Shown in pieces: positions 1 through 64,000 of a stretch of DNA of 64,000 bases. The stretch comes from Gemmatimonadetes bacterium T265 (GTDB lineage: Bacteria > Gemmatimonadota > Gemmatimonadetes > Gemmatimonadales > Gemmatimonadaceae). Where the stretch lies: positions 2,368,342 through 2,432,341 of the forward strand of contig BPUI01000001.1 of the NCBI GenBank assembly GCA_019973575.1. Reading direction: 5' to 3'. The notes beneath the pieces are model-generated. The model worked only from the letters and a program-made list of their open reading frames with translations. It did not search any database and had not been told where the DNA came from. Both the position numbers and the translations under genes were made by a program. Each line of letters starts with the position of its first letter. Positions within the stretch are counted from its first letter, which is position 1.

Positions 1-497
1 GCGAGAAGCCGGTGATCGCCGCGGTCAACGGCCCGGCCGCCGGCGCGGGCTTCGGGCTCGCGCTCGCCTGCGACGTCCGCCTCGTTGCGGCCGACGCGAC
101 GATGACCGCGGGCTACGTCCGGCGCGGGCTGAGCCCGGACGCGGGCGTGACGTACTTCCTGCCGCGACTCGTGGGGCTCTCGCGGGCGATGGACATCGCC
201 CTCAGCGGCCGCGACGTCGACGCGGGCGAAGCCGAGCGGATCGGGCTGGCGAGCGCGGCGCTCCCGCGCGAGGGGTTCGCGGACACCGTCGCCGCCTACG
301 CTGCGCGCCTCGCGGCGGGACCGCCGGTCGCGCTCGCGCTCACCAAGCGGCTGCTCGCCGCGAGCTACGACCGCACACTCGACGCCCAGCTCCGCGACGA
401 GCTCGCGCACATCAAGACCGCGTTCGCCACGGCCGACGTGCGCGAGGCGCTGACGGCGTTCAAGGAGAAACGCGCGCCGACGTTCCGGGGCGCCTGA
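1..497 (+). CDS. Enoyl-CoA hydratase/isomerase (crotonase) family, 5' end outside window
   Basis: The reading frame is open from the first bases (in-frame codons from position 3) and ends at TGA 495-497, so only the C-terminal ~164 residues are visible. The start of the visible part, KPVIAAVNGPAAGAGFGLALA, is the typical crotonase oxyanion-hole segment, followed by CDVRLVAADA. The second active-site region reads GLSPDAGVTYFLPRLVG, with Asp where classical hydratases carry the second catalytic Glu. This is the pattern of PaaG-like isomerases and other non-hydratase crotonases. The protein is expected to be cytosolic and to act on a CoA thioester in fatty-acid or aromatic-acid degradation; the substrate cannot be told. 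Its 3' end overlaps the convergent manC gene by 38 bp. Confidence 0.85.
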   Translation, partial: EKPVIAAVNGPAAGAGFGLALACDVRLVAADATMTAGYVRRGLSPDAGVTYFLPRLVGLSRAMDIALSGRDVDAGEAERIGLASAALPREGFADTVAAYAARLAAGPPVALALTKRLLAASYDRTLDAQLRDELAHIKTAFATADVREALTAFKEKRAPTFRGA

Positions 498-1797
498 CGT
501 CGTCGGGAAGCTGGTCGAGAAGCGGGCGCAGCTCGGTGGCCCGGTCGAGCGTCGTCACGAACGTGAGCCCGGGCCGGGTGACGACGAGCACGCCCGACAC
601 GCCGTAGACGACCACCGTCCCGCCGTCCGCGTGCACCACGCACCCCGACGCGTCCACGAGGTGCGCGCGGCCCCAGACGCCGTTCCCGGTGTCGTCGAGC
701 TCGCGCACGCGGCGGAGCGCGGCCCACGTGCCGACGTCGTCCCACCCGCACGCCGCCGGCAACACGACCAGGTCGCCCAGCCGCTCGAGCAGCCCGCGTT
801 CGAGCGAGATGCTCTGGATCATCCCCGCGAAGCGGTCGAATTTGCCCGCTTCGAGCGCCGCCAGTCCCGGCTGCAACTCCGGGGTCAGCTCCGCGGCTGC
901 TTCGAGCACGGCCCCCGCCCGCGCGACGAGGATCCCCGTGTGCCAGAGCGCGCCCTGCCCGATCAGGTCCTCGGCGAGCAGCGGCCCCGGCTTCTCGACG
1001 AAGCGCGACACCCGCCGCGGCGCGTCCGGCCCGGTCACGTCCGCGTCCAGCGGCGCCGCCGGCAGCACGTAGCCGAACCCGGTTTCCGGGCGCGTCGGGT
1101 CGGCGCCGAGTACCACGAACGGCGGTCCGGCGGCGGTGACGCGCGCGGCGCGGGCGAGGAGCTGGCGTAGCGCGGCCGGGTACGCGACCGCGAGGTCGGC
1201 GTGGATTGCGACGAACGTCGTGCGCGGCCCCGCGCGCCGCCCGACTTCCTGCGCGCCCCAGGCGAGCGCCGCCGCGGTGCCTAATGGACGCGGCTCGACC
1301 AGAAAATTTGCCGCCGGCACCTCGGGGATCGCGGCCCGCAACGCGTCCGCGATGTCGGCACTCGTCACGACGAGGACCTGACTCGCCGGCACGGTCGGCG
1401 CGAGCCGCGCGACGGTGTCGGCGATCAGCGGCCGCTCGCCGACGAGTGCGAGGAGCTGCTTGGGCCGTTCGGGCGAGCTGAGCGGCCAGAACCGCGAGCC
1501 GATGCCGCCGGCGAAGACCACCGCCCAGAGCGACAGCTCGGTCTCGAGCCCGGCCTCCTCGTCGAGCTGTTCGGCCGGGAGCGCGCCGACCGGCTCGAGC
1601 ACGTCGGCCGTCGCCTCGACGTCCTCGGCGGCGTCGGTCCCGATCGTCGTCCCGACGCCCGGGGTTTCGGGTTCGGCGGGGTCGAACGGGAGCGTCGCCC
1701 GCGCCGAGCCCGCCCGCACCGCGCCGGCTCGCGCCGGTTGGCGCACGTTGGACGGGGGAACGGAACCCGGAGACGACGAGTTGGGCGTACGAGCCAT
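460..1797 (-). CDS. manC: Mannose-1-phosphate guanylyltransferase, single-domain, with N-terminal extension
   Basis: It makes GDP-mannose from mannose-1-phosphate and GTP, for exopolysaccharide, LPS or glycan synthesis, in the cytosol. The nucleotidyltransferase signature FAGGIGSRFWPLS is at about residues 95-107, followed by ERPKQLL. VEPRPLGTAAA, RFVEKPGP, LWHTGI and CGWDDVGTWAAL follow in the order usual for this family. The protein ends soon after this domain, so there is no C-terminal phosphomannose-isomerase (cupin) domain. The first ~88 residues are a Pro/Ala/Glu-rich, low-complexity stretch not found in typical enzymes. The ATG at 1797 is the first in frame, but a later start would also give a complete enzyme. 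The gene is convergent with, and overlaps, the crotonase gene. The Leu of PLGTAAA is one of the rare TTA codons (TTAGGC word at 1279-1284). Confidence 0.9.
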   Translation of the reverse strand: MARTPNSSSPGSVPPSNVRQPARAGAVRAGSARATLPFDPAEPETPGVGTTIGTDAAEDVEATADVLEPVGALPAEQLDEEAGLETELSLWAVVFAGGIGSRFWPLSSPERPKQLLALVGERPLIADTVARLAPTVPASQVLVVTSADIADALRAAIPEVPAANFLVEPRPLGTAAALAWGAQEVGRRAGPRTTFVAIHADLAVAYPAALRQLLARAARVTAAGPPFVVLGADPTRPETGFGYVLPAAPLDADVTGPDAPRRVSRFVEKPGPLLAEDLIGQGALWHTGILVARAGAVLEAAAELTPELQPGLAALEAGKFDRFAGMIQSISLERGLLERLGDLVVLPAACGWDDVGTWAALRRVRELDDTGNGVWGRAHLVDASGCVVHADGGTVVVYGVSGVLVVTRPGLTFVTTLDRATELRPLLDQLPDDVRRPGTSARVSP

Positions 1798-1978
1798 GAC
1801 GCGGAGGATCGGGGACGGGAACGCACCCGCGGCGCCGGCGTCGGCCGTGGCGGGCGACGAACGTTACCTGCGACGCCCTCTGGCGGGGAGGCGAGCGCAC
1901 CCGCAGCATACGGACGGGGTAAAGAATCATTCGCGCGCCGAACGATCCGGTGTGATTCGGCCGCTTCCGCTGTTGTCG

Positions 1979-1985
1979 AGGAGGT
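1979..1985 (+). promoter_or_regulatory. Perfect Shine-Dalgarno sequence (AGGAGGT)
   Basis: AGGAGGT lies five bases upstream of the ATG at 1991 and fixes that start for the plug/TonB-C protein. Most genes in this window have no such strong site, so this one stands out as probably well translated. Confidence 0.8.
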
Positions 1986-1990
1986 CCGTT

Positions 1991-3205
1991 ATGACGTTCT
2001 CCGCCTACCACGCCGCGCCGCGCCCGCGGTCTCGCCGTCGCACGTCCGTAACCGTCGCGGCGCTCCTCACGCTCGCGGCCGTCGCCGCCGTGCCGGGGCA
2101 GTCCGCCGGTGCGCAAGGCACCGCGGTCGGCGCGCCGCCGGCCGCGTCGGGCACGGAAGTGATTTCGGGCGTCGTGCGCAGCGCCGGCCGAACAGTCGTC
2201 ATCGGCGCACAGGTGGTCGTCACGCCGGTCGCGGCCCGCGGAGGCGCGCCGACCGCCTCCGCCCGCGCCACCCTCACCAACGACGACGGCCAGTTCCGGA
2301 TCCCCGGTGTGCCGTACGGACCCGTGACGATCGCCATCCGCCGGATCGGATTCCAGGCGGTAACGCTCGACACCGTCGCGTCGGCGACGCCGGCGTTCGA
2401 CGTCACGCTCACGCCCGTCGCGCAGCGTCTCGCCGCCGTGGTCGTGCGCGAGCGGCGGCGCAAGTACACGGGCCCCCTCGCCGACTTCAACCGGCGGCGC
2501 GACCTTGGCTTCGGGCACTTCCTCACGGCCGCGGACATCGACAACCGGCACCCCCTGCGCACGACCGACCTGCTGACGATGATGCCCGGGGTGATGGTCT
2601 ACTCCAACGGCATCAACAGCGCGATCCGGCTGCGCAACGCGCCGTGCGCGCCGCTGATCTGGCTCGACGGGATGCCCGCGCTCGCGGGCTACCTCGACAT
2701 CGACGCGTTCGACCCGCAGTCGTTCGCCGGCGTCGAGGTCTATACCGGCGTCTCGACCGTCCCGGTCGAACTCCGCGGAGGGCGCGGCGAGGAGACGTGC
2801 GGCGTGATCGCGCTCTGGACGCGGATCCCCGAACCGCGCGCCCGCACCAAGGGCCGCGTGTACACCGCGGCCGACCTCGAGCGGCTGGTCGAGGCGGCGA
2901 AGGTGTACACCGCCGACCAGGTCGACCGCCCGGCGCACCTCGACTCGACCGCGACGCTCGCCGTCGTCTACCCCGACTCGCTGCGCAACACGCACACGCC
3001 CGGCGAGGCGACGATCGAGTTCGTGGTCGACACCACGGGCGCGGTCGAGGCCGGGACGGTCGGCGTCGTCTCGGCGTCGCACCCGCAGTTCGCCAACGCC
3101 GCCCGGCTCGCGGCCAACGACGTGAAGTTCGTCCCCGCGGAGAAGGCCGGGCGGACGGTGCGGCAGCTCGTGCAGCTGCCGCTGCGCTGGGAGGCCGGTC
3201 GGTGA
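1991..3205 (+). CDS. Exported regulatory/plug-domain protein fused to a TonB C-terminal domain
   Basis: 404 residues. An Arg-rich N-terminus and hydrophobic stretch (about 20-38) end in SAGAQG, a signal peptide. Residues ~55-140 form a carboxypeptidase-regulatory-like beta domain (ISGVVRSAGRTVVIGAQV, DDGQFRIPGVPYG). Residues ~170-280 look like a TonB-receptor plug (LRTTDLLTMMPGVMV, IWLDGMPALAG, IDAFDPQSFAGVEVYTG), with two cysteines near 219 and 270. The last ~75 residues (TPGEATIEFVVDTTGAVEAG to QLPLRW) match the TonB C-terminal domain. There is no 22-strand barrel. Both domain types are normally in separate partners, so the protein may dock to outer-membrane receptors or act as a periplasmic adaptor; that role is inference. 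The start is fixed by a perfect SD. It is divergent from manC. Confidence 0.75.
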   Translation: MTFSAYHAAPRPRSRRRTSVTVAALLTLAAVAAVPGQSAGAQGTAVGAPPAASGTEVISGVVRSAGRTVVIGAQVVVTPVAARGGAPTASARATLTNDDGQFRIPGVPYGPVTIAIRRIGFQAVTLDTVASATPAFDVTLTPVAQRLAAVVVRERRRKYTGPLADFNRRRDLGFGHFLTAADIDNRHPLRTTDLLTMMPGVMVYSNGINSAIRLRNAPCAPLIWLDGMPALAGYLDIDAFDPQSFAGVEVYTGVSTVPVELRGGRGEETCGVIALWTRIPEPRARTKGRVYTAADLERLVEAAKVYTADQVDRPAHLDSTATLAVVYPDSLRNTHTPGEATIEFVVDTTGAVEAGTVGVVSASHPQFANAARLAANDVKFVPAEKAGRTVRQLVQLPLRWEAGR

Positions 3206-3219
3206 GGTAGTGGCGGCCG

Positions 3220-5271
3220 TTAGGCGTCCTTCAGCGTCGCCAGCAGCACGTCGTTGTTCGGCGTGTTCGCGATGCGCTTGGTGAGCCAGTTCATCGCGGC
3301 CGACGGCGGCATCGACTGCAGCCCGCGGCGCAGCAGGTAGACCGCGTCGAGCTGGTCGGGGCGGAAGAGCTTGTCCTCGCGCCGCGTCCCGCTCGCCGGC
3401 ACGTCGATCGCCGGGAAGATCCGCTGCTCGGCCAGGTTGCGGTCGAGCTTGATCTCGCAGTTGCCCGTGCCCTTGAACTCCTCGAAGATCACGTCGTCCA
3501 TGCGCGAGCCCGTCTCGACGAGCGCCGTGCCGATGATCGTGATCGAGCCGCCGCCGTGCGACGCCGCGACCGAGCGCGCCGAGCCGAAGAACGCCTTCGG
3601 CACCGCCATCGCCTGCGCGTCGAGCCCGCCGGACAGGGTGCGCCCGATGCCCTTCGTCGCGTTGAACGCGCGCGCCATGCGCGTAATCGAGTCGAGCACG
3701 ATCACGACGTCCTTGCCCGCCTCGACGAGGCGCTGCGCCCGGTGCATGACCATCGTCACGACGTCGCGGTGCCGCTCGGCGGGCATGTCGAACGAGCTCG
3801 CGACGACCTCGCCGTAGCCGCACGCGACCATCTCGCTGACCTCCTCCGGCCGCTCGTCGACGAGCAACAAGATCAACTCGGCCTGCGGGTGGTTGAGCGC
3901 CACCCCCTCGACGATGTTCTGCAGGAGGATCGTCTTGCCCGAGCGCGCCGGCGCGACGATCAGCGCGCGCTGCCCGAAGCCGATGGGCGCGATGAGATCG
4001 ATGATCCGTCGCGTGAGCTCCGGGCCGCTCTTCGCGACCTTGCCCGTCTCGAGCGTGAGCTTCCGATCGGGGTAGGTCGCAAGGAGTTGCTGGAAGTCGG
4101 GCCGCTTGACGCCGGGCTGCGGGGGCGCGCCGTTGACGGTCCGCACCTCGACCACCACGGGGCGCTGGCGGAAGTCGCGCCCGGCCCCGACGACGACGCC
4201 GTCTCCGGCGCGCAGGTTGTTCGCGCGCACCATGCCCACCGGGAGGAACGGGTCGTTCGGACCGAGGAGATAGCTGTTCGCGGCCTGGCGCACGAACCCG
4301 CTGCCGTCGCGGGCCAATTCGACCCAACCGGTCACCTCGGTGTCGGCGATCAGCGCCGGGACCGGGCGCTGCTCGCGGAAGTCGCCGTTCGCCGCGTTCG
4401 GGTGTGACCCGCCGCCGTCGCGGAAGCGGCCACGCTGGCGCTGCCGCTGGCGGCGGCCGCCGCCCTCGTAGAACTCGCGACGCGGCGGCGCGCCCTGGCC
4501 GTCGTAGCCGCCCGCCGGGCCGCCCGTAGGCGCCAGGTGCGCGCCGTTGGTCCGGTCCTGCGTCCGGTCTTGCGGCGCCTGGCGGTCCTGTCCGTGGCGG
4601 TCCTGGCCCTGCCGGTGCTGCTGACGCTCCTGCTGCCGGTCGAAGCGGTCGCGCGGATGGCGTCCGTCGTGCCGGTTCTCGCGGCGCCCGTCGTGCCGTC
4701 CCTCGTTGCGGCCGTGCGGGCGGTCTTGCGCGTCCGACTGTCGCGGCGGATACGAGGCGGGCGTGCTCGGCGCGGACCCGGCCGAGCCGGTCGTCGAGGA
4801 GTCGGACGGTGCGCCGCTCGCGCCCGATTCGCTCCCGTTCGTGTCACCGTCGAATGAACGCGTTTCGGGCGCCGGCGGCGCAGCCGCGGGTGGGGCGGCG
4901 GGGAAGGCGGCAAAGGCTGACGTGACCGCCGGCGGGGCGTCGTCCGGCACGGTCGCGCCGCTGCTCGGCGCCGCACCGTTCGACGCCGCCTCGGCGCCCG
5001 ATGCATCACCGTCGCCGCGCGCAGCACGCGGCCGACGGGCCGGGCGAGGAGCCCGCGTGCGACGCGCCGGCGCGTCGTCCGCGGCGTTGCCGCCGTCGGC
5101 GGCGTGGGACGGCGTGTCCGCCTGCTCCGACTCGGGGCGTGGGGCGGGAGCCGTCGTCGTGGCTACGCCCGCGTCGTCGTCCCGATACGGGTTGAGCTCG
5201 GCGCCCTCGGGGGACGACTGGTCGGCAACGGCTGGCGTGCGCCGCCGCGACGGACGACGGGGTTCGGTCAT
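3220..5271 (-). CDS. rho: Transcription termination factor Rho with ~300-residue disordered N-terminus
   Basis: Hexameric RNA helicase that ends transcription at C-rich, structured-poor RNA. The C-terminal ~375 residues are canonical. The cold-shock-like RNA-binding domain is around GWVELARDGSGFVRQ. The Walker A loop is APARSGKTILLQN, the Walker B region is LLVDERPEEVSEM, and SGGLDAQAMAVPKAFFGSARS covers the Q-loop region. E. coli Rho is about 419 residues, while this protein is 683. The extra N-terminus runs from a Pro/Ala/Asp-rich stretch into a segment with repeated RHDGR/RENR/QDRHGQDRQ, rich in Arg, Gln, Asp and Gly. Similar insertions are known in Actinobacteria and Bacteroidetes Rho, where they bind RNA or form condensates. 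The stop codon TAA lies inside the GTTAGGC word (3220-3225). Confidence 0.97.
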   Translation of the reverse strand: MTEPRRPSRRRTPAVADQSSPEGAELNPYRDDDAGVATTTAPAPRPESEQADTPSHAADGGNAADDAPARRTRAPRPARRPRAARGDGDASGAEAASNGAAPSSGATVPDDAPPAVTSAFAAFPAAPPAAAPPAPETRSFDGDTNGSESGASGAPSDSSTTGSAGSAPSTPASYPPRQSDAQDRPHGRNEGRHDGRRENRHDGRHPRDRFDRQQERQQHRQGQDRHGQDRQAPQDRTQDRTNGAHLAPTGGPAGGYDGQGAPPRREFYEGGGRRQRQRQRGRFRDGGGSHPNAANGDFREQRPVPALIADTEVTGWVELARDGSGFVRQAANSYLLGPNDPFLPVGMVRANNLRAGDGVVVGAGRDFRQRPVVVEVRTVNGAPPQPGVKRPDFQQLLATYPDRKLTLETGKVAKSGPELTRRIIDLIAPIGFGQRALIVAPARSGKTILLQNIVEGVALNHPQAELILLLVDERPEEVSEMVACGYGEVVASSFDMPAERHRDVVTMVMHRAQRLVEAGKDVVIVLDSITRMARAFNATKGIGRTLSGGLDAQAMAVPKAFFGSARSVAASHGGGSITIIGTALVETGSRMDDVIFEEFKGTGNCEIKLDRNLAEQRIFPAIDVPASGTRREDKLFRPDQLDAVYLLRRGLQSMPPSAAMNWLTKRIANTPNNDVLLATLKDA

Positions 5272-5882
5272 GCAGCGATCATGTGAGGGGGCGAAGCGCG
5301 CCGCGCGTGACGGTCGGCAGCGGATGGGCGACTAGCGCGCGGTGGCCGGATGGCCAACGGCAGCGCGACGTAGCCGGCGTGGCTACGCGATCGGGCAAAC
5401 GGGGCGTCGGGCGACGCCGCGGCCCGGAACGGATGCGCCGCGTCGCACGCGGGCGCGTCCTCACGAAACGGTCTCGACTCGTGCCGGCGGACGAAGCGTC
5501 GGACATCGCGGCGGCCGGGCCGAGAATCGGATCCGGACACACGGCGTACAGCGGGAAACAGTCGGGCGGCGCGCTCTGGCAGGCACCGGAAGCGGCCACC
5601 GTCGTCGGGCACCGTCGGGGTGCCAGCGCGTGAGGTCTGCCGCCGTCCGCGGCGCGGTGTGGCGGGCTGCCCATCGGGTAGACGCCGCCGCACGGCCGAT
5701 CACTACCACGAGCGCCGGAAAAGTGACGACTCGCGCAGAGCCGCGCAACCCGCGCACTGCCGAATTGTCAACGGTCAACTTTGCTATACCCGCGCGCGTT
5801 CCGGAAGTGCCGCAGCGGTACCGCAGCGCACCAGCCGGTGCGGCGCCGCGACGCGTTCGGGCGTCGTAACTTGCCCGGCATC
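5272..5882. other. 611-bp intergenic region between divergent rho and TPR-like gene
   Basis: I see no convincing gene here. Short hairpins are visible, for example GTAGCC-GGCGT-GGCTAC near 5370-5386. The leader of rho is long enough to hold an autoregulatory Rho site, but nothing in the sequence proves it. The most promoter-like element is at 5782-5790. Confidence 0.4.
5782..5790 (+). promoter_or_regulatory. Candidate extended -10 promoter (TGCTATACC)
   Basis: TG-N-TATACC matches an extended -10 element in the most A+T-rich part of the gap (AATTGTCAACGGTCAACTTT precedes it). A TTGTCA at 5765-5770 is too close (14 bp) for a standard -35. It would serve the gene starting at 5883, with a leader of about 85 bases. 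Confidence 0.4.
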
Positions 5883-6578
5883 ATGTCCACCACTTCTTCG
5901 CCCGCCGCCGACGTCGGAGCGACGCTCGCCGCCGCCGTCGCGGGCGCTGCGACGCGCTATGAGCGCAACGGCAACGTCGCCGGGCTTCACGGCCGACTCG
6001 CCGAGGCGGCCGAGGCGGCGGCGGCCGCGTGGCCGGCCGACGCGCCTGATGACGCAGTCGCCACGGCCGCGGCCGCGCTCGGGCGCGCGGGACCGCGCAC
6101 GCTGGCCGACGCGCTCGTCGCAGCCGCCCGCCCGTACGAACAGGTCCCGGAGATCGCGGGCCCGCTCTACGAGCGCGTGGTCGCCCTGCGCCCCGACGAC
6201 GCGCGCGCGCTCGTCGTCCTCGGCAACGCCTACTGGCTGCACGGCCGCGGGCCGGACGTCGTCGGCGCCCTCGCCGCGCGCGCCCTCGCCGCGGACCCCG
6301 CGAGCCGCGGCGCGTGGCACCTCTGGGCGCTCACCGAGGCCGACCCGCGCCAGCGCATGCTCCGCTGGCAGCAGGTCACGGTCCGCTTTCCCGCCGACGA
6401 CCTCGCGCGCGCTCTCTTCGCCGACGCGGCCGCGGGCGTCGCCGGCGCCGAGCACGACGACGAGGTGCTCGTCCTCGCCGTCTCGGCGTACGAGGACCTG
6501 CTCGCGCGGGCCGAACGGCCGGAGCAGCGCGCGGCGCTCGAGACGGCGCTCGCGACGCTGCGGAACTGGAAGTTGTAG
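5883..6578 (+). CDS. TPR-like helical protein of unknown role
   Basis: 231 residues, Ala-rich and helical, with no signal peptide. The segment IAGPLYERVVALRPDDARALVVLGNAYWLHG (about residues 90-120) reads like one tetratricopeptide repeat, and ARALAADPASRGAWHLWALT gives a second, weaker one. TPR proteins are protein-interaction scaffolds; no partner is indicated here. ATG 5883 was chosen over the upstream TTG at 5781 because the upstream part is Arg/Pro-rich and not protein-like. It stands alone between rho (divergent) and the deacetylase (convergent), and a strong shared hairpin follows it. Confidence 0.65.
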   Translation: MSTTSSPAADVGATLAAAVAGAATRYERNGNVAGLHGRLAEAAEAAAAAWPADAPDDAVATAAAALGRAGPRTLADALVAAARPYEQVPEIAGPLYERVVALRPDDARALVVLGNAYWLHGRGPDVVGALAARALAADPASRGAWHLWALTEADPRQRMLRWQQVTVRFPADDLARALFADAAAGVAGAEHDDEVLVLAVSAYEDLLARAERPEQRAALETALATLRNWKL

Positions 6579-6593
6579 CGGCCCGCACGAGAC

Positions 6594-6634
6594 CTCGCCG
6601 GTCGTCCCGAGCGCAGCGAGGGACGACCGGCGAG
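6594..6634. terminator. 15-bp perfect hairpin between convergent genes, REP-like loop
   Basis: CTCGCCGGTCGTCCC (6594-6608) is the exact reverse complement of 6620-6634, with the 11-base loop GAGCGCAGCGA. There is no U-tract on either side. It lies between the stop codons of the TPR-like gene (6578) and the deacetylase (6649), so it could end both transcripts. The loop and inner stem match the REP-type unit at 22442-22466. Confidence 0.7.
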
Positions 6635-6648
6635 ACGTTAGGCGCTCC

Positions 6649-7692
6649 CTACTTCACGAACCGCGCGTTCGTCTTCGCGAGCCGCTCCAACTGGTTCGGG
6701 ATGTCGTTCCCGATCGCCTCGATGCGGTTGATGCTGTGCGCGTTGAAGGCCGGGTCGTACGGGGACCGCGCCGGCCCGCCCGCCACCTCGAGCACGGCCT
6801 CGAAGTGGTACGGATGCGCCTGGCCCGTCTTGGGATCGGTCCACGAGCCCTGCCACGCGAGCGGCCGGTTCTTGGGCCACAGCCCGTAGGGCAGCGCCAT
6901 CGTGCGGACGCGGTAGCCCGGCACCGCGGAGTCGATCCCCATCATGTTGCGGGCGATCTGTTCCTGCACCACGGCGTCGGGGTACTTGCTCAGCATCGCG
7001 TGCCAGACGGTGTGGTCGCAGAGCTCGAAGCCATTCTTCGCGAGCCACTGGACCTTCGGAAAGCGCCACTCGCGCCGCTGGCCGTCGAACTTCGCCGGGT
7101 CCTTCGGCGGCGCGTCGCCGAAGAAGTTGTGCCCCGCCGCGCCGCCGTTCAGCAGGCAGTACGTGCCCCGCAGCTTCCAGTCCGGGTGACGGCGGTTGAA
7201 GTCGACGAGCACGCCCGTCGCGCTCGTCGGGTCGATGTCGAGTCGCCCGTTGCCGCGGTCGAGGTACCGGAACTGCGACGGCGACGCGTCGTCGAAGACG
7301 AGCACGACCGGCGACATCCCCGCGGGCACGTCGCGGAAGTCCTTGTCGAGCATCTGCGCGACCGTGATCGGCCGGTAGCCGAGGCGGTACGCCGTCTCGA
7401 GGTCGGCCTTGAAGCTGTCGAGCGTGCGCGAGTAGAGGCTGTTCTTGGGCGCGCCGATGACGTGGTATTCGAGGACCGGAATGCGACCCTGCGGGTTCGC
7501 GACGGCCGCGGCCGCCGACGGCGTCGTCGCCGAACCGGCGAGAGCCGTCGCCGTGCGAGACGCGCCAGCGGGCGACGGGCCAGCGGCGTCGGCCGGGGTC
7601 GCGTCGGCGGCGCGTTGCCCGCAGGCGGTGAGCACGAGGGAGAGCACCACGCCGATGAGGCGGTGCGGCGCGGACAGAGAACGGGCGGGCAT
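6649..7692 (-). CDS. Polysaccharide deacetylase (NodB family) lipoprotein
   Basis: 347 residues. It starts MPARSLSAPHRLIGVVLSLV and has a lipobox LTAC with Cys24, so it is probably a lipid-anchored envelope protein. The NodB fold shows VLVFDDASPSQ (metal-binding Asp motif 1), CDHTVWHA (HTxxH motif 2) and MALPYG (motif 3). The family removes N- or O-acetyl groups from peptidoglycan, chitin-like or exopolysaccharide chains; the exact substrate is not visible. An in-frame upstream extension exists but is Arg-rich shadow sequence, and the lipobox fixes the start at 7692. It is divergent from a penicillin-binding protein, which fits a shared cell-wall role. A TACACT -10-like element at 7766-7771 (minus strand) lies beside twin palindromes. 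Confidence 0.85.
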   Translation of the reverse strand: MPARSLSAPHRLIGVVLSLVLTACGQRAADATPADAAGPSPAGASRTATALAGSATTPSAAAAVANPQGRIPVLEYHVIGAPKNSLYSRTLDSFKADLETAYRLGYRPITVAQMLDKDFRDVPAGMSPVVLVFDDASPSQFRYLDRGNGRLDIDPTSATGVLVDFNRRHPDWKLRGTYCLLNGGAAGHNFFGDAPPKDPAKFDGQRREWRFPKVQWLAKNGFELCDHTVWHAMLSKYPDAVVQEQIARNMMGIDSAVPGYRVRTMALPYGLWPKNRPLAWQGSWTDPKTGQAHPYHFEAVLEVAGGPARSPYDPAFNAHSINRIEAIGNDIPNQLERLAKTNARFVK

Positions 7693-7791
7693 CAGGTGCT
7701 GCGGCGGCAAACGGGCGTGGACGGAGGACGCCGCGGGGCGGGGCGCGGCGCGTCGGGCGTGCACAAGTGTAGCGCCGTCCGCCCCCGGATT

Positions 7792-7814
7792 CCGACGTCG
7801 GTTTCCGACGTCGG
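7792..7814. promoter_or_regulatory. Two copies of palindrome CCGACGTCGG, 13 bp apart
   Basis: Perfect 10-bp palindromes at 7792-7801 and 7805-7814, inside a 13-bp tandem repeat (tTCCGACGTCGG). They lie in the divergent gap between the deacetylase and the PBP gene, just upstream of a minus-strand -10-like TACACT (7766-7771) and over its expected -35. The arrangement looks like a repressor or activator operator; the factor is unknown. Confidence 0.45.
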
Positions 7815-7898
7815 ATCGGCCGCGCCGACGCGCTGACGGCCCGCACCGTGAAACTCTCGCCCCACCGTGGCGTACCGCCTGCGTTGCCCCTTCTTGCC

Positions 7899-10133
7899 AT
7901 GGCTGTTTCCGCCCCGCCGCGTCCGCCCGCGCCTCGTGTCGCGCCGGTCTCGCCTGTCGTCCCGCCGTCCGCGCCCGGATGGTGGCGGGAGCGGCGCGAC
8001 CGGCTGCGCGAGCGGCTCCGCCCCGCACCCGGGCAGGTCGGCTGGTCGCGCCGGACGCTCCTCTTCGCCGCCGCGTTGGTCGCGCTCGTCGCGGCCATAT
8101 GCGCGGGCGACGCGTGGGTGCTCACCTGCGGGTTCGACGGGTGTCCGACCACCGCCGACATCCGCGCGTTCCAGCCGAGCGAGGGCGGGCGCATCCTCGA
8201 CCGGTCGGGGGAGGCGATGGGGCGCCTGCGGCTCGTCCGGCGCGTCAACGTCCCGCTCGCCGCCGTGCCCGCCTCCGTGCGCGACGCCTTCGTCGCGATC
8301 GAGGACCGCCGCTTTTACCAGCACCGCGGCGTCGACTGGCGCGGCGGGGCGCGCGCGCTCCTCGCCAACCTGCGCGCGGGCGGCGTGCGCGAAGGGTTCA
8401 GCACGATCACGATGCAGGTCGTGCGCAACACCTTCGCCGTCGAGCGCCAGGGCGAGCGCTCGGTCCGCCGCAAGCTCCTCGAGCTGCGCCTCTCGCGCCT
8501 GCTGGAAAGCACGCTCACCAAGGACCAGATCCTCGAGCTCTACCTCAACGTCATCTACCTCGGCAACGGCGTGTACGGCGTCGAGGCGGCGAGCCGCGAC
8601 CTGTTCGGGCGGAGTGTGGGGCAGTTGACGCTGGCGCAGGCGGCCACGCTCGCCGCGCTGCCCAAGGGGCCGAGCGCGTACACGCCGCGCCGCTTCCCGA
8701 CCCGGGCGCGGCGCCGCCGGGACCTCGTGCTCGCCCGCATGGCGCGCGACGGCTACGTGAGCGAGGCCGCGGCGGAGCGCGCGGCGGGCGAGCCGATCCG
8801 CGTGACGCGCGACGGCTGGACGCCCGAAGGGCAGGGGAACTCCTACGCGCTCGACGCGGTGCGGCAGGTCGTCGACTCGATCAAGGAGGCGAACGGGATC
8901 GAGTCGAACGACCTCGTCGTCACGACCACGCTCGACGCCGTCGCGCAGGCCGCCGCCGAACGCGCGGTGCGGCGACAGGCGGCGTCGATCGGACACGACG
9001 TCGAGGGGGCGATGGTCGCCATCGACCCGCGGACCGGCGCCGTGCGCGCGCTCGTCGGTGGCGTCGAGACGGGGGACGACTACGCGCGCGGCAGCTTCAA
9101 CCGCGCGACCGGCGCGCACCGCCAGCCGGGCTCGGCGTTCAAGCCGTTCGTCTACGCGACCGCGCTCGCGAGCGGGATGACCGCGGCGACCCGGGTCGAC
9201 GACGAGCCGATCGAGGTCGACCTCGGCCACGGCCAGGTCTGGCGTCCGGGCAACTCCGAGGGCCACTACCTCGGCGAGACGACGCTGCGCGAGGCGCTCG
9301 CCCACTCGGCCAACGGCGCGACGGTGCGCGTCGCGCAGCGGCTCGGCGAGCCGCGCATCATCCAGACGGCGCACGCGGCCGGCATCGTCAGCCCGCTGCC
9401 GGCCGTGCCCGCGGTTGTGTTAGGCGCGGCCGAGGTCACGCCGATGGAGCTCGTCACGGCCTACGCGCCGTTCGCGAACGGCGGCCTGCGCGTCGCGCCG
9501 CGCCTCGTCGCGCGCGTCGCGACGATGGACGGCAACGCCCTCTGGACGGGCGACGTGCGCCGCACGGCGGTCATGGACCCGCGCGACGCGTTCGTCCTGA
9601 CCTCGATGCTCCGCTCGGTGGTGCAGGAGGGGACGGGGCACGAGATCGTCGACGCCGGGATCCGCGACCCGGTCGCGGGCAAGACCGGGACGACCAACGA
9701 CGGCGCCGACGTCTGGTTCGTGGGCTACACGCCGTCGCTCGTCGCGGGGTTCTGGTTCGGCGCGGACGACCCGCGCCCGTTAGGCGAGGGCGCGACCGGC
9801 GGGCGGATGGCCGCGCCGGCGTGGGCCGACTTCTACCGCACCGGCTGGCGCGAGCGCGCCGGCGACTGGGCCCCGCCGCCCGGGCTCGTCCGCCGCAAGA
9901 TCGACGCGGACAACGGCTACCTTGCCAACACTTACTGCCCGACGATCCGCGACGAGTGGTTCAAGGCCGGGACCGAGCCGACGGAGATTTGCCCGGTGCA
10001 CGCGACCCCGCCGGAGCCGGCCGCGACCGACTCGGTGCCGAGCGACTCGAGCGCGCCGCCGGCGGTGGTCACCGACGTGAAAAAGGCGGGGTCCGCGGTC
10101 GGGCGGTTCTTCAAGCACCTCTTCAAGTTCTAG
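7899..10133 (+). CDS. Class A penicillin-binding protein (PBP1A type)
   Basis: 744 residues. Bifunctional peptidoglycan synthase of the inner membrane. A Pro/Arg-rich cytoplasmic tail precedes one membrane anchor at about 53-75 (LLFAAALVALVAAICAG). The GT51 glycosyltransferase domain carries AIEDRRFYQHRGVDW, GFSTITMQVVRNTF, RKLLELRLS and ILELYLNVIYLGNGVYGVE. The transpeptidase domain has SAFK (S412, K415), SANG (S470) and KTGTTND (K595). The C-terminus is Pro/Ser-rich and ends in Lys/Phe. ATG 7899 is preferred; GTG 7848 would add 17 residues, and neither has a clear SD. The 3' end overlaps the convergent lipid-kinase gene by 11 bp. Two rare TTA codons are in Leu-Gly pairs at 9420 and 9780. 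Confidence 0.95.
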   Translation: MAVSAPPRPPAPRVAPVSPVVPPSAPGWWRERRDRLRERLRPAPGQVGWSRRTLLFAAALVALVAAICAGDAWVLTCGFDGCPTTADIRAFQPSEGGRILDRSGEAMGRLRLVRRVNVPLAAVPASVRDAFVAIEDRRFYQHRGVDWRGGARALLANLRAGGVREGFSTITMQVVRNTFAVERQGERSVRRKLLELRLSRLLESTLTKDQILELYLNVIYLGNGVYGVEAASRDLFGRSVGQLTLAQAATLAALPKGPSAYTPRRFPTRARRRRDLVLARMARDGYVSEAAAERAAGEPIRVTRDGWTPEGQGNSYALDAVRQVVDSIKEANGIESNDLVVTTTLDAVAQAAAERAVRRQAASIGHDVEGAMVAIDPRTGAVRALVGGVETGDDYARGSFNRATGAHRQPGSAFKPFVYATALASGMTAATRVDDEPIEVDLGHGQVWRPGNSEGHYLGETTLREALAHSANGATVRVAQRLGEPRIIQTAHAAGIVSPLPAVPAVVLGAAEVTPMELVTAYAPFANGGLRVAPRLVARVATMDGNALWTGDVRRTAVMDPRDAFVLTSMLRSVVQEGTGHEIVDAGIRDPVAGKTGTTNDGADVWFVGYTPSLVAGFWFGADDPRPLGEGATGGRMAAPAWADFYRTGWRERAGDWAPPPGLVRRKIDADNGYLANTYCPTIRDEWFKAGTEPTEICPVHATPPEPAATDSVPSDSSAPPAVVTDVKKAGSAVGRFFKHLFKF

Positions 10134-11076
10134 CCGCGGTCGTCGCCTCCGCCGGCCCAACGGCGACGAACGCGCCGCGCGCCATCCGGTAGCGCAGCGG
10201 CGCCGTCATCCGCACCAGCTCGCCGTCGATCGCGACCCGCCCGCGCGGGCGCCGGAGGCCGATCTCGCACGCGTGCACGAGCGCGACGTCGACCGCGTCG
10301 CTCTCCGCCGCGACCGACTCGAGCCCCTCGACGGCCGCGCGCGCCGCGAGCGCGAGCACGCGCGCGCGCGACGCGGCACGCACGACGACCACGTGCAGCG
10401 CGCGCGCGCCGTTCGCCACGCGGACGCCGTGCCCGGCGCGCGAGAAGTCGCGCTCGCCGACGCCGACGAAGACGAGCGGGCTCTCCGGATAGCGGTGCGT
10501 CGGGTCGTCGTCGCGGTCGCCCTCGCGGACGGTGACCGTGAACCCGCGCAGCCCCGCCCACGTCCGCCCCGCCGCGAGCGCGCTCGCGAGGCGGTACCCC
10601 GACCAGCGCTCGAACCGCTCGCGCGTGCGCACGAAGGTGACGTACGCGCCGACCGCGCTCGTGTTCAGGATCGCGTGGTCGTTGACGTAGGCGAGGTCCG
10701 CCGGGGCCGCCCGGCCCTCGGCCGCGACCGTTAGGCACGCCGCCTCGTCGTCGACCGGGAGGCCGAGGTCCGTCGCGAAGTGGTTGAGCGTCCCGCCCGG
10801 CAGGACGGCGAGCTCCTGGCCGGTCGCGGCGGCGACGGCGGCAGCCGCCGCGACCGTGCCGTCGCCCCCCGAGACGAGCACGCGCCGGTGGCCCGCCGCG
10901 GCGGCGGCGCGCATCACCGCGCCTAACGCATCCGGCGCGACCTCGCGCAGCGCGAACCGGGCGTCCGCGCCGATCGCCGCGCGCGCGGCGTCGGCGCTCC
11001 CGCCGCCCGGGTTGACGAACGCCGGAATCACGCCGGGCGGGACCGCCGCGGCCGGGCCGCCCGCGCGCGCGCTCAC
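10123..11076 (-). CDS. Diacylglycerol kinase-catalytic-domain lipid kinase (YegS/BmrU/DgkB-like)
   Basis: 317 residues. It has the NAD-kinase/DAGK fold: AFVNPGGGSAD at the N-terminus, VLVSGGDGTVAAAAA (nucleotide site GGDGT, about residue 66) and LAVLPGGTLNHFATDLGLP, the family's PxGTxNxxA motif. The C-terminal beta domain ends RVAIDGELV near the end, as usual. It probably phosphorylates a diacylglycerol or similar lipid on the inner face of the membrane. The GTG start at 11076 overlaps the fetB stop as GTGA, which indicates translational coupling. A much longer in-frame upstream extension is the shadow of fetB. It is the last gene of a GntR-fetA-fetB-kinase operon. Confidence 0.88.
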   Translation of the reverse strand: MSARAGGPAAAVPPGVIPAFVNPGGGSADAARAAIGADARFALREVAPDALGAVMRAAAAAGHRRVLVSGGDGTVAAAAAVAAATGQELAVLPGGTLNHFATDLGLPVDDEAACLTVAAEGRAAPADLAYVNDHAILNTSAVGAYVTFVRTRERFERWSGYRLASALAAGRTWAGLRGFTVTVREGDRDDDPTHRYPESPLVFVGVGERDFSRAGHGVRVANGARALHVVVVRAASRARVLALAARAAVEGLESVAAESDAVDVALVHACEIGLRRPRGRVAIDGELVRMTAPLRYRMARGAFVAVGPAEATTAART

Positions 11077-11900
11077 ACCGCGACCCGTTCGGCCAGCTGC
11101 TCGGCGGCCGTAAAGAACGCCGCGCGGTAGCGCCGGACCACGAGCCACGCCGTCGCCGCCGTCGCGCCGGCGAGCATGAACACGACCACGAGTTGGTACC
11201 GCACCGCGAGCAGCGGCGACTGGCCGGCGAGAATCTGTCCCGTCATCATCCCCGGCAGTTGCACGATCCCGACCACCGCGAGCGCGTTCGCGGCCGGCAG
11301 CAGCGCCGCGGTCATCGCCTGCCGCGCCGCCTCGGCGGTCGCCTGCGCCGGCGAGGCGCCGAGCGCGAGCCACGCCTCGACCTCGCCGCGGCGCAGCTGC
11401 AGCTCGCTCGCGAGGCGCTCCGCCGCGAGCGCGGCGCCGTTCATCGCGTTCCCGAGGATCATCCCGAACAGCGGGACGAGGTAGCGCGCGTCGTACCACG
11501 GGCGCACGCGCAGGACGACCGCGTCGACGTAGGCGAGCGTTAGGCCCGCGCCGAGGAGCAGCGCGAGGCCGCTCGCCCGCCAGAGCGCGCCCGGCGCGGC
11601 CGCCGCCGACTCGCCCTTGCGCGACGGCCGGGACGCGGCGGTATGCGTGGCCGCCGCGAGCATCCCGCCGAGGGCGAGCAGGACGAGCCACCACCGGTCC
11701 GCGGCGAACAGCCCGGTCAGCACGTAGCCGACCGCGACGAGTTGCACGGTCGCGCGCACCGCGCCGACCGCGAAACGGCGCGCGAGTCCGAGCCGCTCCC
11801 ACCGCGCGACCCCGACCGCGACGAGGACGAGCGCCGCGGCGAGCGCGAGCGACGGCCAGGTGACGTCGACCGGCCCGGAGCCGTTCGCCGCGGGCGTCAC
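11073..11900 (-). CDS. fetB: FetB/UPF0014-family ABC permease
   Basis: 275 residues with about six to seven hydrophobic segments. The conserved centre of the family is LVPLFGMILGNAMNGAALA, then EAWLALGASPAQA and VGIVQLPGMMTGQILAG, which make the assignment firm. E. coli FetB (YbbM) forms an iron exporter with FetA (YbbL); metal specificity here is carried over from the family. The GTG start (11898-11900) overlaps the upstream ATPase stop by four bases (GTGA), and its stop overlaps the next gene in the same way. Confidence 0.9.
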   Translation of the reverse strand: MTPAANGSGPVDVTWPSLALAAALVLVAVGVARWERLGLARRFAVGAVRATVQLVAVGYVLTGLFAADRWWLVLLALGGMLAAATHTAASRPSRKGESAAAAPGALWRASGLALLLGAGLTLAYVDAVVLRVRPWYDARYLVPLFGMILGNAMNGAALAAERLASELQLRRGEVEAWLALGASPAQATAEAARQAMTAALLPAANALAVVGIVQLPGMMTGQILAGQSPLLAVRYQLVVVFMLAGATAATAWLVVRRYRAAFFTAAEQLAERVAV

Positions 11901-12628
11901 GCGCTCGCCAGGTAGGCGCGCACGCGCGGGTGCGCGGCGGCGTCGAAGAGCGCCGCGGACGGGCCGGCTTCGAGCACCCGCCCCGCCTCGAGTGCGACGA
12001 GGTAGGTGCTCGTCTCGCGCGCCTCCCGGAGCCGGTGCGTGACCATCACGACGTCGACCCCGCGGTCCACCGGCAGCCGGGCGACGGTCCGCATCAGCCG
12101 CTCGCCGACCTCGGGGTCGAGCGCCGCGGTCGGTTCGTCGAGCAGCAGAACGGCCGGCGCCGCGACGAGCGCGCGGGCGAGCGCGACGCGCTGTCGTTCG
12201 CCTCCGGACAGTCGCGCGGCGTCGCGGTCCGCGTACGCGCGCGGCAGCTCGGCGGCGTCGAGCGCGTCCAGCAGATCGGCCGGCGCGGCCGGACCGGCGG
12301 GGTCGCCGAGCGCGGCCGCGGCGCGCAAGTTGTCGGCGACCGTCCCAGCGAACATCGTCGGGGTCTGGAAGACGAACCCGACGCGCCGGCGGAGGGCGCG
12401 GACCGGGTAGCTCGCGAGCGGCCGCCCGTCGTGGGCGACCTCGCCCGTGGTCGGGTCATCGAGCCGGTTGAGGAGCCGGAGCAGCGACGTCTTCCCCGCG
12501 CCCGACGGGCCGACGAGGGCGGTCACCTCACCGCCCGGGATGGCGAGGGTGACGTCGTGCAACACCGCGGCCCCGCCGCGCGACTGTGCGACGCCCCGCA
12601 GCGCGAACCGGGGCGGGCCTTCGGGCAA
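11897..12628 (-). CDS. fetA: FetA-like ABC transporter ATP-binding protein
   Basis: 243 residues if started at TTG 12628. Walker A GPSGAGKTS (about 40-48), Q-loop VFQTPTMF, signature LSGGERQRVALARAL, Walker B LLLDEPTAALD and switch His in VMVTHRL are all intact. It is the ATPase partner of the FetB-type permease just downstream, with a 4-bp overlap. No ATG or GTG lies suitably close in frame; TTG 12628 gives MPEGPPRFALRGV and starts 27 bp after the GntR stop. The far longer upstream frame is the shadow of the regulator. The probable role is export or homeostasis of a metal such as iron. Confidence 0.88.
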   Translation of the reverse strand: MPEGPPRFALRGVAQSRGGAAVLHDVTLAIPGGEVTALVGPSGAGKTSLLRLLNRLDDPTTGEVAHDGRPLASYPVRALRRRVGFVFQTPTMFAGTVADNLRAAAALGDPAGPAAPADLLDALDAAELPRAYADRDAARLSGGERQRVALARALVAAPAVLLLDEPTAALDPEVGERLMRTVARLPVDRGVDVVMVTHRLREARETSTYLVALEAGRVLEAGPSAALFDAAAHPRVRAYLASA

Positions 12629-12654
12629 CGCTCGGCGGCGCGGGGGTGGCGCGC

Positions 12655-13629
12655 CTAACGAGCGCCCGCTGGCCGCGGCGTACGGCGCGCGCGCGACGGC
12701 GAGAGCTGGGCCTGCACGACGGCGACGGCGATCGCGCGCGTCGACGCGTCCGAGAGCGTGCGGGCCGGCATCACGAGGCGGCCGGGTAGCCGGTGCCGCC
12801 CGATGCGCTCGCGCGCGGCCTCCGTGATGTAGGTCGGCGCGTCGGGCGGGATCACCGAGAGGTCGTCCTGGCCGGCGACGAGCACGCGCAGGTTGCGCGC
12901 GCCCTCCGCGCCGTCGAGGAACGCGTGCACGAGGCTCGCGAACCGCACGTCCGCGATCACGGCGTAGGTCACGCGCGTCAGCAGGAGGCGCCAGTCCGGG
13001 CTCAGCAGATCCGGGCGCATGTCGATGATCACGCTCGGCACGCCGAGCCGCTCGGCGAGCCGCGACAGGTGCGATTCCGTGCGCTCCGTGCCGACGAGCA
13101 GGTGCGCGCGCGCGAGCCCCCGCGGAAGGTCGTCGTCTTCGCCGCCGTCGAGCGGGGGTAGATCTTCCGCGACGATCCCCGTCGCCTGCACGCCGAAGTC
13201 CTCGCGCAGCTCGCGGGCGAGCCCGGCGGCCTGGTCGGTCGTCGCCGCGATGACGGCGGCGGTGAGCGAGCGGCTGCGCGTCGCCGCGTCGAACGCGTCG
13301 GCGATGGCGGGCGCCGGAATGCCGCGGCGGATGCCGTCCGCGATCACGTCGGCGAGCCACTGCGGGCTCGCGCCCTGCGGCGTCGCGGACGTCCCGGCCG
13401 ATGGGCGTGGCGAAAGGAACACGCCCGAGCGCGGGCGCAATTCGACGAGCCCCTCGCCGGCGAGCGCGCGGTACGCCTCCGCGACGACCCGCGGGTCGGC
13501 CTTGAGATCGCGCGCAAGCTCGCGGGTCGACGGAAGCCGCGCCCCGTCGCGGAGCGCGCCCGACGCGAGGGCGCCGAGGAGGCGTTGGCGGAGCGCGTCG
13601 GTGATGCCCTGGCGGCGAGGTTGCGGCAT
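12655..13629 (-). CDS. GntR-family transcriptional regulator
   Basis: 324 residues. The N-terminal winged helix is typical: ITDALRQRLLGALASGALRDG, then RLPSTRELARDLKADPRVVAEAYRALAGEGLVE, then RSGVFLSPRP. The C-terminal ~230 residues are not a clear FCD, UTRA or aminotransferase domain. They read like an Ala-rich alpha/beta sensor (VSVIIDMRPDL-like segment, VIADVRFASLV). As first gene of an operon with fetA, fetB and a lipid kinase, it probably controls them, perhaps in response to metal or envelope stress. It ends on a TAG inside the CGTTAGGC word (12653-12658). Three similar 11-mers in its upstream region could be its operators. Confidence 0.85.
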   Translation of the reverse strand: MPQPRRQGITDALRQRLLGALASGALRDGARLPSTRELARDLKADPRVVAEAYRALAGEGLVELRPRSGVFLSPRPSAGTSATPQGASPQWLADVIADGIRRGIPAPAIADAFDAATRSRSLTAAVIAATTDQAAGLARELREDFGVQATGIVAEDLPPLDGGEDDDLPRGLARAHLLVGTERTESHLSRLAERLGVPSVIIDMRPDLLSPDWRLLLTRVTYAVIADVRFASLVHAFLDGAEGARNLRVLVAGQDDLSVIPPDAPTYITEAARERIGRHRLPGRLVMPARTLSDASTRAIAVAVVQAQLSPSRARRTPRPAGAR

Positions 13630-13708
13630 GAAGGTTTCGTCAGGCGTGTTGGCCGGGTGGATCCGCCTGGAACGTGCAGGCGTGGTACGTCATCCGTCGT
13701 CTGTTCAA

Positions 13709-13781
13709 CCGAACGTCGGCGACACCGTTGCGCAACTGCTACGGACGTCGGACCCGCAGATTGCCGGCGGCCGAACGTTGG
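13709..13781. promoter_or_regulatory. Three similar 11-mers spaced ~30 bp in the GntR/DinB divergent region
   Basis: CCGAACGTCGG (13709-13719), ACGGACGTCGG (13741-13751) and CCGAACGTTGG (13771-13781) repeat with spacings of 32 and 30 bp, about three helical turns. A perfect palindrome GTTGCGCAAC (13727-13736) lies between the first two. They are plausible binding sites for the divergent GntR regulator; they could also be chance in such G+C-rich DNA. Confidence 0.35.
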
Positions 13782-13842
13782 TGCCCAACTTCTCCGCTCC
13801 CGCTGCCCGAGTGTCGTTCGCCGCCCGCCGGCTCATGTCCAG

Positions 13843-14349
13843 ATGACCGCCCCACAAGAGGCCTGGCTCCGCGGGCCACTGCCCGAGATTCCGCCGGTGC
13901 TCCAGCCCATCGCTCACGCCCTTCTGCAGGCGCGCGAGGAGGTGGACGCGCTCGTGGCGGGTTTTCCCGACGCGCGACTCTGGGACCGGTCGGCCGGCGT
14001 CGCCTCGGTCGGCTTCCACCTGCGGCACCTGGCGGGGGTGCTCGACCGGCTGACGACCTACGCCAGTGGCGAGGCGCTGACCCCCGCACAGCTCACCGCG
14101 CTGGCCGGGGAGGAAACCCCGTCCGCAACGGACACCGCCACCGCGCTGGCCGCCGCGTTCGGTGCGGCGGTCGACCGCGCCCTCGCGCAGCTCCGCTCGA
14201 CGGACCCCGCCACCGTGTTCGAGGCGCGCGGCGTCGGGCGCGCGGGACTGCCGTCGACGGTCCTCGGACTCCTGGTGCACGCGGCCGAGCACACGATGCG
14301 GCACGTCGGCCAGCTGACCGTTACCACGCGAGTGTTTCGCGGCGAGTGA
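13843..14349 (+). CDS. DinB-family (DUF664-like) four-helix protein
   Basis: 168 residues. DinB/YfiT-type four-helix bundle, often a metal-dependent thiol transferase or of unknown function. The three metal histidines of the family fit FHLRHLAGVLDRL (about residue 65) and HAAEHTMRHVGQL near the C-terminus. The first helix region PVLQPIAHALLQAREEVDAL and ARLWDRSAGVASVGFHL are typical. The ATG at 13843 has no strong SD. It is divergent from the GntR operon, and the two may share control sequences. Confidence 0.85.
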   Translation: MTAPQEAWLRGPLPEIPPVLQPIAHALLQAREEVDALVAGFPDARLWDRSAGVASVGFHLRHLAGVLDRLTTYASGEALTPAQLTALAGEETPSATDTATALAAAFGAAVDRALAQLRSTDPATVFEARGVGRAGLPSTVLGLLVHAAEHTMRHVGQLTVTTRVFRGE

Positions 14350-14450
14350 ACCGCCGGTGGTCGACTCGGCCCGGTGTGCATGCACGCCCGCCGTGCGCGT
14401 CTCCACGTTACAGCCGATTTTCCACCGCTCAGTCCCGGCCGTCCCAGCCC

Positions 14451-15521
14451 ATGCGTGCACGCCTCGGTCCGACCTCGTCGCTGATCGCGCTTTCCGTCGT
14501 CCTTCTCGGACTCGCCTGCGGCTCGAACGGTCGCGCCCCGTCTGCCGCGCGCGATCAGGCGTTGGCGGCTGCCGGCGCGGTGCGGAGTGAGCGGCGAGCC
14601 CGAGAGGTGCCCGCTGCGCCCAGCCCGGAACCGGAAGGCGCGCCGGCCGCGCCAAAGGCGGTGGTTGCAGCGCCGGGCGCCGCAGGCGACGACGCGGCGG
14701 GCGGCGAGGAGCCGGCCGCGGTGGCGCCAACGTTCAGCGGCTCGGCGACCGATTCGGCCCCGGCCGCAGCCGCGGCGGCAATGCTCATCCGCACCGGCAC
14801 GGCGAGCATCGAGGTCGACTCCGTCGAACTCGCGGCCGAACACGTCCGCCAACTCGCGACGCGCCTCGGCGGATACGTCGCCAATACCTCGTTCGCCGGC
14901 GGGCAGAACCAGGTGCGGTCCGCCACGCTCGAAGTGAAGGTCCCGGCCGGGCGCTTCGACGCGCTCCAGAGCGGACTCGTGCCGTTAGGCCGTGTCGACT
15001 CGGTGGACGTGCAGGCGGAGGACGTCGGCGAGGAGTACGTCGACGTCGCCGCGCAGCTCGCGAACGGCCGGCGCCTCGAGGCGCGGCTCGTGGCCCTCGC
15101 CGACCGGCAGAGCACGCGGCTCGCCGACCTGCTCGCCGTCGAGCGCGAACTGGCGCGCGTGCGCGGCGAGATCGACCGCGCGGAAGGGCGGCTCCGCTAC
15201 CTCCGCGCGCACGCCGCGACGAGCACGCTCACCGTCACGGTGCACGCGCGCGCGCCGATCGTCGGCGGGTCGCCGGCAGCGAACCCAATCGCCGAGGCGT
15301 TCCGCGAGGCGTGGCGGAACTTCGTCGGCGTGGTCGCCACGTCGATCGCGCTCCTCGGCGGACTCGCACCGCTCGCCGCGCTGGTCGTGTTAGGCGCGCT
15401 CGCGTGGCGGCGCTGGGGGCGACGCTGGCCCCGCCCGGCGCGTCCCGGCGACGCCGCGCCCTGGGGCGCCGGCGACCGGGCCGCGACGCCTCGACCGCCG
15501 GCGGCGCCCCCGGGCCCCTAG
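14451..15521 (+). CDS. DUF4349 lipoprotein with C-terminal membrane anchor
   Basis: 356 residues. The lipobox is LLGLAC with Cys24; a low-complexity Ala/Pro/Glu linker (~30-110) follows. The DUF4349 core starts at MLIRTGTASIEVDSVELAAE, with GGYVANTSF, ATLEVKVPAGRFD, LGRVDSVDVQAEDVGEEYVD and a heptad-like helix LADLLAVERELARVRGEIDRAEG (coiled coil). TSTLTVTVHA follows, then one hydrophobic span (VVATSIALLGGLAPLAALVVL) and a basic tail. DUF4349 proteins are envelope proteins of unknown function. It carries two TTA Leu-Gly words (14985, 15390). It ends 15 bp before the convergent DUF1501 gene. Confidence 0.88.
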   Translation: MRARLGPTSSLIALSVVLLGLACGSNGRAPSAARDQALAAAGAVRSERRAREVPAAPSPEPEGAPAAPKAVVAAPGAAGDDAAGGEEPAAVAPTFSGSATDSAPAAAAAAMLIRTGTASIEVDSVELAAEHVRQLATRLGGYVANTSFAGGQNQVRSATLEVKVPAGRFDALQSGLVPLGRVDSVDVQAEDVGEEYVDVAAQLANGRRLEARLVALADRQSTRLADLLAVERELARVRGEIDRAEGRLRYLRAHAATSTLTVTVHARAPIVGGSPAANPIAEAFREAWRNFVGVVATSIALLGGLAPLAALVVLGALAWRRWGRRWPRPARPGDAAPWGAGDRAATPRPPAAPPGP

Positions 15522-15535
15522 CGACCCGCGCCGGC

Positions 15536-16867
15536 CTACCCGAGCACGCCGATCCAGTCGCGCGAGCCGCCGGCGTAGCCGGGGAAGAGCCGGTCCGTCC
15601 GCACCGCGCCGAGGTGCTTCTCCGCGATCTCGCTGAACACCGCGCGGAAGTCGGTCGTCAGCGCGAGGTCGCGGCCTTCGTTCAGCTGCTCGGGGGCCAG
15701 CCCGGGCCAGCGCCCGTGGACCGTGTGCCCGCGCACCCCGCCGCCGATCACGAACATGCTGCCCGCGTGTCCGTGGTCGGTGCCGCCGTTGCCGTTCTGG
15801 CGCGCGGTGCGCCCGAACTCGCTCATCGTCAGCACGAGCACGTCCCCCATGCGGTCGCCGAGGTCGGCGACGAACGCCGCGATGCTCGAGCCGAAGTCGC
15901 CGAGGCGGTTCGCGAGTTGGCCGGTCGCGCCGCCCTGGTTGACGTGCGTGTCCCACCCGCCGACGTCGGCGAAGGCGATCTCCAGCCCGACGTCGGCCTT
16001 GATGAGCTGCGCGATCTGGAGCAGCCGCTGCCCGAACTGCGACTTCGGGTAGCTGGCGCCGTTCTCGGGCTGGTACTTCCGCGGGTCGGCGGCGCGGAGG
16101 ACCTTCATCGCCTCGAACATTTCGGTGCCCGACGCGTGGATCAGGTCGGCCGAGCCGGTAGTGTAGAGCGCCTCGAGCCGCCGCTCGGCGTCGCCCCCGG
16201 CGGCGCGGATCGTGAACTCGTCGATCGAGTTCATCGCGACGGTCGGCGCGGGGCCCTCCATCGCGCGCGGCGTCTGCTGCGTCATCGCGACCGCGCGGAA
16301 CGGCGACTCCTTCACCGGGTGCCCGTGCGCGTCGACGAGGCCGGCGCTCGGCCCGCCCGCGGCGTGCGTCGCGCAGCCGTCCTCGCACGTGCCGCGCAGC
16401 GCGAGGTAGCGGTTGAGCCATCCGTCGCGCGTGCCCTTCGCGTCGGGCGTGCCCGTCTCCATGAAGTCCTGCGCGTCGAAGTGCGAGCGGGTCGCGCTCG
16501 GGCTCCCGACGGCGTGGACCGGGGCGAGCAGCCCGCGGTCCCAGACCGGCTTGAGCGCGCCTAACGCGGGGTGCAGCCCGAAGTGCCCGTCGAGGTCGAG
16601 CGCGCCGTTCGGGCGCCCCGGCTCGGGGACGGCGATGTTGGGCCGCAGCGCGTAGTAGTTGCGGTCCCCGAACGGGACGACCACGTTGAGGGCGTCGGCC
16701 GCGCCGCGCTGGAACAGGCAGACGAGCACCTTGCCGCCCTGCGCGCCGCGCGTGGCCGCGCCGCGCGCGAGCGACTGCGCGAAGGCGCTGCGGCGCAGGA
16801 AGCTGGGCGAGAGGCCCATCGTGACGAGCGCGAGGGCGCCCGACTTGAGGAAGGTGCGGCGTTGCAT
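15536..16867 (-). CDS. DUF1501 protein, Tat-type secreted
   Basis: 443 residues. It starts MQRRTFLKSGALALVTMGLS, a twin-arginine signal. The family belongs to the alkaline-phosphatase/sulfatase-like superfamily: KVLVCLFQRGAADALNVVVP near the start, GWDTHVNQGG in the middle, and LVLTMSEFGRTARQNGNGGTDHG with metal-type Asp/His near the end. It pairs with the DUF1800 gene 39 bp upstream. These two families are found together in many Planctomycetes, Proteobacteria and Gemmatimonadetes, but their substrate is not established. Confidence 0.92.
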   Translation of the reverse strand: MQRRTFLKSGALALVTMGLSPSFLRRSAFAQSLARGAATRGAQGGKVLVCLFQRGAADALNVVVPFGDRNYYALRPNIAVPEPGRPNGALDLDGHFGLHPALGALKPVWDRGLLAPVHAVGSPSATRSHFDAQDFMETGTPDAKGTRDGWLNRYLALRGTCEDGCATHAAGGPSAGLVDAHGHPVKESPFRAVAMTQQTPRAMEGPAPTVAMNSIDEFTIRAAGGDAERRLEALYTTGSADLIHASGTEMFEAMKVLRAADPRKYQPENGASYPKSQFGQRLLQIAQLIKADVGLEIAFADVGGWDTHVNQGGATGQLANRLGDFGSSIAAFVADLGDRMGDVLVLTMSEFGRTARQNGNGGTDHGHAGSMFVIGGGVRGHTVHGRWPGLAPEQLNEGRDLALTTDFRAVFSEIAEKHLGAVRTDRLFPGYAGGSRDWIGVLG

Positions 16868-16906
16868 GGGCGTGCTCCGGGGTGCTGCGGGAGAGGGTCG
16901 GACGGC

Positions 16907-18877
16907 CTAACGGCGTTGGAACTCGGGCGCGCCGAGCGCGAGCCCGACGAGTTGGGCGAACGGATCGAGCGGGCGGACGGGGCCGGCGAACGGGGGCCGC
17001 GCCGCGCCGGGCTTGGCCGCCTCGCGCGCGACCGCGCCGGGGCTCGGCACGGGCTCGGCCCGGTCGGGGCGGTCGCCCGTGCTGTCGGCCATCATCGGGG
17101 CGGCCTGGGCCGCCTGCGCCGCGAGCGGGTTCTCGCCCTTCGCGAGCACCGCCCGCGTGTCGGGCGAGGCCTCGCCGCCGAGGAAGGCGCCGAGCACGCC
17201 GTCGATCTGCGCGGCGCGGTCCTCGCCCCGGAGCACCGCGTACTGCGGCCACGCGTCGAGCCGCGCGCCGGGCAGCCGGTTGGCCGCGACCGCCTCGCCG
17301 AAGTTGATGCGGTTGAGGATCGAGCCCGTGTTGAGCCACGCGGCGCCCGTCTCGGGCCAGCCGTCCGGCGCCTGGTGCCCGAACAGCGGCTGCCCGAGGC
17401 GCGCGACGAGCTGCGCCGTGCGCGCCGTCGTGTCGGCGGTCGCGCCTAACGCCCGCGCCGCGCTGGCGACGAGCTCGAACGGCGTCTTCACCTTCGCCCG
17501 GTAGGCGGCGCGGCTGAAGAACTCGGGGCTGTGCAGGATCACCGCGAGCGTGGCCCGGACGTCACCGTCGCTGCGCGTGAACGCGTCCGCCGCGCGCGCG
17601 ACGAGCGCCGTGCTCGGCGAGTCGCTCACGAAGCGCACGCACAGCTTGCGCGCGACGAACCGCGCGGTGCTCGGGTGCCGCGCGAGCAGGTCGAGCACGC
17701 GCTCGCCCTCGTCCTCGCCGCGGCCGGACGGGAACGCGTGGCCGAGGATCGTCTTCGCGTCCGCGTCGTGCCACTCGGGGCGGAAGACGAAGCCGCCGCC
17801 CCGCGCGGGCGGGGCGACCGTCCACCCCGTGAGCGCGCGCGCGACCTCGATCACGTCCTGCTGCGTGTAGCCCCCGTCGACGCCCAACGTGTGTAGCTCC
17901 AGCAGCTCGCGGCCGTAGTTCTCGTTGAGCCCGCGGCGGCGCGGCGCGGCCGGCGCGGACTGCGCGACCGGCCCCCGGTCCGCGCCCGACCGGCCGTCGA
18001 GCGTGCGCACGCCGCCGGCGCCGAGCGGGCGCCCGAACGTTCCGCCGCCGAACACCGGCCGGATGCGAAACCCCGCCAGCCGGCCGCCCCCGCCGCGCCG
18101 CGGCGCGAGCGTGCTGTGCGTGCTGTCGGCCTGGCTCTGGAAGTTGTCGAGGTACTGCAACATCGCCGGGCTGTGCGCGACCGCGCCTAACAGGTCGCGG
18201 AAGCGCCCCATCGCGTGCGCCCGGATCAGCGCGTCGTACTCCGGCAGGTAGTAGCGCAGCCGGTCCTTGCGGTCGTAGACATTGAAGTGGTTCTCCCAGA
18301 AGTCGACCATGACCTCCTGGAGCTGCCGCTCGCCCGCGACCGCACGCGCCGTCCGCGCCGCCTGGAGCTGGCCGACGAACACGTACGACTGGCGCGCGAG
18401 CTGTTTCGCCTGCGCGCTGTCCTGCGCCGTCATCACGGCCCCGGCCGCGGCGCGTTGCGCGAGGACCTGCCCCGGCGGCGGGTTCTCGGCCAGCAGCTGC
18501 GCGCCCGGCTCGGCGAGCGCGGGCCAGCGCGCCGCGACCGCCTGGCCCAGCGTGTCCGGAAGCCGTTCCGGAAAGAGCTGCTCGTCGATCCAGCGGTCGA
18601 CGCCTTCCGCCCGCACGCGCTCGTAGTCGCCCGGGCGCGCGCCGAACGTGAGGCGCGAGAGCACATGCCGCACCTGCTGGTCGGCCGTGAGTTCGCGCCC
18701 TTCGGTCGTGTAGTGCGCCGCGAAATCGGGGAGCGGCGCCGGATCGGCACGACCGCCCGCCCGCGGCGCGCTCGCACCCCCGGACGCGCACGCGCCGACG
18801 ACGAGGGAGATGCTGATGGCCGCGGCGACGACGCGCGCGAGGCGCCGCGGCGGACGGGAGCGGACGAAAGGTGCCAT
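16907..18877 (-). CDS. DUF1800 protein (exported, probable lipoprotein)
   Basis: 656 residues. The N-terminus has basic residues, a hydrophobic run and VVGACASGG, a likely lipobox. Hallmarks of the family are LSRLTFGARPGDYERV, VDRWIDEQL, QEVMVDFWENHFNVY, NENYGRELLELHTLGVDGGY, TQQDVIEVARALTGW and RFVARKLCVRFVSD. Its partner is the DUF1501 protein downstream; the pair is probably one envelope system. The stop TAG lies in the CGTTAGGC word (16905-16910), and two TTA Leu-Gly codon pairs are inside (17444, 18185). A fair sigma-70-like promoter lies upstream at 18943-18971. Confidence 0.9.
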   Translation of the reverse strand: MAPFVRSRPPRRLARVVAAAISISLVVGACASGGASAPRAGGRADPAPLPDFAAHYTTEGRELTADQQVRHVLSRLTFGARPGDYERVRAEGVDRWIDEQLFPERLPDTLGQAVAARWPALAEPGAQLLAENPPPGQVLAQRAAAGAVMTAQDSAQAKQLARQSYVFVGQLQAARTARAVAGERQLQEVMVDFWENHFNVYDRKDRLRYYLPEYDALIRAHAMGRFRDLLGAVAHSPAMLQYLDNFQSQADSTHSTLAPRRGGGGRLAGFRIRPVFGGGTFGRPLGAGGVRTLDGRSGADRGPVAQSAPAAPRRRGLNENYGRELLELHTLGVDGGYTQQDVIEVARALTGWTVAPPARGGGFVFRPEWHDADAKTILGHAFPSGRGEDEGERVLDLLARHPSTARFVARKLCVRFVSDSPSTALVARAADAFTRSDGDVRATLAVILHSPEFFSRAAYRAKVKTPFELVASAARALGATADTTARTAQLVARLGQPLFGHQAPDGWPETGAAWLNTGSILNRINFGEAVAANRLPGARLDAWPQYAVLRGEDRAAQIDGVLGAFLGGEASPDTRAVLAKGENPLAAQAAQAAPMMADSTGDRPDRAEPVPSPGAVAREAAKPGAARPPFAGPVRPLDPFAQLVGLALGAPEFQRR

Positions 18878-18942
18878 GTAGAAAACTCGGATCGGAGCCG
18901 CAGGGAGCGGCGTGCGTACGCTGGTCGCGCAGGCGACGGGGA

Positions 18943-18971
18943 AATAGACGGTCGGGCGGAGACGACGTTAA
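18943..18971 (-). promoter_or_regulatory. Candidate promoter for the DUF1800-DUF1501 operon
   Basis: On the minus strand, TTAACG (18966-18971) and TCTATT (18943-18948) are separated by exactly 17 bp, each matching four of six sigma-70 consensus bases. The start codon at 18877 follows about 65 bases further on. Confidence 0.5.
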
Positions 18972-19041
18972 GCGCGCGGCGGCCCGCCACCAGAGCCCGC
19001 GGGCCGTACATTCGTCCAAGAATCCCCGCCCGCCGTCTCGC

Positions 19042-19548
19042 GTGCCGACCACCCGCCCTCATGTTCTCGCCGCCGCGCCGCCGCGGCGTCCATCGCCCGT
19101 CGTACGGGGCGGCGCCCTCGCCGCCGCGGCGGCGGTCGGAGTGATGATCGGGCTCGGGGTGCGCGGGTTCGGGTCGGATGGGTGGGCGACGGCGCTCGCG
19201 CGGCTCTCGGTCGTCGCGCTTCGCCTGCGTGGGCTCCCGGAGTTCATTACCCCGGATCGCGACGGGGGAACCGCCGCGGTCTACGGCGGCGTGCACGTCG
19301 CGGCCGTCGCGGCGGCGTGGGGCGTCGTCGTCGGTGCCGTGCGCCGCCGGCTTGTGGAGCGGAGAGTCGCGGCGCGCTACGCCGCCCTGGCGACCGTCGG
19401 AGTGCTCGCCGCTCTCGCGGCCGCCGACGCGTTCCTCCCCGCGCCGTTTCGCCTCGCGGCCGGGACTTTGGCCGGCGCCGAATGGGGGTTGATGGTCGGC
19501 GTCGTCGCGGCGGGTGCTTGGACGGGCGCCCATACGACCGAGTCGTAA
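19042..19548 (+). CDS. Small integral membrane protein, unknown
   Basis: 168 residues from GTG 19042. There are about four hydrophobic segments: GGALAAAAAVGVMIGLGV, GVHVAAVAAAWGVVVGAV, ALATVGVLAALAAADAFL and LMVGVVAAGAWTG. The second half of the first loop holds RLSVVALRLRGLPEFI. No family is recognised. A TACATT at 19007-19012 may be its -10. The divergent neighbour is DUF1800. A small palindrome TACGAC-CGA-GTCGTA overlaps its stop codon. Confidence 0.55.
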   Translation: MPTTRPHVLAAAPPRRPSPVVRGGALAAAAAVGVMIGLGVRGFGSDGWATALARLSVVALRLRGLPEFITPDRDGGTAAVYGGVHVAAVAAAWGVVVGAVRRRLVERRVAARYAALATVGVLAALAAADAFLPAPFRLAAGTLAGAEWGLMVGVVAAGAWTGAHTTES

Positions 19549-19566
19549 CGCCGTCGTCATACGATT

Positions 19567-19582
19567 GTGGCGTAAACGCCAC
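19567..19582. terminator. Short hairpin GTGGCGT-AA-ACGCCAC after the membrane protein gene
   Basis: A perfect 7-bp stem with a two-base loop lies 19 bp after the stop at 19548. It is part of a relatively A+T-rich 236-bp gap that also has a TATAGG -10-like element near 19634 for the next gene. Confidence 0.4.
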
Positions 19583-19784
19583 CGTGTGGTGACGTGTCTC
19601 ACCCATCGTGCGTCGCAGGGGCACACAGGGACGATATAGGCGCGCACGGCCGGTGACCGGGAGCGGTACGCCCGGGTCTGCCATGCGGAGAGACCCGAAA
19701 CGGCGTCGCCGTCCGTGTGTGTTCTCTCTCACGGACCGCGTGTGCGCGGCCCCAACTGCCGAGCGGGGCTCGGCGGAGGAGCGT

Positions 19785-20360
19785 ATGGACATCCTCGTCC
19801 TGCTCGCCGACGGTGACGACGGCGTCGGCGCGATGGCGGGCGACGGCCTTCCGATCGCGCACGTCCGCTCGAGCCCCGACCCACGCGCGTACAACGTCGG
19901 CTTCGGCCGCGGCGCGCGCGAGGTCGTGACGCTTTACGGCGCGGCAGAGGCGGACTGCCTTGCGGTCGCGATCGCGGCGGCGGTCGAGGGGCGCCGGACG
20001 GAAGGAACGCCGCCGGACGCCGTGCGGCAACTCGGCGTGTGGGCGGACCGCGGCGCGGTGGGTGACGTCGCCTGGCGCGACCGCGCGACGGGCAACGTCG
20101 TGACGCAGGACGTCGCGATCTCGGCCGCGGCCATCGCGGGGACGGCAGGTCGCGTGCTGCGCGAGCACGGTCGCGCCATTCGGCAGACGATCGCCGGGCT
20201 CGTGATGCCCGACTGGCCCGAAGGCACCCGGCGCGCCATTCACGTGACGCTCCGCCACTTCGGCGATCTCGCGGCGGTCAGCGGCCCGAGCGACGCGCTC
20301 CTGGCGTCGTTCCGCGAGGCGGACGGGTACGACGACCTGCACGACGAGATGGCCGACTGA
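19785..20360 (+). CDS. Hypothetical cytosolic protein
   Basis: 191 residues. The start is set by GGAGGA at 19775-19780, four bases before the ATG. The first part is acidic (MDILVLLADGDDGVGAMAGD). Ala-rich helices follow, with GTAGRVLREHGRAIRQTIAG and IHVTLRHFGDLAAVSG, and the C-terminus is acidic (ADGYDDLHDEMAD). There is no signal peptide, membrane span or motif that I recognise. Upstream in-frame codons read as Arg-rich non-protein sequence, supporting the chosen start. Confidence 0.6.
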   Translation: MDILVLLADGDDGVGAMAGDGLPIAHVRSSPDPRAYNVGFGRGAREVVTLYGAAEADCLAVAIAAAVEGRRTEGTPPDAVRQLGVWADRGAVGDVAWRDRATGNVVTQDVAISAAAIAGTAGRVLREHGRAIRQTIAGLVMPDWPEGTRRAIHVTLRHFGDLAAVSGPSDALLASFREADGYDDLHDEMAD

Positions 20361-20405
20361 GCGCCGCGGTGGGCGGCCGTCGCGTACGGCTCGATACGTT
20401 GCCGC

Positions 20406-21950
20406 ATGCCACTCGCTCCCCCGCTCGCACCCGCTGCCCCGCTCCCCGGCGAAGCCGTTCTCGCCGCCATCCTCGCCGACGCGCGCCCTGAGGCGGCGGC
20501 ACCCTTCATCGCACTAGCCGCCGCCTACTTCGCCGACGCCGGCGCGGGCCGCGGGGCGGTGAACTCGGGGCTCGCCCCGGCGGAACTCGCGGCCCGCTTC
20601 GACGAGCCGCTCCCGCGCGGTGGCCGCCCGCTCACCGACGTCGCGGCCCGGCTCGCGCGCGACGTGGTGCCCGACGCCAACCGGCTCTCGCACCCTATGT
20701 CGCTCGGCCATCAGGTCGCCGCGCCGCTCCCGGTCGCGGTCTGGACCGAGAACGTCGTCGCCGCATTGAACCAGTCCGTCGCGGTGCAGGAAATGTCGCC
20801 AACGGGGACCGCGGTCGAGGCGCGCGTGATCCGCTGGATGGCCGACCTCGCCGGTTTTGGGCCGGCAGCAGGCGGCACGTTCACCTCGGGCGGGACCGAA
20901 GCGACGTTCGCGGCGCTCCTCGCCGCGCGCAGTCGCGCGGTGCCGGACGTGTGGACCGCCGGGCTCGGCGCCGAGCCGCCGGTCGTCGTCTGCGGCGAAC
21001 ACGCGCACTACGCCGTGACCCGGGCGGCGGGCGAGATGGGACTCGGGACGCGGAACGTTGTGGCCGTACCATCGCGCGATCCCGCAGGCGGCGACTTCCG
21101 GATCGACGCGCGCGCCCTCGCCCGCACGCTCGGCGACCTGAACGCGTCCGGCCGGCGCGTGATGGCGGTCGTCGCCACGGCTGGCTCGACGGCGACCGGC
21201 AGCTTCGACGAGGTCGCTGGCGTCGCAGACGCGTGCGCGGCCTACGGCCACTGGCTCCACGTCGACGGGGCGCACGGCGCGTCGGCGCTGCTCTCGGACG
21301 CGCACCATCACCGCCTGCGCGGCCTCGAGCGCGCGCACTCGCTCGCCTGGGACCCGCACAAGATGCTCCTGCTGCCGCTCGCGGCCGGTGTGGTGCTCGT
21401 CCGCGACGAGCGCTGGCTGGACGGCGCGTTCGCCCAGGCCGCTCCGTACCTCTTTACGCCGCGGGGGGCGAGCGCCGCCGACCTTGCGGACGCTGAGGAG
21501 TTCGACCACGCGCCGCCGCGGGGCTGGGACCAGGGCGTGCGGAGCTTCCAGTGCTCGCGACGGGCCGACGCGCTCAAGCTCTGGGTCGCGCTCCAGCGAC
21601 ACGGCGCCGACGGACTCGGCGCGCTCTACGACCGGCTGTGCGCGCTCGCCGCACGGCTGCACGCGCGCCTCGACGCGCACCCGGCGTTCGAGACGCTGCA
21701 CGCGCCCGAGTCGAACATCCTCTGCTTCCGGCGAACCGCCGTCTCGCTCGGCGGTCTGAAGGACGGCGAGGCGCTCGATGCTGCACACGCCGCGGTCCGC
21801 GCGCGCTACAACGCGTCCGGCGCCGGGTGGATCACGACGACGGTCCTCGGCGGGCGCCGCGTCTTGCGGATCACGGTCATGAACCCGCGCACGACGGACG
21901 CCCACCTGGCGGCGCTCGTGGACGGGCTCGCGGCGACGCCAGCGGGTTGA
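20406..21950 (+). CDS. PLP-dependent group II decarboxylase (diaminobutyrate/aromatic amino acid decarboxylase-like)
   Basis: 514 residues. Fold-type I PLP enzyme of the glutamate / L-2,4-diaminobutyrate / aromatic amino acid decarboxylase group. Key segments are LSHPMSLGHQVAAPLP, AVQEMSPTGTAVEARVI, GTFTSGGTEATFAALLAAR, WLHVDGAHGASALL (PLP-pyridine Asp) and SLAWDPHKMLLLPL with Schiff-base Lys319. CGEHAHYAVTRAAGEMGLG holds the ring-stacking histidine region. The substrate cannot be read; the family makes diamines or aromatic amines. It is 45 bp after the orphan gene at 19785-20360 and may be co-transcribed with it. Confidence 0.9.
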   Translation: MPLAPPLAPAAPLPGEAVLAAILADARPEAAAPFIALAAAYFADAGAGRGAVNSGLAPAELAARFDEPLPRGGRPLTDVAARLARDVVPDANRLSHPMSLGHQVAAPLPVAVWTENVVAALNQSVAVQEMSPTGTAVEARVIRWMADLAGFGPAAGGTFTSGGTEATFAALLAARSRAVPDVWTAGLGAEPPVVVCGEHAHYAVTRAAGEMGLGTRNVVAVPSRDPAGGDFRIDARALARTLGDLNASGRRVMAVVATAGSTATGSFDEVAGVADACAAYGHWLHVDGAHGASALLSDAHHHRLRGLERAHSLAWDPHKMLLLPLAAGVVLVRDERWLDGAFAQAAPYLFTPRGASAADLADAEEFDHAPPRGWDQGVRSFQCSRRADALKLWVALQRHGADGLGALYDRLCALAARLHARLDAHPAFETLHAPESNILCFRRTAVSLGGLKDGEALDAAHAAVRARYNASGAGWITTTVLGGRRVLRITVMNPRTTDAHLAALVDGLAATPAG

Positions 21951-22138
21951 GGCAGGCGACGTTGACGGCTCGTGACGACCCGTCGTCGGACGCTACGGGC
22001 GCCGGGCGTGGCATGTGCGTTGCGCTTTAGCGAATCCAGTAGCGCGGCGTCCGGTCTCGACGCATCTCCGACGTCGCCATCTCGAGCCGTCACATGCAGC
22101 ATCCCGTCAATCCGGCCTCGCCGAGGTCCCCCGTCACT

Positions 22139-22306
22139 ATGTCCGATACCTCGTCCCGCGACGCTGGCGGCGACGCCCGCTCCACGCGCGAGGTGCCCGA
22201 CGCGCAGCTCTGGCGCGACGCGATCGGGGCGGCGCGACGGGCGGCCGCCGAGGCGGCTGAGATCCGGCTCGCGATCGAAGCGGCGCGTCCCGCGACGCGC
22301 GACTGA
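22139..22306 (+). CDS. Possible small acidic/helical protein
   Basis: 55 residues from ATG 22139 (MSDTSSRDAGGDA...), or 70 from ATG 22094. After a polar start comes DAQLWRDAIGAARRAAAEAAEIRLAIEAAR, a clean amphipathic helix. The composition is protein-like, but there is no SD and no known family, so it remains uncertain. Confidence 0.35.
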   Translation: MSDTSSRDAGGDARSTREVPDAQLWRDAIGAARRAAAEAAEIRLAIEAARPATRD

Positions 22307-22797
22307 TCGGCGGCGCGGGGATCCCGCGGACGTGTCCGCAACAAGGGCCTCAGCGGTCCGCGGGCGTCCGATTGGTCGAGGTTCGTGGGACCGGTCGGCG
22401 CTCGTCGGGCCAGTCCGTGGCGGCCCGACGCTTCCTTGCCGGTCATCCTGAGCGCAGCGAGGGATCGTGCGTGCGGTACACGGGGCTGTGTCGGGCCGCG
22501 ACGCTCCGCCCCGGCGTGCGGGTCTCCACGCAGTTCACAGAAGATCCTTCGCTCCGCTCAGGACGACAGGGCCGCGCTGCCCGACACGGCGGCGCTGTGT
22601 GACACAGTGAGTCCGCGCGACAGGGTAAGGTTGTTTCGCCAGGTCGGGTCGCGTGACAGGGCGGGGTCGGCGCCGCCTTCGCGCGGAGCGACGGGCCGGG
22701 CACGTTCCCGGGAGCGGTAGATTCCGGAGATTCCGGTACGGTACGGCGCGCCGTCCGCGACGACCGGACCGCCTCCGACACCGCTTCCCGGCAAGTT
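22307..22797. other. 491-bp intergenic region upstream of ettA
   Basis: It holds the REP-type inverted pair (22442-22567). Just before ettA there is a short cluster of repeats, GATTCCG twice and GGTACG twice, around 22719-22745, with a -10-like TAGATT at 22718-22723. I see no convincing coding frame here. Confidence 0.5.
22442..22567. repeat. REP-type inverted pair (REPIN-like)
   Basis: A 25-base unit at 22442-22466 (GTCATCCTGAGCGCAGCGA...) recurs in reverse orientation at 22543-22567 (its complement reads GTCGTCCTGAGCGGAGCGA...), with 76 bp between. The two agree at all but three or four positions. The same core GAGCGCAGCGA forms the loop of the terminator hairpin at 6594-6634. Inverted pairs of short palindromic units in intergenic DNA are the layout of REPIN/BIME elements. 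No RAYT transposase is in this window. Confidence 0.7.
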
Positions 22798-24468
22798 ATG
22801 GCTCCGCAGTTCATCTACGTCATGAAGGGCCTGCGCAAGGTGATCCCGCCCAACCGGATCATCCTCGACGACATCTGGCTCTCGTTCTACCCCGGCGCCA
22901 AGATCGGCGTCCTCGGCCCGAACGGGGCGGGCAAGTCCTCGCTGCTGCGGATCATGGCCGGCGTCGACACCGACTTTCAGGGCGAGGCGTGGGCCCACAA
23001 GGGCACGCGCATCGGCTACTTGCCGCAGGAGCCGCAGCTCGACCCGACGAAGGACGTGCGCGGCAACGTCGAGGAGGCGCTGAAGCACCAGCGCGGCATG
23101 CTCGACCGCTACAACGAGATCAGCGCCGCGTTCGCCGAGGCGGATGCCGACTTCGAGAAGCTGATGGACGAGCAGGCGCGCGTGCAGGAGTACATCGACA
23201 CGCACGACCTCTGGAACCTCGACAACAAGATCGAGGTCGCGATGGACGCGCTCCGCCTGCCGCCGGGCGACGCCGACGTCACGCACCTCTCGGGCGGCGA
23301 GCGGCGTCGCGTGGCGCTCTGCAAGGTGCTGCTCGAAGAGCCCGACATGCTGCTCCTCGACGAGCCCACGAACCACCTCGACGCCGAGTCGGTGGCGTGG
23401 CTCGAACAGCACCTCGAGAGCTTCCCCGGAACCGTCGTCGCGATCACGCACGACCGCTACTTCCTCGACAACGTCGCGAAGTGGATCCTCGAGCTCGACC
23501 GCGGGCGCGGCGTGCCGTACGAGGGCAACTACTCCGGCTGGCTCGAGCAGAAAAAGGACCGCCTCGCGCGCGAGGAGAAGCACGCGAGCGCCCGGCAGCG
23601 CACGCTCGAACGCGAGCTGGAGTGGGTGCGGATGTCGCCGCGCGCGCGGCAGAGCAAAAGCAAGGCGCGCCTGCAGGCCTACGAGCAGCTCGCCAGCGAG
23701 GCCCAACAGGAGAAGGTGGCGCAGAACGAAATCGTCATCCCGCCCGCGCCGCGGCTCGGCAACGAGGTCGTCACGACGCGCGACCTCCGCAAGGGGTTCG
23801 GCGACCGGCTGCTCATCGACGGCCTCACGTTCCAGCTGCCGCGCGCGGGGATCGTCGGCATCATCGGGCCTAACGGCGCCGGGAAGACGACGTTCTTCAA
23901 GATGGTCGCCGGCCAGGAGACGCCCGACGAGGGGCAGGTCAAGCTCGGCGAAACGGTCGTGTTAGGCTACGTCGACCAGAACCGCACGCTCGAGGCCAAG
24001 AACACCGTCTGGCAGGAGATCTCGGGCGGGCAGGAGACGGTGATGGTCGGCAAGCGCGAGATGAACACCCGCGCCTACCTGTCGTCCTTCAACTTCAAAG
24101 GCACCGACCAGCAGAAGAAGGTCGGCGACACGTCGGGCGGCGAGCGCAACCGGCTGCACCTCGCCAAGACGCTCATGACGGGCTCGAACCTGCTGCTCCT
24201 CGACGAGCCGACGAACGACCTCGACGTCGACACGTTGCGCGCGCTCGAGGAGGCGCTGCTCGACTTCTCGGGGTGCGCGGTCGTGATCTCGCACGACCGG
24301 TGGTTCCTGGACCGCGTCGCGACGCACATCCTCGCGTTCGAGGGGGACAGCGAGGTGGTGTGGCACGAGGGGAACTACGGGTCGTACATCGAGGACCTGA
24401 AGCGGCGGAAGGGGCCCGACGCGGACCAGCCGCACCGCGTGCAGTACAAGAAGCTGGTCCGCGCGTAA
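22798..24468 (+). CDS. ettA: Energy-dependent translational throttle EttA (ABC-F)
   Basis: 556 residues. Soluble tandem-ABC protein that binds the ribosomal E site and gates early elongation according to ATP/ADP. Two full ATPase domains are present: first Walker [10 protein letters not shown] (~40-48), signature [12 protein letters not shown] and [11 protein letters not shown]; second GPNGAGKTT, signature [12 protein letters not shown] and [11 protein letters not shown]. The start, [20 protein letters not shown], is diagnostic of EttA. The linker has [20 protein letters not shown], the P-site-tRNA-interaction motif region. The start ATG lies in CAAGTTATGG without a strong SD. GPNG in the second domain is encoded through the GCCTAACG word (23868). 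A hairpin follows the gene. Confidence 0.97.
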
Positions 24469-24474
24469 GCGCGG

Positions 24475-24496
24475 CGGGCGCCCACATGGGCGCCCG
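24475..24496 (+). terminator. Perfect 9-bp hairpin after ettA
   Basis: CGGGCGCCC (24475-24483) and GGGCGCCCG (24488-24496) flank the loop ACAT. It starts seven bases after the stop codon. There is no U-run, so it may pause RNA polymerase or protect the 3' end rather than being a classical intrinsic terminator. Confidence 0.55.
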
Positions 24497-24657
24497 TACG
24501 TGCGGAAGGCGGCCGCAAAGAGGGGAGATGGGTCGGGCGGGACGGGTGACGGGCGTGGCGTCGGCGCGTCCCTGTCGCACGCGGGCCACACGGATGGCCC
24601 ATCCCGCCCTTCCCAGGCCCGCCGCGCAGCGTCGCGGTGGGCCCTGCCGCCCCCCGC

Positions 24658-25446
24658 GTGCCCGTCTGGTCCCGTCGCCCCCTCGCCGAGCGGCGTCGCT
24701 CGGTCCGTACCGGCCTCGCCCGACTCGTCGCCTGGACGTGCCGAGCGCTGGCCGTCCTCTCGCTCCTGACCGGAGCGCACCCGCTCCTCGCGCAAGGCGA
24801 CGCACGGGCGGCCCGCGCGGCCGATACGACGTCCGGGGCGCGCCCGACGCGCGCGGGCCGGACCCGCCTCACCGGCGAGTGGCTGCAGGCGAGCGCCGGC
24901 CCGATCGGCCGGCACGCGCTGCCGAGCCTGGCGGCAACGCTCGCTCGGTCGCGCGACCGCGGGCGGCTCGCCGGGACCGAGCTCGAACTCGGCTGGCTGC
25001 GCGCGGCACGCCCGACGACCACGGCCGAGGGGGTCAGCGCGGGGATCGCGCGCCCGCTGAGTGTGGGCCGGGTCACCATGCGCCCCGGCTTTGCTGTGCT
25101 CGTGGGGCGCGCGATCTCGACGGTCGATTCCGGCGGCTACGACTGGCGCGGCATCGCGCCGCCGTATCTCGGACAGACCGGGTATCAGGACCGGCCGCGC
25201 CTGACGAGCGGCGCGACTGTCGGCGCGGGGCTGCAGCTGGGCGCGGACGTGGCGCTCTGGCGCGGCGTGCACGCGACCGGGTCGATGCGGCGCTGGACCT
25301 TCACGGGCGACGTGATCCGCGCGAATCGCTCCCCGTTCCTCGCCGGGTTCGGCCTCGCGTTCGACCGCGCGCGGCGCGCGACGGGCCAGCCGAACGCGCG
25401 CGAGATCCCCCGGGTCGCGGCCGCGCCGCAGGACACGACGCGATGA
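24658..25446 (+). CDS. Exported beta-rich (outer-membrane-like) protein, first gene of surface operon
   Basis: 262 residues from GTG 24658 (a GTG at 24637 adds seven). A basic N-terminus and ALAVLSLLTGAHPLLAQ form a signal peptide. The mature part has alternating hydrophobic strands, such as TELELGWLRA, VTMRPGFAVLVGRA, ATVGAGLQLGADVALW and HATGSMRRWTFTGDVI, as in small outer-membrane barrels. No family is recognised. Its TGA overlaps the ATG of the giant lectin lipoprotein as ATGA, so the two are translationally coupled and probably work together, perhaps as an outer-membrane partner of the surface protein. Confidence 0.6.
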   Translation: MPVWSRRPLAERRRSVRTGLARLVAWTCRALAVLSLLTGAHPLLAQGDARAARAADTTSGARPTRAGRTRLTGEWLQASAGPIGRHALPSLAATLARSRDRGRLAGTELELGWLRAARPTTTAEGVSAGIARPLSVGRVTMRPGFAVLVGRAISTVDSGGYDWRGIAPPYLGQTGYQDRPRLTSGATVGAGLQLGADVALWRGVHATGSMRRWTFTGDVIRANRSPFLAGFGLAFDRARRATGQPNAREIPRVAAAPQDTTR

Positions 25447-28400
25447 CGCGGGTGACGTCCGCGCGCGCGCGCCTTCCGCGCGCGGCCGGAATCGTCCTCG
25501 CCGCCACCGCCGCGTTCGCCGCGGCGTGCGGCGAGGACTTGCGTACCGGCCCCGAGAAATTCCACGCGACGCTCGAAACCCGGAACTGGGCCGACACGCT
25601 CGTCCTTGGCGACGGCCGGCCGGTCGGCGTGCGCGTGATCGACGACAAGGGACGAGAGGTGCTCGACGCGGGCGTCCGGTGGCAGGTCGCGACGCCGGCC
25701 GTGCTCGGCGCGACCGCGCTGCGCGCCAGCGCCGGCGCGACGCCCGCGGCGTCCGCGACGGTCGACGCGCGCGGCGGCGACAGCGTCCAGGTCGACACGC
25801 GCCGTCCCGGCACGACCGACGTCGTCATCACGCTCACCGATCCCCGCTTCTACACGACGACGGTCACCCGTCGCGCGACGGTCGTCGTGGCCGGCGTGCG
25901 CGCCGCGACGGCGCGCGACACCACCGTCACCGCGCTCGGCGACACCGCGACGATGGTCGGGCTCGGACTCGCGCGGTCGGGCACGACGCTCGCGCCGCGC
26001 GCCGGCTCCGGCGTCGTCTGGACGCGCACGGGCCCCGGCGCGGTCCAACTCGGCGCCACCGGCGATTCGGCCCGCGCCGTCGCGCAGCAGGGCGGGACCG
26101 ACACGCTCGTCGTCACGCACCCGTTCTGCCTCAGTGGCGCCCGCTGCGCCGACACGGTCGTCGTGCACGTCGCGCAGCACGGCGCCCTTGCCGCGAACGC
26201 TACGAACTACCGGGCGTGGAGCTTCGGAGATTCGGTCGTCCCGACCGTGGTCTTGCAGGATGCGCGTGGGCACGCGATCGCCGGTGCGTCGCTCCAGGTC
26301 GCCCCGCTCACCGCGACCGATTCGGCGATCGTGAGCGTCGGCGCGCCGCCCGCGAGCGCCGCACCGGTGCGTGCCGCACGGGCGAGCCTCGCGGTGGCCG
26401 CGTCGCCAGTCCGGGCCTCGCGCCAGAGCGCGCTCGCTCTCGGGGCGACGGGACCGGCGTCGCACCGCGCCAGCCCGCCGGCCCCACTGCGCCTGGTCGT
26501 CCGGCGTGACGTCGCGGCGGCGAACCCCGTGCGCGACGCGGGCACGACGAGCACGTCGTCGCCCGCGGCGGTCGCGCTCACCCCGCTCGTCGCGCGCGGC
26601 AACGGCACCGCACGCGTCGCCGTGCGCGCGGTCGCCGGCGACGGCAGCCTGCTCGCGGTCGACACGATCAGCGTCGTCGTGCGGCAGATCGCGGCGGTGG
26701 TGCACGTGAGCCCTCCGCAGTCGTTGCTCACGCCGGGCGACTCGATCCCGGTGCGCATGGAGGCGCTCGACGCGCGCGGGTACGTGATCGCGGACGCCGC
26801 GTTCGTGCCGGCCGCGGCCGGCGCGGCCGTGTCGCCGGCGGGCGTGGTGCGCGTGGCCGCGAACGCGGGCGCGGGCACCGCGTCCGTGCGCGCCGCCGTC
26901 GTCGGCCCGGCCAACCCCGGCGCGTACGCTGACGCGCCGATCCAGGCGCCAGTCCAGGACACCGCGTGGCTCCGCGTGCGCGTGCCGCCGGCCACGGTCG
27001 CGGGCGACACGACGGGGACGCCGCTCGACGCCCCCGTGTTCAGCCCAGACGGCAAGCCCGTCGTCGGCGCGTGGGTGCGCTTCGTCGTGCCCGGCGGCCA
27101 CGTCTCGCCCGACTCGTCGCAGACGGACACGGTGGGCGTCGCGCACGCGCGCTGGACGATGCCGACGCGCGCGGGGTCGTACACCGCGACCGCGGTGCTG
27201 CTCGGCGTGGACTCGACCGCGGCGCCCGCCGCCGGCGTGTCGGACTCTGCGGGGCGCATCGTCCTCCGTCGCACGCTCGGCGTCCAGGCCGGCGCGGCGG
27301 CCGCGATCGCCGCGGTCACGGCGCCGCCGGCCACCGCGGCGACCGGCGTCGTGCTCGCCCCTGCGCCGGCCGTCCAGATCGTCGACGCGGTCGGGAATCC
27401 GGTCCGCACGGCCGGCGTCGCCGTCACGGTCGCGTTAGGCAACGGCGCCGTGGGCACGATCGCCGGGACGCTCGCCGTCGCGACCGACTCGGCCGGCGTG
27501 GCCCGCTTCGGCGACCTCGTGCTGAACGGCGCCGCGGGCGTGCGCACGCTCAGCTTCAGCGCGCCGTCGCTCGCCCCGCTCGCCTCGGGACCGATCACGG
27601 TCGCCGCAGGCGGGAACAACACCGGGCAGACGCTCGTGGTGCTCTCCGCCCCCACGGTCGCGAGCGGGTCGGCGGTGACGGTCACCGTCACCCCGCGCGA
27701 CGCGGGCGGCAACACGCTCGGCGCCGGCCACACGGTCGTCGTGACGGTCGGGACGGGCGCCGCGGGCGTCAGCACCGCGCACGTTTCGAGCGTCACCGAC
27801 GTCGGCGACGGCACGTACGTCGCCACGCTCACCGGCCTGCGGTCGGGGACTCCGGCGCCGGTCACGGCGACGGTCGACGGCGCGGCCGCGACGGGCGCCC
27901 CGGCGCTGACCGTCACGCCCGGCGCGCCGGTGCACCTCACCGTCGCGCCCGCGACGCTCTCCTTTGCGTCGATCGGCGCAAGCGGGACCGCGGCCGTGAC
28001 GAGCGCGACGGACAGCGTGGGCAACGCGGTTCCGACCACGGCGCTCACCTGGTCGTCGTCGGCGCCGACTGTCGCGACGGTCACGGCGGGTGCCGCGCCG
28101 TCGGCGACGGTGACCTCGACCGGCCCGGGGGGCGCAATCGTCACTGCGCACCTGGGTGCCGCGACCGCGACGGTCGCCGTGTCGGTCCAGCAGAACGTCG
28201 CCCACCTGACCAAGACGGCGGGCGACAATGCCACCGGGACCGTCGGCAGCGCGCTCTCGGCCACGCCCACGGTGCGCGTCGAGGATGCGCAAGGGACGCC
28301 GGTCGTCGGCGTGCCAGTGACGTTTTCGATCGCGAACGGCGGAACGCTGGCGACCGGCAGCATAGGCGGCGCCGCGACGCAGACGGTGACGAGCGGGGCC

Positions 28401-31304
28401 GGCGGCCTCGCCGTCGCTGGGCCGTGGCGACTCGGGTCCGCCCCGGGCGGCTACACGCTCGGCGCGAGCGCCGGGGCGGCGACGCCAGTCCAGTTCAGTG
28501 CGACGGCGATCGTCGGTCCGGTGGACGCCGGGCAGACCACGGTGGTACTCTCGGCCGCGACCGTCGCGAGCGGCGGCACGGTGACCGCGACGGTCACGCC
28601 GCTCGACGCTTACGGTAACCGCGTCGGCGCGGGGCGCACGGTCGTTGTCCGCTTCGGCTCGGCCTCGCTGCCTAACGGCGTGAGTACGGGCACGGCGTCC
28701 GCCGTCACCGACCGCGGAGACGGCACGTACACCGCCACGCTCACCGGCACCCGGGCCGGCAGCGCGGTCGCGATCGGCACGACGGTCGACGGCATCACCG
28801 TCACGGCCGCGCCAACGCTGCAGATAACGTCCGGCGGGGCCGCGCACCTCACGCTCGCCCCGACCTCGATGCTGCTGACCTCGCTCGGGGCGACCGGGAC
28901 GGTGACCGTCGCGAGCGCGACCGACGGCGCGGGCAACGCGGTCCCCACGACGGGCCTCGTCTGGTCGACGTCCGCGCCCGCCGTCGCGACGGTGTCCGGC
29001 GGAATGACGAGCGCGACGGTCACGGCCGTCGCGAACGGCTCGGTTCAGATCACGGCCACGCTCGGATCGGCGAGCGCGACCGCGGCGGTCACCGTCCAGC
29101 AGGCCGCGACGCAGCTCGTCGCGGTGGCGGGCGACAACGTGACGGCCCCGGTCGGTACGGCGCCGTCCGCCTCGCCCGCAGTCCGGGCAGTGGATGCGGG
29201 CGGCCATCCCGTGCCGGGCGTGAGCGTGACATTCGCGATCGCGACGGGCACGGGCGCGACGATCGGCGGCGGCGCGACCCAGGCGGTCACGACGGCCGGC
29301 AACGGCGTGGCGACCGCGGGAAGCTGGACGCTCGGGACCACCCCGGGCGCGTACACGCTCACGGCGGGCGCGGCCGGCCTGAGCTCTCTCACCTTCCACG
29401 CGACGGCAACGGGCGGCGCGGTGAGCGCGACGCAAACGACGCTCACGCTCTCGGCCGCGACCGTCGCGAGCGCGGGCACGGTGACGGCGACCGTCACGCC
29501 GAAGGACGCCTACGGCAACCGCCTCGGCGCCGGACACACCGTCACAGTGGTCTTCGGCTCCGCGTCTCCCCCGGCCGGTATCAGCACCGGCACGGTCTCC
29601 ACGGTGACGGATCGCGGCGATGGTACGTACACGGCGACCCTCACCGGCGTGCGGGCCGGCACGGCCGCGGCGATCACGGCGACGGTCGACGGCACCACGG
29701 TCCCCGCGACCGCGCCGACGCTGACAGTCACGGCGGGTGCGGCGGCGCAGGTCGTCGTCGCCGACGGTAACGTGCAGACCGCCGCCGTGCTGACCGCGGT
29801 AGCGACGCCCCCGGCGGTGAAGGTGACCGACGCCGCGGGGAATCCGGTGTCCGCCGTTGCCGTGACATTCGCCGCGGGTGCGGGGCAGGGTACGCTCGCC
29901 GGCGCGACCCAGACGACCAACGTGTCGGGCCTCGCCCGGGTCGGCGGCTGGACGTTGGGCGCGACGGCGGGCCAGCAGACGATCACGGCCGCGGCCGCGG
30001 GTGTGACCGGCTCGGTCAGCATCACCGCGACCGCGACGGCCGGCGCCGCATCGCAGATCGTGATGGGGCGCGACTCGCTCCTCCTCGCCTCGCTAGCGGC
30101 AGGCGACACGGTGACCGCCGTCGTGAAGGACGCGAACGGCAACGTGCTGCCGACCGCGACGGTGACGTGGACGACGAGCGCGTCGGCGACGGTCGCGCTC
30201 GGCTCGAGCGGCACACGGTCTGATGGGACGCAGTGGGTGCGGGTCACCTCGGCTGCGAACGGGCTCGCCCGGATCCAGGCCGCGGCGAACTCGCTCACCG
30301 GCCTGACCAAGGTCGCGGTGCGGCAGGCCGCGGCGACGATCTCGGTGACGGGGCCGAGCGCGGCGCTCAACATCGGCGACACGTCGCACGTGACGATCAC
30401 GGCGCGCGACGCGAACGGCTACGACGTGCCGCGGGCGTACCTGAAAGTCACCTCGTCCGACACGACCATGCTGCAGGCCGACACGGCCGGGCACGTGCGC
30501 GGCATCGGGCCGGGCTCGCCGACGGTGACCGTCGCGAACGCGATCCCGAACGGCATCACCGGCTCCGCCGTGACGACGGTGACCTCGACGATCGCCTACC
30601 ACGACTTCTGCACGCTGACCGGGCTGAACATCAGCGGGACCACGCGGCAGGCCGGCAACTGCGTCCTGCGCCTCACGGCCGACTCGGTGAACCAGAGCGG
30701 CGGCGTGTGGCAGCCCGTGAAGCAGCGGCTCGACGCCGGGTTCGTCACGACGTTCCGGTACCAGATGACCAACGGCGGCGGCATCGGGATCGGCGGGGCT
30801 GACGGGCTGGCGCTCGTCATCCAGAGCGCGAGCGCGACCGCCACGGGCTCCAACGGCGGCGGGATCGGCTACCCCGGGCTGACGAAGGCGCTCGCGATCG
30901 AGCTCGACACGTGGCAGAACAGCGGCGCGCCGTACAACGACCCGAACGGAAATCACGTCGCGATCCAGTCGTGCGGCACGGCGGCGCTCTCCGCCTATCA
31001 CGACTCGACCTCGACCGGTTGTACGGTCGGCTGGCCCCGGACGGCGCCGATCAACCTCAAGGACGGCGCGGTGCATACGGTGAAGGTCGTGTACGCGGTG
31101 TCGGGCTCGGTGGGCACGTTCACCGCCTACTTCGACGGGTCGACGACCGCGGCGATCACGTCGACCGTCTCGCTCACGAACATCAAGGGCGCGAGCATCC
31201 TCGACGCGAACGGCAAGGCCTGGATCGGCTTCACGGCCGCGACGGGGGGCGCCTACCAGCGGCACGACCTGCTGAGCTGGACCTTCACTCCGACGGCGCC
31301 GTGA
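25443..31304 (+). CDS. Giant surface lipoprotein: Ig-like/Big repeats with C-terminal L-type lectin domain
   Basis: 1953 residues. The lipobox is AAFAAACGED (Cys ~29). The N-terminal ~720 residues are Ig-like beta domains, e.g. TLETRNWADTLVLGDGRPVG and LLTPGDSIPVRMEALDARGYV. Three ~300-residue units begin near residues 729, 1031 and 1331, each opening with a bacterial-Ig/invasin-like block (LSAATVASGGTVTATVTPLD, TDRGDGTYTATLTG). A Big_2-like block and a VTFxIA block follow. More Ig domains precede a C-terminal domain from ~1716 (AYHDFCTLTGLNISG, GADGLALVIQSAS, ALAIELDTWQNS, AYFDGS), which is the L-type (legume-like) lectin pattern. It is probably a cell-surface glycan-binding adhesin. Starts and stops are coupled to both neighbours (ATGA, TGATG). 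Confidence 0.85.
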   Translation: MTRVTSARARLPRAAGIVLAATAAFAAACGEDLRTGPEKFHATLETRNWADTLVLGDGRPVGVRVIDDKGREVLDAGVRWQVATPAVLGATALRASAGATPAASATVDARGGDSVQVDTRRPGTTDVVITLTDPRFYTTTVTRRATVVVAGVRAATARDTTVTALGDTATMVGLGLARSGTTLAPRAGSGVVWTRTGPGAVQLGATGDSARAVAQQGGTDTLVVTHPFCLSGARCADTVVVHVAQHGALAANATNYRAWSFGDSVVPTVVLQDARGHAIAGASLQVAPLTATDSAIVSVGAPPASAAPVRAARASLAVAASPVRASRQSALALGATGPASHRASPPAPLRLVVRRDVAAANPVRDAGTTSTSSPAAVALTPLVARGNGTARVAVRAVAGDGSLLAVDTISVVVRQIAAVVHVSPPQSLLTPGDSIPVRMEALDARGYVIADAAFVPAAAGAAVSPAGVVRVAANAGAGTASVRAAVVGPANPGAYADAPIQAPVQDTAWLRVRVPPATVAGDTTGTPLDAPVFSPDGKPVVGAWVRFVVPGGHVSPDSSQTDTVGVAHARWTMPTRAGSYTATAVLLGVDSTAAPAAGVSDSAGRIVLRRTLGVQAGAAAAIAAVTAPPATAATGVVLAPAPAVQIVDAVGNPVRTAGVAVTVALGNGAVGTIAGTLAVATDSAGVARFGDLVLNGAAGVRTLSFSAPSLAPLASGPITVAAGGNNTGQTLVVLSAPTVASGSAVTVTVTPRDAGGNTLGAGHTVVVTVGTGAAGVSTAHVSSVTDVGDGTYVATLTGLRSGTPAPVTATVDGAAATGAPALTVTPGAPVHLTVAPATLSFASIGASGTAAVTSATDSVGNAVPTTALTWSSSAPTVATVTAGAAPSATVTSTGPGGAIVTAHLGAATATVAVSVQQNVAHLTKTAGDNATGTVGSALSATPTVRVEDAQGTPVVGVPVTFSIANGGTLATGSIGGAATQTVTSGAGGLAVAGPWRLGSAPGGYTLGASAGAATPVQFSATAIVGPVDAGQTTVVLSAATVASGGTVTATVTPLDAYGNRVGAGRTVVVRFGSASLPNGVSTGTASAVTDRGDGTYTATLTGTRAGSAVAIGTTVDGITVTAAPTLQITSGGAAHLTLAPTSMLLTSLGATGTVTVASATDGAGNAVPTTGLVWSTSAPAVATVSGGMTSATVTAVANGSVQITATLGSASATAAVTVQQAATQLVAVAGDNVTAPVGTAPSASPAVRAVDAGGHPVPGVSVTFAIATGTGATIGGGATQAVTTAGNGVATAGSWTLGTTPGAYTLTAGAAGLSSLTFHATATGGAVSATQTTLTLSAATVASAGTVTATVTPKDAYGNRLGAGHTVTVVFGSASPPAGISTGTVSTVTDRGDGTYTATLTGVRAGTAAAITATVDGTTVPATAPTLTVTAGAAAQVVVADGNVQTAAVLTAVATPPAVKVTDAAGNPVSAVAVTFAAGAGQGTLAGATQTTNVSGLARVGGWTLGATAGQQTITAAAAGVTGSVSITATATAGAASQIVMGRDSLLLASLAAGDTVTAVVKDANGNVLPTATVTWTTSASATVALGSSGTRSDGTQWVRVTSAANGLARIQAAANSLTGLTKVAVRQAAATISVTGPSAALNIGDTSHVTITARDANGYDVPRAYLKVTSSDTTMLQADTAGHVRGIGPGSPTVTVANAIPNGITGSAVTTVTSTIAYHDFCTLTGLNISGTTRQAGNCVLRLTADSVNQSGGVWQPVKQRLDAGFVTTFRYQMTNGGGIGIGGADGLALVIQSASATATGSNGGGIGYPGLTKALAIELDTWQNSGAPYNDPNGNHVAIQSCGTAALSAYHDSTSTGCTVGWPRTAPINLKDGAVHTVKVVYAVSGSVGTFTAYFDGSTTAAITSTVSLTNIKGASILDANGKAWIGFTAATGGAYQRHDLLSWTFTPTAP
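27627..30330 (+). repeat. Three ~900-bp in-frame repeats in the lectin lipoprotein gene
   Basis: Equivalent Gln codons start at 27627, 28533 and 29433, giving unit lengths of 906 and 900 bp (302 and 300 codons). DNA identity is high in the opening block (for example CTCTCGGCCGCGACCGTCGC at the second and third copy) and lower later, and the third unit diverges after about 300 bp. This suggests unit duplication followed by drift, and the possibility of copy-number change by recombination. Confidence 0.75.
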
Positions 31305-31831
31305 TGAGCATCGGATCAACCCGTGCGGCGGTCGGCGCCGCCGCGCTTCTCGCGGGCGCGGCGGCCGGCCCCCCCCCTCACGCGACGCTGCCCGCGCCCG
31401 ACGACCCGCGCGCCGCGGGCGTCTACCGGCTGGAGCGCGTGAACGGTCGCGCGCTACCGGCCGCGGATCGCCTCGTCGGCGCCGCCGGGTACGAGCTCGT
31501 CGGCCGCGTCGACCGCGTCCTCCTGAACCTGCACCCCTCGGGGCGGTTCACGGTCGACGTGCACTACCAGTACGCGCACGTCGTGGCCGGCACGCCGGTC
31601 CCGTTAGGCGACGACTGGTCCGACGCCGACGCGGGCGGCGCGTGGACGGTGCGCGACGGCCGCGTCACGCTGCTGCCCGACCCGTCGCGGCGCGGCCGCC
31701 CGTCGCCCGCGCTCTCGGGCGACTGGCGCCGCGACCGCATCGTGATGGACCTGCGCTACGCGGGGCGCTACACCGCGGGCCAGGAGCGCCAGTACGTCGT
31801 GCGGCTGCAGCGCGCGGCGGGCGTGTTCTGA
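31304..31831 (+). CDS. Small exported protein, third gene of surface operon
   Basis: 175 residues. The signal sequence AAVGAAALLAGAAAG is followed by a run of nine C (encoding GPPPH). The mature part looks like a single beta domain of lipocalin or META type: AGVYRLERVNGRALPA, VLLNLHPSGRFTVDVHYQY, AWTVRDGRVTLLPD and DLRYAGRYTAGQERQYVVRL. The function is unknown. The ATG overlaps the stop of the lectin gene (TGATG), so it is translated in a coupled way. One TTA Leu-Gly word lies at 31604. Confidence 0.65.
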   Translation: MSIGSTRAAVGAAALLAGAAAGPPPHATLPAPDDPRAAGVYRLERVNGRALPAADRLVGAAGYELVGRVDRVLLNLHPSGRFTVDVHYQYAHVVAGTPVPLGDDWSDADAGGAWTVRDGRVTLLPDPSRRGRPSPALSGDWRRDRIVMDLRYAGRYTAGQERQYVVRLQRAAGVF

Positions 31832-31914
31832 CGCGGGGCGCGCGCCGCCCGAGGCGCGCCGCTCGGCGCGCGCTCCGTGACATCGCCGCGACTAACGCGT
31901 CGGCAGGGGTCGGT

Positions 31915-33789
31915 GTGGCACGCGCGCAACAGCGCGCGGCCACCGCGCCCCCACCGCCCCCGCGTCACGTGTTCGCCTCCCCCCGCTCGCGCGCGCTCGT
32001 CGGCCGCGCGCTCGCCCTGTTCGTGCGGCCCAACCGCCGTCGCGTCGCCGTCACCTTCGCCGGCGCGGTGAGCGTGGCGGCCGCCGCCGCCGCGGAGCCG
32101 CTCGTCTTCCGGGCGCTCGTCGACCTGCTCACGGGCCTGGCCGGGCGAGCCGCCCCGGGCGCGGGCGGCCTCGCGCCCCGCGCCCTCGGCGACCTCGCCC
32201 GGGCGGTCGGCGCGGTCGGCGTCGTGATCGCGTGGCGCACGCTCGCCGGCGCGCGCGTTACGGTCGCGACGTGGCAGGTCCGCCTGGGCATCGAGTACCA
32301 GCTGCGTCGGCACGTCGCGGCGAAGCTCAGCGTGCTCTCACCACACACGCAGGCCGAGATCGGCACCGGCGGGCTGCGGTACGCGATCGAGTCGAGCGCG
32401 CCGCAGACCGCGGGCGCGTTCACCGACGTCGCGTACCGCCTTCTCCCGACGGTGGTCTACGTGGGCGTGGCCGCGTTCGGGATGTGCCGCCTGCAGCCCG
32501 CGCTCGCCGCGGTCGTGCTCTGCCTCGTGCCGATCCCCGCGGCGCTCGCGGCCGCCGCGGCGCCGCGGCAGGCGGCGCGCGACGCGATGCACCACACGTT
32601 CTGGCGCCGGCTCTGGGCGTGGTACGGCGAGGTGCTGTACGGGATGGGCACGGTGCGCGCGTTCGCGAACGAGCGCGCCGAGGAGCACCGCTTCCTGCGG
32701 CGCACGCGGTGGGCGTTCGCGAGCATCCGCCGCGGCGTCCACGCCGACGCGCGCGTGACCGCCGCCGCCGGGGCCGCCGAGCTCGCGGCGCGGCTCGCCG
32801 TGCTCGCGTACGGCGGCTGGCTCGTCGCGCGCGGCGGACTCTCGTTAGGCGCGCTGCTCGCGCTCTGGGGCTACGTGGGCGGCGTGTTCGCGCCCGTGAC
32901 GCTGCTCGTCGACCTCTACCCGGCGGTGCGCAAGGCGGCCGTGGCGCTCGAGTCGGTGTTCCAGGTGCTCGACGCGGAGGAGGAGTCGCCCGACCTGCCG
33001 GACGCGGTGCCCGCCCCCGCGCTCGGCGGCCGCGTCACGTTCGAGGACGTGCGCTTCTCGTACGGCGGCGCCCGGCCGGCGCTCGACGGGATCCGCGTCG
33101 ACATCGCGCCGGGCGAGACCGTCGCGCTCGTCGGGCCGTCGGGCAGCGGGAAGTCGACGATGCTCCGCCTGGTCCAGCGCGTGCACGAGCCGACCGCCGG
33201 GCGCGTGCTCCTCGACGGCCACGACCTGCGCGGGCTGCAGGCCACCACGGTGCGGCGCCAGCTCGGCGTCGTCCCGCAGGAGGTCGTGCTCTTCGCGGGC
33301 TCGATCGCGGCGAACATCGCCTACGGCCGGCCGACCGCGACGCGGGCGGAGGTCGAGGCGGCGGCGCGCGCGGCGAACGCGCACGAGTTCGTCGCCACGC
33401 TCTCGGGCGGATACGAGCACCACCTGGGCGAGGGTGGGCGGGGGCTCTCGGGCGGCCAGCGGCAGCGGATCGCGATCGCCCGCGCGTTCCTCGTCGACCC
33501 CGCGGTCCTGCTACTCGACGAGGCGACGGCGGCGCTCGACACGGAGAGCGAGCGCGCGGTGCAGGAGGCGCTCAGGGCGCTCCGGCGGGGGCGCACGACG
33601 CTCGTCGTCGCGCACCGCCTCAACACCGTGCGCGACGCCGACCGGATCCTCGTCGTCCAGGGCGGGCGGATCGTCGGCGACGGGCCGCACGAACGGCTGC
33701 TCGCGGAATGCGCGACGTACGCGACGCTCGTCGCGCAGCAGCTCGGCGGCGCGGAGCGCGCCGCGCCCGCGTTGCGCCTTGCGGCCTAA
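31915..33789 (+). CDS. ABC exporter (fused TM + ATPase, MsbA/MDR type)
   Basis: 624 residues from GTG 31915, preceded by AGGGG. The ~300-residue membrane domain begins at VGRALALFVRPNRRRVAV and includes coupling features such as LYGMGTVRAFANERAEEHRF. The ATPase domain shows an A-loop Tyr in VRFSYGGARPALDG, Walker A GPSGSGKST, Q-loop VPQEVVLFAGSI, signature LSGGQRQRIAIARAF, Walker B LLLDEATAALD and H-loop VVAHRL. It works as a homodimer in the inner membrane; the substrate (lipid, peptide or drug) is not visible. It lies 83 bp after the surface operon and could serve it, but that is only position-based. It ends on TAA within GCCTAACG (33784-33789). Confidence 0.9.
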   Translation: MARAQQRAATAPPPPPRHVFASPRSRALVGRALALFVRPNRRRVAVTFAGAVSVAAAAAAEPLVFRALVDLLTGLAGRAAPGAGGLAPRALGDLARAVGAVGVVIAWRTLAGARVTVATWQVRLGIEYQLRRHVAAKLSVLSPHTQAEIGTGGLRYAIESSAPQTAGAFTDVAYRLLPTVVYVGVAAFGMCRLQPALAAVVLCLVPIPAALAAAAAPRQAARDAMHHTFWRRLWAWYGEVLYGMGTVRAFANERAEEHRFLRRTRWAFASIRRGVHADARVTAAAGAAELAARLAVLAYGGWLVARGGLSLGALLALWGYVGGVFAPVTLLVDLYPAVRKAAVALESVFQVLDAEEESPDLPDAVPAPALGGRVTFEDVRFSYGGARPALDGIRVDIAPGETVALVGPSGSGKSTMLRLVQRVHEPTAGRVLLDGHDLRGLQATTVRRQLGVVPQEVVLFAGSIAANIAYGRPTATRAEVEAAARAANAHEFVATLSGGYEHHLGEGGRGLSGGQRQRIAIARAFLVDPAVLLLDEATAALDTESERAVQEALRALRRGRTTLVVAHRLNTVRDADRILVVQGGRIVGDGPHERLLAECATYATLVAQQLGGAERAAPALRLAA

Positions 33790-33815
33790 CGGCGCCGCGC
33801 GCTGGCGATCGCGGG

Positions 33816-33837
33816 ACGCGAGGTTGGACCCTCGCGT
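33816..33837. terminator. Hairpin between convergent ABC exporter and ROK kinase genes
   Basis: ACGCGAGG (33816-33823) and CCTCGCGT (33830-33837) pair perfectly around the loop TTGGAC. An overlapping alternative stem pairs GGACCC with GGGTCC a little downstream. The gap is 102 bp, and the hairpin probably ends transcription from both sides. Confidence 0.55.
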
Positions 33838-33891
33838 GCGCGGGGGTCCACGGCTGCATGACCTAGGTGCTAGACGTAAGCGCGACCTGCT

Positions 33892-34821
33892 CTACCGCGC
33901 CGCCGGCCAGAGCCAGGCAGCGCCGCGCACCCCGCTCGAGTCGCCGTGGCGCGCGCGGGCGACGCGCGTCGCGGCCGCGGGCGCGTCGCCGGTCACCCCG
34001 GTCGCGTTGAACATGTGGGCGCCGAGTCCGGCCTGCGCCGCTTCGGGCACGCCCGGCACGTTGGACATCCCGCCGCCGAGCACGAAGACGTCGGGGTCGA
34101 GCACGTTGACGACGAGGGCGAGGGCGCGTGCGAGCCGGTCGTGGTACCGCGCGAGCGAGGCGGACGCGGCCGGGTCCCCGCGTCCCGCGGCCTCGACGAT
34201 TTCGAAGGTCGTCCGCGTCTCGCCGGTGTGCGCGGTGTGGTCGCGCGCGAACGCGGGCCCGGAGAGGAACTGTTCGATGCACCCGCGGTGGCCGCAGTAG
34301 CACGGCGGGCCGGGGAGCTCGTCGGGGCGCGCCCACGGCAGCGGGTTGTGCCCCCACTCGCCGGAGAGCGAGTTCGCGCCGGTGAGGCAGGTTCCGTTCA
34401 CGACGACGCCGCCGCCGACCCCGGTGCCGAGGATCACGCCGAAGACGATCGGCGCGCCCGCGCCCGCGCCGTCGGCGGCCTCGGACAGCGCGAAGCAGTT
34501 GGCGTCGTTCGTGAGGCGCACGGCGCGGCCGAGCCGCCCTTCGAGGTCGCGGCCTAACGGGCGGCCGTTGAGCCAGGTCGAGTTGGCGTTCTTCACGAGC
34601 CCGGTGGCCGGCACGACCGCGCCGGGGATGCCGACGCCGATCGGCGTGGTGTCCGGAGTCGCCGCGTCGCGCGCGACGCCCGCGACCAGCTCGGCGACCG
34701 CCTCGACCGAGGCGTCGTACGCGCGGGGCGTGGGGACACGCCGCCGGACGAGCTCGCGGCCGTCGTCGGCGAGCGCGAGCGCTTCGATCTTGGTGCCGCC
34801 GAGGTCGACGCCGAGGCGCAT
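33892..34821 (-). CDS. ROK-family sugar kinase (fructokinase/glucokinase type)
   Basis: 309 residues. It starts MRLGVDLGGTKIEALALADD, the phosphate-1 loop of ROK kinases. NDANCFALSEA holds the catalytic Asp, VFGVILGTGVGGGVVVNG is the phosphate-2 loop, and GEWGHNPLPW carries the sugar-contacting Glu and the first zinc His. CYCGHRGCIEQF is the ROK zinc-finger CxCGxxGC. VFVLGGGMSN is the adenosine motif. It probably phosphorylates fructose, glucose or mannose; its closeness to E. coli Mak suggests fructose, and a link to manC-supplied mannose is possible but unproven. Confidence 0.9.
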   Translation of the reverse strand: MRLGVDLGGTKIEALALADDGRELVRRRVPTPRAYDASVEAVAELVAGVARDAATPDTTPIGVGIPGAVVPATGLVKNANSTWLNGRPLGRDLEGRLGRAVRLTNDANCFALSEAADGAGAGAPIVFGVILGTGVGGGVVVNGTCLTGANSLSGEWGHNPLPWARPDELPGPPCYCGHRGCIEQFLSGPAFARDHTAHTGETRTTFEIVEAAGRGDPAASASLARYHDRLARALALVVNVLDPDVFVLGGGMSNVPGVPEAAQAGLGAHMFNATGVTGDAPAAATRVARARHGDSSGVRGAAWLWPAAR

Positions 34822-35008
34822 GGGCGAGGGTCGTGGGGGGAGGGCGGGCGTCCGTCGGGCGTGGCGCGCCGGCGAAGAACATACCGCGGTGGCGCGAGAG
34901 CGCGGAATTGCCGGCCCCGCCGCGGGGCCGTAGCACTGTTCGTGCGCAAGGTGCGCGCGGGTGACGCCGCGCCGTCCGGCCGCGCGTCCGGTCTCTCGTG
35001 CCTCACGT

Positions 35009-36061
35009 ATGCTTCCAGCACTCGGTTACGCGGCGTTCGACGCCTCCTCCCCCCTCGGCCCCTGGCGCTTCGAGCGCCGCGACCCCGGGCCGCGCGACGT
35101 GCGCATCGACATCCTCTACTGCGGCGTCTGTCACTCCGACCTCCACACCGTGCGGGGCGAGTGGGGTCCGATCGCCTACCCGCAGGTGCCCGGGCACGAG
35201 ATCATCGGCCGCGTCGCCTCGGTCGGCGGCGACGTGCGCGGGTTCCGCGAGGGCGACCTCGTCGGCGTCGGGTGCATGGTCGACAGCTGCCAGGCGTGCG
35301 CGAGCTGCCGCGACGGTCTGGAGCAGTACTGCGAAGTCGGCTTCACCGGCACCTACGGCGGTACGGAGAAGGAGACGGGCCGCCCGACGCAGGGCGGCTA
35401 CGCCGACACGATCGTCGTCGACGAACGGTTCGTGCTGCGCGTGCCCGACGGGCTCGACCCCGCGTCGGCCGCGCCGCTGCTCTGCGCGGGGATCACGACC
35501 TACTCGCCGCTCCGAGAGTGGCGGGTCGCCCGCGGGCAGCGCGTCGGCGTGGTCGGCCTGGGCGGGCTCGGCCACATGGCGGTCAAGCTCGCGCGCGCGA
35601 TGGGCGCGGAGGTCACGCTGTTCACGACCTCACCCAACAAGGCCGAGGACGCGCGGCGGCTCGGCGCGACCGACGTCGTCATCTCGCGCGACGCCGAGCA
35701 GATGCGCGGCGTGGCGAACTCGCTCGACCTGATCCTCGACACCGTGTCGGCGCCGCACGACCTGGAGCCCGAGCTCAACGCGTTGCGCCGCGACGGAACG
35801 CTCGTGCTGTTGGGCGGCTCGCCGGAGCCGCACGCGCTCGGCGCGGTGTGGCCGTTCATCATCGGACGCCGGCGACTGGGCGGCTCGCTCATCGGCGGAA
35901 TCCGCGAGACGCAGGAGATGCTCGACTTCTGCGCCGCGCACGGGTTCGGCGCCGACGTCGAGGTCATCCCGGTGCAGCGCATCGACGAGGGCTACGCGCG
36001 CATGCTGAAGGGCGACGTGAAGTACCGCTTCGTCATCGACATGGCGTCGCTCGCGGCCTGA
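35009..36061 (+). CDS. Zinc-dependent alcohol dehydrogenase (YahK/Ahr-like)
   Basis: 350 residues. Medium-chain dehydrogenase. Catalytic zinc ligands sit in YCGVCHSDLHTVRGEW and PGHEIIGRV; four structural-zinc cysteines are in DSCQACASCRDGLEQYC. The Rossmann motif is VGVVGLGGLGHMAVKLARAMG, and TSPNKAEDARRLGA has a Ser/Asn-type loop suiting NADP(H). YahK-type enzymes reduce a wide range of aldehydes to alcohols. The ATG 35009 lies 187 bp from the divergent ROK kinase. It is convergent with the acyl-CoA ligase, 23 bp apart, so the shared metabolic theme is only suggestive. Confidence 0.93.
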   Translation: MLPALGYAAFDASSPLGPWRFERRDPGPRDVRIDILYCGVCHSDLHTVRGEWGPIAYPQVPGHEIIGRVASVGGDVRGFREGDLVGVGCMVDSCQACASCRDGLEQYCEVGFTGTYGGTEKETGRPTQGGYADTIVVDERFVLRVPDGLDPASAAPLLCAGITTYSPLREWRVARGQRVGVVGLGGLGHMAVKLARAMGAEVTLFTTSPNKAEDARRLGATDVVISRDAEQMRGVANSLDLILDTVSAPHDLEPELNALRRDGTLVLLGGSPEPHALGAVWPFIIGRRRLGGSLIGGIRETQEMLDFCAAHGFGADVEVIPVQRIDEGYARMLKGDVKYRFVIDMASLAA

Positions 36062-36084
36062 CCCGCCCGCGGCGGGCGCCGCCG

Positions 36085-37803
36085 TCACGCGCCCGCCGCC
36101 GCGGCCTCGTCGCGGAGTACGCGGCGGAGCACCTTCCCCACCGTCGAGCGCGGCAGCGCGTCGCGCAGGTCGATCGTCCGCGGGGTCTTGAACGGGGCGA
36201 GCCCGGCGCGGCAGTGTGCGACGAGTTCTTCCTCGGTCGCGGACGCACCGGGCCGCAGCACGACCGCAGCGCGCACAACCTCGCCCAGGTACGCGTCGGG
36301 CGCGGCGTACGCGGCGGCCTCCTGCACCGCCGGGTGCTCGTGCAACACTTCCTCGATCTCGCGCGGGTAGACGTTGAAACCGCCGACGAGGATCATGTCC
36401 TTCTTGCGGTCGACGATCCGGAAATAGCCGTCCGGGTCCATCACCGCGACGTCGCCGGTGTGCAGCCACCGCGGGCCGCCGTCGCCGTGGTCGCGGAGCG
36501 CGGCCGCCGTCTCCTCGGGCCGGTTATAGTAGCCGAGCATGACGTTGGGCCCGCGCAGGCAGAGCTCCCCCGCCGCGCCGGGCGCGACCGGGCGGCCGTC
36601 GTCGTCGACGACCACGCACTCCACGTCGCAGATCGGCACGCCGATCGTGCCGTCGCGCGGCGCGCGCCCGGGCGGCTGCGTGTGCGTCGTCGGCGACGCC
36701 TCGCTCAGCCCGTAGCCCTCGGTGATCGACAGGCCCGTGCGCGCCGCGAACTCGCGCCCGACCTCGATCGGCAGCGGGGCCGAGCCGGAGTTGACCAGCT
36801 TGAGCCGCGCGAAGGCCGAGGCGCGGGACGGGTCGGCGGCGAGGGCCGCGTTCAGCCCGACGAACATCGCCGGCACGCCGGGGAAGGAGGTCGCCCCGGC
36901 GCGCGCCATGAGGTCGATCGCGTCCATGGCGTCGAAGCGCGGCAGCAGCGCGAGCGTCGTGCCGCCCGCGACGATGCTGAGGTTGAGCGCGCAGGTCAGC
37001 CCGTAGATGTGGAAGAAGGGGATGATCGCGAGCGCGGTCTCCTCGCCGTCGGCGAGCTGCGGGATGAACGCGCGCGTCTGCAGCGCGTTGGCGACGGCGT
37101 TGAAGTGCGTGAGCATCGCGCCCTTGCTCGTGCCGGTCGTCCCGCCGGTGTACTGCAGCACGGCGACGTCGCGGCGTACGTCGACGTCGACCGGCGCTGG
37201 CGCGCCGCGGTCGGCGGCGAGCAGCTCGGCGTACCGGTACAGCCCCTCGCGTGCCGGCACCTCCGCGTACGTGCCGGCGGCCCGCGCCGTCGCGACGTAG
37301 CCGGCCGCGACCGGCGCCGGCATCGCGTCGTCGAGTCCGGTGACGATGACGCGCCGCACGGGCGTCTCGGCCGCGACGGCGTCGAACACCCGCAGCATCG
37401 GCGCGAGGACGACGAAGGTTTCCGCCCCCGCGTCGCGGAGCACGTGGCCGAGCTCGCGCGGGGTGTAGAGCGGGTTGAGGCCGAGCACGGTCGCGCCCGC
37501 ACGGAGCGCGCCGTAGAACGCGACGCCGAACTGCGGGCAGTTGGGGAGCATGAGCGCGACGCGGTCGCCCTTCGCGACGCCTAACGCTTGGAGCGCCGCC
37601 GCGAAGCGGTCGACGCGCGCGTCCAGCTCGCGGAACGACGTCGCCGCGCCGTAGAAGAGGAACGCCGGGCGGTCGCCGTAGCGCTCGGCGGCGTCGCGCA
37701 CGTAGTGATGGAGGGCCCGCTCGGGGTACGGCGCGAGGCTGTGCGGCACTTCGGCGGGGTACTGCGCGAGCCAGGGGCGGGCGTCGACGTCGGTCACGGT
37801 CAT
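36085..37803 (-). CDS. Long-chain acyl-CoA synthetase (AMP-binding, FadD-like)
   Basis: 572 residues. Activates a fatty or related acid to its CoA ester through an acyl-AMP. The P-loop-like motif is LQYTGGTTGTSKGAMLTH; FFHIYGLTCALN, ITEGYGLSEASPTTH, GWLHTGD-type RWLHTGDVAVMD, and IVDRKKDMILVGGFNVYPREIEE (hinge) follow, with the catalytic Lys in RSTVGKVLRR at the end. Start ATG 37803 (MTVTDVDARPWL) is eight bases after the monooxygenase stop, so the two genes form an operon. The substrate is unknown, and the monooxygenase suggests an acid released from a Baeyer-Villiger ester. Confidence 0.93.
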   Translation of the reverse strand: MTVTDVDARPWLAQYPAEVPHSLAPYPERALHHYVRDAAERYGDRPAFLFYGAATSFRELDARVDRFAAALQALGVAKGDRVALMLPNCPQFGVAFYGALRAGATVLGLNPLYTPRELGHVLRDAGAETFVVLAPMLRVFDAVAAETPVRRVIVTGLDDAMPAPVAAGYVATARAAGTYAEVPAREGLYRYAELLAADRGAPAPVDVDVRRDVAVLQYTGGTTGTSKGAMLTHFNAVANALQTRAFIPQLADGEETALAIIPFFHIYGLTCALNLSIVAGGTTLALLPRFDAMDAIDLMARAGATSFPGVPAMFVGLNAALAADPSRASAFARLKLVNSGSAPLPIEVGREFAARTGLSITEGYGLSEASPTTHTQPPGRAPRDGTIGVPICDVECVVVDDDGRPVAPGAAGELCLRGPNVMLGYYNRPEETAAALRDHGDGGPRWLHTGDVAVMDPDGYFRIVDRKKDMILVGGFNVYPREIEEVLHEHPAVQEAAAYAAPDAYLGEVVRAAVVLRPGASATEEELVAHCRAGLAPFKTPRTIDLRDALPRSTVGKVLRRVLRDEAAAAGA

Positions 37804-37811
37804 GGTCACAG

Positions 37812-39290
37812 TCACGAGAGCCGGCCGGGCCGGGACGCGGGGCGGAACTCCATCGCGTCGTCCTCCACCCGGCCGTGGCGCATCGCCACGAGGTCGCGCA
37901 CGTAGTTCTGGTGCACGCGCCACGGGCCGCGCGACCCCTGCCGCGGGAGCGACGGGAGCGCGCGCTGGACGTAGCCCGCCGTGATGTCCAACGCCGGCCG
38001 GGTGTCGACGGCGCCGTCGCTGAGCCGCGGAGTGCACGCCGCGTAGCCCCGCCGCTCCATCGTGTTCAACAGCCGGCACACGTACTCGGCGACGAGGTCG
38101 CATTTGAGCGTCCACGACGCGTTCGTGTAGCCGAACGCCGAGGCGAGGTTGGGAACGCCGCTGTACATCGTCCCCTTGTACGCCGTCACCTTGGAGAGGT
38201 CGACCGGCGCGCCGTCGACGACGAGCGTCACCCCGCTCAGCACCTTCAAGTTGAGGCCCGTCGCGGTGACGATCAGGTCCGCGTCCACATGCGCTCCAGA
38301 GCGCAGGCGCAGGCCGGTTTCGGTAAAGGTGTCGATCTGGTCCGTGACGATCGACGCGCGCCCCGACTTCAGCGTCCGGAAGAGGTCGGCGTCGGGCACG
38401 ATGCACAGCCGCTCGTCCCACGGGTTGTACCGCGGCGCGAAGTGCGTGTCGACGTCGTATTCCGCGCCGAGCGCCTGCCGGACGCCGCGGCGGATGATGC
38501 GCTTCATGAGCGCCGGCCGCGTGCGCGCGAGGCTGTAGAAGAACATCCCGCGCAGCACGTTCTTCCACCGCGTGAGGCGGTAGGCGGCGCGCGCCGGCAG
38601 GAGGCGGCGGAGCCAGTTCGCGATGACGTCCTGCGTCGGCTGCTCGACGACGTACGACGGCGAGCGCTGGAGCATCGTGACGTGCGAGGCCCGCTCGGCG
38701 AGCGCCGGGACGAGCGTGACCGCCGTCGCGCCGCTCCCGATCACGACGACGCGTTGCCCGGCGTAGTCGAGGTCGGCCGGCCACTGCTGCGGGTGCACCA
38801 CGCGGCCGGCGAATCGCTCCCTGCCGGGCCACTCCGGGGTGTAGCCGCGATCGTAGTCGTAGTAGCCGGTGCAGGCGTAGAGAAAGCAGCAGGTGAGACT
38901 CGCCGGCACGCGCTCCGGCCCCACCTCGACGTCGACGGTCCACCGCGCGTCGTCGGACGACCACTCGGCCCGCGTCACGCGGTGCTGGTAGCGGATCTTC
39001 CGGTCGATCCCGTACGCCGCGGCGGTCTCCTCGATGTAGCGCTTGATCGCCGGCGCGTCGGCGATCGCCTTCGGGTTCTCCCACGGTCGGAACGGGTACC
39101 CCAGCGTGTGCATGTCGGAGTCGGAGCGAACGCCTGGGTAGCGAAACAGGTCCCAGGTGCCGCCCATCGTCGAACGTCCCTCGACGATGGCGTAGCTGCG
39201 CGTCGGGCAGCGCGTCTGCAGGCGGTACGCGGCTCCGACGCCGGACAGTCCGGCGCCGACGACGAGCACGTCGACGTGCTCCGCGGTCAC
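37812..39290 (-). CDS. Flavin-dependent monooxygenase, Baeyer-Villiger type
   Basis: 492 residues from GTG 39290 (MTAEHVDVLVVGAGLSGVG). FAD-binding GAGLSG is at the N-terminus; GGTWDLFRYPGVRSDSDMHT and the BVMO fingerprint FxGxxxHxxxWP, here FAGRVVHPQQWP, are intact. The second Rossmann motif VVVIGSGATAVTLVPAL binds NADPH. It inserts oxygen into ketones to give esters or lactones, or oxidises heteroatoms. A much longer upstream frame is non-protein-like and runs into the divergent gap. Together with the downstream acyl-CoA ligase it forms a two-gene catabolic unit. Confidence 0.92.
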   Translation of the reverse strand: MTAEHVDVLVVGAGLSGVGAAYRLQTRCPTRSYAIVEGRSTMGGTWDLFRYPGVRSDSDMHTLGYPFRPWENPKAIADAPAIKRYIEETAAAYGIDRKIRYQHRVTRAEWSSDDARWTVDVEVGPERVPASLTCCFLYACTGYYDYDRGYTPEWPGRERFAGRVVHPQQWPADLDYAGQRVVVIGSGATAVTLVPALAERASHVTMLQRSPSYVVEQPTQDVIANWLRRLLPARAAYRLTRWKNVLRGMFFYSLARTRPALMKRIIRRGVRQALGAEYDVDTHFAPRYNPWDERLCIVPDADLFRTLKSGRASIVTDQIDTFTETGLRLRSGAHVDADLIVTATGLNLKVLSGVTLVVDGAPVDLSKVTAYKGTMYSGVPNLASAFGYTNASWTLKCDLVAEYVCRLLNTMERRGYAACTPRLSDGAVDTRPALDITAGYVQRALPSLPRQGSRGPWRVHQNYVRDLVAMRHGRVEDDAMEFRPASRPGRLS

Positions 39291-39506
39291 GGCCGGCCTC
39301 CTGCGTGGCGGGCCGCGAACGCGGCCGCGGCGCGGAGCGCGCCCGGCCCCGTCCGCGACGGGTCGGCGCGCTCGGCGCGCCGACGCGCGCGGGGTGCTTC
39401 GGCGCGACCCGGTTCGTGTGCGTTCACGGACGGTGGCGTGAGAGCTCAGGCGGGCGCGAGGCCAAGTGGGCGCACGTAACCTACGCCCGCGCAGCGCCGC
39501 CCGCAT

Positions 39507-39512
39507 TACACT
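39507..39512 (+). promoter_or_regulatory. -10 element (TACACT) implying a leaderless transcript
   Basis: TACACT in the context CGCATTACACTACC ends seven bases before the ATG at 39520, so initiation at the usual distance would start at or next to the start codon. There is no SD before this ATG. The same hexamer occurs at the deacetylase promoter (7766-7771, minus). Confidence 0.45.
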
Positions 39513-39519
39513 ACCCGGC

Positions 39520-40359
39520 ATGAACTCCGGCATCGCCCTGGTCTGCATCGACGTCGACGGCACGCTCGTCGGCAGCTCCGGCACGGTCCTGCCGTCCGTC
39601 TGGCCCGCGGCCGCCCGGGTGCGGGCGCGGGGCGTCCGCCTCGCGATTTGCTCCGGCCGCCCCGCCTTCGGCAAGACGCGCGGGTTCGCGGAGCGGCTCG
39701 ACCCGGACGGGTGGCACATCTTCCAGAACGGGGCGAGCGTCGTGCGGCTGCCCGACGGGCTGTCCCGCTCGCAGCCGCTGCCGGTGGGCGCGCTCGACCG
39801 GCTCGTCGCGCGCACCCGGGCGGCGCGCGCGGCGGGGTCGGGGCGGATCCTCGAGCTCTACCGCGACGACGCGTACGTCGTCGAACGCGCCCCGGGCGCG
39901 CTCGGCGAGCGCGGGCGCCGCCACGCCGACCTCCTCGGCGTGCCCTACGACCCGCACCCGCTCGGCGCGTTAGGCGCCGCCCTCGGCGGACCGCCGGTCC
40001 GCGCGCAGTGGGTGATCCCGATCGAGGAGACCGACGCGGTCGCGGCGGAGCCGCTCGCCGGGCTCGTTCTCGCCCCCGCGGCGTCGCCGGCGATGCCCGA
40101 TTCGATGTTCGTCAACATCACCGCCGCCGGCATCGACAAGGCCGCGGCGGTGCGCGCGGTCGCGGACGCCTACGGCCTGCCGATGACGCGCGTGATGATG
40201 GTCGGCGACGGCGCGAACGACGTTGCCGCCCTTCGCGCGGTCGGCCTCGGCGTGGCGATGGGCAACGCCGAGCCCGAGGCGATGGCGGCCGCAGCCCGCA
40301 CCGTGGCGGACGTGGACGCCGGCGGCCTGGTCGAGGCGCTCGCCCTCGCAGGCGGCTGA
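39520..40359 (+). CDS. HAD-superfamily phosphatase, Cof/SPP type
   Basis: 279 residues. HAD motif I is [14 protein letters not shown] with nucleophile Asp; motif II is AICSGRP; the motif III Lys is in [15 protein letters not shown]; motif IV is [11 protein letters not shown]. The cap is the type IIB layout of Cof-like and sucrose-phosphate-phosphatase enzymes. It is a cytosolic sugar-phosphate or nucleotide phosphatase; the substrate is unknown. It has no SD and may be translated from a leaderless mRNA. The next gene starts seven bases after its stop. Confidence 0.88.
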
Positions 40360-40366
40360 GCGCGCC

Positions 40367-40981
40367 GTGTCGTTAGGCGACCTCTTCCGCGCCGCGGCCG
40401 GCCGGCTCGGCGTCACGCCCGCTGCCCCGCGCGAGGTGCACGCGGCGCGCGGCCTGCGCGTCGTCGTCGAGAACACGCGCCCCGACGTCTCGACCCCAGC
40501 CGTGCTCGAACGGCTCGACGAGGCGCTCGGGCTGGTCGAACGGTACCAGCCGTGGCGCCTCGCGCACCTTCGGCGCGACGTGCGCGAGATCCGCGTCGTC
40601 CGCTTCGCCTGCCGCGGCGCGTTCCTCCCCGCCGAGCGCGCCGTGATCACCGAGCTGACGTTCTTGGCGCGGCGCGACATCTCGGCCGCGGTCGTGGCGT
40701 CGTCGGTCGTGCACGAGGGCGTGCACGCGCGCGTCCACGCCGCCGCGGTGCGGTTCGGCTGGCGTTCGGCGGACGCGCGCTGGGAGGCCGACCTCGCGCG
40801 CGAGGAGCGGCTCTGCCGGCGCGCCGAACTGGCCTTCGGCCGCGCGCTTCCCGCGGCGCTCGGCGCGCCGGTCGTCGCGCGCGCCGCGGAGATGCTGCAC
40901 CTCGCCGACGCGGACGTCGCCCCCGCGGTCGACTGGCGGCTGGCCGACGCGCGCGTGCGTCAGGCCGACCGGAGCGCCTGA
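40367..40981 (+). CDS. Putative metallopeptidase-like protein with HExxH motif
   Basis: 204 residues from GTG 40367 (MSLGDLFRAAAGRLGV, whose Leu-Gly is the TTAGGC word). In the middle, ITELTFLARRDI is followed by SSVVHEGVHARVHAAAVRFG, an HExxH-type zinc motif with another His five residues on (HARVHA). An acidic WEADLAREERLCRRAE lies downstream and could give the third ligand. There is no signal peptide, so it is probably cytosolic. I know no close family, and the peptidase role rests on the motif alone. It is sandwiched in an operon between a HAD phosphatase and an M1 aminopeptidase. Confidence 0.65.
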   Translation: MSLGDLFRAAAGRLGVTPAAPREVHAARGLRVVVENTRPDVSTPAVLERLDEALGLVERYQPWRLAHLRRDVREIRVVRFACRGAFLPAERAVITELTFLARRDISAAVVASSVVHEGVHARVHAAAVRFGWRSADARWEADLAREERLCRRAELAFGRALPAALGAPVVARAAEMLHLADADVAPAVDWRLADARVRQADRSA

Positions 40982-40986
40982 CGCAG

Positions 40987-42786
40987 ATGCGGCGCCTCCT
41001 CGCCATCGCCCTGGCCGCTTTCGGGCCGGCCGCCGCCCGCGCGCAGCAGGCCGCGTCCGCGCGTCCCGACAGCACGCCCCGTTTCGCCCATGCCGACACG
41101 CTCCGCGGCACCGTCGGCCCCGCGCGCGCGTGGTGGGACGTGCGGCGCTACGACCTCAGCGTGCGCTTCTCGCCCGCGGACAGCTCGATCGTCGGGCGGA
41201 ACGTCGTCACCTACCGCGTCGTCGCGCCGCCGCGGACCGCCGCCGGCGCGCGCGCGCGCCGCGGCGAGCTCCAACTCGACCTGCAGGCGCCGCTCGTCCT
41301 CGACAGCGTCGTGCCGGCCGACCACGCCGGGCGCGGTCGGTCGCTCGCCGTCCGCCGCGACGGCAACGCGTACTTCGTCACCCCCGCCGCCGCGCAACCG
41401 TTAGGCGCACGCCGCGCCCTCGCGGCGTACTACCACGGCCGCCCGCGCGTCGCCAAGCACGCGCCCTGGGACGGCGGCGTCGTCTGGACCGCCGACTCGC
41501 TCGGCCACCCCTGGCTCGCCACGGCCGTGCAGGGGCTCGGCGCGAGCGCGTGGTGGCCCGTGAAGGACACCCAGGCCGACGAGCCCGACGAGGGGCAGAC
41601 GATCGCGGTCACCGTCCCGGACTCGATGCAGGACGTCTCCAACGGACGGCTCCGCTCGGCCGTGCCCAACGGCGACGGCACGGCGACCTACACGTGGGCG
41701 GTGACGAGCCCGATCAACAACTACGACGTCACGGCGAACGCGGGGCGCTACGCGCATTTCTCGGACACCTACGACGGCGAGGGCGGCCGCCTCACGCTCG
41801 ACTTCTGGCCGCTCGCCTACCACGCCGACACGGCGCGCGCCCAGTTCCGCCAGGTGAAGCCGATGCTCGCCTGCTTCGAGCACTGGTTCGGGCCGTACCC
41901 GTGGTACGCGGACGGCTACAAGCTCGTCGAGACGCCGCACCTCGGCATGGAGCACCAGAGCGCGGTCGCCTACGGCAACCACTACCAGAACGGCTACCTC
42001 GGCCGCGACCTCTCGCGCACCGGGCTCGGACTCGGCTGGGACTACATCATCGTCCACGAGAGCGGGCACGAGTGGTGGGGCAACAGCCTGACCTCGCGCG
42101 ACATCGCCGACATGTGGGTGCACGAGGGGTTCACGAGCTACGCGGAGGCGCTCTACGTCGAGTGCCGCGACGGGCAGGCGGCGGGCGCGCGCTACGTGAT
42201 CGGCACGCGGAACCGCATCCTCAACGACCGCCCCGTCGTCGGGCCGTACGGCGTGAACGCCGAGGGCTCGAGCGACATGTACTTCAAGGGCGCCAACATG
42301 CTGCACACCGTCCGGCAGCTCGTCGGCGACGACGCGCGCTGGCGCGCGACCTTGCGCGGACTGCAGCAGCGGTTCCGGCACCAGCTCGTGACCGGGGCGC
42401 AGGTAGAGCGGTACATGAGCGACCGCCTGGGCCTCGACCTCGCGCCCGTGTTCGCGCAGTACCTGACCACGACGCGCGTGCCCGTCGTCGAGTACCGCCG
42501 CGTCGGCGCCGATTCGCTCGCGTTCCGCTGGACCGACGTCGTCCCGCGCTTCGCGATGCCCGTCCGCGTCGTGCTCCCGCCGGCGACGACGATCACCCTC
42601 CGCCCGCGCGCGGCATGGAGCGAGATCGCGCTCCCGGCGACCGCGCGCGCCGCGCCGGCCGACTCGGCGCGGCGGTGGGCGCTCCGCATCGACCCGAACT
42701 ACTACGCCCTCGCCCGCGACGCGGACGCCCCCGCGCCGGCGCCCGCCGCCGCGCCCGCGGTCGGTGCTCCGCGCGGCAACCCGTAG
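40987..42786 (+). CDS. Exported M1-family metallo-aminopeptidase
   Basis: 599 residues. The signal peptide LLAIALAAFGPAAARAQ is followed by the M1 N-terminal beta domain (WWDVRRYDLSVRFSPADSS). The substrate-binding loop reads HLGMEHQSAVAYG in place of GAMEN. The catalytic site is complete: HESGHEWWGN with H357, E358, H361 and third ligand E380 (18 residues on, in MWVHEGFTSYAE). The C-terminus is short compared with PepN (about 870), like the smaller periplasmic M1 peptidases. It starts five bases after the preceding stop, in the HAD-HExxH-M1 operon, and trims N-terminal residues of peptides outside the cytosol. Confidence 0.93.
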   Translation: MRRLLAIALAAFGPAAARAQQAASARPDSTPRFAHADTLRGTVGPARAWWDVRRYDLSVRFSPADSSIVGRNVVTYRVVAPPRTAAGARARRGELQLDLQAPLVLDSVVPADHAGRGRSLAVRRDGNAYFVTPAAAQPLGARRALAAYYHGRPRVAKHAPWDGGVVWTADSLGHPWLATAVQGLGASAWWPVKDTQADEPDEGQTIAVTVPDSMQDVSNGRLRSAVPNGDGTATYTWAVTSPINNYDVTANAGRYAHFSDTYDGEGGRLTLDFWPLAYHADTARAQFRQVKPMLACFEHWFGPYPWYADGYKLVETPHLGMEHQSAVAYGNHYQNGYLGRDLSRTGLGLGWDYIIVHESGHEWWGNSLTSRDIADMWVHEGFTSYAEALYVECRDGQAAGARYVIGTRNRILNDRPVVGPYGVNAEGSSDMYFKGANMLHTVRQLVGDDARWRATLRGLQQRFRHQLVTGAQVERYMSDRLGLDLAPVFAQYLTTTRVPVVEYRRVGADSLAFRWTDVVPRFAMPVRVVLPPATTITLRPRAAWSEIALPATARAAPADSARRWALRIDPNYYALARDADAPAPAPAAAPAVGAPRGNP

Positions 42787-42823
42787 CCGGGCGTCCGCGC
42801 CGGGGCTGCGCCTAACGTGGTGC

Positions 42824-43366
42824 CTAACGCGTCGCCGACTCGGCGGCGGGGTCGCGCCGGTAGACGAGCTCGTAGGTCACCGGGCGCGGCAGCCGCGGGT
42901 GCGCGACCGTCACCCCGATGACCAGCGTCCGCCCGTCGGACGACGGGACGAAGACGTTCTGCCGGCTGCTCGCGTCCTTGCCGACGAACGTCTGCACCAG
43001 CCGCTCGCCCGTGAGCACGGTGTGCAGCCGGAAGACGTCGCCGTTTTCCCGCGTCCAGGTCACCGGCGTCCCGTCCACCGGGCTCATGATCGGCGGATGC
43101 CGGTCGACCTGCGTCGCGACCTCCGTCGGCGAGATCGTGATCGTTAGGTGCTCGTGCACCTCGTTCGCGCTCCGGAGCCGCGAACGCGCGATCGGCCGGA
43201 TGAAGAAGTTCATCCGCGCGGTCACGGTGTCGATCGCGCGGCGGACGTCGCCGCTCGCGGCGCGATCGATCGTCCAGTGGCCGGCGAGGGAGTCGCCCAG
43301 ATCCGCCCCCGCGGGCTGGGGCGCCGCCGCCCCGATCGCCGCGGCCAGCGCGAGCCCGACTACCAT
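42824..43366 (-). CDS. Exported protein of unknown function
   Basis: 180 residues. The signal sequence is MVVGLALAAAIGAAAPQPAGA. The mature protein begins LAGHWTIDRAASGDVRRAID, a start seen in several periplasmic proteins of unknown role. Beta-strand segments follow (HLTITISPTEVATQVDRHPP, VTWTRENGDVFRLHTVLTG, LVIGVTVAHPRLPRPVTYEL). The last of these reads like a small lipocalin-like barrel. No enzyme motif is seen. Its TAG stop is part of the second of two tandem GCCTAACG words (42822-42827). It is convergent with the M1 peptidase gene. Confidence 0.6.
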   Translation of the reverse strand: MVVGLALAAAIGAAAPQPAGADLGDSLAGHWTIDRAASGDVRRAIDTVTARMNFFIRPIARSRLRSANEVHEHLTITISPTEVATQVDRHPPIMSPVDGTPVTWTRENGDVFRLHTVLTGERLVQTFVGKDASSRQNVFVPSSDGRTLVIGVTVAHPRLPRPVTYELVYRRDPAAESATR

Positions 43367-43399
43367 CCGGTCCGACCCGAGCTCAGCGGCGCCGCGCGA

Positions 43400-43630
43400 C
43401 TACGCCGCGTGCCACGAGCCGCGCACCTGCTCGGCCGGCTGCGACAGCCGCACCTGCACGTCGACGCTCGCGACGAGGCTCGTCGGGATCAGGTGGTGCT
43501 CCCCGCCCGCCGCGGGGTCCTTCCGCGTCAGCTTGATCTGATCGCCGTTCACGTGGTCGACCGTGCCGACGTGCTGGCCGTCGCTCCCGACGACCTCCAT
43601 GTGCTCGCGAATTGCAGTCGTGTCCGCCAT
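43400..43630 (-). CDS. DUF2171-family small protein
   Basis: 76 residues: MADTTAIREHMEVVGSDGQH, then VGTVDHVNGDQIKLTRKDPA, then HHLIPTSLVASVDVQVRLSQ. This is the PRC-barrel-like DUF2171 fold, common in stress-related small proteins of soil bacteria. Function is not known. It stands alone between the efflux pump and the exported orphan, all on the same strand. Confidence 0.85.
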   Translation of the reverse strand: MADTTAIREHMEVVGSDGQHVGTVDHVNGDQIKLTRKDPAAGGEHHLIPTSLVASVDVQVRLSQPAEQVRGSWHAA

Positions 43631-43741
43631 CGAACGCTCCGGGTAAAGAGGTAGGCCCGAAGCGAAGGCAGGCGGCGTACCAGCGTGCCGTACGCCCGGC
43701 CACCGGCCGCGCTCGGCGAGGGGGCGTCGGCCGCCCGCCCG

Positions 43742-45334
43742 CTACTCGCCCATGTGCATCGGGCCGCCGCGCGACGGCCGGCGCAGGACCGCGATGAGCG
43801 GGATCGCGCAGATCATCAGCACCATGACGAGCTTGAACACGTCGCTGAAGGCGAGCAGCACGGCCTGCCGCTGCACCGCCGCGTCGAGCACGGCGAGTGC
43901 TTTTTGCGACGCGGTGAACGCGTCGTAGCCGCGCGCCATCATCCCGCGCGTGACCATCTGCAGGCGGTCGAGCGTCGCCGGGTCGTACGCGCCGGCGTGC
44001 TCGACGAGCGTCGCGCGGTGGAGCTGCGCCTGCTGCGTGAGCTTGGTCGCGAGCACCGCGATCCCGATCGACCCCCCGAGCTGGCGCGTGAGGTTGAAGA
44101 TCGCGCTCCCCTCGGCCAGGTCGCGCCCTTTCAGATTGGCGATCGCGCTCGTCGTGAGCGGGACGAACATGAATCCCGTCCCGAGCCCGCGGAAGACGAC
44201 CGGCCAGAGCATCTCGTGCCGCCCGCTGTCGAGCGTGAACTGGCTGTGGTACCACATCGAGCCCGCGACGATGAGCGCGCCGAGCGCGACGAGCCAGCGC
44301 AGGTCCGGGATCTTCGGGCCGACGCGCGCGATGAAGATCATCGCCACCGCGCTGCCGAGCGCGCCGGGGAAGAGCGTCCACCCGGCCGTCTCGGCGTCGT
44401 AGCCGAGTAGCTGCTGAATGAAGATCGGGAGCGCGAAGATGCTGCCGTACAGGGCGATGCCGAGGATCACCGCGAACGCGGACCCCGCCGCGAGCGACCG
44501 GTCCTTGAGCACGCGGAGGTTGAGCACCGGCTGATCCGTATGCAACTCCCAGAACACCATCGCGACGAGCGCGAACCCCGACACCCAGGCCAGCGTCGTG
44601 ATCAGGTTCGAGTCGAACCAGTCGTAGTGTTCGCCGCGCTCCAGCACGAACTGCAGCGAGCCGATGCCGAGGATGATCAGCAGGATCCCCGGCACGTCGA
44701 GCTTCGTCGGCCGCTGCTGCACGGGGTCCTTGGTGTACGTCCACGACATGAATGCCGCGAGGAGCCCGACCGGCAGGTTGATGTAGAAGATCCACGGCCA
44801 CGTGTAGCGGTCGACGATGATCCCGCCGAGCGTGGGGCCGATCGCCGGCCCGACCATCATCCCGATCCCGAACAGCGCGGCCGCGAGCGTCTGCTGGTTC
44901 TTGGGGAAGCTCTCGAAGAGGATCGCCTGCGACGTCGCGATGAGCGCCCCGCCGCCGATCCCCTGGACGACGCGCCAGACGACGAGTTCGGTCAGCGAGT
45001 GCGACTGCCCACAGAGCCACGACGCGAGTGTGAAGAGCAGGATCGACCCGACGAAGTAGCGCCGCCGCCCGAAGAACGCGGACAGCCACCCCGTCATCGG
45101 CAGCACGATCACCGCGGCGACGATGTAGCCCGTCGACACCCACGCGATCTCGTCGAGCGTGGCGCCGAGGTTCGCGCTCATCTGCGTGAGCGCGACGTTG
45201 ATGATCGACGTGTCGATCAGCTCCATCACCGCCGCGAGCACGACCGCGAGGGCGATGATCCACTTGTGCGCGTAGGGGTCCGCGGCCGCCCGCGCGGGCG
45301 CGGCGGCCGGGGAAGGGAGGACGGCCGTACTCAT
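43742..45334 (-). CDS. MFS drug efflux pump, DHA2 family (EmrB/QacA type)
   Basis: 530 residues with 14 predicted membrane segments. Family motifs are VVLAAVMELIDTSIINVALTQ (motif D1, Asp in helix 1), WVSTGYIVAAVIVLPMTGWL, VWRVVQGIGGGALIATS (motif B) and GPAIGPTLGG (motif C, antiporter). Start MSTAVLPS at 45334; a longer in-frame start at 45421 is not protein-like. No EmrA-type adaptor or TolC gene is next to it in this window, so any partner lies elsewhere. It exports lipophilic drugs or metabolites in exchange for protons. Confidence 0.93.
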   Translation of the reverse strand: MSTAVLPSPAAAPARAAADPYAHKWIIALAVVLAAVMELIDTSIINVALTQMSANLGATLDEIAWVSTGYIVAAVIVLPMTGWLSAFFGRRRYFVGSILLFTLASWLCGQSHSLTELVVWRVVQGIGGGALIATSQAILFESFPKNQQTLAAALFGIGMMVGPAIGPTLGGIIVDRYTWPWIFYINLPVGLLAAFMSWTYTKDPVQQRPTKLDVPGILLIILGIGSLQFVLERGEHYDWFDSNLITTLAWVSGFALVAMVFWELHTDQPVLNLRVLKDRSLAAGSAFAVILGIALYGSIFALPIFIQQLLGYDAETAGWTLFPGALGSAVAMIFIARVGPKIPDLRWLVALGALIVAGSMWYHSQFTLDSGRHEMLWPVVFRGLGTGFMFVPLTTSAIANLKGRDLAEGSAIFNLTRQLGGSIGIAVLATKLTQQAQLHRATLVEHAGAYDPATLDRLQMVTRGMMARGYDAFTASQKALAVLDAAVQRQAVLLAFSDVFKLVMVLMICAIPLIAVLRRPSRGGPMHMGE

Positions 45335-45428
45335 GACAGACTCCGGTGAGCGGACGCCTATAGCATTGCCCCGTGCACGCACGGTCGCCACCCCGCACCC
45401 CCGCGCGGCGCGGTGCGACAACCCGTCC

Positions 45429-46844
45429 CTACAACAGCGTCCCCCGCAGGATCACGACCGCGACAGAGAAGTAAATGATCAACCCGGTGACGTCGACGAG
45501 CGTCGCCACGAACGGCGCCGACGCGCTCGCCGGGTCGAAGCCGAGTCGCTTGAGGACGAACGGCAGCATGCTCCCGGCCAGCGACCCGAACGCGACGATC
45601 CCGATCAGCGCCGTCCCCACCGTGAGCGCGACGAGCCAGTGGTGCACCCCGTAGTCGTAGAGCCCGAGGTGCTGCCACAGCTCGATGCGCGCAAACCCGA
45701 TCACGCCGAGGATGCTGCCTAACACGAGCCCCGTGGGCAGCTCGCGCCGTGCGGTGCGCCACCAGTCGCCGAGCGAGAGCTCGCGCAGCGCGAGCGCGCG
45801 GATGATAAGCGACGTCGCCTGCGACCCCGAGTTCCCGCCCGAGCTCATCACGAGCGGGATGAACATCGAGAGCACGACGGCCTTCTCGATCGTCCCCTCG
45901 AACCGCTGCATCGCCGTCGCGGTCAGCATCTCGGAGAGAAAGAGCGCGCAGAGCCACCCGGCGCGCTTCCGGACCATCTGCCAGAAGCCGATGCGCGTGT
46001 ACGGCACGTCGAACGCCTCGTTGCCGCCGAGCTTCTGAATGTCCTCGGTCTGCTCGCGCACGATCGCGTCGATGACGTCGTCCACGGTGACGATGCCGAG
46101 CACGCGCCCGGCGTCGTCGACGACGGGCACGGCGAGCAGGTTGTACTTGCCGACCGTACGCGCGACGGCGGCCCGGGGCGTTTCCGCCCGCACGGTGATC
46201 GGCGGTCGCGGCACCCCCACCTCCGCCACCGGCTGCTCGCGCGGCGCGACGAGCAGGTCGCGCAGCGAGACGGCCCGCACGAGCCGCCCCTGCGCGGCGT
46301 CCTGGCCCGGCGCGGCGTCGGTCACGTAGGCGACGTAGACGGTCTCCTTGCCGGGCGCCACGCGTGCGACCTCGTCGAGTGCCGCGCCCGCCGTGAGGCC
46401 CGCCGGCAGAGCGACGAATTCCGTCGTCATGATCCCGCCCGCGGTGCCGGGCTGGTAGCGCAGCAACAGCTCGAGTCCGGCCCGCGTCGGCGCGTCGACC
46501 CGCGGCAGCAGCCGCGCCCGGTCGGCGTCGGGGAGCTCGCGGAAGAGGTCCGCCTGCTGGTCCGCGCTCATCGCGTCGACCAGCGTTGCCGCCGTGTCGG
46601 TGTCGAGCCGGTGGACGAGTTCGCACCGCCAGTCGGCGAGCTCGGGCTCGTCGAAGGTCTGCACGGCGAGGTCGAACGGCAGTGCGCCGAGCACTTTCGC
46701 CCCCGCGTCGGCCGGCAGGCGCCGGAGCGACTCGGCGATGTCGGCCGGGCGCATCGCGTTGCACGCGGCCGCCAGCTCCTCCGGGTCGCGGTGGACGAGG
46801 TAGAGCAGCTCGGGGGCCGAATCGGCGGGTGCAACAGCAGGCAT
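45429..46844 (-). CDS. mgtE: Magnesium transporter MgtE
   Basis: 471 residues. The N-terminal superhelical domain is PEELAAACNAMRPADIAESL onwards, with LLRYQPGTAGGIMTTEFVAL at its end. Two CBS domains follow (second: ITVRAETPRAAVARTVGKYN, GRVLGIVTVDDVIDAI). The five-helix channel contains WLCALFLSEMLTATA, MFIPLVMSSGGNSGSQATSL and the end VTGLIIYFSVAVVIL, where the pore Asp of MgtE lies in FVATLVDVTGL. ATG 46844 is preferred over TTG 46853. The 266-bp divergent leader has no M-box that I can see. It imports magnesium, gated by cytosolic Mg. Confidence 0.95.
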   Translation of the reverse strand: MPAVAPADSAPELLYLVHRDPEELAAACNAMRPADIAESLRRLPADAGAKVLGALPFDLAVQTFDEPELADWRCELVHRLDTDTAATLVDAMSADQQADLFRELPDADRARLLPRVDAPTRAGLELLLRYQPGTAGGIMTTEFVALPAGLTAGAALDEVARVAPGKETVYVAYVTDAAPGQDAAQGRLVRAVSLRDLLVAPREQPVAEVGVPRPPITVRAETPRAAVARTVGKYNLLAVPVVDDAGRVLGIVTVDDVIDAIVREQTEDIQKLGGNEAFDVPYTRIGFWQMVRKRAGWLCALFLSEMLTATAMQRFEGTIEKAVVLSMFIPLVMSSGGNSGSQATSLIIRALALRELSLGDWWRTARRELPTGLVLGSILGVIGFARIELWQHLGLYDYGVHHWLVALTVGTALIGIVAFGSLAGSMLPFVLKRLGFDPASASAPFVATLVDVTGLIIYFSVAVVILRGTLL

Positions 46845-47110
46845 TTGGAGCAACGAGAGAGGCTACGTCGGCGAACGGGCGACCGGACAGTCGCCGCGCG
46901 ATGCACGTGCCGACGAGTTCGGCGTGGCAAAGATCGCACAAAGCACCCGGGCGACCACCAGCGTCGTCGGACCCCAGGTTGACTCCGTGGCCCGGCGGGC
47001 TAGGATCCCGCGCGCGCCCGCCGCTCGGCGATTCGTCGGCCGCGCGACGGCCGCGGCGGTGCGTGGCGCGGCGGTCGGGACGTTCGTGGTCAGCCTTTCA
47101 CCCGTCGCTC

Positions 47111-48523
47111 GTGCTCATCCGCTCCCGACGGCCCGCGGCGCCGCCGCGCGCGCTGGCGTCGTTGTTCGTCCTGCTCCTCGCGCCCGCCGCGGCCCGCGCG
47201 CAGAGCGCCCAACCGCCCGACACCGCCCAGCACCCCGCCGCGACGGGCTCGGCCCGCTGGACGCCGTACCTGCTCGGCACGCAGGTCAACGTTATCACCC
47301 AGCACGCCTTCCACGTCCGGAGCCCGTACGCGGCGGCGAACAGCTTCGGCCCGAAGGCCGAGACGAAGACGAGCCACGCGTACGGGGTCTACGCGGGCGT
47401 CGCGGTCTCGCCGCGCATGGCCGGCTACCTCGACGTCGAGATGATCCGCGGCTCGGGCGTGAACAAGGCGACCGGCCTCGCCGGCATCCCGAACGGCGAC
47501 GTGATCCGGCAGGGCACGGTCGACCTCGGGGCCGGCCCGTACGTCGCGCGCGCGTTCCTCCGCTACACGCTCCCGTTAGGCGGCGCCGCGCGCGACACGC
47601 TCGCCCGCGGGCAGGACCAGGTGCCCCTCGTCGCCGCGTCGCGCCGGCTCGAGGTCACCGCGGGCAAGCTCGCGCTCTCGGACCTGTTCGACCTCAACCG
47701 CTACGCGAACACGACGCGGCTGCAGTTCATGAACTGGGGCCTCTTCCAGAACACCGCGTGGGACTTCGGCGCCGACACGCGCGGCTACACGAACGGCGTC
47801 GCGCTCGCCTGGGTCCGCCCGGGAACGACCCTGCGGGTCGGCAGCTTCCAGATGCCGCGCCGCGCCAACGGCAACGTGTTCGACGCGAACCTCGCCCGCG
47901 CGCGCGGGGACCAGGCCGAGCTCACGGTCACGCCGACCGCGCTCGGCCTCGGCGCGCGCACGCCGACGGTGCGACTGCTCGGCTACGTGAACCACGCGCG
48001 CATGGGGCTCTATCGCGAGGCGCTCGCCCGCGCGGCCGCGGCGGGCACCGTCCCTGACGTCGTCGCGACCGACGCGCCGGGGCGGCGCAAGCGCGGTTGG
48101 GGCGTGAACGTCGAGCAGCCGCTCGCCGACGGCGGCGAGACCGGACTCTTTTTCCGCGCCGGGGGCTGCGACGGCGACGTCGAAAGCTTCGCCTTTACCG
48201 AGGTGGAGCGCCACCTGAGCGGAGGACTGCAGCTGACCGGGGCGCGCTGGGGAAGGGAAGCCGACCGCGTCGGGCTCGGGGCGGTGCGGCACGGGCTCTC
48301 GGCGGACCACCGCGACTACCTCGCCGCGGGCGGCGCGGGCTTCCTGCTCGGCGACGGGGGGCTGCGGTACGGGCCGGAGGAGATCGCGGAGGTCTACTAC
48401 CGCGCGCAGCTCGGGCGGTACGTGCAGGTGAGTCCGGACGTGCAGAGGGTGGTGAATCCGGGGTACAACCGGGATCGGGGGCCGGCGACGGTGGCGGGGG
48501 TGAGGATTAATCTCCGCTATTGA
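47111..48523 (+). CDS. Carbohydrate-selective porin, OprB-like
   Basis: 470 residues from GTG 47111. The signal peptide RALASLFVLLLAPAAARAQS precedes the mature start WTPYLLGTQVNVITQHAFHV. Beta-barrel strands and typical OprB-type segments follow: MAGYLDVEMIRGSGVNKATG, EVTAGKLALSDLFDLNRYAN, MNWGLFQNTAWDFGADTRGY and QMPRRANGNVFD. The C-terminus is VAGVRINLRY with aromatic last residue, a barrel-assembly signal. The protein forms a passive outer-membrane channel, often for sugars. It is divergent from mgtE. Some upstream frame is available but lacks a signal peptide at the right place. Confidence 0.82.
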   Translation: MLIRSRRPAAPPRALASLFVLLLAPAAARAQSAQPPDTAQHPAATGSARWTPYLLGTQVNVITQHAFHVRSPYAAANSFGPKAETKTSHAYGVYAGVAVSPRMAGYLDVEMIRGSGVNKATGLAGIPNGDVIRQGTVDLGAGPYVARAFLRYTLPLGGAARDTLARGQDQVPLVAASRRLEVTAGKLALSDLFDLNRYANTTRLQFMNWGLFQNTAWDFGADTRGYTNGVALAWVRPGTTLRVGSFQMPRRANGNVFDANLARARGDQAELTVTPTALGLGARTPTVRLLGYVNHARMGLYREALARAAAAGTVPDVVATDAPGRRKRGWGVNVEQPLADGGETGLFFRAGGCDGDVESFAFTEVERHLSGGLQLTGARWGREADRVGLGAVRHGLSADHRDYLAAGGAGFLLGDGGLRYGPEEIAEVYYRAQLGRYVQVSPDVQRVVNPGYNRDRGPATVAGVRINLRY

Positions 48524-48807
48524 GGTCGGGGTCGGCGTCGCGGGGCAGTCGGGACGGATAGAGCGACGGGTGGGGCGGCAGCGGCGGCCGGGTCGGGCAC
48601 CGCCGCGGGGAGCTGCCCGGCTCCTGTCGTCCAGTCAGCCGCTGGTCCTGTCCCGTGGCTCCGCCTCGGTTTTCGGCCCCGCGGTGTTCGGAACCGCCCC
48701 AAGACCTATCCGCAAGCGCTTATCTGGCACGCTCCCCGACCCACGCCCTACCCGCCGCTCTACCCGTCCCGACCGCCCCGCGACGCTCGACACCGCGGCC
48801 GCCCCGC
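48524..48807. other. Gap between convergent OprB-like porin and GH15 genes
   Basis: 284 bp without a credible gene. I see no strong hairpin. The GCCTAACG word at 48806-48811 supplies the GH15 stop codon. Confidence 0.4.
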
Positions 48808-50721
48808 CTAACGACTTCCTGCGCCGCCGGGAACGCCTGCTCCCATTCCGCTCCGCATCGGCACTCCCCCCGTCTCCTCCGCCTTGCCCTTCACCTGCGT
48901 CGCGTTCGCCAGCGCGTACGCCGTCCCCACGAGCCCGAGGTGCGAAAACGCCTGCGGGAAGTTCCCCACCAGCCTCCCGTCCCTGTAGTCGTACTCCTCG
49001 CTCAGCAGTCCGACGTCGTTCCGCAGCGACAACAGCCGATCGAAGAGCGTCAGGGCGTCATCGCCGCGTCCCTGCAGCACGTAGTTCTGCGCGAGCCAGA
49101 AGCTGCAGGCGAGGAACGCCCCTTCTCCTCCGGGCAGCCCGTCGTCCGTGCGCGCGGTGTCGTACCGCCGCACGAACCCTCCCGCGAGCAGCCGCTGCTC
49201 GACCGCCTCGACCGTCCCCTTGACCCGCGGGTCGGTCGGCGGCAGGAAGCCGACGAGCGGGATGACGAGCGTGCTCGCGTCGAGCTGCTTCGAGCCGTAC
49301 GCCTGCATGAAGCTGCCTGACGGCCCGACGGACGGGTCGAACGCGCGCGCGCACACCTCGTCGTGGATCGCTTGGCGGGTCGCGCGCCAGCGGTCGACTG
49401 GCCCCTCCAGCCCGTGCCGCTCGACCCCGCGCACCATCCGGTCGAACGCCACCCACGCCATCACCTTCGAGTGGGTGAAGTGCTGGCGCTCGCCGCGCAC
49501 TTCCCAGATTCCCTCGTCCGGCTCGGCCCAGATCGTTTCGAGGTGGCTGGCGAGCGCGCGCGCGAGACTCCACGACTCCGGGCTCTCCGCGAAGCCCCCG
49601 GCCCGCGCGGCCGCGAGCGCGTCGATCACCTCGCCGAAGACGTCGAGTTGCAACTGCCCGTGCGCGGCGTTGCCGACCCGCACCGGCGCCGAGCCCTCGT
49701 AACCGGGGAGCCACGGCACCTCCCACTCCATCAGGTGGCGCTCGCCGCGTAGCCCGTACATGATCTGCACCTGTGCCGGGCTCCCGGCCACCGCGCGGAG
49801 CAGCCAGCCGCGCCACGCCCCGGCTTCGTCGTCGTAGCCCGCGTCCATGAGCGCCGACAGCGTCAGCGTCGCGTCGCGGAGCCAGCAGAAGCGGTAGTCC
49901 CAGTTGCGCGGGCCGCCGATCTGCTCGGGGAGCGACGTCGTCGGCGCGGCGACGATCCCGCCGGTCGGCGCGTAGGTCAGCGCCTTGAGCGTGAGCAGCG
50001 AGCGCACGACCGCCTCGCGGTACGGCCCCTCGTAGGTGCAGCGGCCGGCCCACTCGCGCCAGAACGCCTCCGTTCGCGCGAGCGACGTCTGCGGGTCGGT
50101 CGCGGCCGGCGGCGGCTCGTGCGACGCGGCGTAGCTCAGAGTGAACGGCACGGTCTCGCCTTCGCCGACTTCGAACTCCCCGATCGTGGTGAGGTTCTCG
50201 CCGCGCAGTTCGACCGGCGTCCGCAGGACGATCATGTCGGGTCCGGCAATCGCGCGCAGCGCCGTCGCGGGGCGCGGCTGCTCGGCCTGCGCCGCGTCGC
50301 GGTCCGCGTCGTGGTCGTCCTCGAGTCGCGTCACCCACGGCACCGCCGCGCCGTACGCGAAGCGGACGACGAACTCGGTGCGCATCTTGACTCGCCCGCG
50401 GCGGCCGACGACGATCCGCACGAGGTCGGGCTTCTGGTCGCGAACCGGCATGAAATCGACGACCGTCACCGCACCGTCCGCCGTCTCCCACTCTGTTTCG
50501 AGGATCATCGTGTCGGGCCGGTAGCGCCGCGTCGCGCGCGCCTCGGCGTCGGCCGGCGCGAGCGACCAGCGGCCGTGCTCGGGCCCGCCGAGCAGGGCGG
50601 CGAAGCACGCCGCGGAGTCGAAGCGCGGGATGCAGAGCCAGTCGACCGATCCGTCGCGCGAGACGAGCGCGGCGGTCTCGCAATCGCCGATCAGGGCGTA
50701 GTCCTCGATGCGCGCGGGCAT
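48808..50721 (-). CDS. Glycoside hydrolase family 15 (glucoamylase/trehalase-like)
   Basis: 637 residues. It starts MPARIEDYALIGDCETAALV, then SRDGSVDWLCIPRFDSAACF, the N-terminal beta-sandwich opening typical of the bacterial GH15 group that includes mycobacterial trehalase. The (alpha/alpha)6 barrel has GGPRNWDYRFCWLRDATLTL, the most conserved GH15 block, and HSKVMAWVAFDRMV, SGSFMQAYGSKQLDASTLVI and GGEGAFLACSFWLAQNYVLQ, which holds the general-base Glu. There is no signal peptide, so it is cytosolic and likely acts on maltodextrin, glycogen or trehalose. ATG 50721 is the first sensible start. A stop TAG lies in the CGTTAGGC word. The ZIP gene lies upstream on the same strand. Confidence 0.93.
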   Translation of the reverse strand: MPARIEDYALIGDCETAALVSRDGSVDWLCIPRFDSAACFAALLGGPEHGRWSLAPADAEARATRRYRPDTMILETEWETADGAVTVVDFMPVRDQKPDLVRIVVGRRGRVKMRTEFVVRFAYGAAVPWVTRLEDDHDADRDAAQAEQPRPATALRAIAGPDMIVLRTPVELRGENLTTIGEFEVGEGETVPFTLSYAASHEPPPAATDPQTSLARTEAFWREWAGRCTYEGPYREAVVRSLLTLKALTYAPTGGIVAAPTTSLPEQIGGPRNWDYRFCWLRDATLTLSALMDAGYDDEAGAWRGWLLRAVAGSPAQVQIMYGLRGERHLMEWEVPWLPGYEGSAPVRVGNAAHGQLQLDVFGEVIDALAAARAGGFAESPESWSLARALASHLETIWAEPDEGIWEVRGERQHFTHSKVMAWVAFDRMVRGVERHGLEGPVDRWRATRQAIHDEVCARAFDPSVGPSGSFMQAYGSKQLDASTLVIPLVGFLPPTDPRVKGTVEAVEQRLLAGGFVRRYDTARTDDGLPGGEGAFLACSFWLAQNYVLQGRGDDALTLFDRLLSLRNDVGLLSEEYDYRDGRLVGNFPQAFSHLGLVGTAYALANATQVKGKAEETGGVPMRSGMGAGVPGGAGSR

Positions 50722-50827
50722 GGCCGGGGAGCGGAAGAATCGACGTGCGTCGGCGGGCTCTGGCGCCGTGTGCGTGATCCGTACCACGCTCGGCAGCGGT
50801 CGCGCCGAGCCGCGGCCGGCGTGCCCG

Positions 50828-51646
50828 TCAGACCAACGCCGGCAGTCCCGTCGCGAGCGCGCCCAGCGCAACCAGTGCGAGCCGGCGCGCCCACGCGCGC
50901 CCCCGCCCGTCCGGGGCCGGCTCGCGCGCGAGCGAGCGCAGCAGCGCGCCCGCGAGATATAGAAAGTTCCCGGCCGCGAACGGCAGGACCACCGGCGCCA
51001 GCGCGGCCGCCCGCGCGCCGAAGGTGAGCGTGAGCGCCGCCCCCGCGCCCGCGGCCAGTGCGGTCGCCGCGTTGTACGCGAGTGCGCGCCGCGCCGGCAC
51101 ACCTCCGTGGACGATCGCCCCAAAGGTGCCGAACTCGCGCGGCACCTCGTGCAGCGCCACGGCCGCGGTCGTGAGCAGCCCGGCGCGCACGTCGGCGAGG
51201 AACGTGGCCGCGACGAGCGCGCCGTCGACGAGATTGTGCAGCGCGTCGCCGGTGACGGCCAGGGGCACGAGCGCGCCCCGCCCGTCTGATCCGGGGCGCG
51301 ATTCTCCGAGCGCGTGGCCGTGGGCGTGGTGATCGTGCGTTCCGTGAAGCACCCACTCAAGCGCGAAGAACGCCACGACCCCGACGCCGACCGCCGCGGG
51401 CACGGTCGCCGGGGCCGCGTTCCGCGCGTACGCCTCGGGCAGCAGTTGGAACAGGGCGCCGCCGAGCAGCGCGCCCGCCGCCACCGCGGCGGCGTGCGGG
51501 GCCCAGCGGTGGACCAGTCGCGCGTCCCACGCCAGCACGGCCAGTGCGGCGAGCGGGACCGCACTCACGAGCGCGACGGCCGTGAACGTGTCGCGCCACA
51601 CGGCGGCGGGCGCGGGCGCCACGGCGGGCACCACGGTCGTCAGCAC
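50828..51646 (-). CDS. ZIP-family metal transporter
   Basis: 272 residues from GTG 51646. Eight hydrophobic segments with a His-rich loop (HGTHDHHAHGHALGES) after helix 3. The binuclear metal site is clear: GDALHNLVDGALV (HNxxD) and ALHEVPREFGTF (HExPxE). ZIP proteins carry zinc, iron or manganese into the cytosol. A longer upstream frame exists but is Arg/Gly-rich. It lies 106 bp before the GH15 gene on the same strand and opposite to the SusC gene, in a 255-bp divergent gap. Confidence 0.9.
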   Translation of the reverse strand: MLTTVVPAVAPAPAAVWRDTFTAVALVSAVPLAALAVLAWDARLVHRWAPHAAAVAAGALLGGALFQLLPEAYARNAAPATVPAAVGVGVVAFFALEWVLHGTHDHHAHGHALGESRPGSDGRGALVPLAVTGDALHNLVDGALVAATFLADVRAGLLTTAAVALHEVPREFGTFGAIVHGGVPARRALAYNAATALAAGAGAALTLTFGARAAALAPVVLPFAAGNFLYLAGALLRSLAREPAPDGRGRAWARRLALVALGALATGLPALV

Positions 51647-51901
51647 GGGCGGGGTGGCATCGCGCGCGAAGTGTAGCGCGGTGCGCCAGCGCCCCCGCCG
51701 CCGCCCGCCATGCGGTCGCGCATGCAGAACGCCAAACGGTAGTGACGCTGCTGCGCCTGCGCGGGTCACTTGGGGACAGCCTTGCGGTCCGGCGCGCCCC
51801 GTCGCACGCCGGCCACCGCGTCCGCCGCCCACCTGCCGCGGTCGAGTTGGTCGCTCACACCGCCGTTCGGTGTGTCGACCGGCCCGCGGAAACGGCCCTC
51901 C

Positions 51902-54901
51902 ATGCGCGTTCCTTCACGCCCGCGCGGCTCCGCGCGCCTCCCACTCGGCGCGCTCGGCGCCCTCCCAGCCGTCGTGCCGGCGGTCGCCATCGCCCAACCC
52001 GCCGCGCGCGGCACGATCACCGGCCGGGTGACCGAGCAGGGGTCGGGCCGCCCGCTCGCCGACGCCCAGGTCATCGTCGTCGGCACGCAGATCGGCGCCC
52101 AGACCGGGCCGGACGGCACGTTCCGGATCGCCGGCGTCCCCGCGGGGCCGGTGGTACTACGGGCGCTCCGGATCGGCTTCCGCGCGACGACGCAGAGCGT
52201 GACGGTGCCGAGCGGCGGGTCGGTCGTCGCGGCGCTCGCGCTCGCGTCCGCGCCGACCTCGCTCGAACAGGTCGTCGTCACCGCGACCGGGGGAACGCAG
52301 CGGCAGCGCGAGCAGGGGAACGCGGTGGCGCAGATCACGCCGGACACGGTCGCCCTGGCCGCCGTGCCGAACGTCGCGGGGCTCGTGAATGGGCGCGCGG
52401 CCGGCGTGTCCGTCGTCGGCGTCGCCGGCACGACCGGCACGGGCGCGCGCATCCGCATCCGCGGCGCGAACTCGCTCTCGCTCGCGAACGACCCGCTCCT
52501 CATCATCGACGGCGTCCGCATCAACTCGGACCCGAACTCGTACAGCCCGGGCACGGGTGGGCAGAGCGCGTCGCGTCTCAACGACCTGTTGCCCGAGGAC
52601 ATCGAGGACGTCCAGATCCTCAAGGGGCCCGCGGCCACGGGGCTGTACGGGACGCAGGCGGCGAACGGCGTCATCCAGATCACGACGCGGCGCGGCCGGC
52701 AGGGCGCCGCACAGTGGAATGCGTACGCCGAAGCGGGCGCGGTGAACGACCGCAACACGTACCCGGCGAACTGGGGCGCGTACGGGCTGTTCGCGGACTC
52801 GACGGGCGCGCTGACCGTCCGGTCGCGCGGCTGCGACCTCGCCACGCAGGCGTTCGGCGGGTGCAAGCAGGACAGCGTCATCAACTTCAACCCGATGGTC
52901 GTCCACAGCCCGTTCCGCACCGGGCCGCGCCTCAAGGGCGGCGCGAACGTGAGCGGCGGCAGCGAGCGGAGCACGTACTACCTCTCGGCCGACTACACGA
53001 GCGAGGACGGCGTCTACCAGACGAACGCGCTGCGCCAGGCGAGCGTCCGCGCGAACGTCACCGCGCGCCCGACCTCGACGCTCGACGTCGCCACGTCGGC
53101 GGGCTTCGTGCGCTCGCAGCTCCAGCTCCCGCGCAACGACAACGACTACTTCGGGTACGTGTCGAACGGGGTCGGCGGCCTCGCGTACGACAACGCGCAG
53201 CAGGGCTACGACCCCGTGGGGCCCAACGTCATCGACCGGCTGCAGAGCGGGCAGGACGTGAACCGTTTCACGGGCTCCGTGACCGCCACGTACCGGCCGC
53301 TCGCCTGGCTCTCCGTGATCGGCGTGGCGGGCCTCGACAACGTCAACCGCTTCGACAACCAGACGTATCCGCCGGGCGTGATCCCGCCCGGATTCTTCGG
53401 ACTCGACGTCGGCTACCGCGAGTCGGACCGCTTCACGATCAACACCTCGACCGCCAACCTTTCGGCGGTCGCCACCCGCCAGCTCTCCGGCGCGATCACC
53501 TCGACCACGACGGCCGGGTTCCAGTACCAGCGCGACGACTCGCGTGGGACGACCGGGTCGGCGTTAGGCCTGGCGGCCGGGACGAGCTCGCTCAGCGGCG
53601 GCGTGAGTCAGTTCACGGTGGGCGAGCCGTTCGCGCGCAACGCCCTCGTCGGCGGCCTCGCGCAGGAACAGGTCGCCGTCCGCGACCGCCTATTCGTCAC
53701 CGCGGGCCTCCGCGCGGACAAGAACAGCGCGTTCGGCCAGAACTTCGGCACCGTCTACTACCCGTCCGCGAACGCGTCGTGGGTGGTGAGCGACGAGCCG
53801 TTCTTCCCGAAACCCGACGCCCTGAACTCGCTCCGCCTCCGCGCCGCGTTCGGCCGGTCGGGCCTACGCCCGGGCGTCAACGACGCGCTTCGCTACTACC
53901 GGCCCACCGCCGCGCGCGTGAACGGCAACGAGCAGTCGGGCATCACGATCGGCAACCTCGGCGACCCAAACTTGCGTCCCGAGCGCACGAGCGAGTTCGA
54001 GACCGGGCTCGACCTGACCAGCTTCGGCAGCCGCGCGAACCTCGAGCTCACGTATTACAACAAGCGCTCGAGCGACGCCCTCGTGCTCGTCCCGAGTCCG
54101 CCGTCGAGCGGGTTCCCGGCGCAGTACCGGAACCTCGGCGCGGTGTCCAACCGCGGCCTCGAGGCGCTCCTTACGCTCGTCCCGATCCGCACCGACCCGG
54201 TCGCGTGGACTTCGACGTTCAACTTCAGCACCAACCGGAACCGCCTGCTGAAGCTCGGCCTGCCGTCGCCGGTGATCTTCGCGGGCGGGCGGCAGCGGCA
54301 CCAGGTCGGCTACCCGCTGGGCGGGTACTGGGGCCCCAAGATCACCTACGCCGACTCGAACAAGAACGGCGTCATCGAACCTAACGAGGTCGTCATCGCC
54401 GACTCGGACAGCTTCCTCGGCAACTCGCTGCCCACGCGGACGCTCGGGTGGACGAACGACGTCACGCTGCTGAAGTGGCTCCGCTTCTCCGCGCTCGTCG
54501 ACTACAAGGGCGGGTTCAAGCAGTACAACAGCACCGAAGACTTCCGGTGTCAGCTCGCCCGCTGCCAGGGAATCAACGACCCCACGTCGTCGCTCGACCG
54601 GCAGGCGAAGTCGATCGCGTCGAACGTCGACGGCGTGGCGACCGGGTGGATCGAGTCCGCCGACTTCGTCAAGCTGCGCGAGCTTTCGCTGACCGCCACG
54701 CTGCCGACCGAGTTCGCGCGCCGGGCCCGGGCGCGGGCGATGAGCGTCACGGTCGCCGGCCGCAACCTGCACACGTGGACGAACTACAGCGGCATCGACC
54801 CCGAGGTGAACTCGGTCGGCGCCTCGAACTTCGCGCAGAGCGACTTCCTGAGTCAGCCGCAGGTGCGCTACATCACCGTGCGCGTGAACCTCTCGTACTG
54901 A
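51902..54901 (+). CDS. SusC/RagA-type TonB-dependent outer-membrane transporter
   Basis: 999 residues. The signal peptide ends about VVPAVAIAQ. A carboxypeptidase-regulatory-like domain follows (GTITGRVTEQGSGRPLADAQ, DGTFRIAGVPAGPVVL). The SusC linker-plug region is VVVTATGGTQRQREQGN, then RIRIRGANSLSLANDPLLII, DGVRINSD, DIEDVQILKGPAATGLYGTQ and ANGVIQITTRRG. The rest is a 22-stranded barrel with late segments LRLRAAFGRSGLRPGVN, NLRPERTSEFETGLDL and VAGRNLHTWTNYSGIDPE; the last residues (VRVNLSY) are a barrel signal. It imports a ligand bound by the SusD protein encoded 18 bp downstream. There is no anti-sigma/ECF pair next to it. Confidence 0.95.
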   Translation: MRVPSRPRGSARLPLGALGALPAVVPAVAIAQPAARGTITGRVTEQGSGRPLADAQVIVVGTQIGAQTGPDGTFRIAGVPAGPVVLRALRIGFRATTQSVTVPSGGSVVAALALASAPTSLEQVVVTATGGTQRQREQGNAVAQITPDTVALAAVPNVAGLVNGRAAGVSVVGVAGTTGTGARIRIRGANSLSLANDPLLIIDGVRINSDPNSYSPGTGGQSASRLNDLLPEDIEDVQILKGPAATGLYGTQAANGVIQITTRRGRQGAAQWNAYAEAGAVNDRNTYPANWGAYGLFADSTGALTVRSRGCDLATQAFGGCKQDSVINFNPMVVHSPFRTGPRLKGGANVSGGSERSTYYLSADYTSEDGVYQTNALRQASVRANVTARPTSTLDVATSAGFVRSQLQLPRNDNDYFGYVSNGVGGLAYDNAQQGYDPVGPNVIDRLQSGQDVNRFTGSVTATYRPLAWLSVIGVAGLDNVNRFDNQTYPPGVIPPGFFGLDVGYRESDRFTINTSTANLSAVATRQLSGAITSTTTAGFQYQRDDSRGTTGSALGLAAGTSSLSGGVSQFTVGEPFARNALVGGLAQEQVAVRDRLFVTAGLRADKNSAFGQNFGTVYYPSANASWVVSDEPFFPKPDALNSLRLRAAFGRSGLRPGVNDALRYYRPTAARVNGNEQSGITIGNLGDPNLRPERTSEFETGLDLTSFGSRANLELTYYNKRSSDALVLVPSPPSSGFPAQYRNLGAVSNRGLEALLTLVPIRTDPVAWTSTFNFSTNRNRLLKLGLPSPVIFAGGRQRHQVGYPLGGYWGPKITYADSNKNGVIEPNEVVIADSDSFLGNSLPTRTLGWTNDVTLLKWLRFSALVDYKGGFKQYNSTEDFRCQLARCQGINDPTSSLDRQAKSIASNVDGVATGWIESADFVKLRELSLTATLPTEFARRARARAMSVTVAGRNLHTWTNYSGIDPEVNSVGASNFAQSDFLSQPQVRYITVRVNLSY

Positions 54902-54919
54902 CCCCGCCCCACCCCCACC

Positions 54920-56272
54920 ATGCCTAACCTCCGCGCTCTGCGCGCGCGCCTCGCCGCCCTGGGCCTCGCCGCCGCGGCGGCCGGGGCGGCGTGCAGCACC
55001 TCGGTGAGCGACCCGAACATCGTGTCGCCCAACGCGCTCCGCGACTCGACCGCCCTGCCCACGGTGTTGAACGGCGCGGTCGGCGACCTGGCCCACGCCT
55101 ACGCCGGCGACAACGGGAACACCGAAGGCGTCATCCTCCTCGGCGGCCTCCGCGCCGACGAGTGGCGCAACTCGGACTACTTCGACACGCGCATCCAGGT
55201 GGATCGCGGCGTCATCAACGTCAACAACGGCTCGGTCGACTCACTCTTCGCGATCCTCAACATCGCGCGCCGCAGCGCGGAGTTGGCGACGAGCACCTTC
55301 ACCCGGCTCGCCCCGGGCGACTACCGGCACGCGGCCGCGCTCAACATCGACGCGTATGCCTACGTCCTGCTCGCCGAGACGTTCTGCTCCGGGATCCCGT
55401 TCACCGACCTGCAGAGCAACGGGACGAGCTTCGCGTATGGCTCGCCGCTCACCACGCAGCAGGTGTTCGCCGCTGCGAAGGCGCGCTTCGACACCGCAGC
55501 CACGATCGCCGACGCCGCGGCCGCGGGTGGTAGCGCCCGCGCGCAGCAGGAGGCGTACCTCGCCCGCGTCGGCCGAGCCCGCGCCCTCGTCGGGCTCGGG
55601 CGCTACGCGGAGGCCGCGGCGAGCGTCGACTCGGTCCCGACGACGTTCGAGTACGACGTCCTCTACTCCGAGAACACGGGGCGCGAGAACAACGGCGTGT
55701 ACGGATTCAACGTGATCAACGCCCGGTGGTCCGTCGCCGACAGCGAGGGCACCAACGGCCTGCCGTTCATCTCCGCCAAGGACCCGCGCGTGCCGGTCAC
55801 CGACGCGGGGCAGACCGGCGTCGACGCGACGACCGAGCTGTTCACCTTCGACAAGTACGCAAGCCTGAGCTCGCCCATCCCGCTCGCCACCGGGACGGAA
55901 GCGCGGCTGATCGAGGCCGAGGCGGCGCTGAACGCGCAGAACCCGCAGCAGGCGCTCGGCATCCTCAACACGCTGCGCGCGACCGCGGGCCTCGCCGCGC
56001 TCGCGCTCGGCGCGGACATGCCGGCGCAGACGCTGCAGCTGTTCTCCGAACGCGCGTTCTGGCTGTTCGCGACGGCGCACCGCCTCGGCGACATGCGGCG
56101 TCTCGTGCGGCCGACGGGCCAGGGCGGCTACGGCTTCGCCATCACCAGTGTTTTCCCGACCGGCCCGTACCCGAAGGGCGGCGCCCCATACGGGACCGAG
56201 GTCAACCTGCCGATCCCGGTCGACGAGCGCAACAACCCGAACTTCACGCAGTGCATCGACCGCACGACGTGA
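54920..56272 (+). CDS. SusD/RagB-family surface lipoprotein
   Basis: 450 residues. The lipobox is AAGAACSTS (Cys ~25), followed by DPNIVSPNALRDSTALPTVL, characteristic of SusD-like proteins, whose helices carry TPR-like repeats. Further family segments are NIDAYAYVLLAETFCSGIPF, LARVGRARALVGLGRYAEA, RLIEAEAALNAQNPQQALGI and LFSERAFWLFATAHRLGDMR. It sits on the SusC barrel and captures the ligand. The start reads MPNL through the GCCTAAC word (54922). No glycoside hydrolase follows, so the ligand need not be starch or even a glycan. Confidence 0.93.
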   Translation: MPNLRALRARLAALGLAAAAAGAACSTSVSDPNIVSPNALRDSTALPTVLNGAVGDLAHAYAGDNGNTEGVILLGGLRADEWRNSDYFDTRIQVDRGVINVNNGSVDSLFAILNIARRSAELATSTFTRLAPGDYRHAAALNIDAYAYVLLAETFCSGIPFTDLQSNGTSFAYGSPLTTQQVFAAAKARFDTAATIADAAAAGGSARAQQEAYLARVGRARALVGLGRYAEAAASVDSVPTTFEYDVLYSENTGRENNGVYGFNVINARWSVADSEGTNGLPFISAKDPRVPVTDAGQTGVDATTELFTFDKYASLSSPIPLATGTEARLIEAEAALNAQNPQQALGILNTLRATAGLAALALGADMPAQTLQLFSERAFWLFATAHRLGDMRRLVRPTGQGGYGFAITSVFPTGPYPKGGAPYGTEVNLPIPVDERNNPNFTQCIDRTT

Positions 56273-56285
56273 GGACGGCACGGCC

Positions 56286-56316
56286 GACCGCGGTTGCGTA
56301 AACCGCGCCGCGGTCC
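56286..56316. terminator. Hairpin between convergent SusD and Kup genes
   Basis: GACCGCGG (56286-56293) pairs with CCGCGGTC (56308-56315), and an alternative inner stem pairs CGCGGTT with AACCGCG. It lies in the 52-bp gap between the two stop codons and may act on both transcripts. Confidence 0.5.
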
Positions 56317-56324
56317 GGCCCCGC

Positions 56325-58313
56325 TCAGATCTCCACCACGTTCCCGATCTCCACGCTCCGGTCCGGCGGCAGCCCGAAGTAGTCCGCCGCCGTCGCCGCG
56401 ACGCGCGACAGCCCGGCGAACAGGTGCTCGCGCCAGAGCGCCATCCCCGGCAGCTCCGTCGGCACCACGCGGTCGCGGTTCACGAAGTAGGTCGCCGTCC
56501 CGGGCGCGTAGACGAGCCCCGGCACCTGTCGCGCGACCGAATCTCGGACGACGTCGCTCTCGAGCGCCCGCGCGAGGTGCGGGTCCTCCATGAACCCGAA
56601 CCGCACCTCCGCGCGGTAGAACCCATCGCCGAGCGACTCCACCCGCACCCGGTGCTCGGCCTGCACGTTAGGCACCTGCAGCGTCTTGACCGTCGCGAGC
56701 ACCGTCTGCGCGTGCGCGATCTTGTTGTGCTTGAGGTTGTGCAGGAGCGAGATCGGCGCCCCGGCCGGCGTCCCGCTCAGGAACACGGCCGTCCCCGGCA
56801 CCCGCGTCACCTCGCCGGACTGCACGCGCTCGACGACGTGCGCGACCGTGTCGCCGACGGCCGTGTTGCGCTCGAATACGAGCCGCCGCCCGCGCTTCCA
56901 CGTCGCCAGGATCGTGAACACCAGCGCGGCCACGGCCAGCGGTAGCCAGCCGCCCTCGAGCACCTTCACGAGGTTCGCGCCGAGGAAGCTCAGGTCGATC
57001 GCCATGAACACGCCGACGAGCGGCACGACCTGCCAGAGCGGCCAGCCCCACCGCTCGTGCGCCACGACGTAGAAGATCACGCTCGTGATCGCCATCGTGC
57101 TGGTCACCGCGATGCCGTACGCCGCGGCCAGGTTCGTCGACGACCGGAAGCTGACGATCAGCAGCACGCAGGCGACGAGCAGGGCCCAGTTGACCGCCGG
57201 GACGTACACCTGCCCGAACTCGTGCTCCGAGGTGTGCCGCACCTGCAGGCGCGGGCAGAAGCCGAGCTGGATGGCCTGCAGCGTGAGCGAGAACGCCCCG
57301 GAGATCACCGCCTGCGACGCGATGACGGTCGCGACGGTGCTCAGAAGGACGAGCGGAATCAACGCCCACCCGGGCGCGAGATTGAAGAACGGGTGCTCCG
57401 ACGACTTCGGGTCGTGCAGCAAGAGCGCGCCCTGCCCGAAATAGTTGAGCAGCAGGGCGGGGTAGACGAGCGCGAACCACGCGTACCGGATCGGCCGCCG
57501 CCCGAAGTGGCCCATGTCGGCGTAGAGCGCCTCGCCGCCGGTCACGACGAGCACCACGCTGCCGAGGACGAGGAACCCGCGCAGCCCGTTCGCCTCGAAG
57601 AACCGCAATCCGTGCAGCGGGTTGAGCGCGCCGAGGACGCTGGGCGAGTGGAGGATCTGAACGACGCCGAGGAGCGCGAGCACCGCGAACCAGACGACCA
57701 TGATCGGGCCGAAGATCTTGCCGACCTTGGCCGTGCCGCCTTTCTGGAAGAGGAACAGCCCGACGATGATCGCGACCGAGAGCGGGATGACGAACGGCTG
57801 CGCTCGCGGCGTCGCCACGCTCAGCCCCTCGACCGCGCTCAGCACCGAGATGGCCGGCGTGATGATCCCGTCGCCGTAGAGCAGCGCGGCGCCGAACAGG
57901 CCGAGGATCACGAGCCACCGCCGCTCGCTGCGCCCGGTCGGCCGGATGGGGGTCGCGAGCGCGGTCAGCGCGAGGATGCCGCCCTCGCCGTGGTTGTCCG
58001 CCCGCATGATGAAGATCAGGTACTTGAGCGAGACGACCAGCGTGAGCGCCCAGAAGACGAGCGACAACACGCCGAGCACGTTGCCCGGCGTCGGGGTGAC
58101 GCCGTGCTCGCTGTGAAAGCACTCGGTGAGCGCGTAGAGCGGGCTCGTACCGATGTCGCCGTACACCACCCCGATCGCGCCGAGCGCGAGCAGGGCGAGG
58201 TAGCGGCCGGTGACCGGGGGTCCCGAGTGGCGCGGGACGTCGGCCGTGTCTTCGTGGCGGGCCGCCTCGGCGACCGCGCTCATCGGGGGCGGATCAGCGG
58301 TTGCGGTTGTCAT
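56325..58313 (-). CDS. kup: Low-affinity potassium transporter Kup
   Basis: 662 residues. The KUP signature GVVYGDIGTSPLYALTECF lies in the first of about 12 membrane helices. MRADNHGEGGILALTAL, LLYGDGIITPAISVLSAVEG, TGGEALYADMGHFGRRPI and LNYFGQGALLL are further conserved blocks. The C-terminal ~170-residue cytosolic domain (GTAVFLSGTPAGAPISLLHN) is present. It is a proton-coupled K+ importer of the inner membrane. ATG 58313 was chosen (GTG 58316 is adjacent). It carries one GCCTAAC word encoding Pro-Asn (56668). Confidence 0.97.
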   Translation of the reverse strand: MTTATADPPPMSAVAEAARHEDTADVPRHSGPPVTGRYLALLALGAIGVVYGDIGTSPLYALTECFHSEHGVTPTPGNVLGVLSLVFWALTLVVSLKYLIFIMRADNHGEGGILALTALATPIRPTGRSERRWLVILGLFGAALLYGDGIITPAISVLSAVEGLSVATPRAQPFVIPLSVAIIVGLFLFQKGGTAKVGKIFGPIMVVWFAVLALLGVVQILHSPSVLGALNPLHGLRFFEANGLRGFLVLGSVVLVVTGGEALYADMGHFGRRPIRYAWFALVYPALLLNYFGQGALLLHDPKSSEHPFFNLAPGWALIPLVLLSTVATVIASQAVISGAFSLTLQAIQLGFCPRLQVRHTSEHEFGQVYVPAVNWALLVACVLLIVSFRSSTNLAAAYGIAVTSTMAITSVIFYVVAHERWGWPLWQVVPLVGVFMAIDLSFLGANLVKVLEGGWLPLAVAALVFTILATWKRGRRLVFERNTAVGDTVAHVVERVQSGEVTRVPGTAVFLSGTPAGAPISLLHNLKHNKIAHAQTVLATVKTLQVPNVQAEHRVRVESLGDGFYRAEVRFGFMEDPHLARALESDVVRDSVARQVPGLVYAPGTATYFVNRDRVVPTELPGMALWREHLFAGLSRVAATAADYFGLPPDRSVEIGNVVEI

Positions 58314-58443
58314 CACCCGCCCCCCGATGCAGGCCGCGCGCCGGATCGATCGGCCGCGCGGCCGGCGCGCGACAAGTGGACGAGAAGATCCACCCGGCCG
58401 GTCGCCGCCGGTCCGATACGACGGGGTGTTACAGCCGCACGCG

Positions 58444-58656
58444 CTACCGCTGGAGCGACGGCGTCAATTGGGCGAGCAGCGTGCGCGCCGTCTGGCGGTC
58501 GCCGTCGCTCAGCATGTCGCGCCCGCGCGCGACGCGAAACGAGGCGAGCACTTCGTCGCACAGCTCGCGCAGGTGCGCCCGGCGACGTCGGTCGGGCGCC
58601 GAACGATGGCCGGCCACGAGCGCGGGGGCGGCGACGGAACGCGGAGCAATCGACAT
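58444..58656 (-). CDS. Possible small helical protein upstream of kup
   Basis: 70 residues from ATG 58656. After a basic start, HLRELCDEVLASFRVARGRD and MLSDGDRQTARTLLAQLTPSL read as two clean amphipathic helices, which favours a real protein, but there is no SD and no family that I know. It lies 130 bp before kup on the same strand and in a divergent gap with the hydrolase gene. Confidence 0.45.
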   Translation of the reverse strand: MSIAPRSVAAPALVAGHRSAPDRRRRAHLRELCDEVLASFRVARGRDMLSDGDRQTARTLLAQLTPSLQR

Positions 58657-58825
58657 GGAGGCGTTTGTGGGGCGAGCGTGACGAGCGCGGCCGGCTGGCA
58701 CCTGCCGCGCTGTCGGCCCAAGGCAGATTGCGGGCCACGTGCCCCGACGCGCGGCACCGCTCGTGCGCCGACGTCCCACCGCCCAACATCCGCGCGCCCC
58801 GGCGCCCGCTCCCCTCGACCTGCGC

Positions 58826-60817
58826 ATGCGCTCGTCCTTCTCCGCCACCGCCGTCGCAACCGCGGTCGTCCTCTCCTGCGCCGCCTCGCTCGCCTGCGCG
58901 CAACCCGCCCGGCAGCCCGCCGCCTCGCCGACGGTGCCCCGCTCGCTCTTCCCCGAGTCGGACTCCGCGTTCGTCCGCGCCGCCTACACGAAGCGCGAAT
59001 ACCGCGTGCCGATGCGCGACGCCGTGAAGCTCTTCACGATCGTCTACGTCCCGAAAGACGCGGGTGCGGGGACGCAGTACCCGTTCGTCATGCAGCGCAC
59101 CTGCTACTCGATCGCGCCATACGGCCCCGACGCGTACGCACCGACGATCGGCCCCGACCCGTTCATGCTGCGCGAGAAGTACATCTTCGTCTACCAGGAC
59201 GTCCGCGGCCGGTACAACAGCGAGGGCAGGTGGACCAACGTCCGCCCCGTGCTGAGCGACGCCGAGAAGGCGCGCGACCCGAAGGCGGTCGACGAGGCGA
59301 GCGACACGTACGACACGATCGACTGGCTGCTGAAGAACGTCCCCGGCAACAACGGCAAGGTCGGCCAGTGGGGGATCAGCTACCCCGGCTTCTTTACCTC
59401 ACTCGGCGCGCTCTCGCGCCACCCCGCGCTCGTCGCGTCGAGCCCGCAGGCGCCGGTCACGGACTTCTACTTCGAAGACTTCCACCACAACGGCGCGCTG
59501 ACGCAGGGGTACTTCTACACGTACCCGATCTTCGGGATCGCGACCGGCGGCCCGCGCACCGACGACTGGTGGGTGCCGAAGATGGTCCAGGAGGGCCACA
59601 ACGACGACTACGATTTCCAGTTAGGCCTCGGCCCCCTCCGCACGACGACGGACCGCTACTACCGCGACAACTTCTTCTGGCAGGAGATCATCGAACACCC
59701 GGACTACGACGCGTTCTGGCAGGCGCGCGCCGTGCCGCCACACCTGACCGGGATCAAGCACGCGGTGATGACCGTCGGCGGCTGGTTCGACGCGGAGGAC
59801 CTCTACGGCCCGCTCACCGTCTACAAGACGATCGACAAGAACAGCCCGGGCATCTACAACACGATCGTCGAGGGGCCGTTCCGCCACGGCGGGTGGGCGC
59901 GCCAGGGCGTCGAGCACACGCTCCACGGCGACCTGTATTTCGGCGACTCGCTCGAGACCAAGTTCCAGCGCAACGTCGAGGCCGTGTTCTTCCGCCACTG
60001 GCTCAAGGGCGCGGCCGACGGCAAGACGGGTCTCCCCGACGCGCTGATGTTCGACACGGGGCGCAAGGAGTGGCGGAGCTTCGACGCGTGGCCGGCGAAG
60101 ACGGCGCGGACGCGGAGCTACTACCTGCGCAGCCCGGGCGGGCTCGCGCCGGTGGCGCCGAACGCGAACTCCACCGGCCCGGGGCGCCCGGCCCCGTACC
60201 TGGAGTACGTGAGCGACCCGTCCCGCCCGGTGCCGAGCCGCTGCCTCGCGCCGACGATCCAGGGGCTGACGATGTACCAGTACATGAGCGACGACCAGCG
60301 GTGCTTCGACGGGCGCCGGGACGTGCTCACCTTTACGACCGACACGCTCCGCGAGGACGTGACGTTAGGCGGCGAGATCACCGCGCGGCTCAAGGTGAGC
60401 ACGACCGGCGCGGACGGCGACTTCGTCGTCAAGCTCATCGACGTCTACCCGATGAGCGAGCCCGACCACCCGTACATGCCCTACAAGAACGTGCACCTCG
60501 CCGGCTACCAGCAGCTCGTGCGCGGCGAGATCATGCGCGGGCGCTACCGGAAGGGCTTCGCGCGGCCGACGCCGATGACGCCCGGCGCGGTCGAGGACGT
60601 CACGTTCCGGCTGCAGGACGTGCTGCACACGTTCAAGAAGGGGCACCGGATGATGGTGCAGGTGCAGAGCTCGTGGTTCCCGGCCTTCGACCGCAACCCG
60701 CAGACGTACGTGCCCAACATCTACGAGGCCAAGTCGACCGATTTCGTGCCGGCGACGGTGCGGGTGTATACGAACGTGGCGAATGCGAGCCGGGTGGACG
60801 TGCAGGTGGTGCCGTGA
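58826..60817 (+). CDS. CocE/NonD family hydrolase (X-Pro dipeptidyl-peptidase S15-like)
   Basis: 663 residues. The signal peptide is AVATAVVLSCAASLACAQ. The alpha/beta-hydrolase core begins VPMRDAVKLFTIVYVPKDAG; QDVRGRYNSEGRW is the usual block before the nucleophile, which is Ser185 in QWGISYPGFFTSLGALS. The Asp region is HAVMTVGGWFDAEDLYGP and the His region is IVEGPFRHGGWARQG. The C-terminal jelly-roll (X-Pro_C) domain starts near LTFTTDTLREDVTLGGEITA. Relatives include glutaryl-7-ACA acylases, alpha-amino-acid ester hydrolases and cocaine esterase. It is exported, and cleaves amides or esters of unknown nature. Confidence 0.92.
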   Translation: MRSSFSATAVATAVVLSCAASLACAQPARQPAASPTVPRSLFPESDSAFVRAAYTKREYRVPMRDAVKLFTIVYVPKDAGAGTQYPFVMQRTCYSIAPYGPDAYAPTIGPDPFMLREKYIFVYQDVRGRYNSEGRWTNVRPVLSDAEKARDPKAVDEASDTYDTIDWLLKNVPGNNGKVGQWGISYPGFFTSLGALSRHPALVASSPQAPVTDFYFEDFHHNGALTQGYFYTYPIFGIATGGPRTDDWWVPKMVQEGHNDDYDFQLGLGPLRTTTDRYYRDNFFWQEIIEHPDYDAFWQARAVPPHLTGIKHAVMTVGGWFDAEDLYGPLTVYKTIDKNSPGIYNTIVEGPFRHGGWARQGVEHTLHGDLYFGDSLETKFQRNVEAVFFRHWLKGAADGKTGLPDALMFDTGRKEWRSFDAWPAKTARTRSYYLRSPGGLAPVAPNANSTGPGRPAPYLEYVSDPSRPVPSRCLAPTIQGLTMYQYMSDDQRCFDGRRDVLTFTTDTLREDVTLGGEITARLKVSTTGADGDFVVKLIDVYPMSEPDHPYMPYKNVHLAGYQQLVRGEIMRGRYRKGFARPTPMTPGAVEDVTFRLQDVLHTFKKGHRMMVQVQSSWFPAFDRNPQTYVPNIYEAKSTDFVPATVRVYTNVANASRVDVQVVP

Positions 60818-60829
60818 GGGGGGCGGAGG

Positions 60830-61006
60830 CGACGGCGCGGTTGAACCCCGACTGTTGGTCGGGCGCAGTTGGTAACGCGCTGGTGGTGGGGCGGTGTTGG
60901 AACGGCGGGTCGAGCCGGCCACGGGCAGCGCCGTTCCAATCGCGCTGCATCAACCGCGGTTGATCAACAGCGCCCGACCAACAGCCGGGGTTCAGCCGCG
61001 CCGTCG
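60830..61006. repeat. 177-bp nested inverted repeat between convergent genes
   Basis: The outer arms, 60830-60866 and 60970-61006 (37 bp each), are reverse complements with only two mismatches, one of them a possible G-U pair. Inside is a perfect 11-bp inverted repeat TTGGAACGGCG / CGCCGTTCCAA (60897-60907, 60929-60939). Two overlapping 10-bp palindromes AACCGCGGTT (60952-60961) and GTTGATCAAC (60959-60968) lie near the right arm. Either RNA strand would fold into a long rod. It lies just after the CocE-type gene and before the stop of the convergent gene. It could be a double terminator, a miniature mobile element, or a structured RNA. Confidence 0.85.
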
Positions 61007-61032
61007 ACCCCGCCCCATCACCCGCGCCGCCC

Positions 61033-63561
61033 CTACCGCGGCAGCCGCGCCAACGCGTACTGCACCGCCAGATCGCTCGTACTCCACAACTGTACGTCCC
61101 CCGCGGTCCCGTACCGCACCGCCGCCGGTCGCCCGTCGCGGAACTCGTAGCTCCACAGCTCCGACCGGAACCCGGACGCGGCGACCGCGCCTAACACCCG
61201 CGCCATCGCCGACCGGAACGCGCCGGCGAGCGGCCCCGCCGGCGCCGCCGCGACGTGGTTCGCCGCGCCGAGCACGAACAGGTTGGCCTCGCGCCCCCAC
61301 ACCACGCGCGGGCCGTGGTACGGGTCGCGCGCGAACGCCTCCCACACCGCCGGCGGCGCGTAGGCGTCGTTCGCCACGACCGGCCCGACCCGGGCGACGT
61401 ACAGTCCGACCGGGTAGTCGCGCACGAACAGCCCGACGTCGCGCCGCACCCGCGCCGCCGCGTCCTCGCCGGGGCTCGCGACCTCGGCCTCCGTGTCGCC
61501 CAGGAACAGGCGCGTCGCCGGGTCGGTGTTGGCGATCCCGATCGGGCGCCCGTTCTCGTCGAGCGAGACGGCGACGAAGGTGAGCGAGTCCCGGTCCGCC
61601 CCCGAGCGCGCAAGCAGCCCCTCCCAGTATGCCCGCTCGTTCTCCGGCATCGCGCCGAGCCGGGCCGCGACGTCCGCCCGCACCTCCGCGGGCCCGAGCC
61701 GCACGACGAAGTGGCGCTCCGCCCCGCGCCACGCCCGCACCGCGCGCCCGAGCGCGGCCGAGTCGCGCGCGTACGTGCCTAACGCCGTGCCGGCCGCGAG
61801 CTCGGGCGACGAGGCGAGCAGGGGCGGCGTCGCGATCCCGAGGCCGGGGAGCGCGCCGAGGATGCGCCCCGTCGCCTCGAGCGCGTGGGGCACCCACACC
61901 GCGTTCACGTCGTACGCGTACTTCCCGTTCGCGTAGCCGACGCGGCTGTCGCGCCAGCTGAGCCCCGTGTACTGCCCCGGCGCGCGCGAGGGGAAGTCGA
62001 CGAGGTGCGCGACCGACGAGTCGGCCGTGTAGGCGGCCGTGCGCCGGGCGACGCGGGCGAGCTCGCGGAGGAGGCGCGTCAGCCGCGTGTCGCCGCCCCG
62101 GATGTCGCCGCCCCGGATGTCGCCCCCGCCCGCATCTGCCGCGCCGAGCAGGAAGGCACGCTTGCGCGCGGCGGGCACCTGGGGGTCGGTGATCCAGCGC
62201 GCGACGAGGATCGGCACCTGGAAGTCGGTGTCGACCATGACGTAGTTCTCGCGCGTCCGGCGCGCGTCGGCGAGGACGCGACGCGCGCTGTCCAGGCTCC
62301 CGGCCCGCACGAGCCGCGCGTACTGGACGGCCGCCTCGCGCACCGCCTGCTGACCGATCGCCTCCTCGTGGCTCACCGCACCCGCGGGCGAGAGCCCGCG
62401 CAGCACGCTCCCGATCACGACTTCCAGCGCGGCGTCGCGCCAGATTGGCCGCATCATGAGCGCGGTCATGAGCTGGTCGCGCCCGAAGTACGTCGCGTAG
62501 GTCGGCAGGCCGGCCATGAACTGCTCGCGCGAGGCGAGCAGCTCGACGCCGCGCACCTGCCGTTCGAGCACGCGCGCCTGCAGCCGCACCGAGTCCGTCG
62601 CGTCCGGCCGCGCGGCGGCCGCACGCGTGCCGTCGACGAAGGCCAGGAAGTCCGGCGTGAAGATCTCGCCGCGCGCGAGCGGCGTGAGCGTCCGCCCGGT
62701 GGTCGTCACCGTTACCGTGAACGGGACGCGTGCCACCGCACCCGCGCCGCCGCTCGCCCCGCGCGACTGAAGCGTGAACGTGTCGCCCTCGCGCGCGATC
62801 GTCGCGGCCCCTGCGTCCGCGTGGAACTCGAGCGCGAGCGTGTCACGCCCGTCGAGCGACGACTGGACGACCCGGGCGACGTACGCGCCCGCGCCGGGGC
62901 GTGCCGGCGCTCGCAGCGTGAACTGCGGCTGCACGCGCGACCGGAGCGTCGCGAGGTCCGCGGCGCCGAGCAGGGCGAGGTGTTGCCGCTGCGCGGTCGT
63001 GGGGAGCTGCGCGAGCGCGTCGAGGAGAGAGTCGAACTCCGCAACGCGATAGGGTGCGCCGCCGAAGGCGACCTGCTGCCGCTTGAGATCCTGGAACTCG
63101 CGCTCGACCCGCATCGAGTTGAGGACGAACAGGCCGACCCGCACGAGCGGCCCGTCGGCGGCGAGCCGGTACGTGAAGCTCCGCGTCGTGCCCCGTCCAC
63201 CCCGCGGGGTCCGCGTTACGGTCGCCCCCGGGCCCTCCCACCGGAGTGCCGCCGGCCGGCCGGACGCGTCGCGCGCGGTGAACCCGACGCTCTCGTTTTC
63301 GGCGTCGGCCAGCAGGGTCACGACGCGGCCGTCGCGGCCGTTGAAGTACACCTGCACGGTGTTCTCGGCGGCGTCCCGGTACAGGCGCGTCTGATACCCT
63401 GCGTACGCCGCACTGTCGTCCAGCCCCGCTTCGGGGAACGCGAGGACCGGTCGGACCTCGCGCCCGGCCGCGGGCGGCGCGCGCGGCGGAACCGTCGGCG
63501 TCGCGGCGGGCGCGAGGTGCGCGCGTACGGTGAGCAACACGCCTGCGATGAGGCGCGTCAC
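61033..63561 (-). CDS. Large exported protein with six-hairpin glycosidase/debranching-like sequence
   Basis: 842 residues from GTG 63561 (MTRLIAGVLLTVRAHLAPAA, a signal peptide). The N-terminal ~350 residues are beta-rich (ALRWEGPGATVTRTPRGG, YRLAADGPLVRVGLFVLNS). From ~390 the sequence is helical, with LPTYATYFGRDQLMTALMM, close to the PxFGRDT block of glycogen-debranching-type enzymes. Then come GLSPAGAVSHEEAIGQQAV, YVMVDTDFQVPILVARWITD and SWRDSRVGYANGKYAYDVNA, which resemble (alpha/alpha)6 barrels. I infer an extracytoplasmic glycan-processing enzyme, though no family can be named with certainty. A perfect 15-bp tandem repeat at 62089-62118 encodes DIRGG twice. It has two TTA Leu-Gly words (61189, 61777). 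Confidence 0.6.
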   Translation of the reverse strand: MTRLIAGVLLTVRAHLAPAATPTVPPRAPPAAGREVRPVLAFPEAGLDDSAAYAGYQTRLYRDAAENTVQVYFNGRDGRVVTLLADAENESVGFTARDASGRPAALRWEGPGATVTRTPRGGRGTTRSFTYRLAADGPLVRVGLFVLNSMRVEREFQDLKRQQVAFGGAPYRVAEFDSLLDALAQLPTTAQRQHLALLGAADLATLRSRVQPQFTLRAPARPGAGAYVARVVQSSLDGRDTLALEFHADAGAATIAREGDTFTLQSRGASGGAGAVARVPFTVTVTTTGRTLTPLARGEIFTPDFLAFVDGTRAAAARPDATDSVRLQARVLERQVRGVELLASREQFMAGLPTYATYFGRDQLMTALMMRPIWRDAALEVVIGSVLRGLSPAGAVSHEEAIGQQAVREAAVQYARLVRAGSLDSARRVLADARRTRENYVMVDTDFQVPILVARWITDPQVPAARKRAFLLGAADAGGGDIRGGDIRGGDTRLTRLLRELARVARRTAAYTADSSVAHLVDFPSRAPGQYTGLSWRDSRVGYANGKYAYDVNAVWVPHALEATGRILGALPGLGIATPPLLASSPELAAGTALGTYARDSAALGRAVRAWRGAERHFVVRLGPAEVRADVAARLGAMPENERAYWEGLLARSGADRDSLTFVAVSLDENGRPIGIANTDPATRLFLGDTEAEVASPGEDAAARVRRDVGLFVRDYPVGLYVARVGPVVANDAYAPPAVWEAFARDPYHGPRVVWGREANLFVLGAANHVAAAPAGPLAGAFRSAMARVLGAVAASGFRSELWSYEFRDGRPAAVRYGTAGDVQLWSTSDLAVQYALARLPR

Positions 63562-64000
63562 GGCGAAGGAAGGCGGGCGGACATGCCGGGCGAAGGCTGG
63601 TGGCTGGGGTGGGGCACCACGTCGGCGATACCCGGAACCAATCCTATCCGCGCGATCTAGGTGCCGCACGCCGCGCCGCACGCGACGCGCGGCGGCGTTG
63701 GCTGCGTGACGGCGAACCAACTCGCAGGGTCTCCGGTTCGATCGGTAAACCGGATTGCGAGGTTCAACGTGCAGCAGGTGCGGTTTTCGTCCCGTTTGAC
63801 GCGTACGATGCTTGACATCGCGAGGTCAGCAGCGATGTTCCTTGCGGCTGAACGCCTTCAAAGCGGTTCAGGACGCCACGTGTTTGCGCGCCACCGTACC
63901 GAGTCCGGCGCCGCCAGCCTCGCGTCGCGGTAAGCGCGCGACGCGCCATCGCTCGTGTTGTGTTCCCATAGCTCCGCGCCCGCGCCGGGCGGGAGCGCCG
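63562..64000. other. 439-bp region upstream of the large exported protein, to window end
   Basis: No convincing gene. On the minus strand, TAGGAT near 63640 is a possible -10 for the gene ending at 61033. The stretch 63720-63960 is less G+C-rich than its surroundings, with a hairpin CCGGTT...AACCGG at about 63733-63753 and a TTGACA near 63812, so it probably holds promoters. A plus frame at 63661-63933 is open but not protein-like. Confidence 0.35.

Follow-up and report, generated by a model that had tools for sequence, protein, structure and literature searches.

The long inverted repeat at positions 60820-61016 of the window (the whole 64,000-nt stretch of T265 DNA that was analysed) belongs to a dispersed family of extragenic palindromes and is not a single-copy sequence. 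DNA and pattern searches of the genome gave about 28 diverged elements, built from a 14-bp unit that consists of a near-constant core, CGCTGTTG, and a 6-nt spacer. We explain them, with about even confidence, as a Gemmatimonadaceae extragenic palindrome family that would have dispersed in the past, stayed palindromic via template switching, and been tolerated at gene ends or put to use there as a two-way hairpin; its mobility and function are inferred here from sequence.

The inverted-repeat scan gave the element an extent of 197 bp, larger than the 177 bp first noted, with a 21-nt loop between the arms. The features of the locus are listed below (coordinates in the window, strand, description).

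58826..60817, + strand: S15-family peptidase gene (Peptidase_S15 and PepX_C); stop 2 nt from the element; start uncertain, open reading frame from 58739
60820..61016, no strand assigned: whole element, a long imperfect inverted repeat (hairpin) of 197 bp, from repeat scan and RNA folding
60820..60907, + strand: left arm, 88 nt, pairing with 60929-61016; 81% complementary, ungapped
60820..60835, + strand: G-rich outer section of the left arm, GGGGCGGAGGCGACGG, defined from sequence; similar outer parts occur in several other copies
60836..60905, + strand: five directly repeated 14-bp units, CGCGGTTGAACCCC / GACTGTTGGTCGGG / CGCAGTTGGTAACG / CGCTGGTGGTGGGG / CGGTGTTGGAACGG; unit defined from the genome-wide copies
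60906..60928, + strand: centre/loop, CGGGTCGAGCCGGCCACGGGCAG, resembling the centre of several copies (CGGCCCGAGCCGGCCGGGGGCAG type)
60929..61016, - strand: right arm, 88 nt, pairing with the left arm 60820-60907
60929..60998, - strand: five inverted 14-bp units that pair with the left-arm units
61033..63561, - strand: convergent gene with no Pfam match; stop 16 nt from the element; start uncertain, open reading frame to 63720

Within these limits the details described in the first-pass annotation were recovered: the 37-bp sub-arms (60830-60866 / 60970-61006) differ at exactly two positions, the inner hairpin of 11 bp is perfect (60897-60907 / 60929-60939), the two overlapping palindromes are GTTGATCAAC at 60959-60968 and CAACCGCGGTTG at 60951-60962, and the convergent gap is nearly filled, with 2 nt and 16 nt left to the flanking stop codons. 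The inverted-repeat score of the element is 94, compared to 72 for the runner-up real inverted repeat in the window and 46 for the top scorer among 20 first-order Markov sequences matched to the window in length and composition. Folding of both strands, which the same annotation had proposed as a check, yielded -161.2 kcal/mol for the + strand RNA (z -14; shuffle mean -97) and -144.3 kcal/mol for the - strand RNA (z -12.5; shuffle mean -90).

Other long hairpins were noticed in passing. One of 269 bp (window 48527-48795) fills another convergent gap, with 3 and 12 nt to the stops; it is devoid of 14-bp units, and its inner part resembles that of a hairpin at L064 18371-18644, which is also convergent, so that the two may represent a second dispersed family. 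A further repeat family in this genome consists of dispersed hairpins of the form GTCATCCTGAGCGCAGCGAAGGATC...GATCCTTCGCTGCGCTCAGGATGAC (L079 13140-13250, L076 4779-4859, L064 9274-9351, window 22439-22570, and others).

Searching the T265 genome at the DNA level gave 89 matches. With up to 3 mismatches allowed, the two-unit pattern CGCTGTTGRT-N4-CGCTGTTGRT was matched 172 times, compared to 0 for the reversed control pattern. When clustered, these correspond to the approximately 28 elements, nearly all on one contig; the census was assembled from such searches and not from a whole-genome scan, and its figures hold among the matches listed. The first-pass annotation had named a single copy lacking conservation in close relatives among the grounds for refutation, which is not what was found. 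Its suggestion of a recently inserted miniature element stands in part: the many dispersed copies speak for it, but in DNA comparisons even the better-matching ones reach no more than about 70-78% identity, and neither a target-site duplication nor a REP-type transposase was seen, so that a recent insertion is not supported.

Almost all of the copies retrieved form hairpins with 14-bp units, and a few are partial arrays. They follow a common plan, with a G-rich outer part (in many copies), direct 14-bp units, a short centre and the same units reversed, and a typical copy is an imperfect hairpin of 115-275 bp; the number of units varies between copies, the two arms of a copy may be unequal, and the ends are vague. 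The core is nearly invariant between elements, unlike the spacers. This comparison took left units that had been picked by a core pattern, but the right arm, which had not been so picked, gives a like result: core identity between elements amounts there to 0.94-1.00, with exceptions at the first (0.76) and fourth (0.62) position, compared to 0.30-0.54 for the spacers. Unit order is partly common to the copies (0.478 vs 0.450 ± 0.0055), although this value may rest mostly on the innermost unit. Common ancestry of the copies is probable, with fair support.

Of the 30 counted places of the family, 29 lie on contig C1, which makes up 53% of the assembly (p 1.6e-7; p values here and below are uncorrected for the number of tests tried), and none is listed on C2 (1.4 Mb). 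At L039 7451-7531, four 14-bp units in direct repeat are found within a predicted coding sequence. The loop of one copy contains a Mutator-family (IS256-type) insertion sequence (L030 10634-12020; G000 C1:1684633-1686019), of which a second copy, 82% identical, is located on contig C6. Its transposase was considered as the mobiliser of the family and rejected, as the insertion sequence has its own inverted ends and sits in the loop; the flank examined of the C6 copy contains no unit array.

With gene limits taken from a simple codon-usage gene caller, 24 of the 28 copies are found no more than about 50 nt from a stop codon; three of the remaining copies are in divergent gaps, and the last, a partial array, falls within a predicted gene. 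Divergent gaps are under-used both in T265 (3/28 copies, baseline 60/208 gaps) and in the relative G016 (0/20, baseline 60/210), with a combined p of 0.0004. For convergent gaps, the excess in T265 (7/28 compared to 27/208 at baseline) is not significant alone (p 0.15), and is significant in G016. The copies are placed extragenically, mostly between tandem or convergent genes, as REP and REPIN sequences are. Only about 28 of the thousands of genes have a copy, which argues against a general terminator; gene ends may be the only places that tolerate such DNA.

The spacers of units that face each other across the hairpin were compared; several of the tests reported here jointly rest on one set of 22 full-length copies. 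Paired spacers show an identity of 0.61, whereas units reshuffled within each element reach 0.466 ± 0.025 (maximum 0.56 of 2000), and full 6/6 matches across the arms were observed 14 times with 4 expected (0 of 1000). This better match of a spacer to its paired unit on the opposite arm than to other units suggests arm-to-arm copying by template switching, a process that homogenises the arms of inverted repeats (PMC8604942, PMC7202029). The excess of full matches fits this process, as slow compensatory change would leave more intermediate matches. Among transition mismatches, G.U and A.C are about equally frequent in the T265 copies (63/56 in gene sense, 87/93 on the + strand) and in G016 (50/52), and there is therefore no sign of selection on one transcript strand; a G.U bias, as RNA-specific selection would leave it, was seen in neither genome. 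The idea that the nested pairing reflects selection for structure holds only in that pairing is kept while the paired sequence changes, and its RNA part finds no counterpart in the mismatches. Template switching, a mutational process, would explain the kept pairing at least as well as selection. In a single case, with a different unit type, an orthologous gap could be compared between two congeners (G015, G042), and the hairpin was kept in both, with the arms changed together; a second G015/G042 search revealed no clear orthologous gap.

Among 99 relatives from the family and order, a set that includes no congener of T265, arrays with the core CGCTGTTG were not detected, and the lone match to this core is probably due to chance. 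The best DNA match in the relatives (L009, E 1e-5) was discarded as a member, as it falls within an apparently homologous peptidase gene and lacks a hairpin. In G016, which represents a second genus, the same 14-bp plan was found with another core, CGGCGCTG (158 matches; three other genomes with 1 match each), and all 20 sampled copies lie at a stop codon, where some extend into the predicted end of the gene. The 6-nt spacer vocabulary is common to T265 and G016 beyond base composition (0.0151 vs 0.0062 ± 0.0011), and the shared spacers argue for common descent with a changed core. Long non-coding hairpins, counted with scan thresholds set by eye, reach 98 per Mb in G016 and 90 per Mb in G015, and the other relatives sampled have fewer or none; many of those at gene ends in G016 and G015 have arms of 7-, 8-, 9- or 15-bp tandem units. 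In the G016 stretches inspected (L082-L086, L102-L121), the long non-coding hairpins lie a median of 6 nt from the stop codon. The exact pattern was also searched in 84,980 species, with 12 stretches found in unrelated bacteria, and in viral contigs, with none. Short direct arrays with the CGCTGTTGRT core and a 14-bp period were thereby seen in unrelated phyla (L050, L051, L059), the search pattern having demanded two units; these arrays (Arthrobacter, Saprospiraceae and the MAG in L059) were not accepted as members, since no hairpin was present where scanned, except one elsewhere in L051.

The locus and the family were further compared with known element classes. A RAYT/Y1 transposase (Y1_Tnp, PF01797) had no match in the assembly, which is 97.6% complete, while control genomes were positive. 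Target-site duplications, for which the first-pass annotation had recommended a search, were not seen: flank repeats amount to 4.09 compared to 4.13 for shuffled partners, with ends vague enough to hide an old or short duplication. The family thus shares with MITEs the many dispersed, non-coding, hairpin-forming copies, but not the target-site duplication, and with its copy number of about 28 and its size it departs from the high-copy 20-40 bp palindromes with a GTAG or CGTC tag that define REP and REPIN sequences, no such tag being seen by eye in the copies. Neither a terminator-like site nor a T-tract was found within 60500-61400 on either strand, and the element is therefore not a classical intrinsic terminator; a sigma-70 promoter-like site was likewise not found at the locus. 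Rfam returned only sub-threshold matches to microRNA precursors (best 63 bits, gathering 168), which any long hairpin might give.

A serious rival to the explanation given at the outset is a functionless selfish element: a non-autonomous MITE- or REPIN-like mobile element, copied, in the past or still today, by a transposase in trans, that survives behind stop codons only because insertions elsewhere would be harmful. We regard this as possible, though doubtful. It would account for the approximately 28 dispersed copies, of which several have a common centre and partly the same order of units, for the genus-specific cores, for the rarity in promoter gaps, and for the concentration of 29 of 30 places on one contig with 53% of the genome. 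It is at odds with the lack of a Y1/RAYT transposase in the genome and of a target-site duplication, with copies that are diverged, unequal in unit number and vague at their ends, and with a core far better conserved than the spacers, which the decay of dead copies would not give. A purely mutational origin, in which slippage lengthens short tandem repeats at gene ends and template switching turns them palindromic, independently at each place and with no dispersal or function, is improbable and already disfavoured; the gene-end hairpins with 7-, 8-, 9- and 15-bp units in G016 and G015 and the excess of full spacer matches would fit it, but about 28 unrelated gene ends with one core, similar centres and a common spacer vocabulary are not what independent origin would produce.

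Equally little probability is assigned to the idea that the units are arrayed binding sites of a sequence-specific protein of a nucleoid- or chromosome-organising type, for which the 14-bp core would be the site and the hairpin a side effect. A conserved core among variable spacers, a regular 14-bp spacing, and a core that differs between genera as if tracking a protein are all in line with such an array; yet spacers that match across the arms in register are needless for sites, 14 bp is a non-integral number of helix turns, and a candidate protein was not identified. That the convergent gap harbours a gene for a small RNA or a structured regulatory RNA is very improbable: the very stable fold is what such a gene would lead one to expect, but it is opposed by the missing sigma-70 promoter-like site, by the Rfam score far below gathering, and by the absence of G.U bias on either strand across the copies.

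Returning to the palindrome family shaped by template switching and located at gene ends, two steps can be proposed. One arm probably serves as the template for the other, which would be the main reason why the quasi-palindrome stays complementary, a step to which the spacer matches lend fair support. More tentatively, the element might act as a two-way hairpin at the gene end, capping transcripts from either side by 3'-end protection or as a barrier, without a T-tract; such a role would explain both the retention at stop codons and the rarity in divergent (promoter) gaps. A broader version, which we consider rather unlikely, would be a Gemmatimonadaceae-wide gene-end hairpin system in which the core is replaced in concert throughout the genome (CGCTGTTG in T265, CGGCGCTG in G016) while the variable spacers are kept; if true, concerted replacement would imply a machinery able to recognise the core and to copy or rewrite the units. 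Most extragenic palindromes are short, and many are linked to a transposase; this family is long, modular and located at stop codons. With arms that match unit by unit and a core that differs by genus, it provides a natural record of the origin and persistence of long palindromes in bacteria, and it bears on the question of whether the ends of genes in very GC-rich genomes are marked by giant hairpins.

Among known systems, REP, REPIN and BIME sequences are dispersed, intergenic palindromes that form hairpins, proposed to act as RNA hairpins (PMC3116915, PMC3733652), and they resemble the T265 elements in these properties and in lying mostly between tandem or convergent genes. They differ in length (20-40 bp, compared to 115-275 bp with arms of 14-bp tandem units) and in number (over a hundred copies, compared to about 28 without a RAYT/Y1 transposase). 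BrickBuilt, a minisatellite-bearing MITE of Porphyromonas gingivalis, is species-limited, with about 20 intergenic copies per genome and predicted long stem-loops (PMC4596501); it shares the intergenic location and the variable number of short tandem units, but its 23-nt units are flanked by a leader and a tail with small inverted ends, whereas the T265 units themselves form both arms, in opposite orientation and matching each other. The TAACTGA repeats of Beggiatoaceae (PMC4679880) are likewise intergenic arrays of a conserved heptamer, 14 bp being 2 x 7, but there the repeats are direct, with a single indirect exception, and most sit immediately before start codons. Quasipalindrome correction by template switching (PMC8604942, PMC7202029) also makes the arms of inverted repeats identical; its description comes from yeast and E. 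coli and concerns short inverted repeats, while the T265 case is deduced from sequence comparison. Intrinsic (Rho-independent) terminators place a hairpin directly 3' of a stop codon and work two-way in convergent gaps, but the T265 element has no T-tract, is several times longer, and is found at a small fraction of genes. A description of this family was not found in the open-access papers searched; nearest to it are the REP/REPIN palindromes and the BrickBuilt MITE, and it looks like a family of REP/MITE-like palindromes of a little-described kind.
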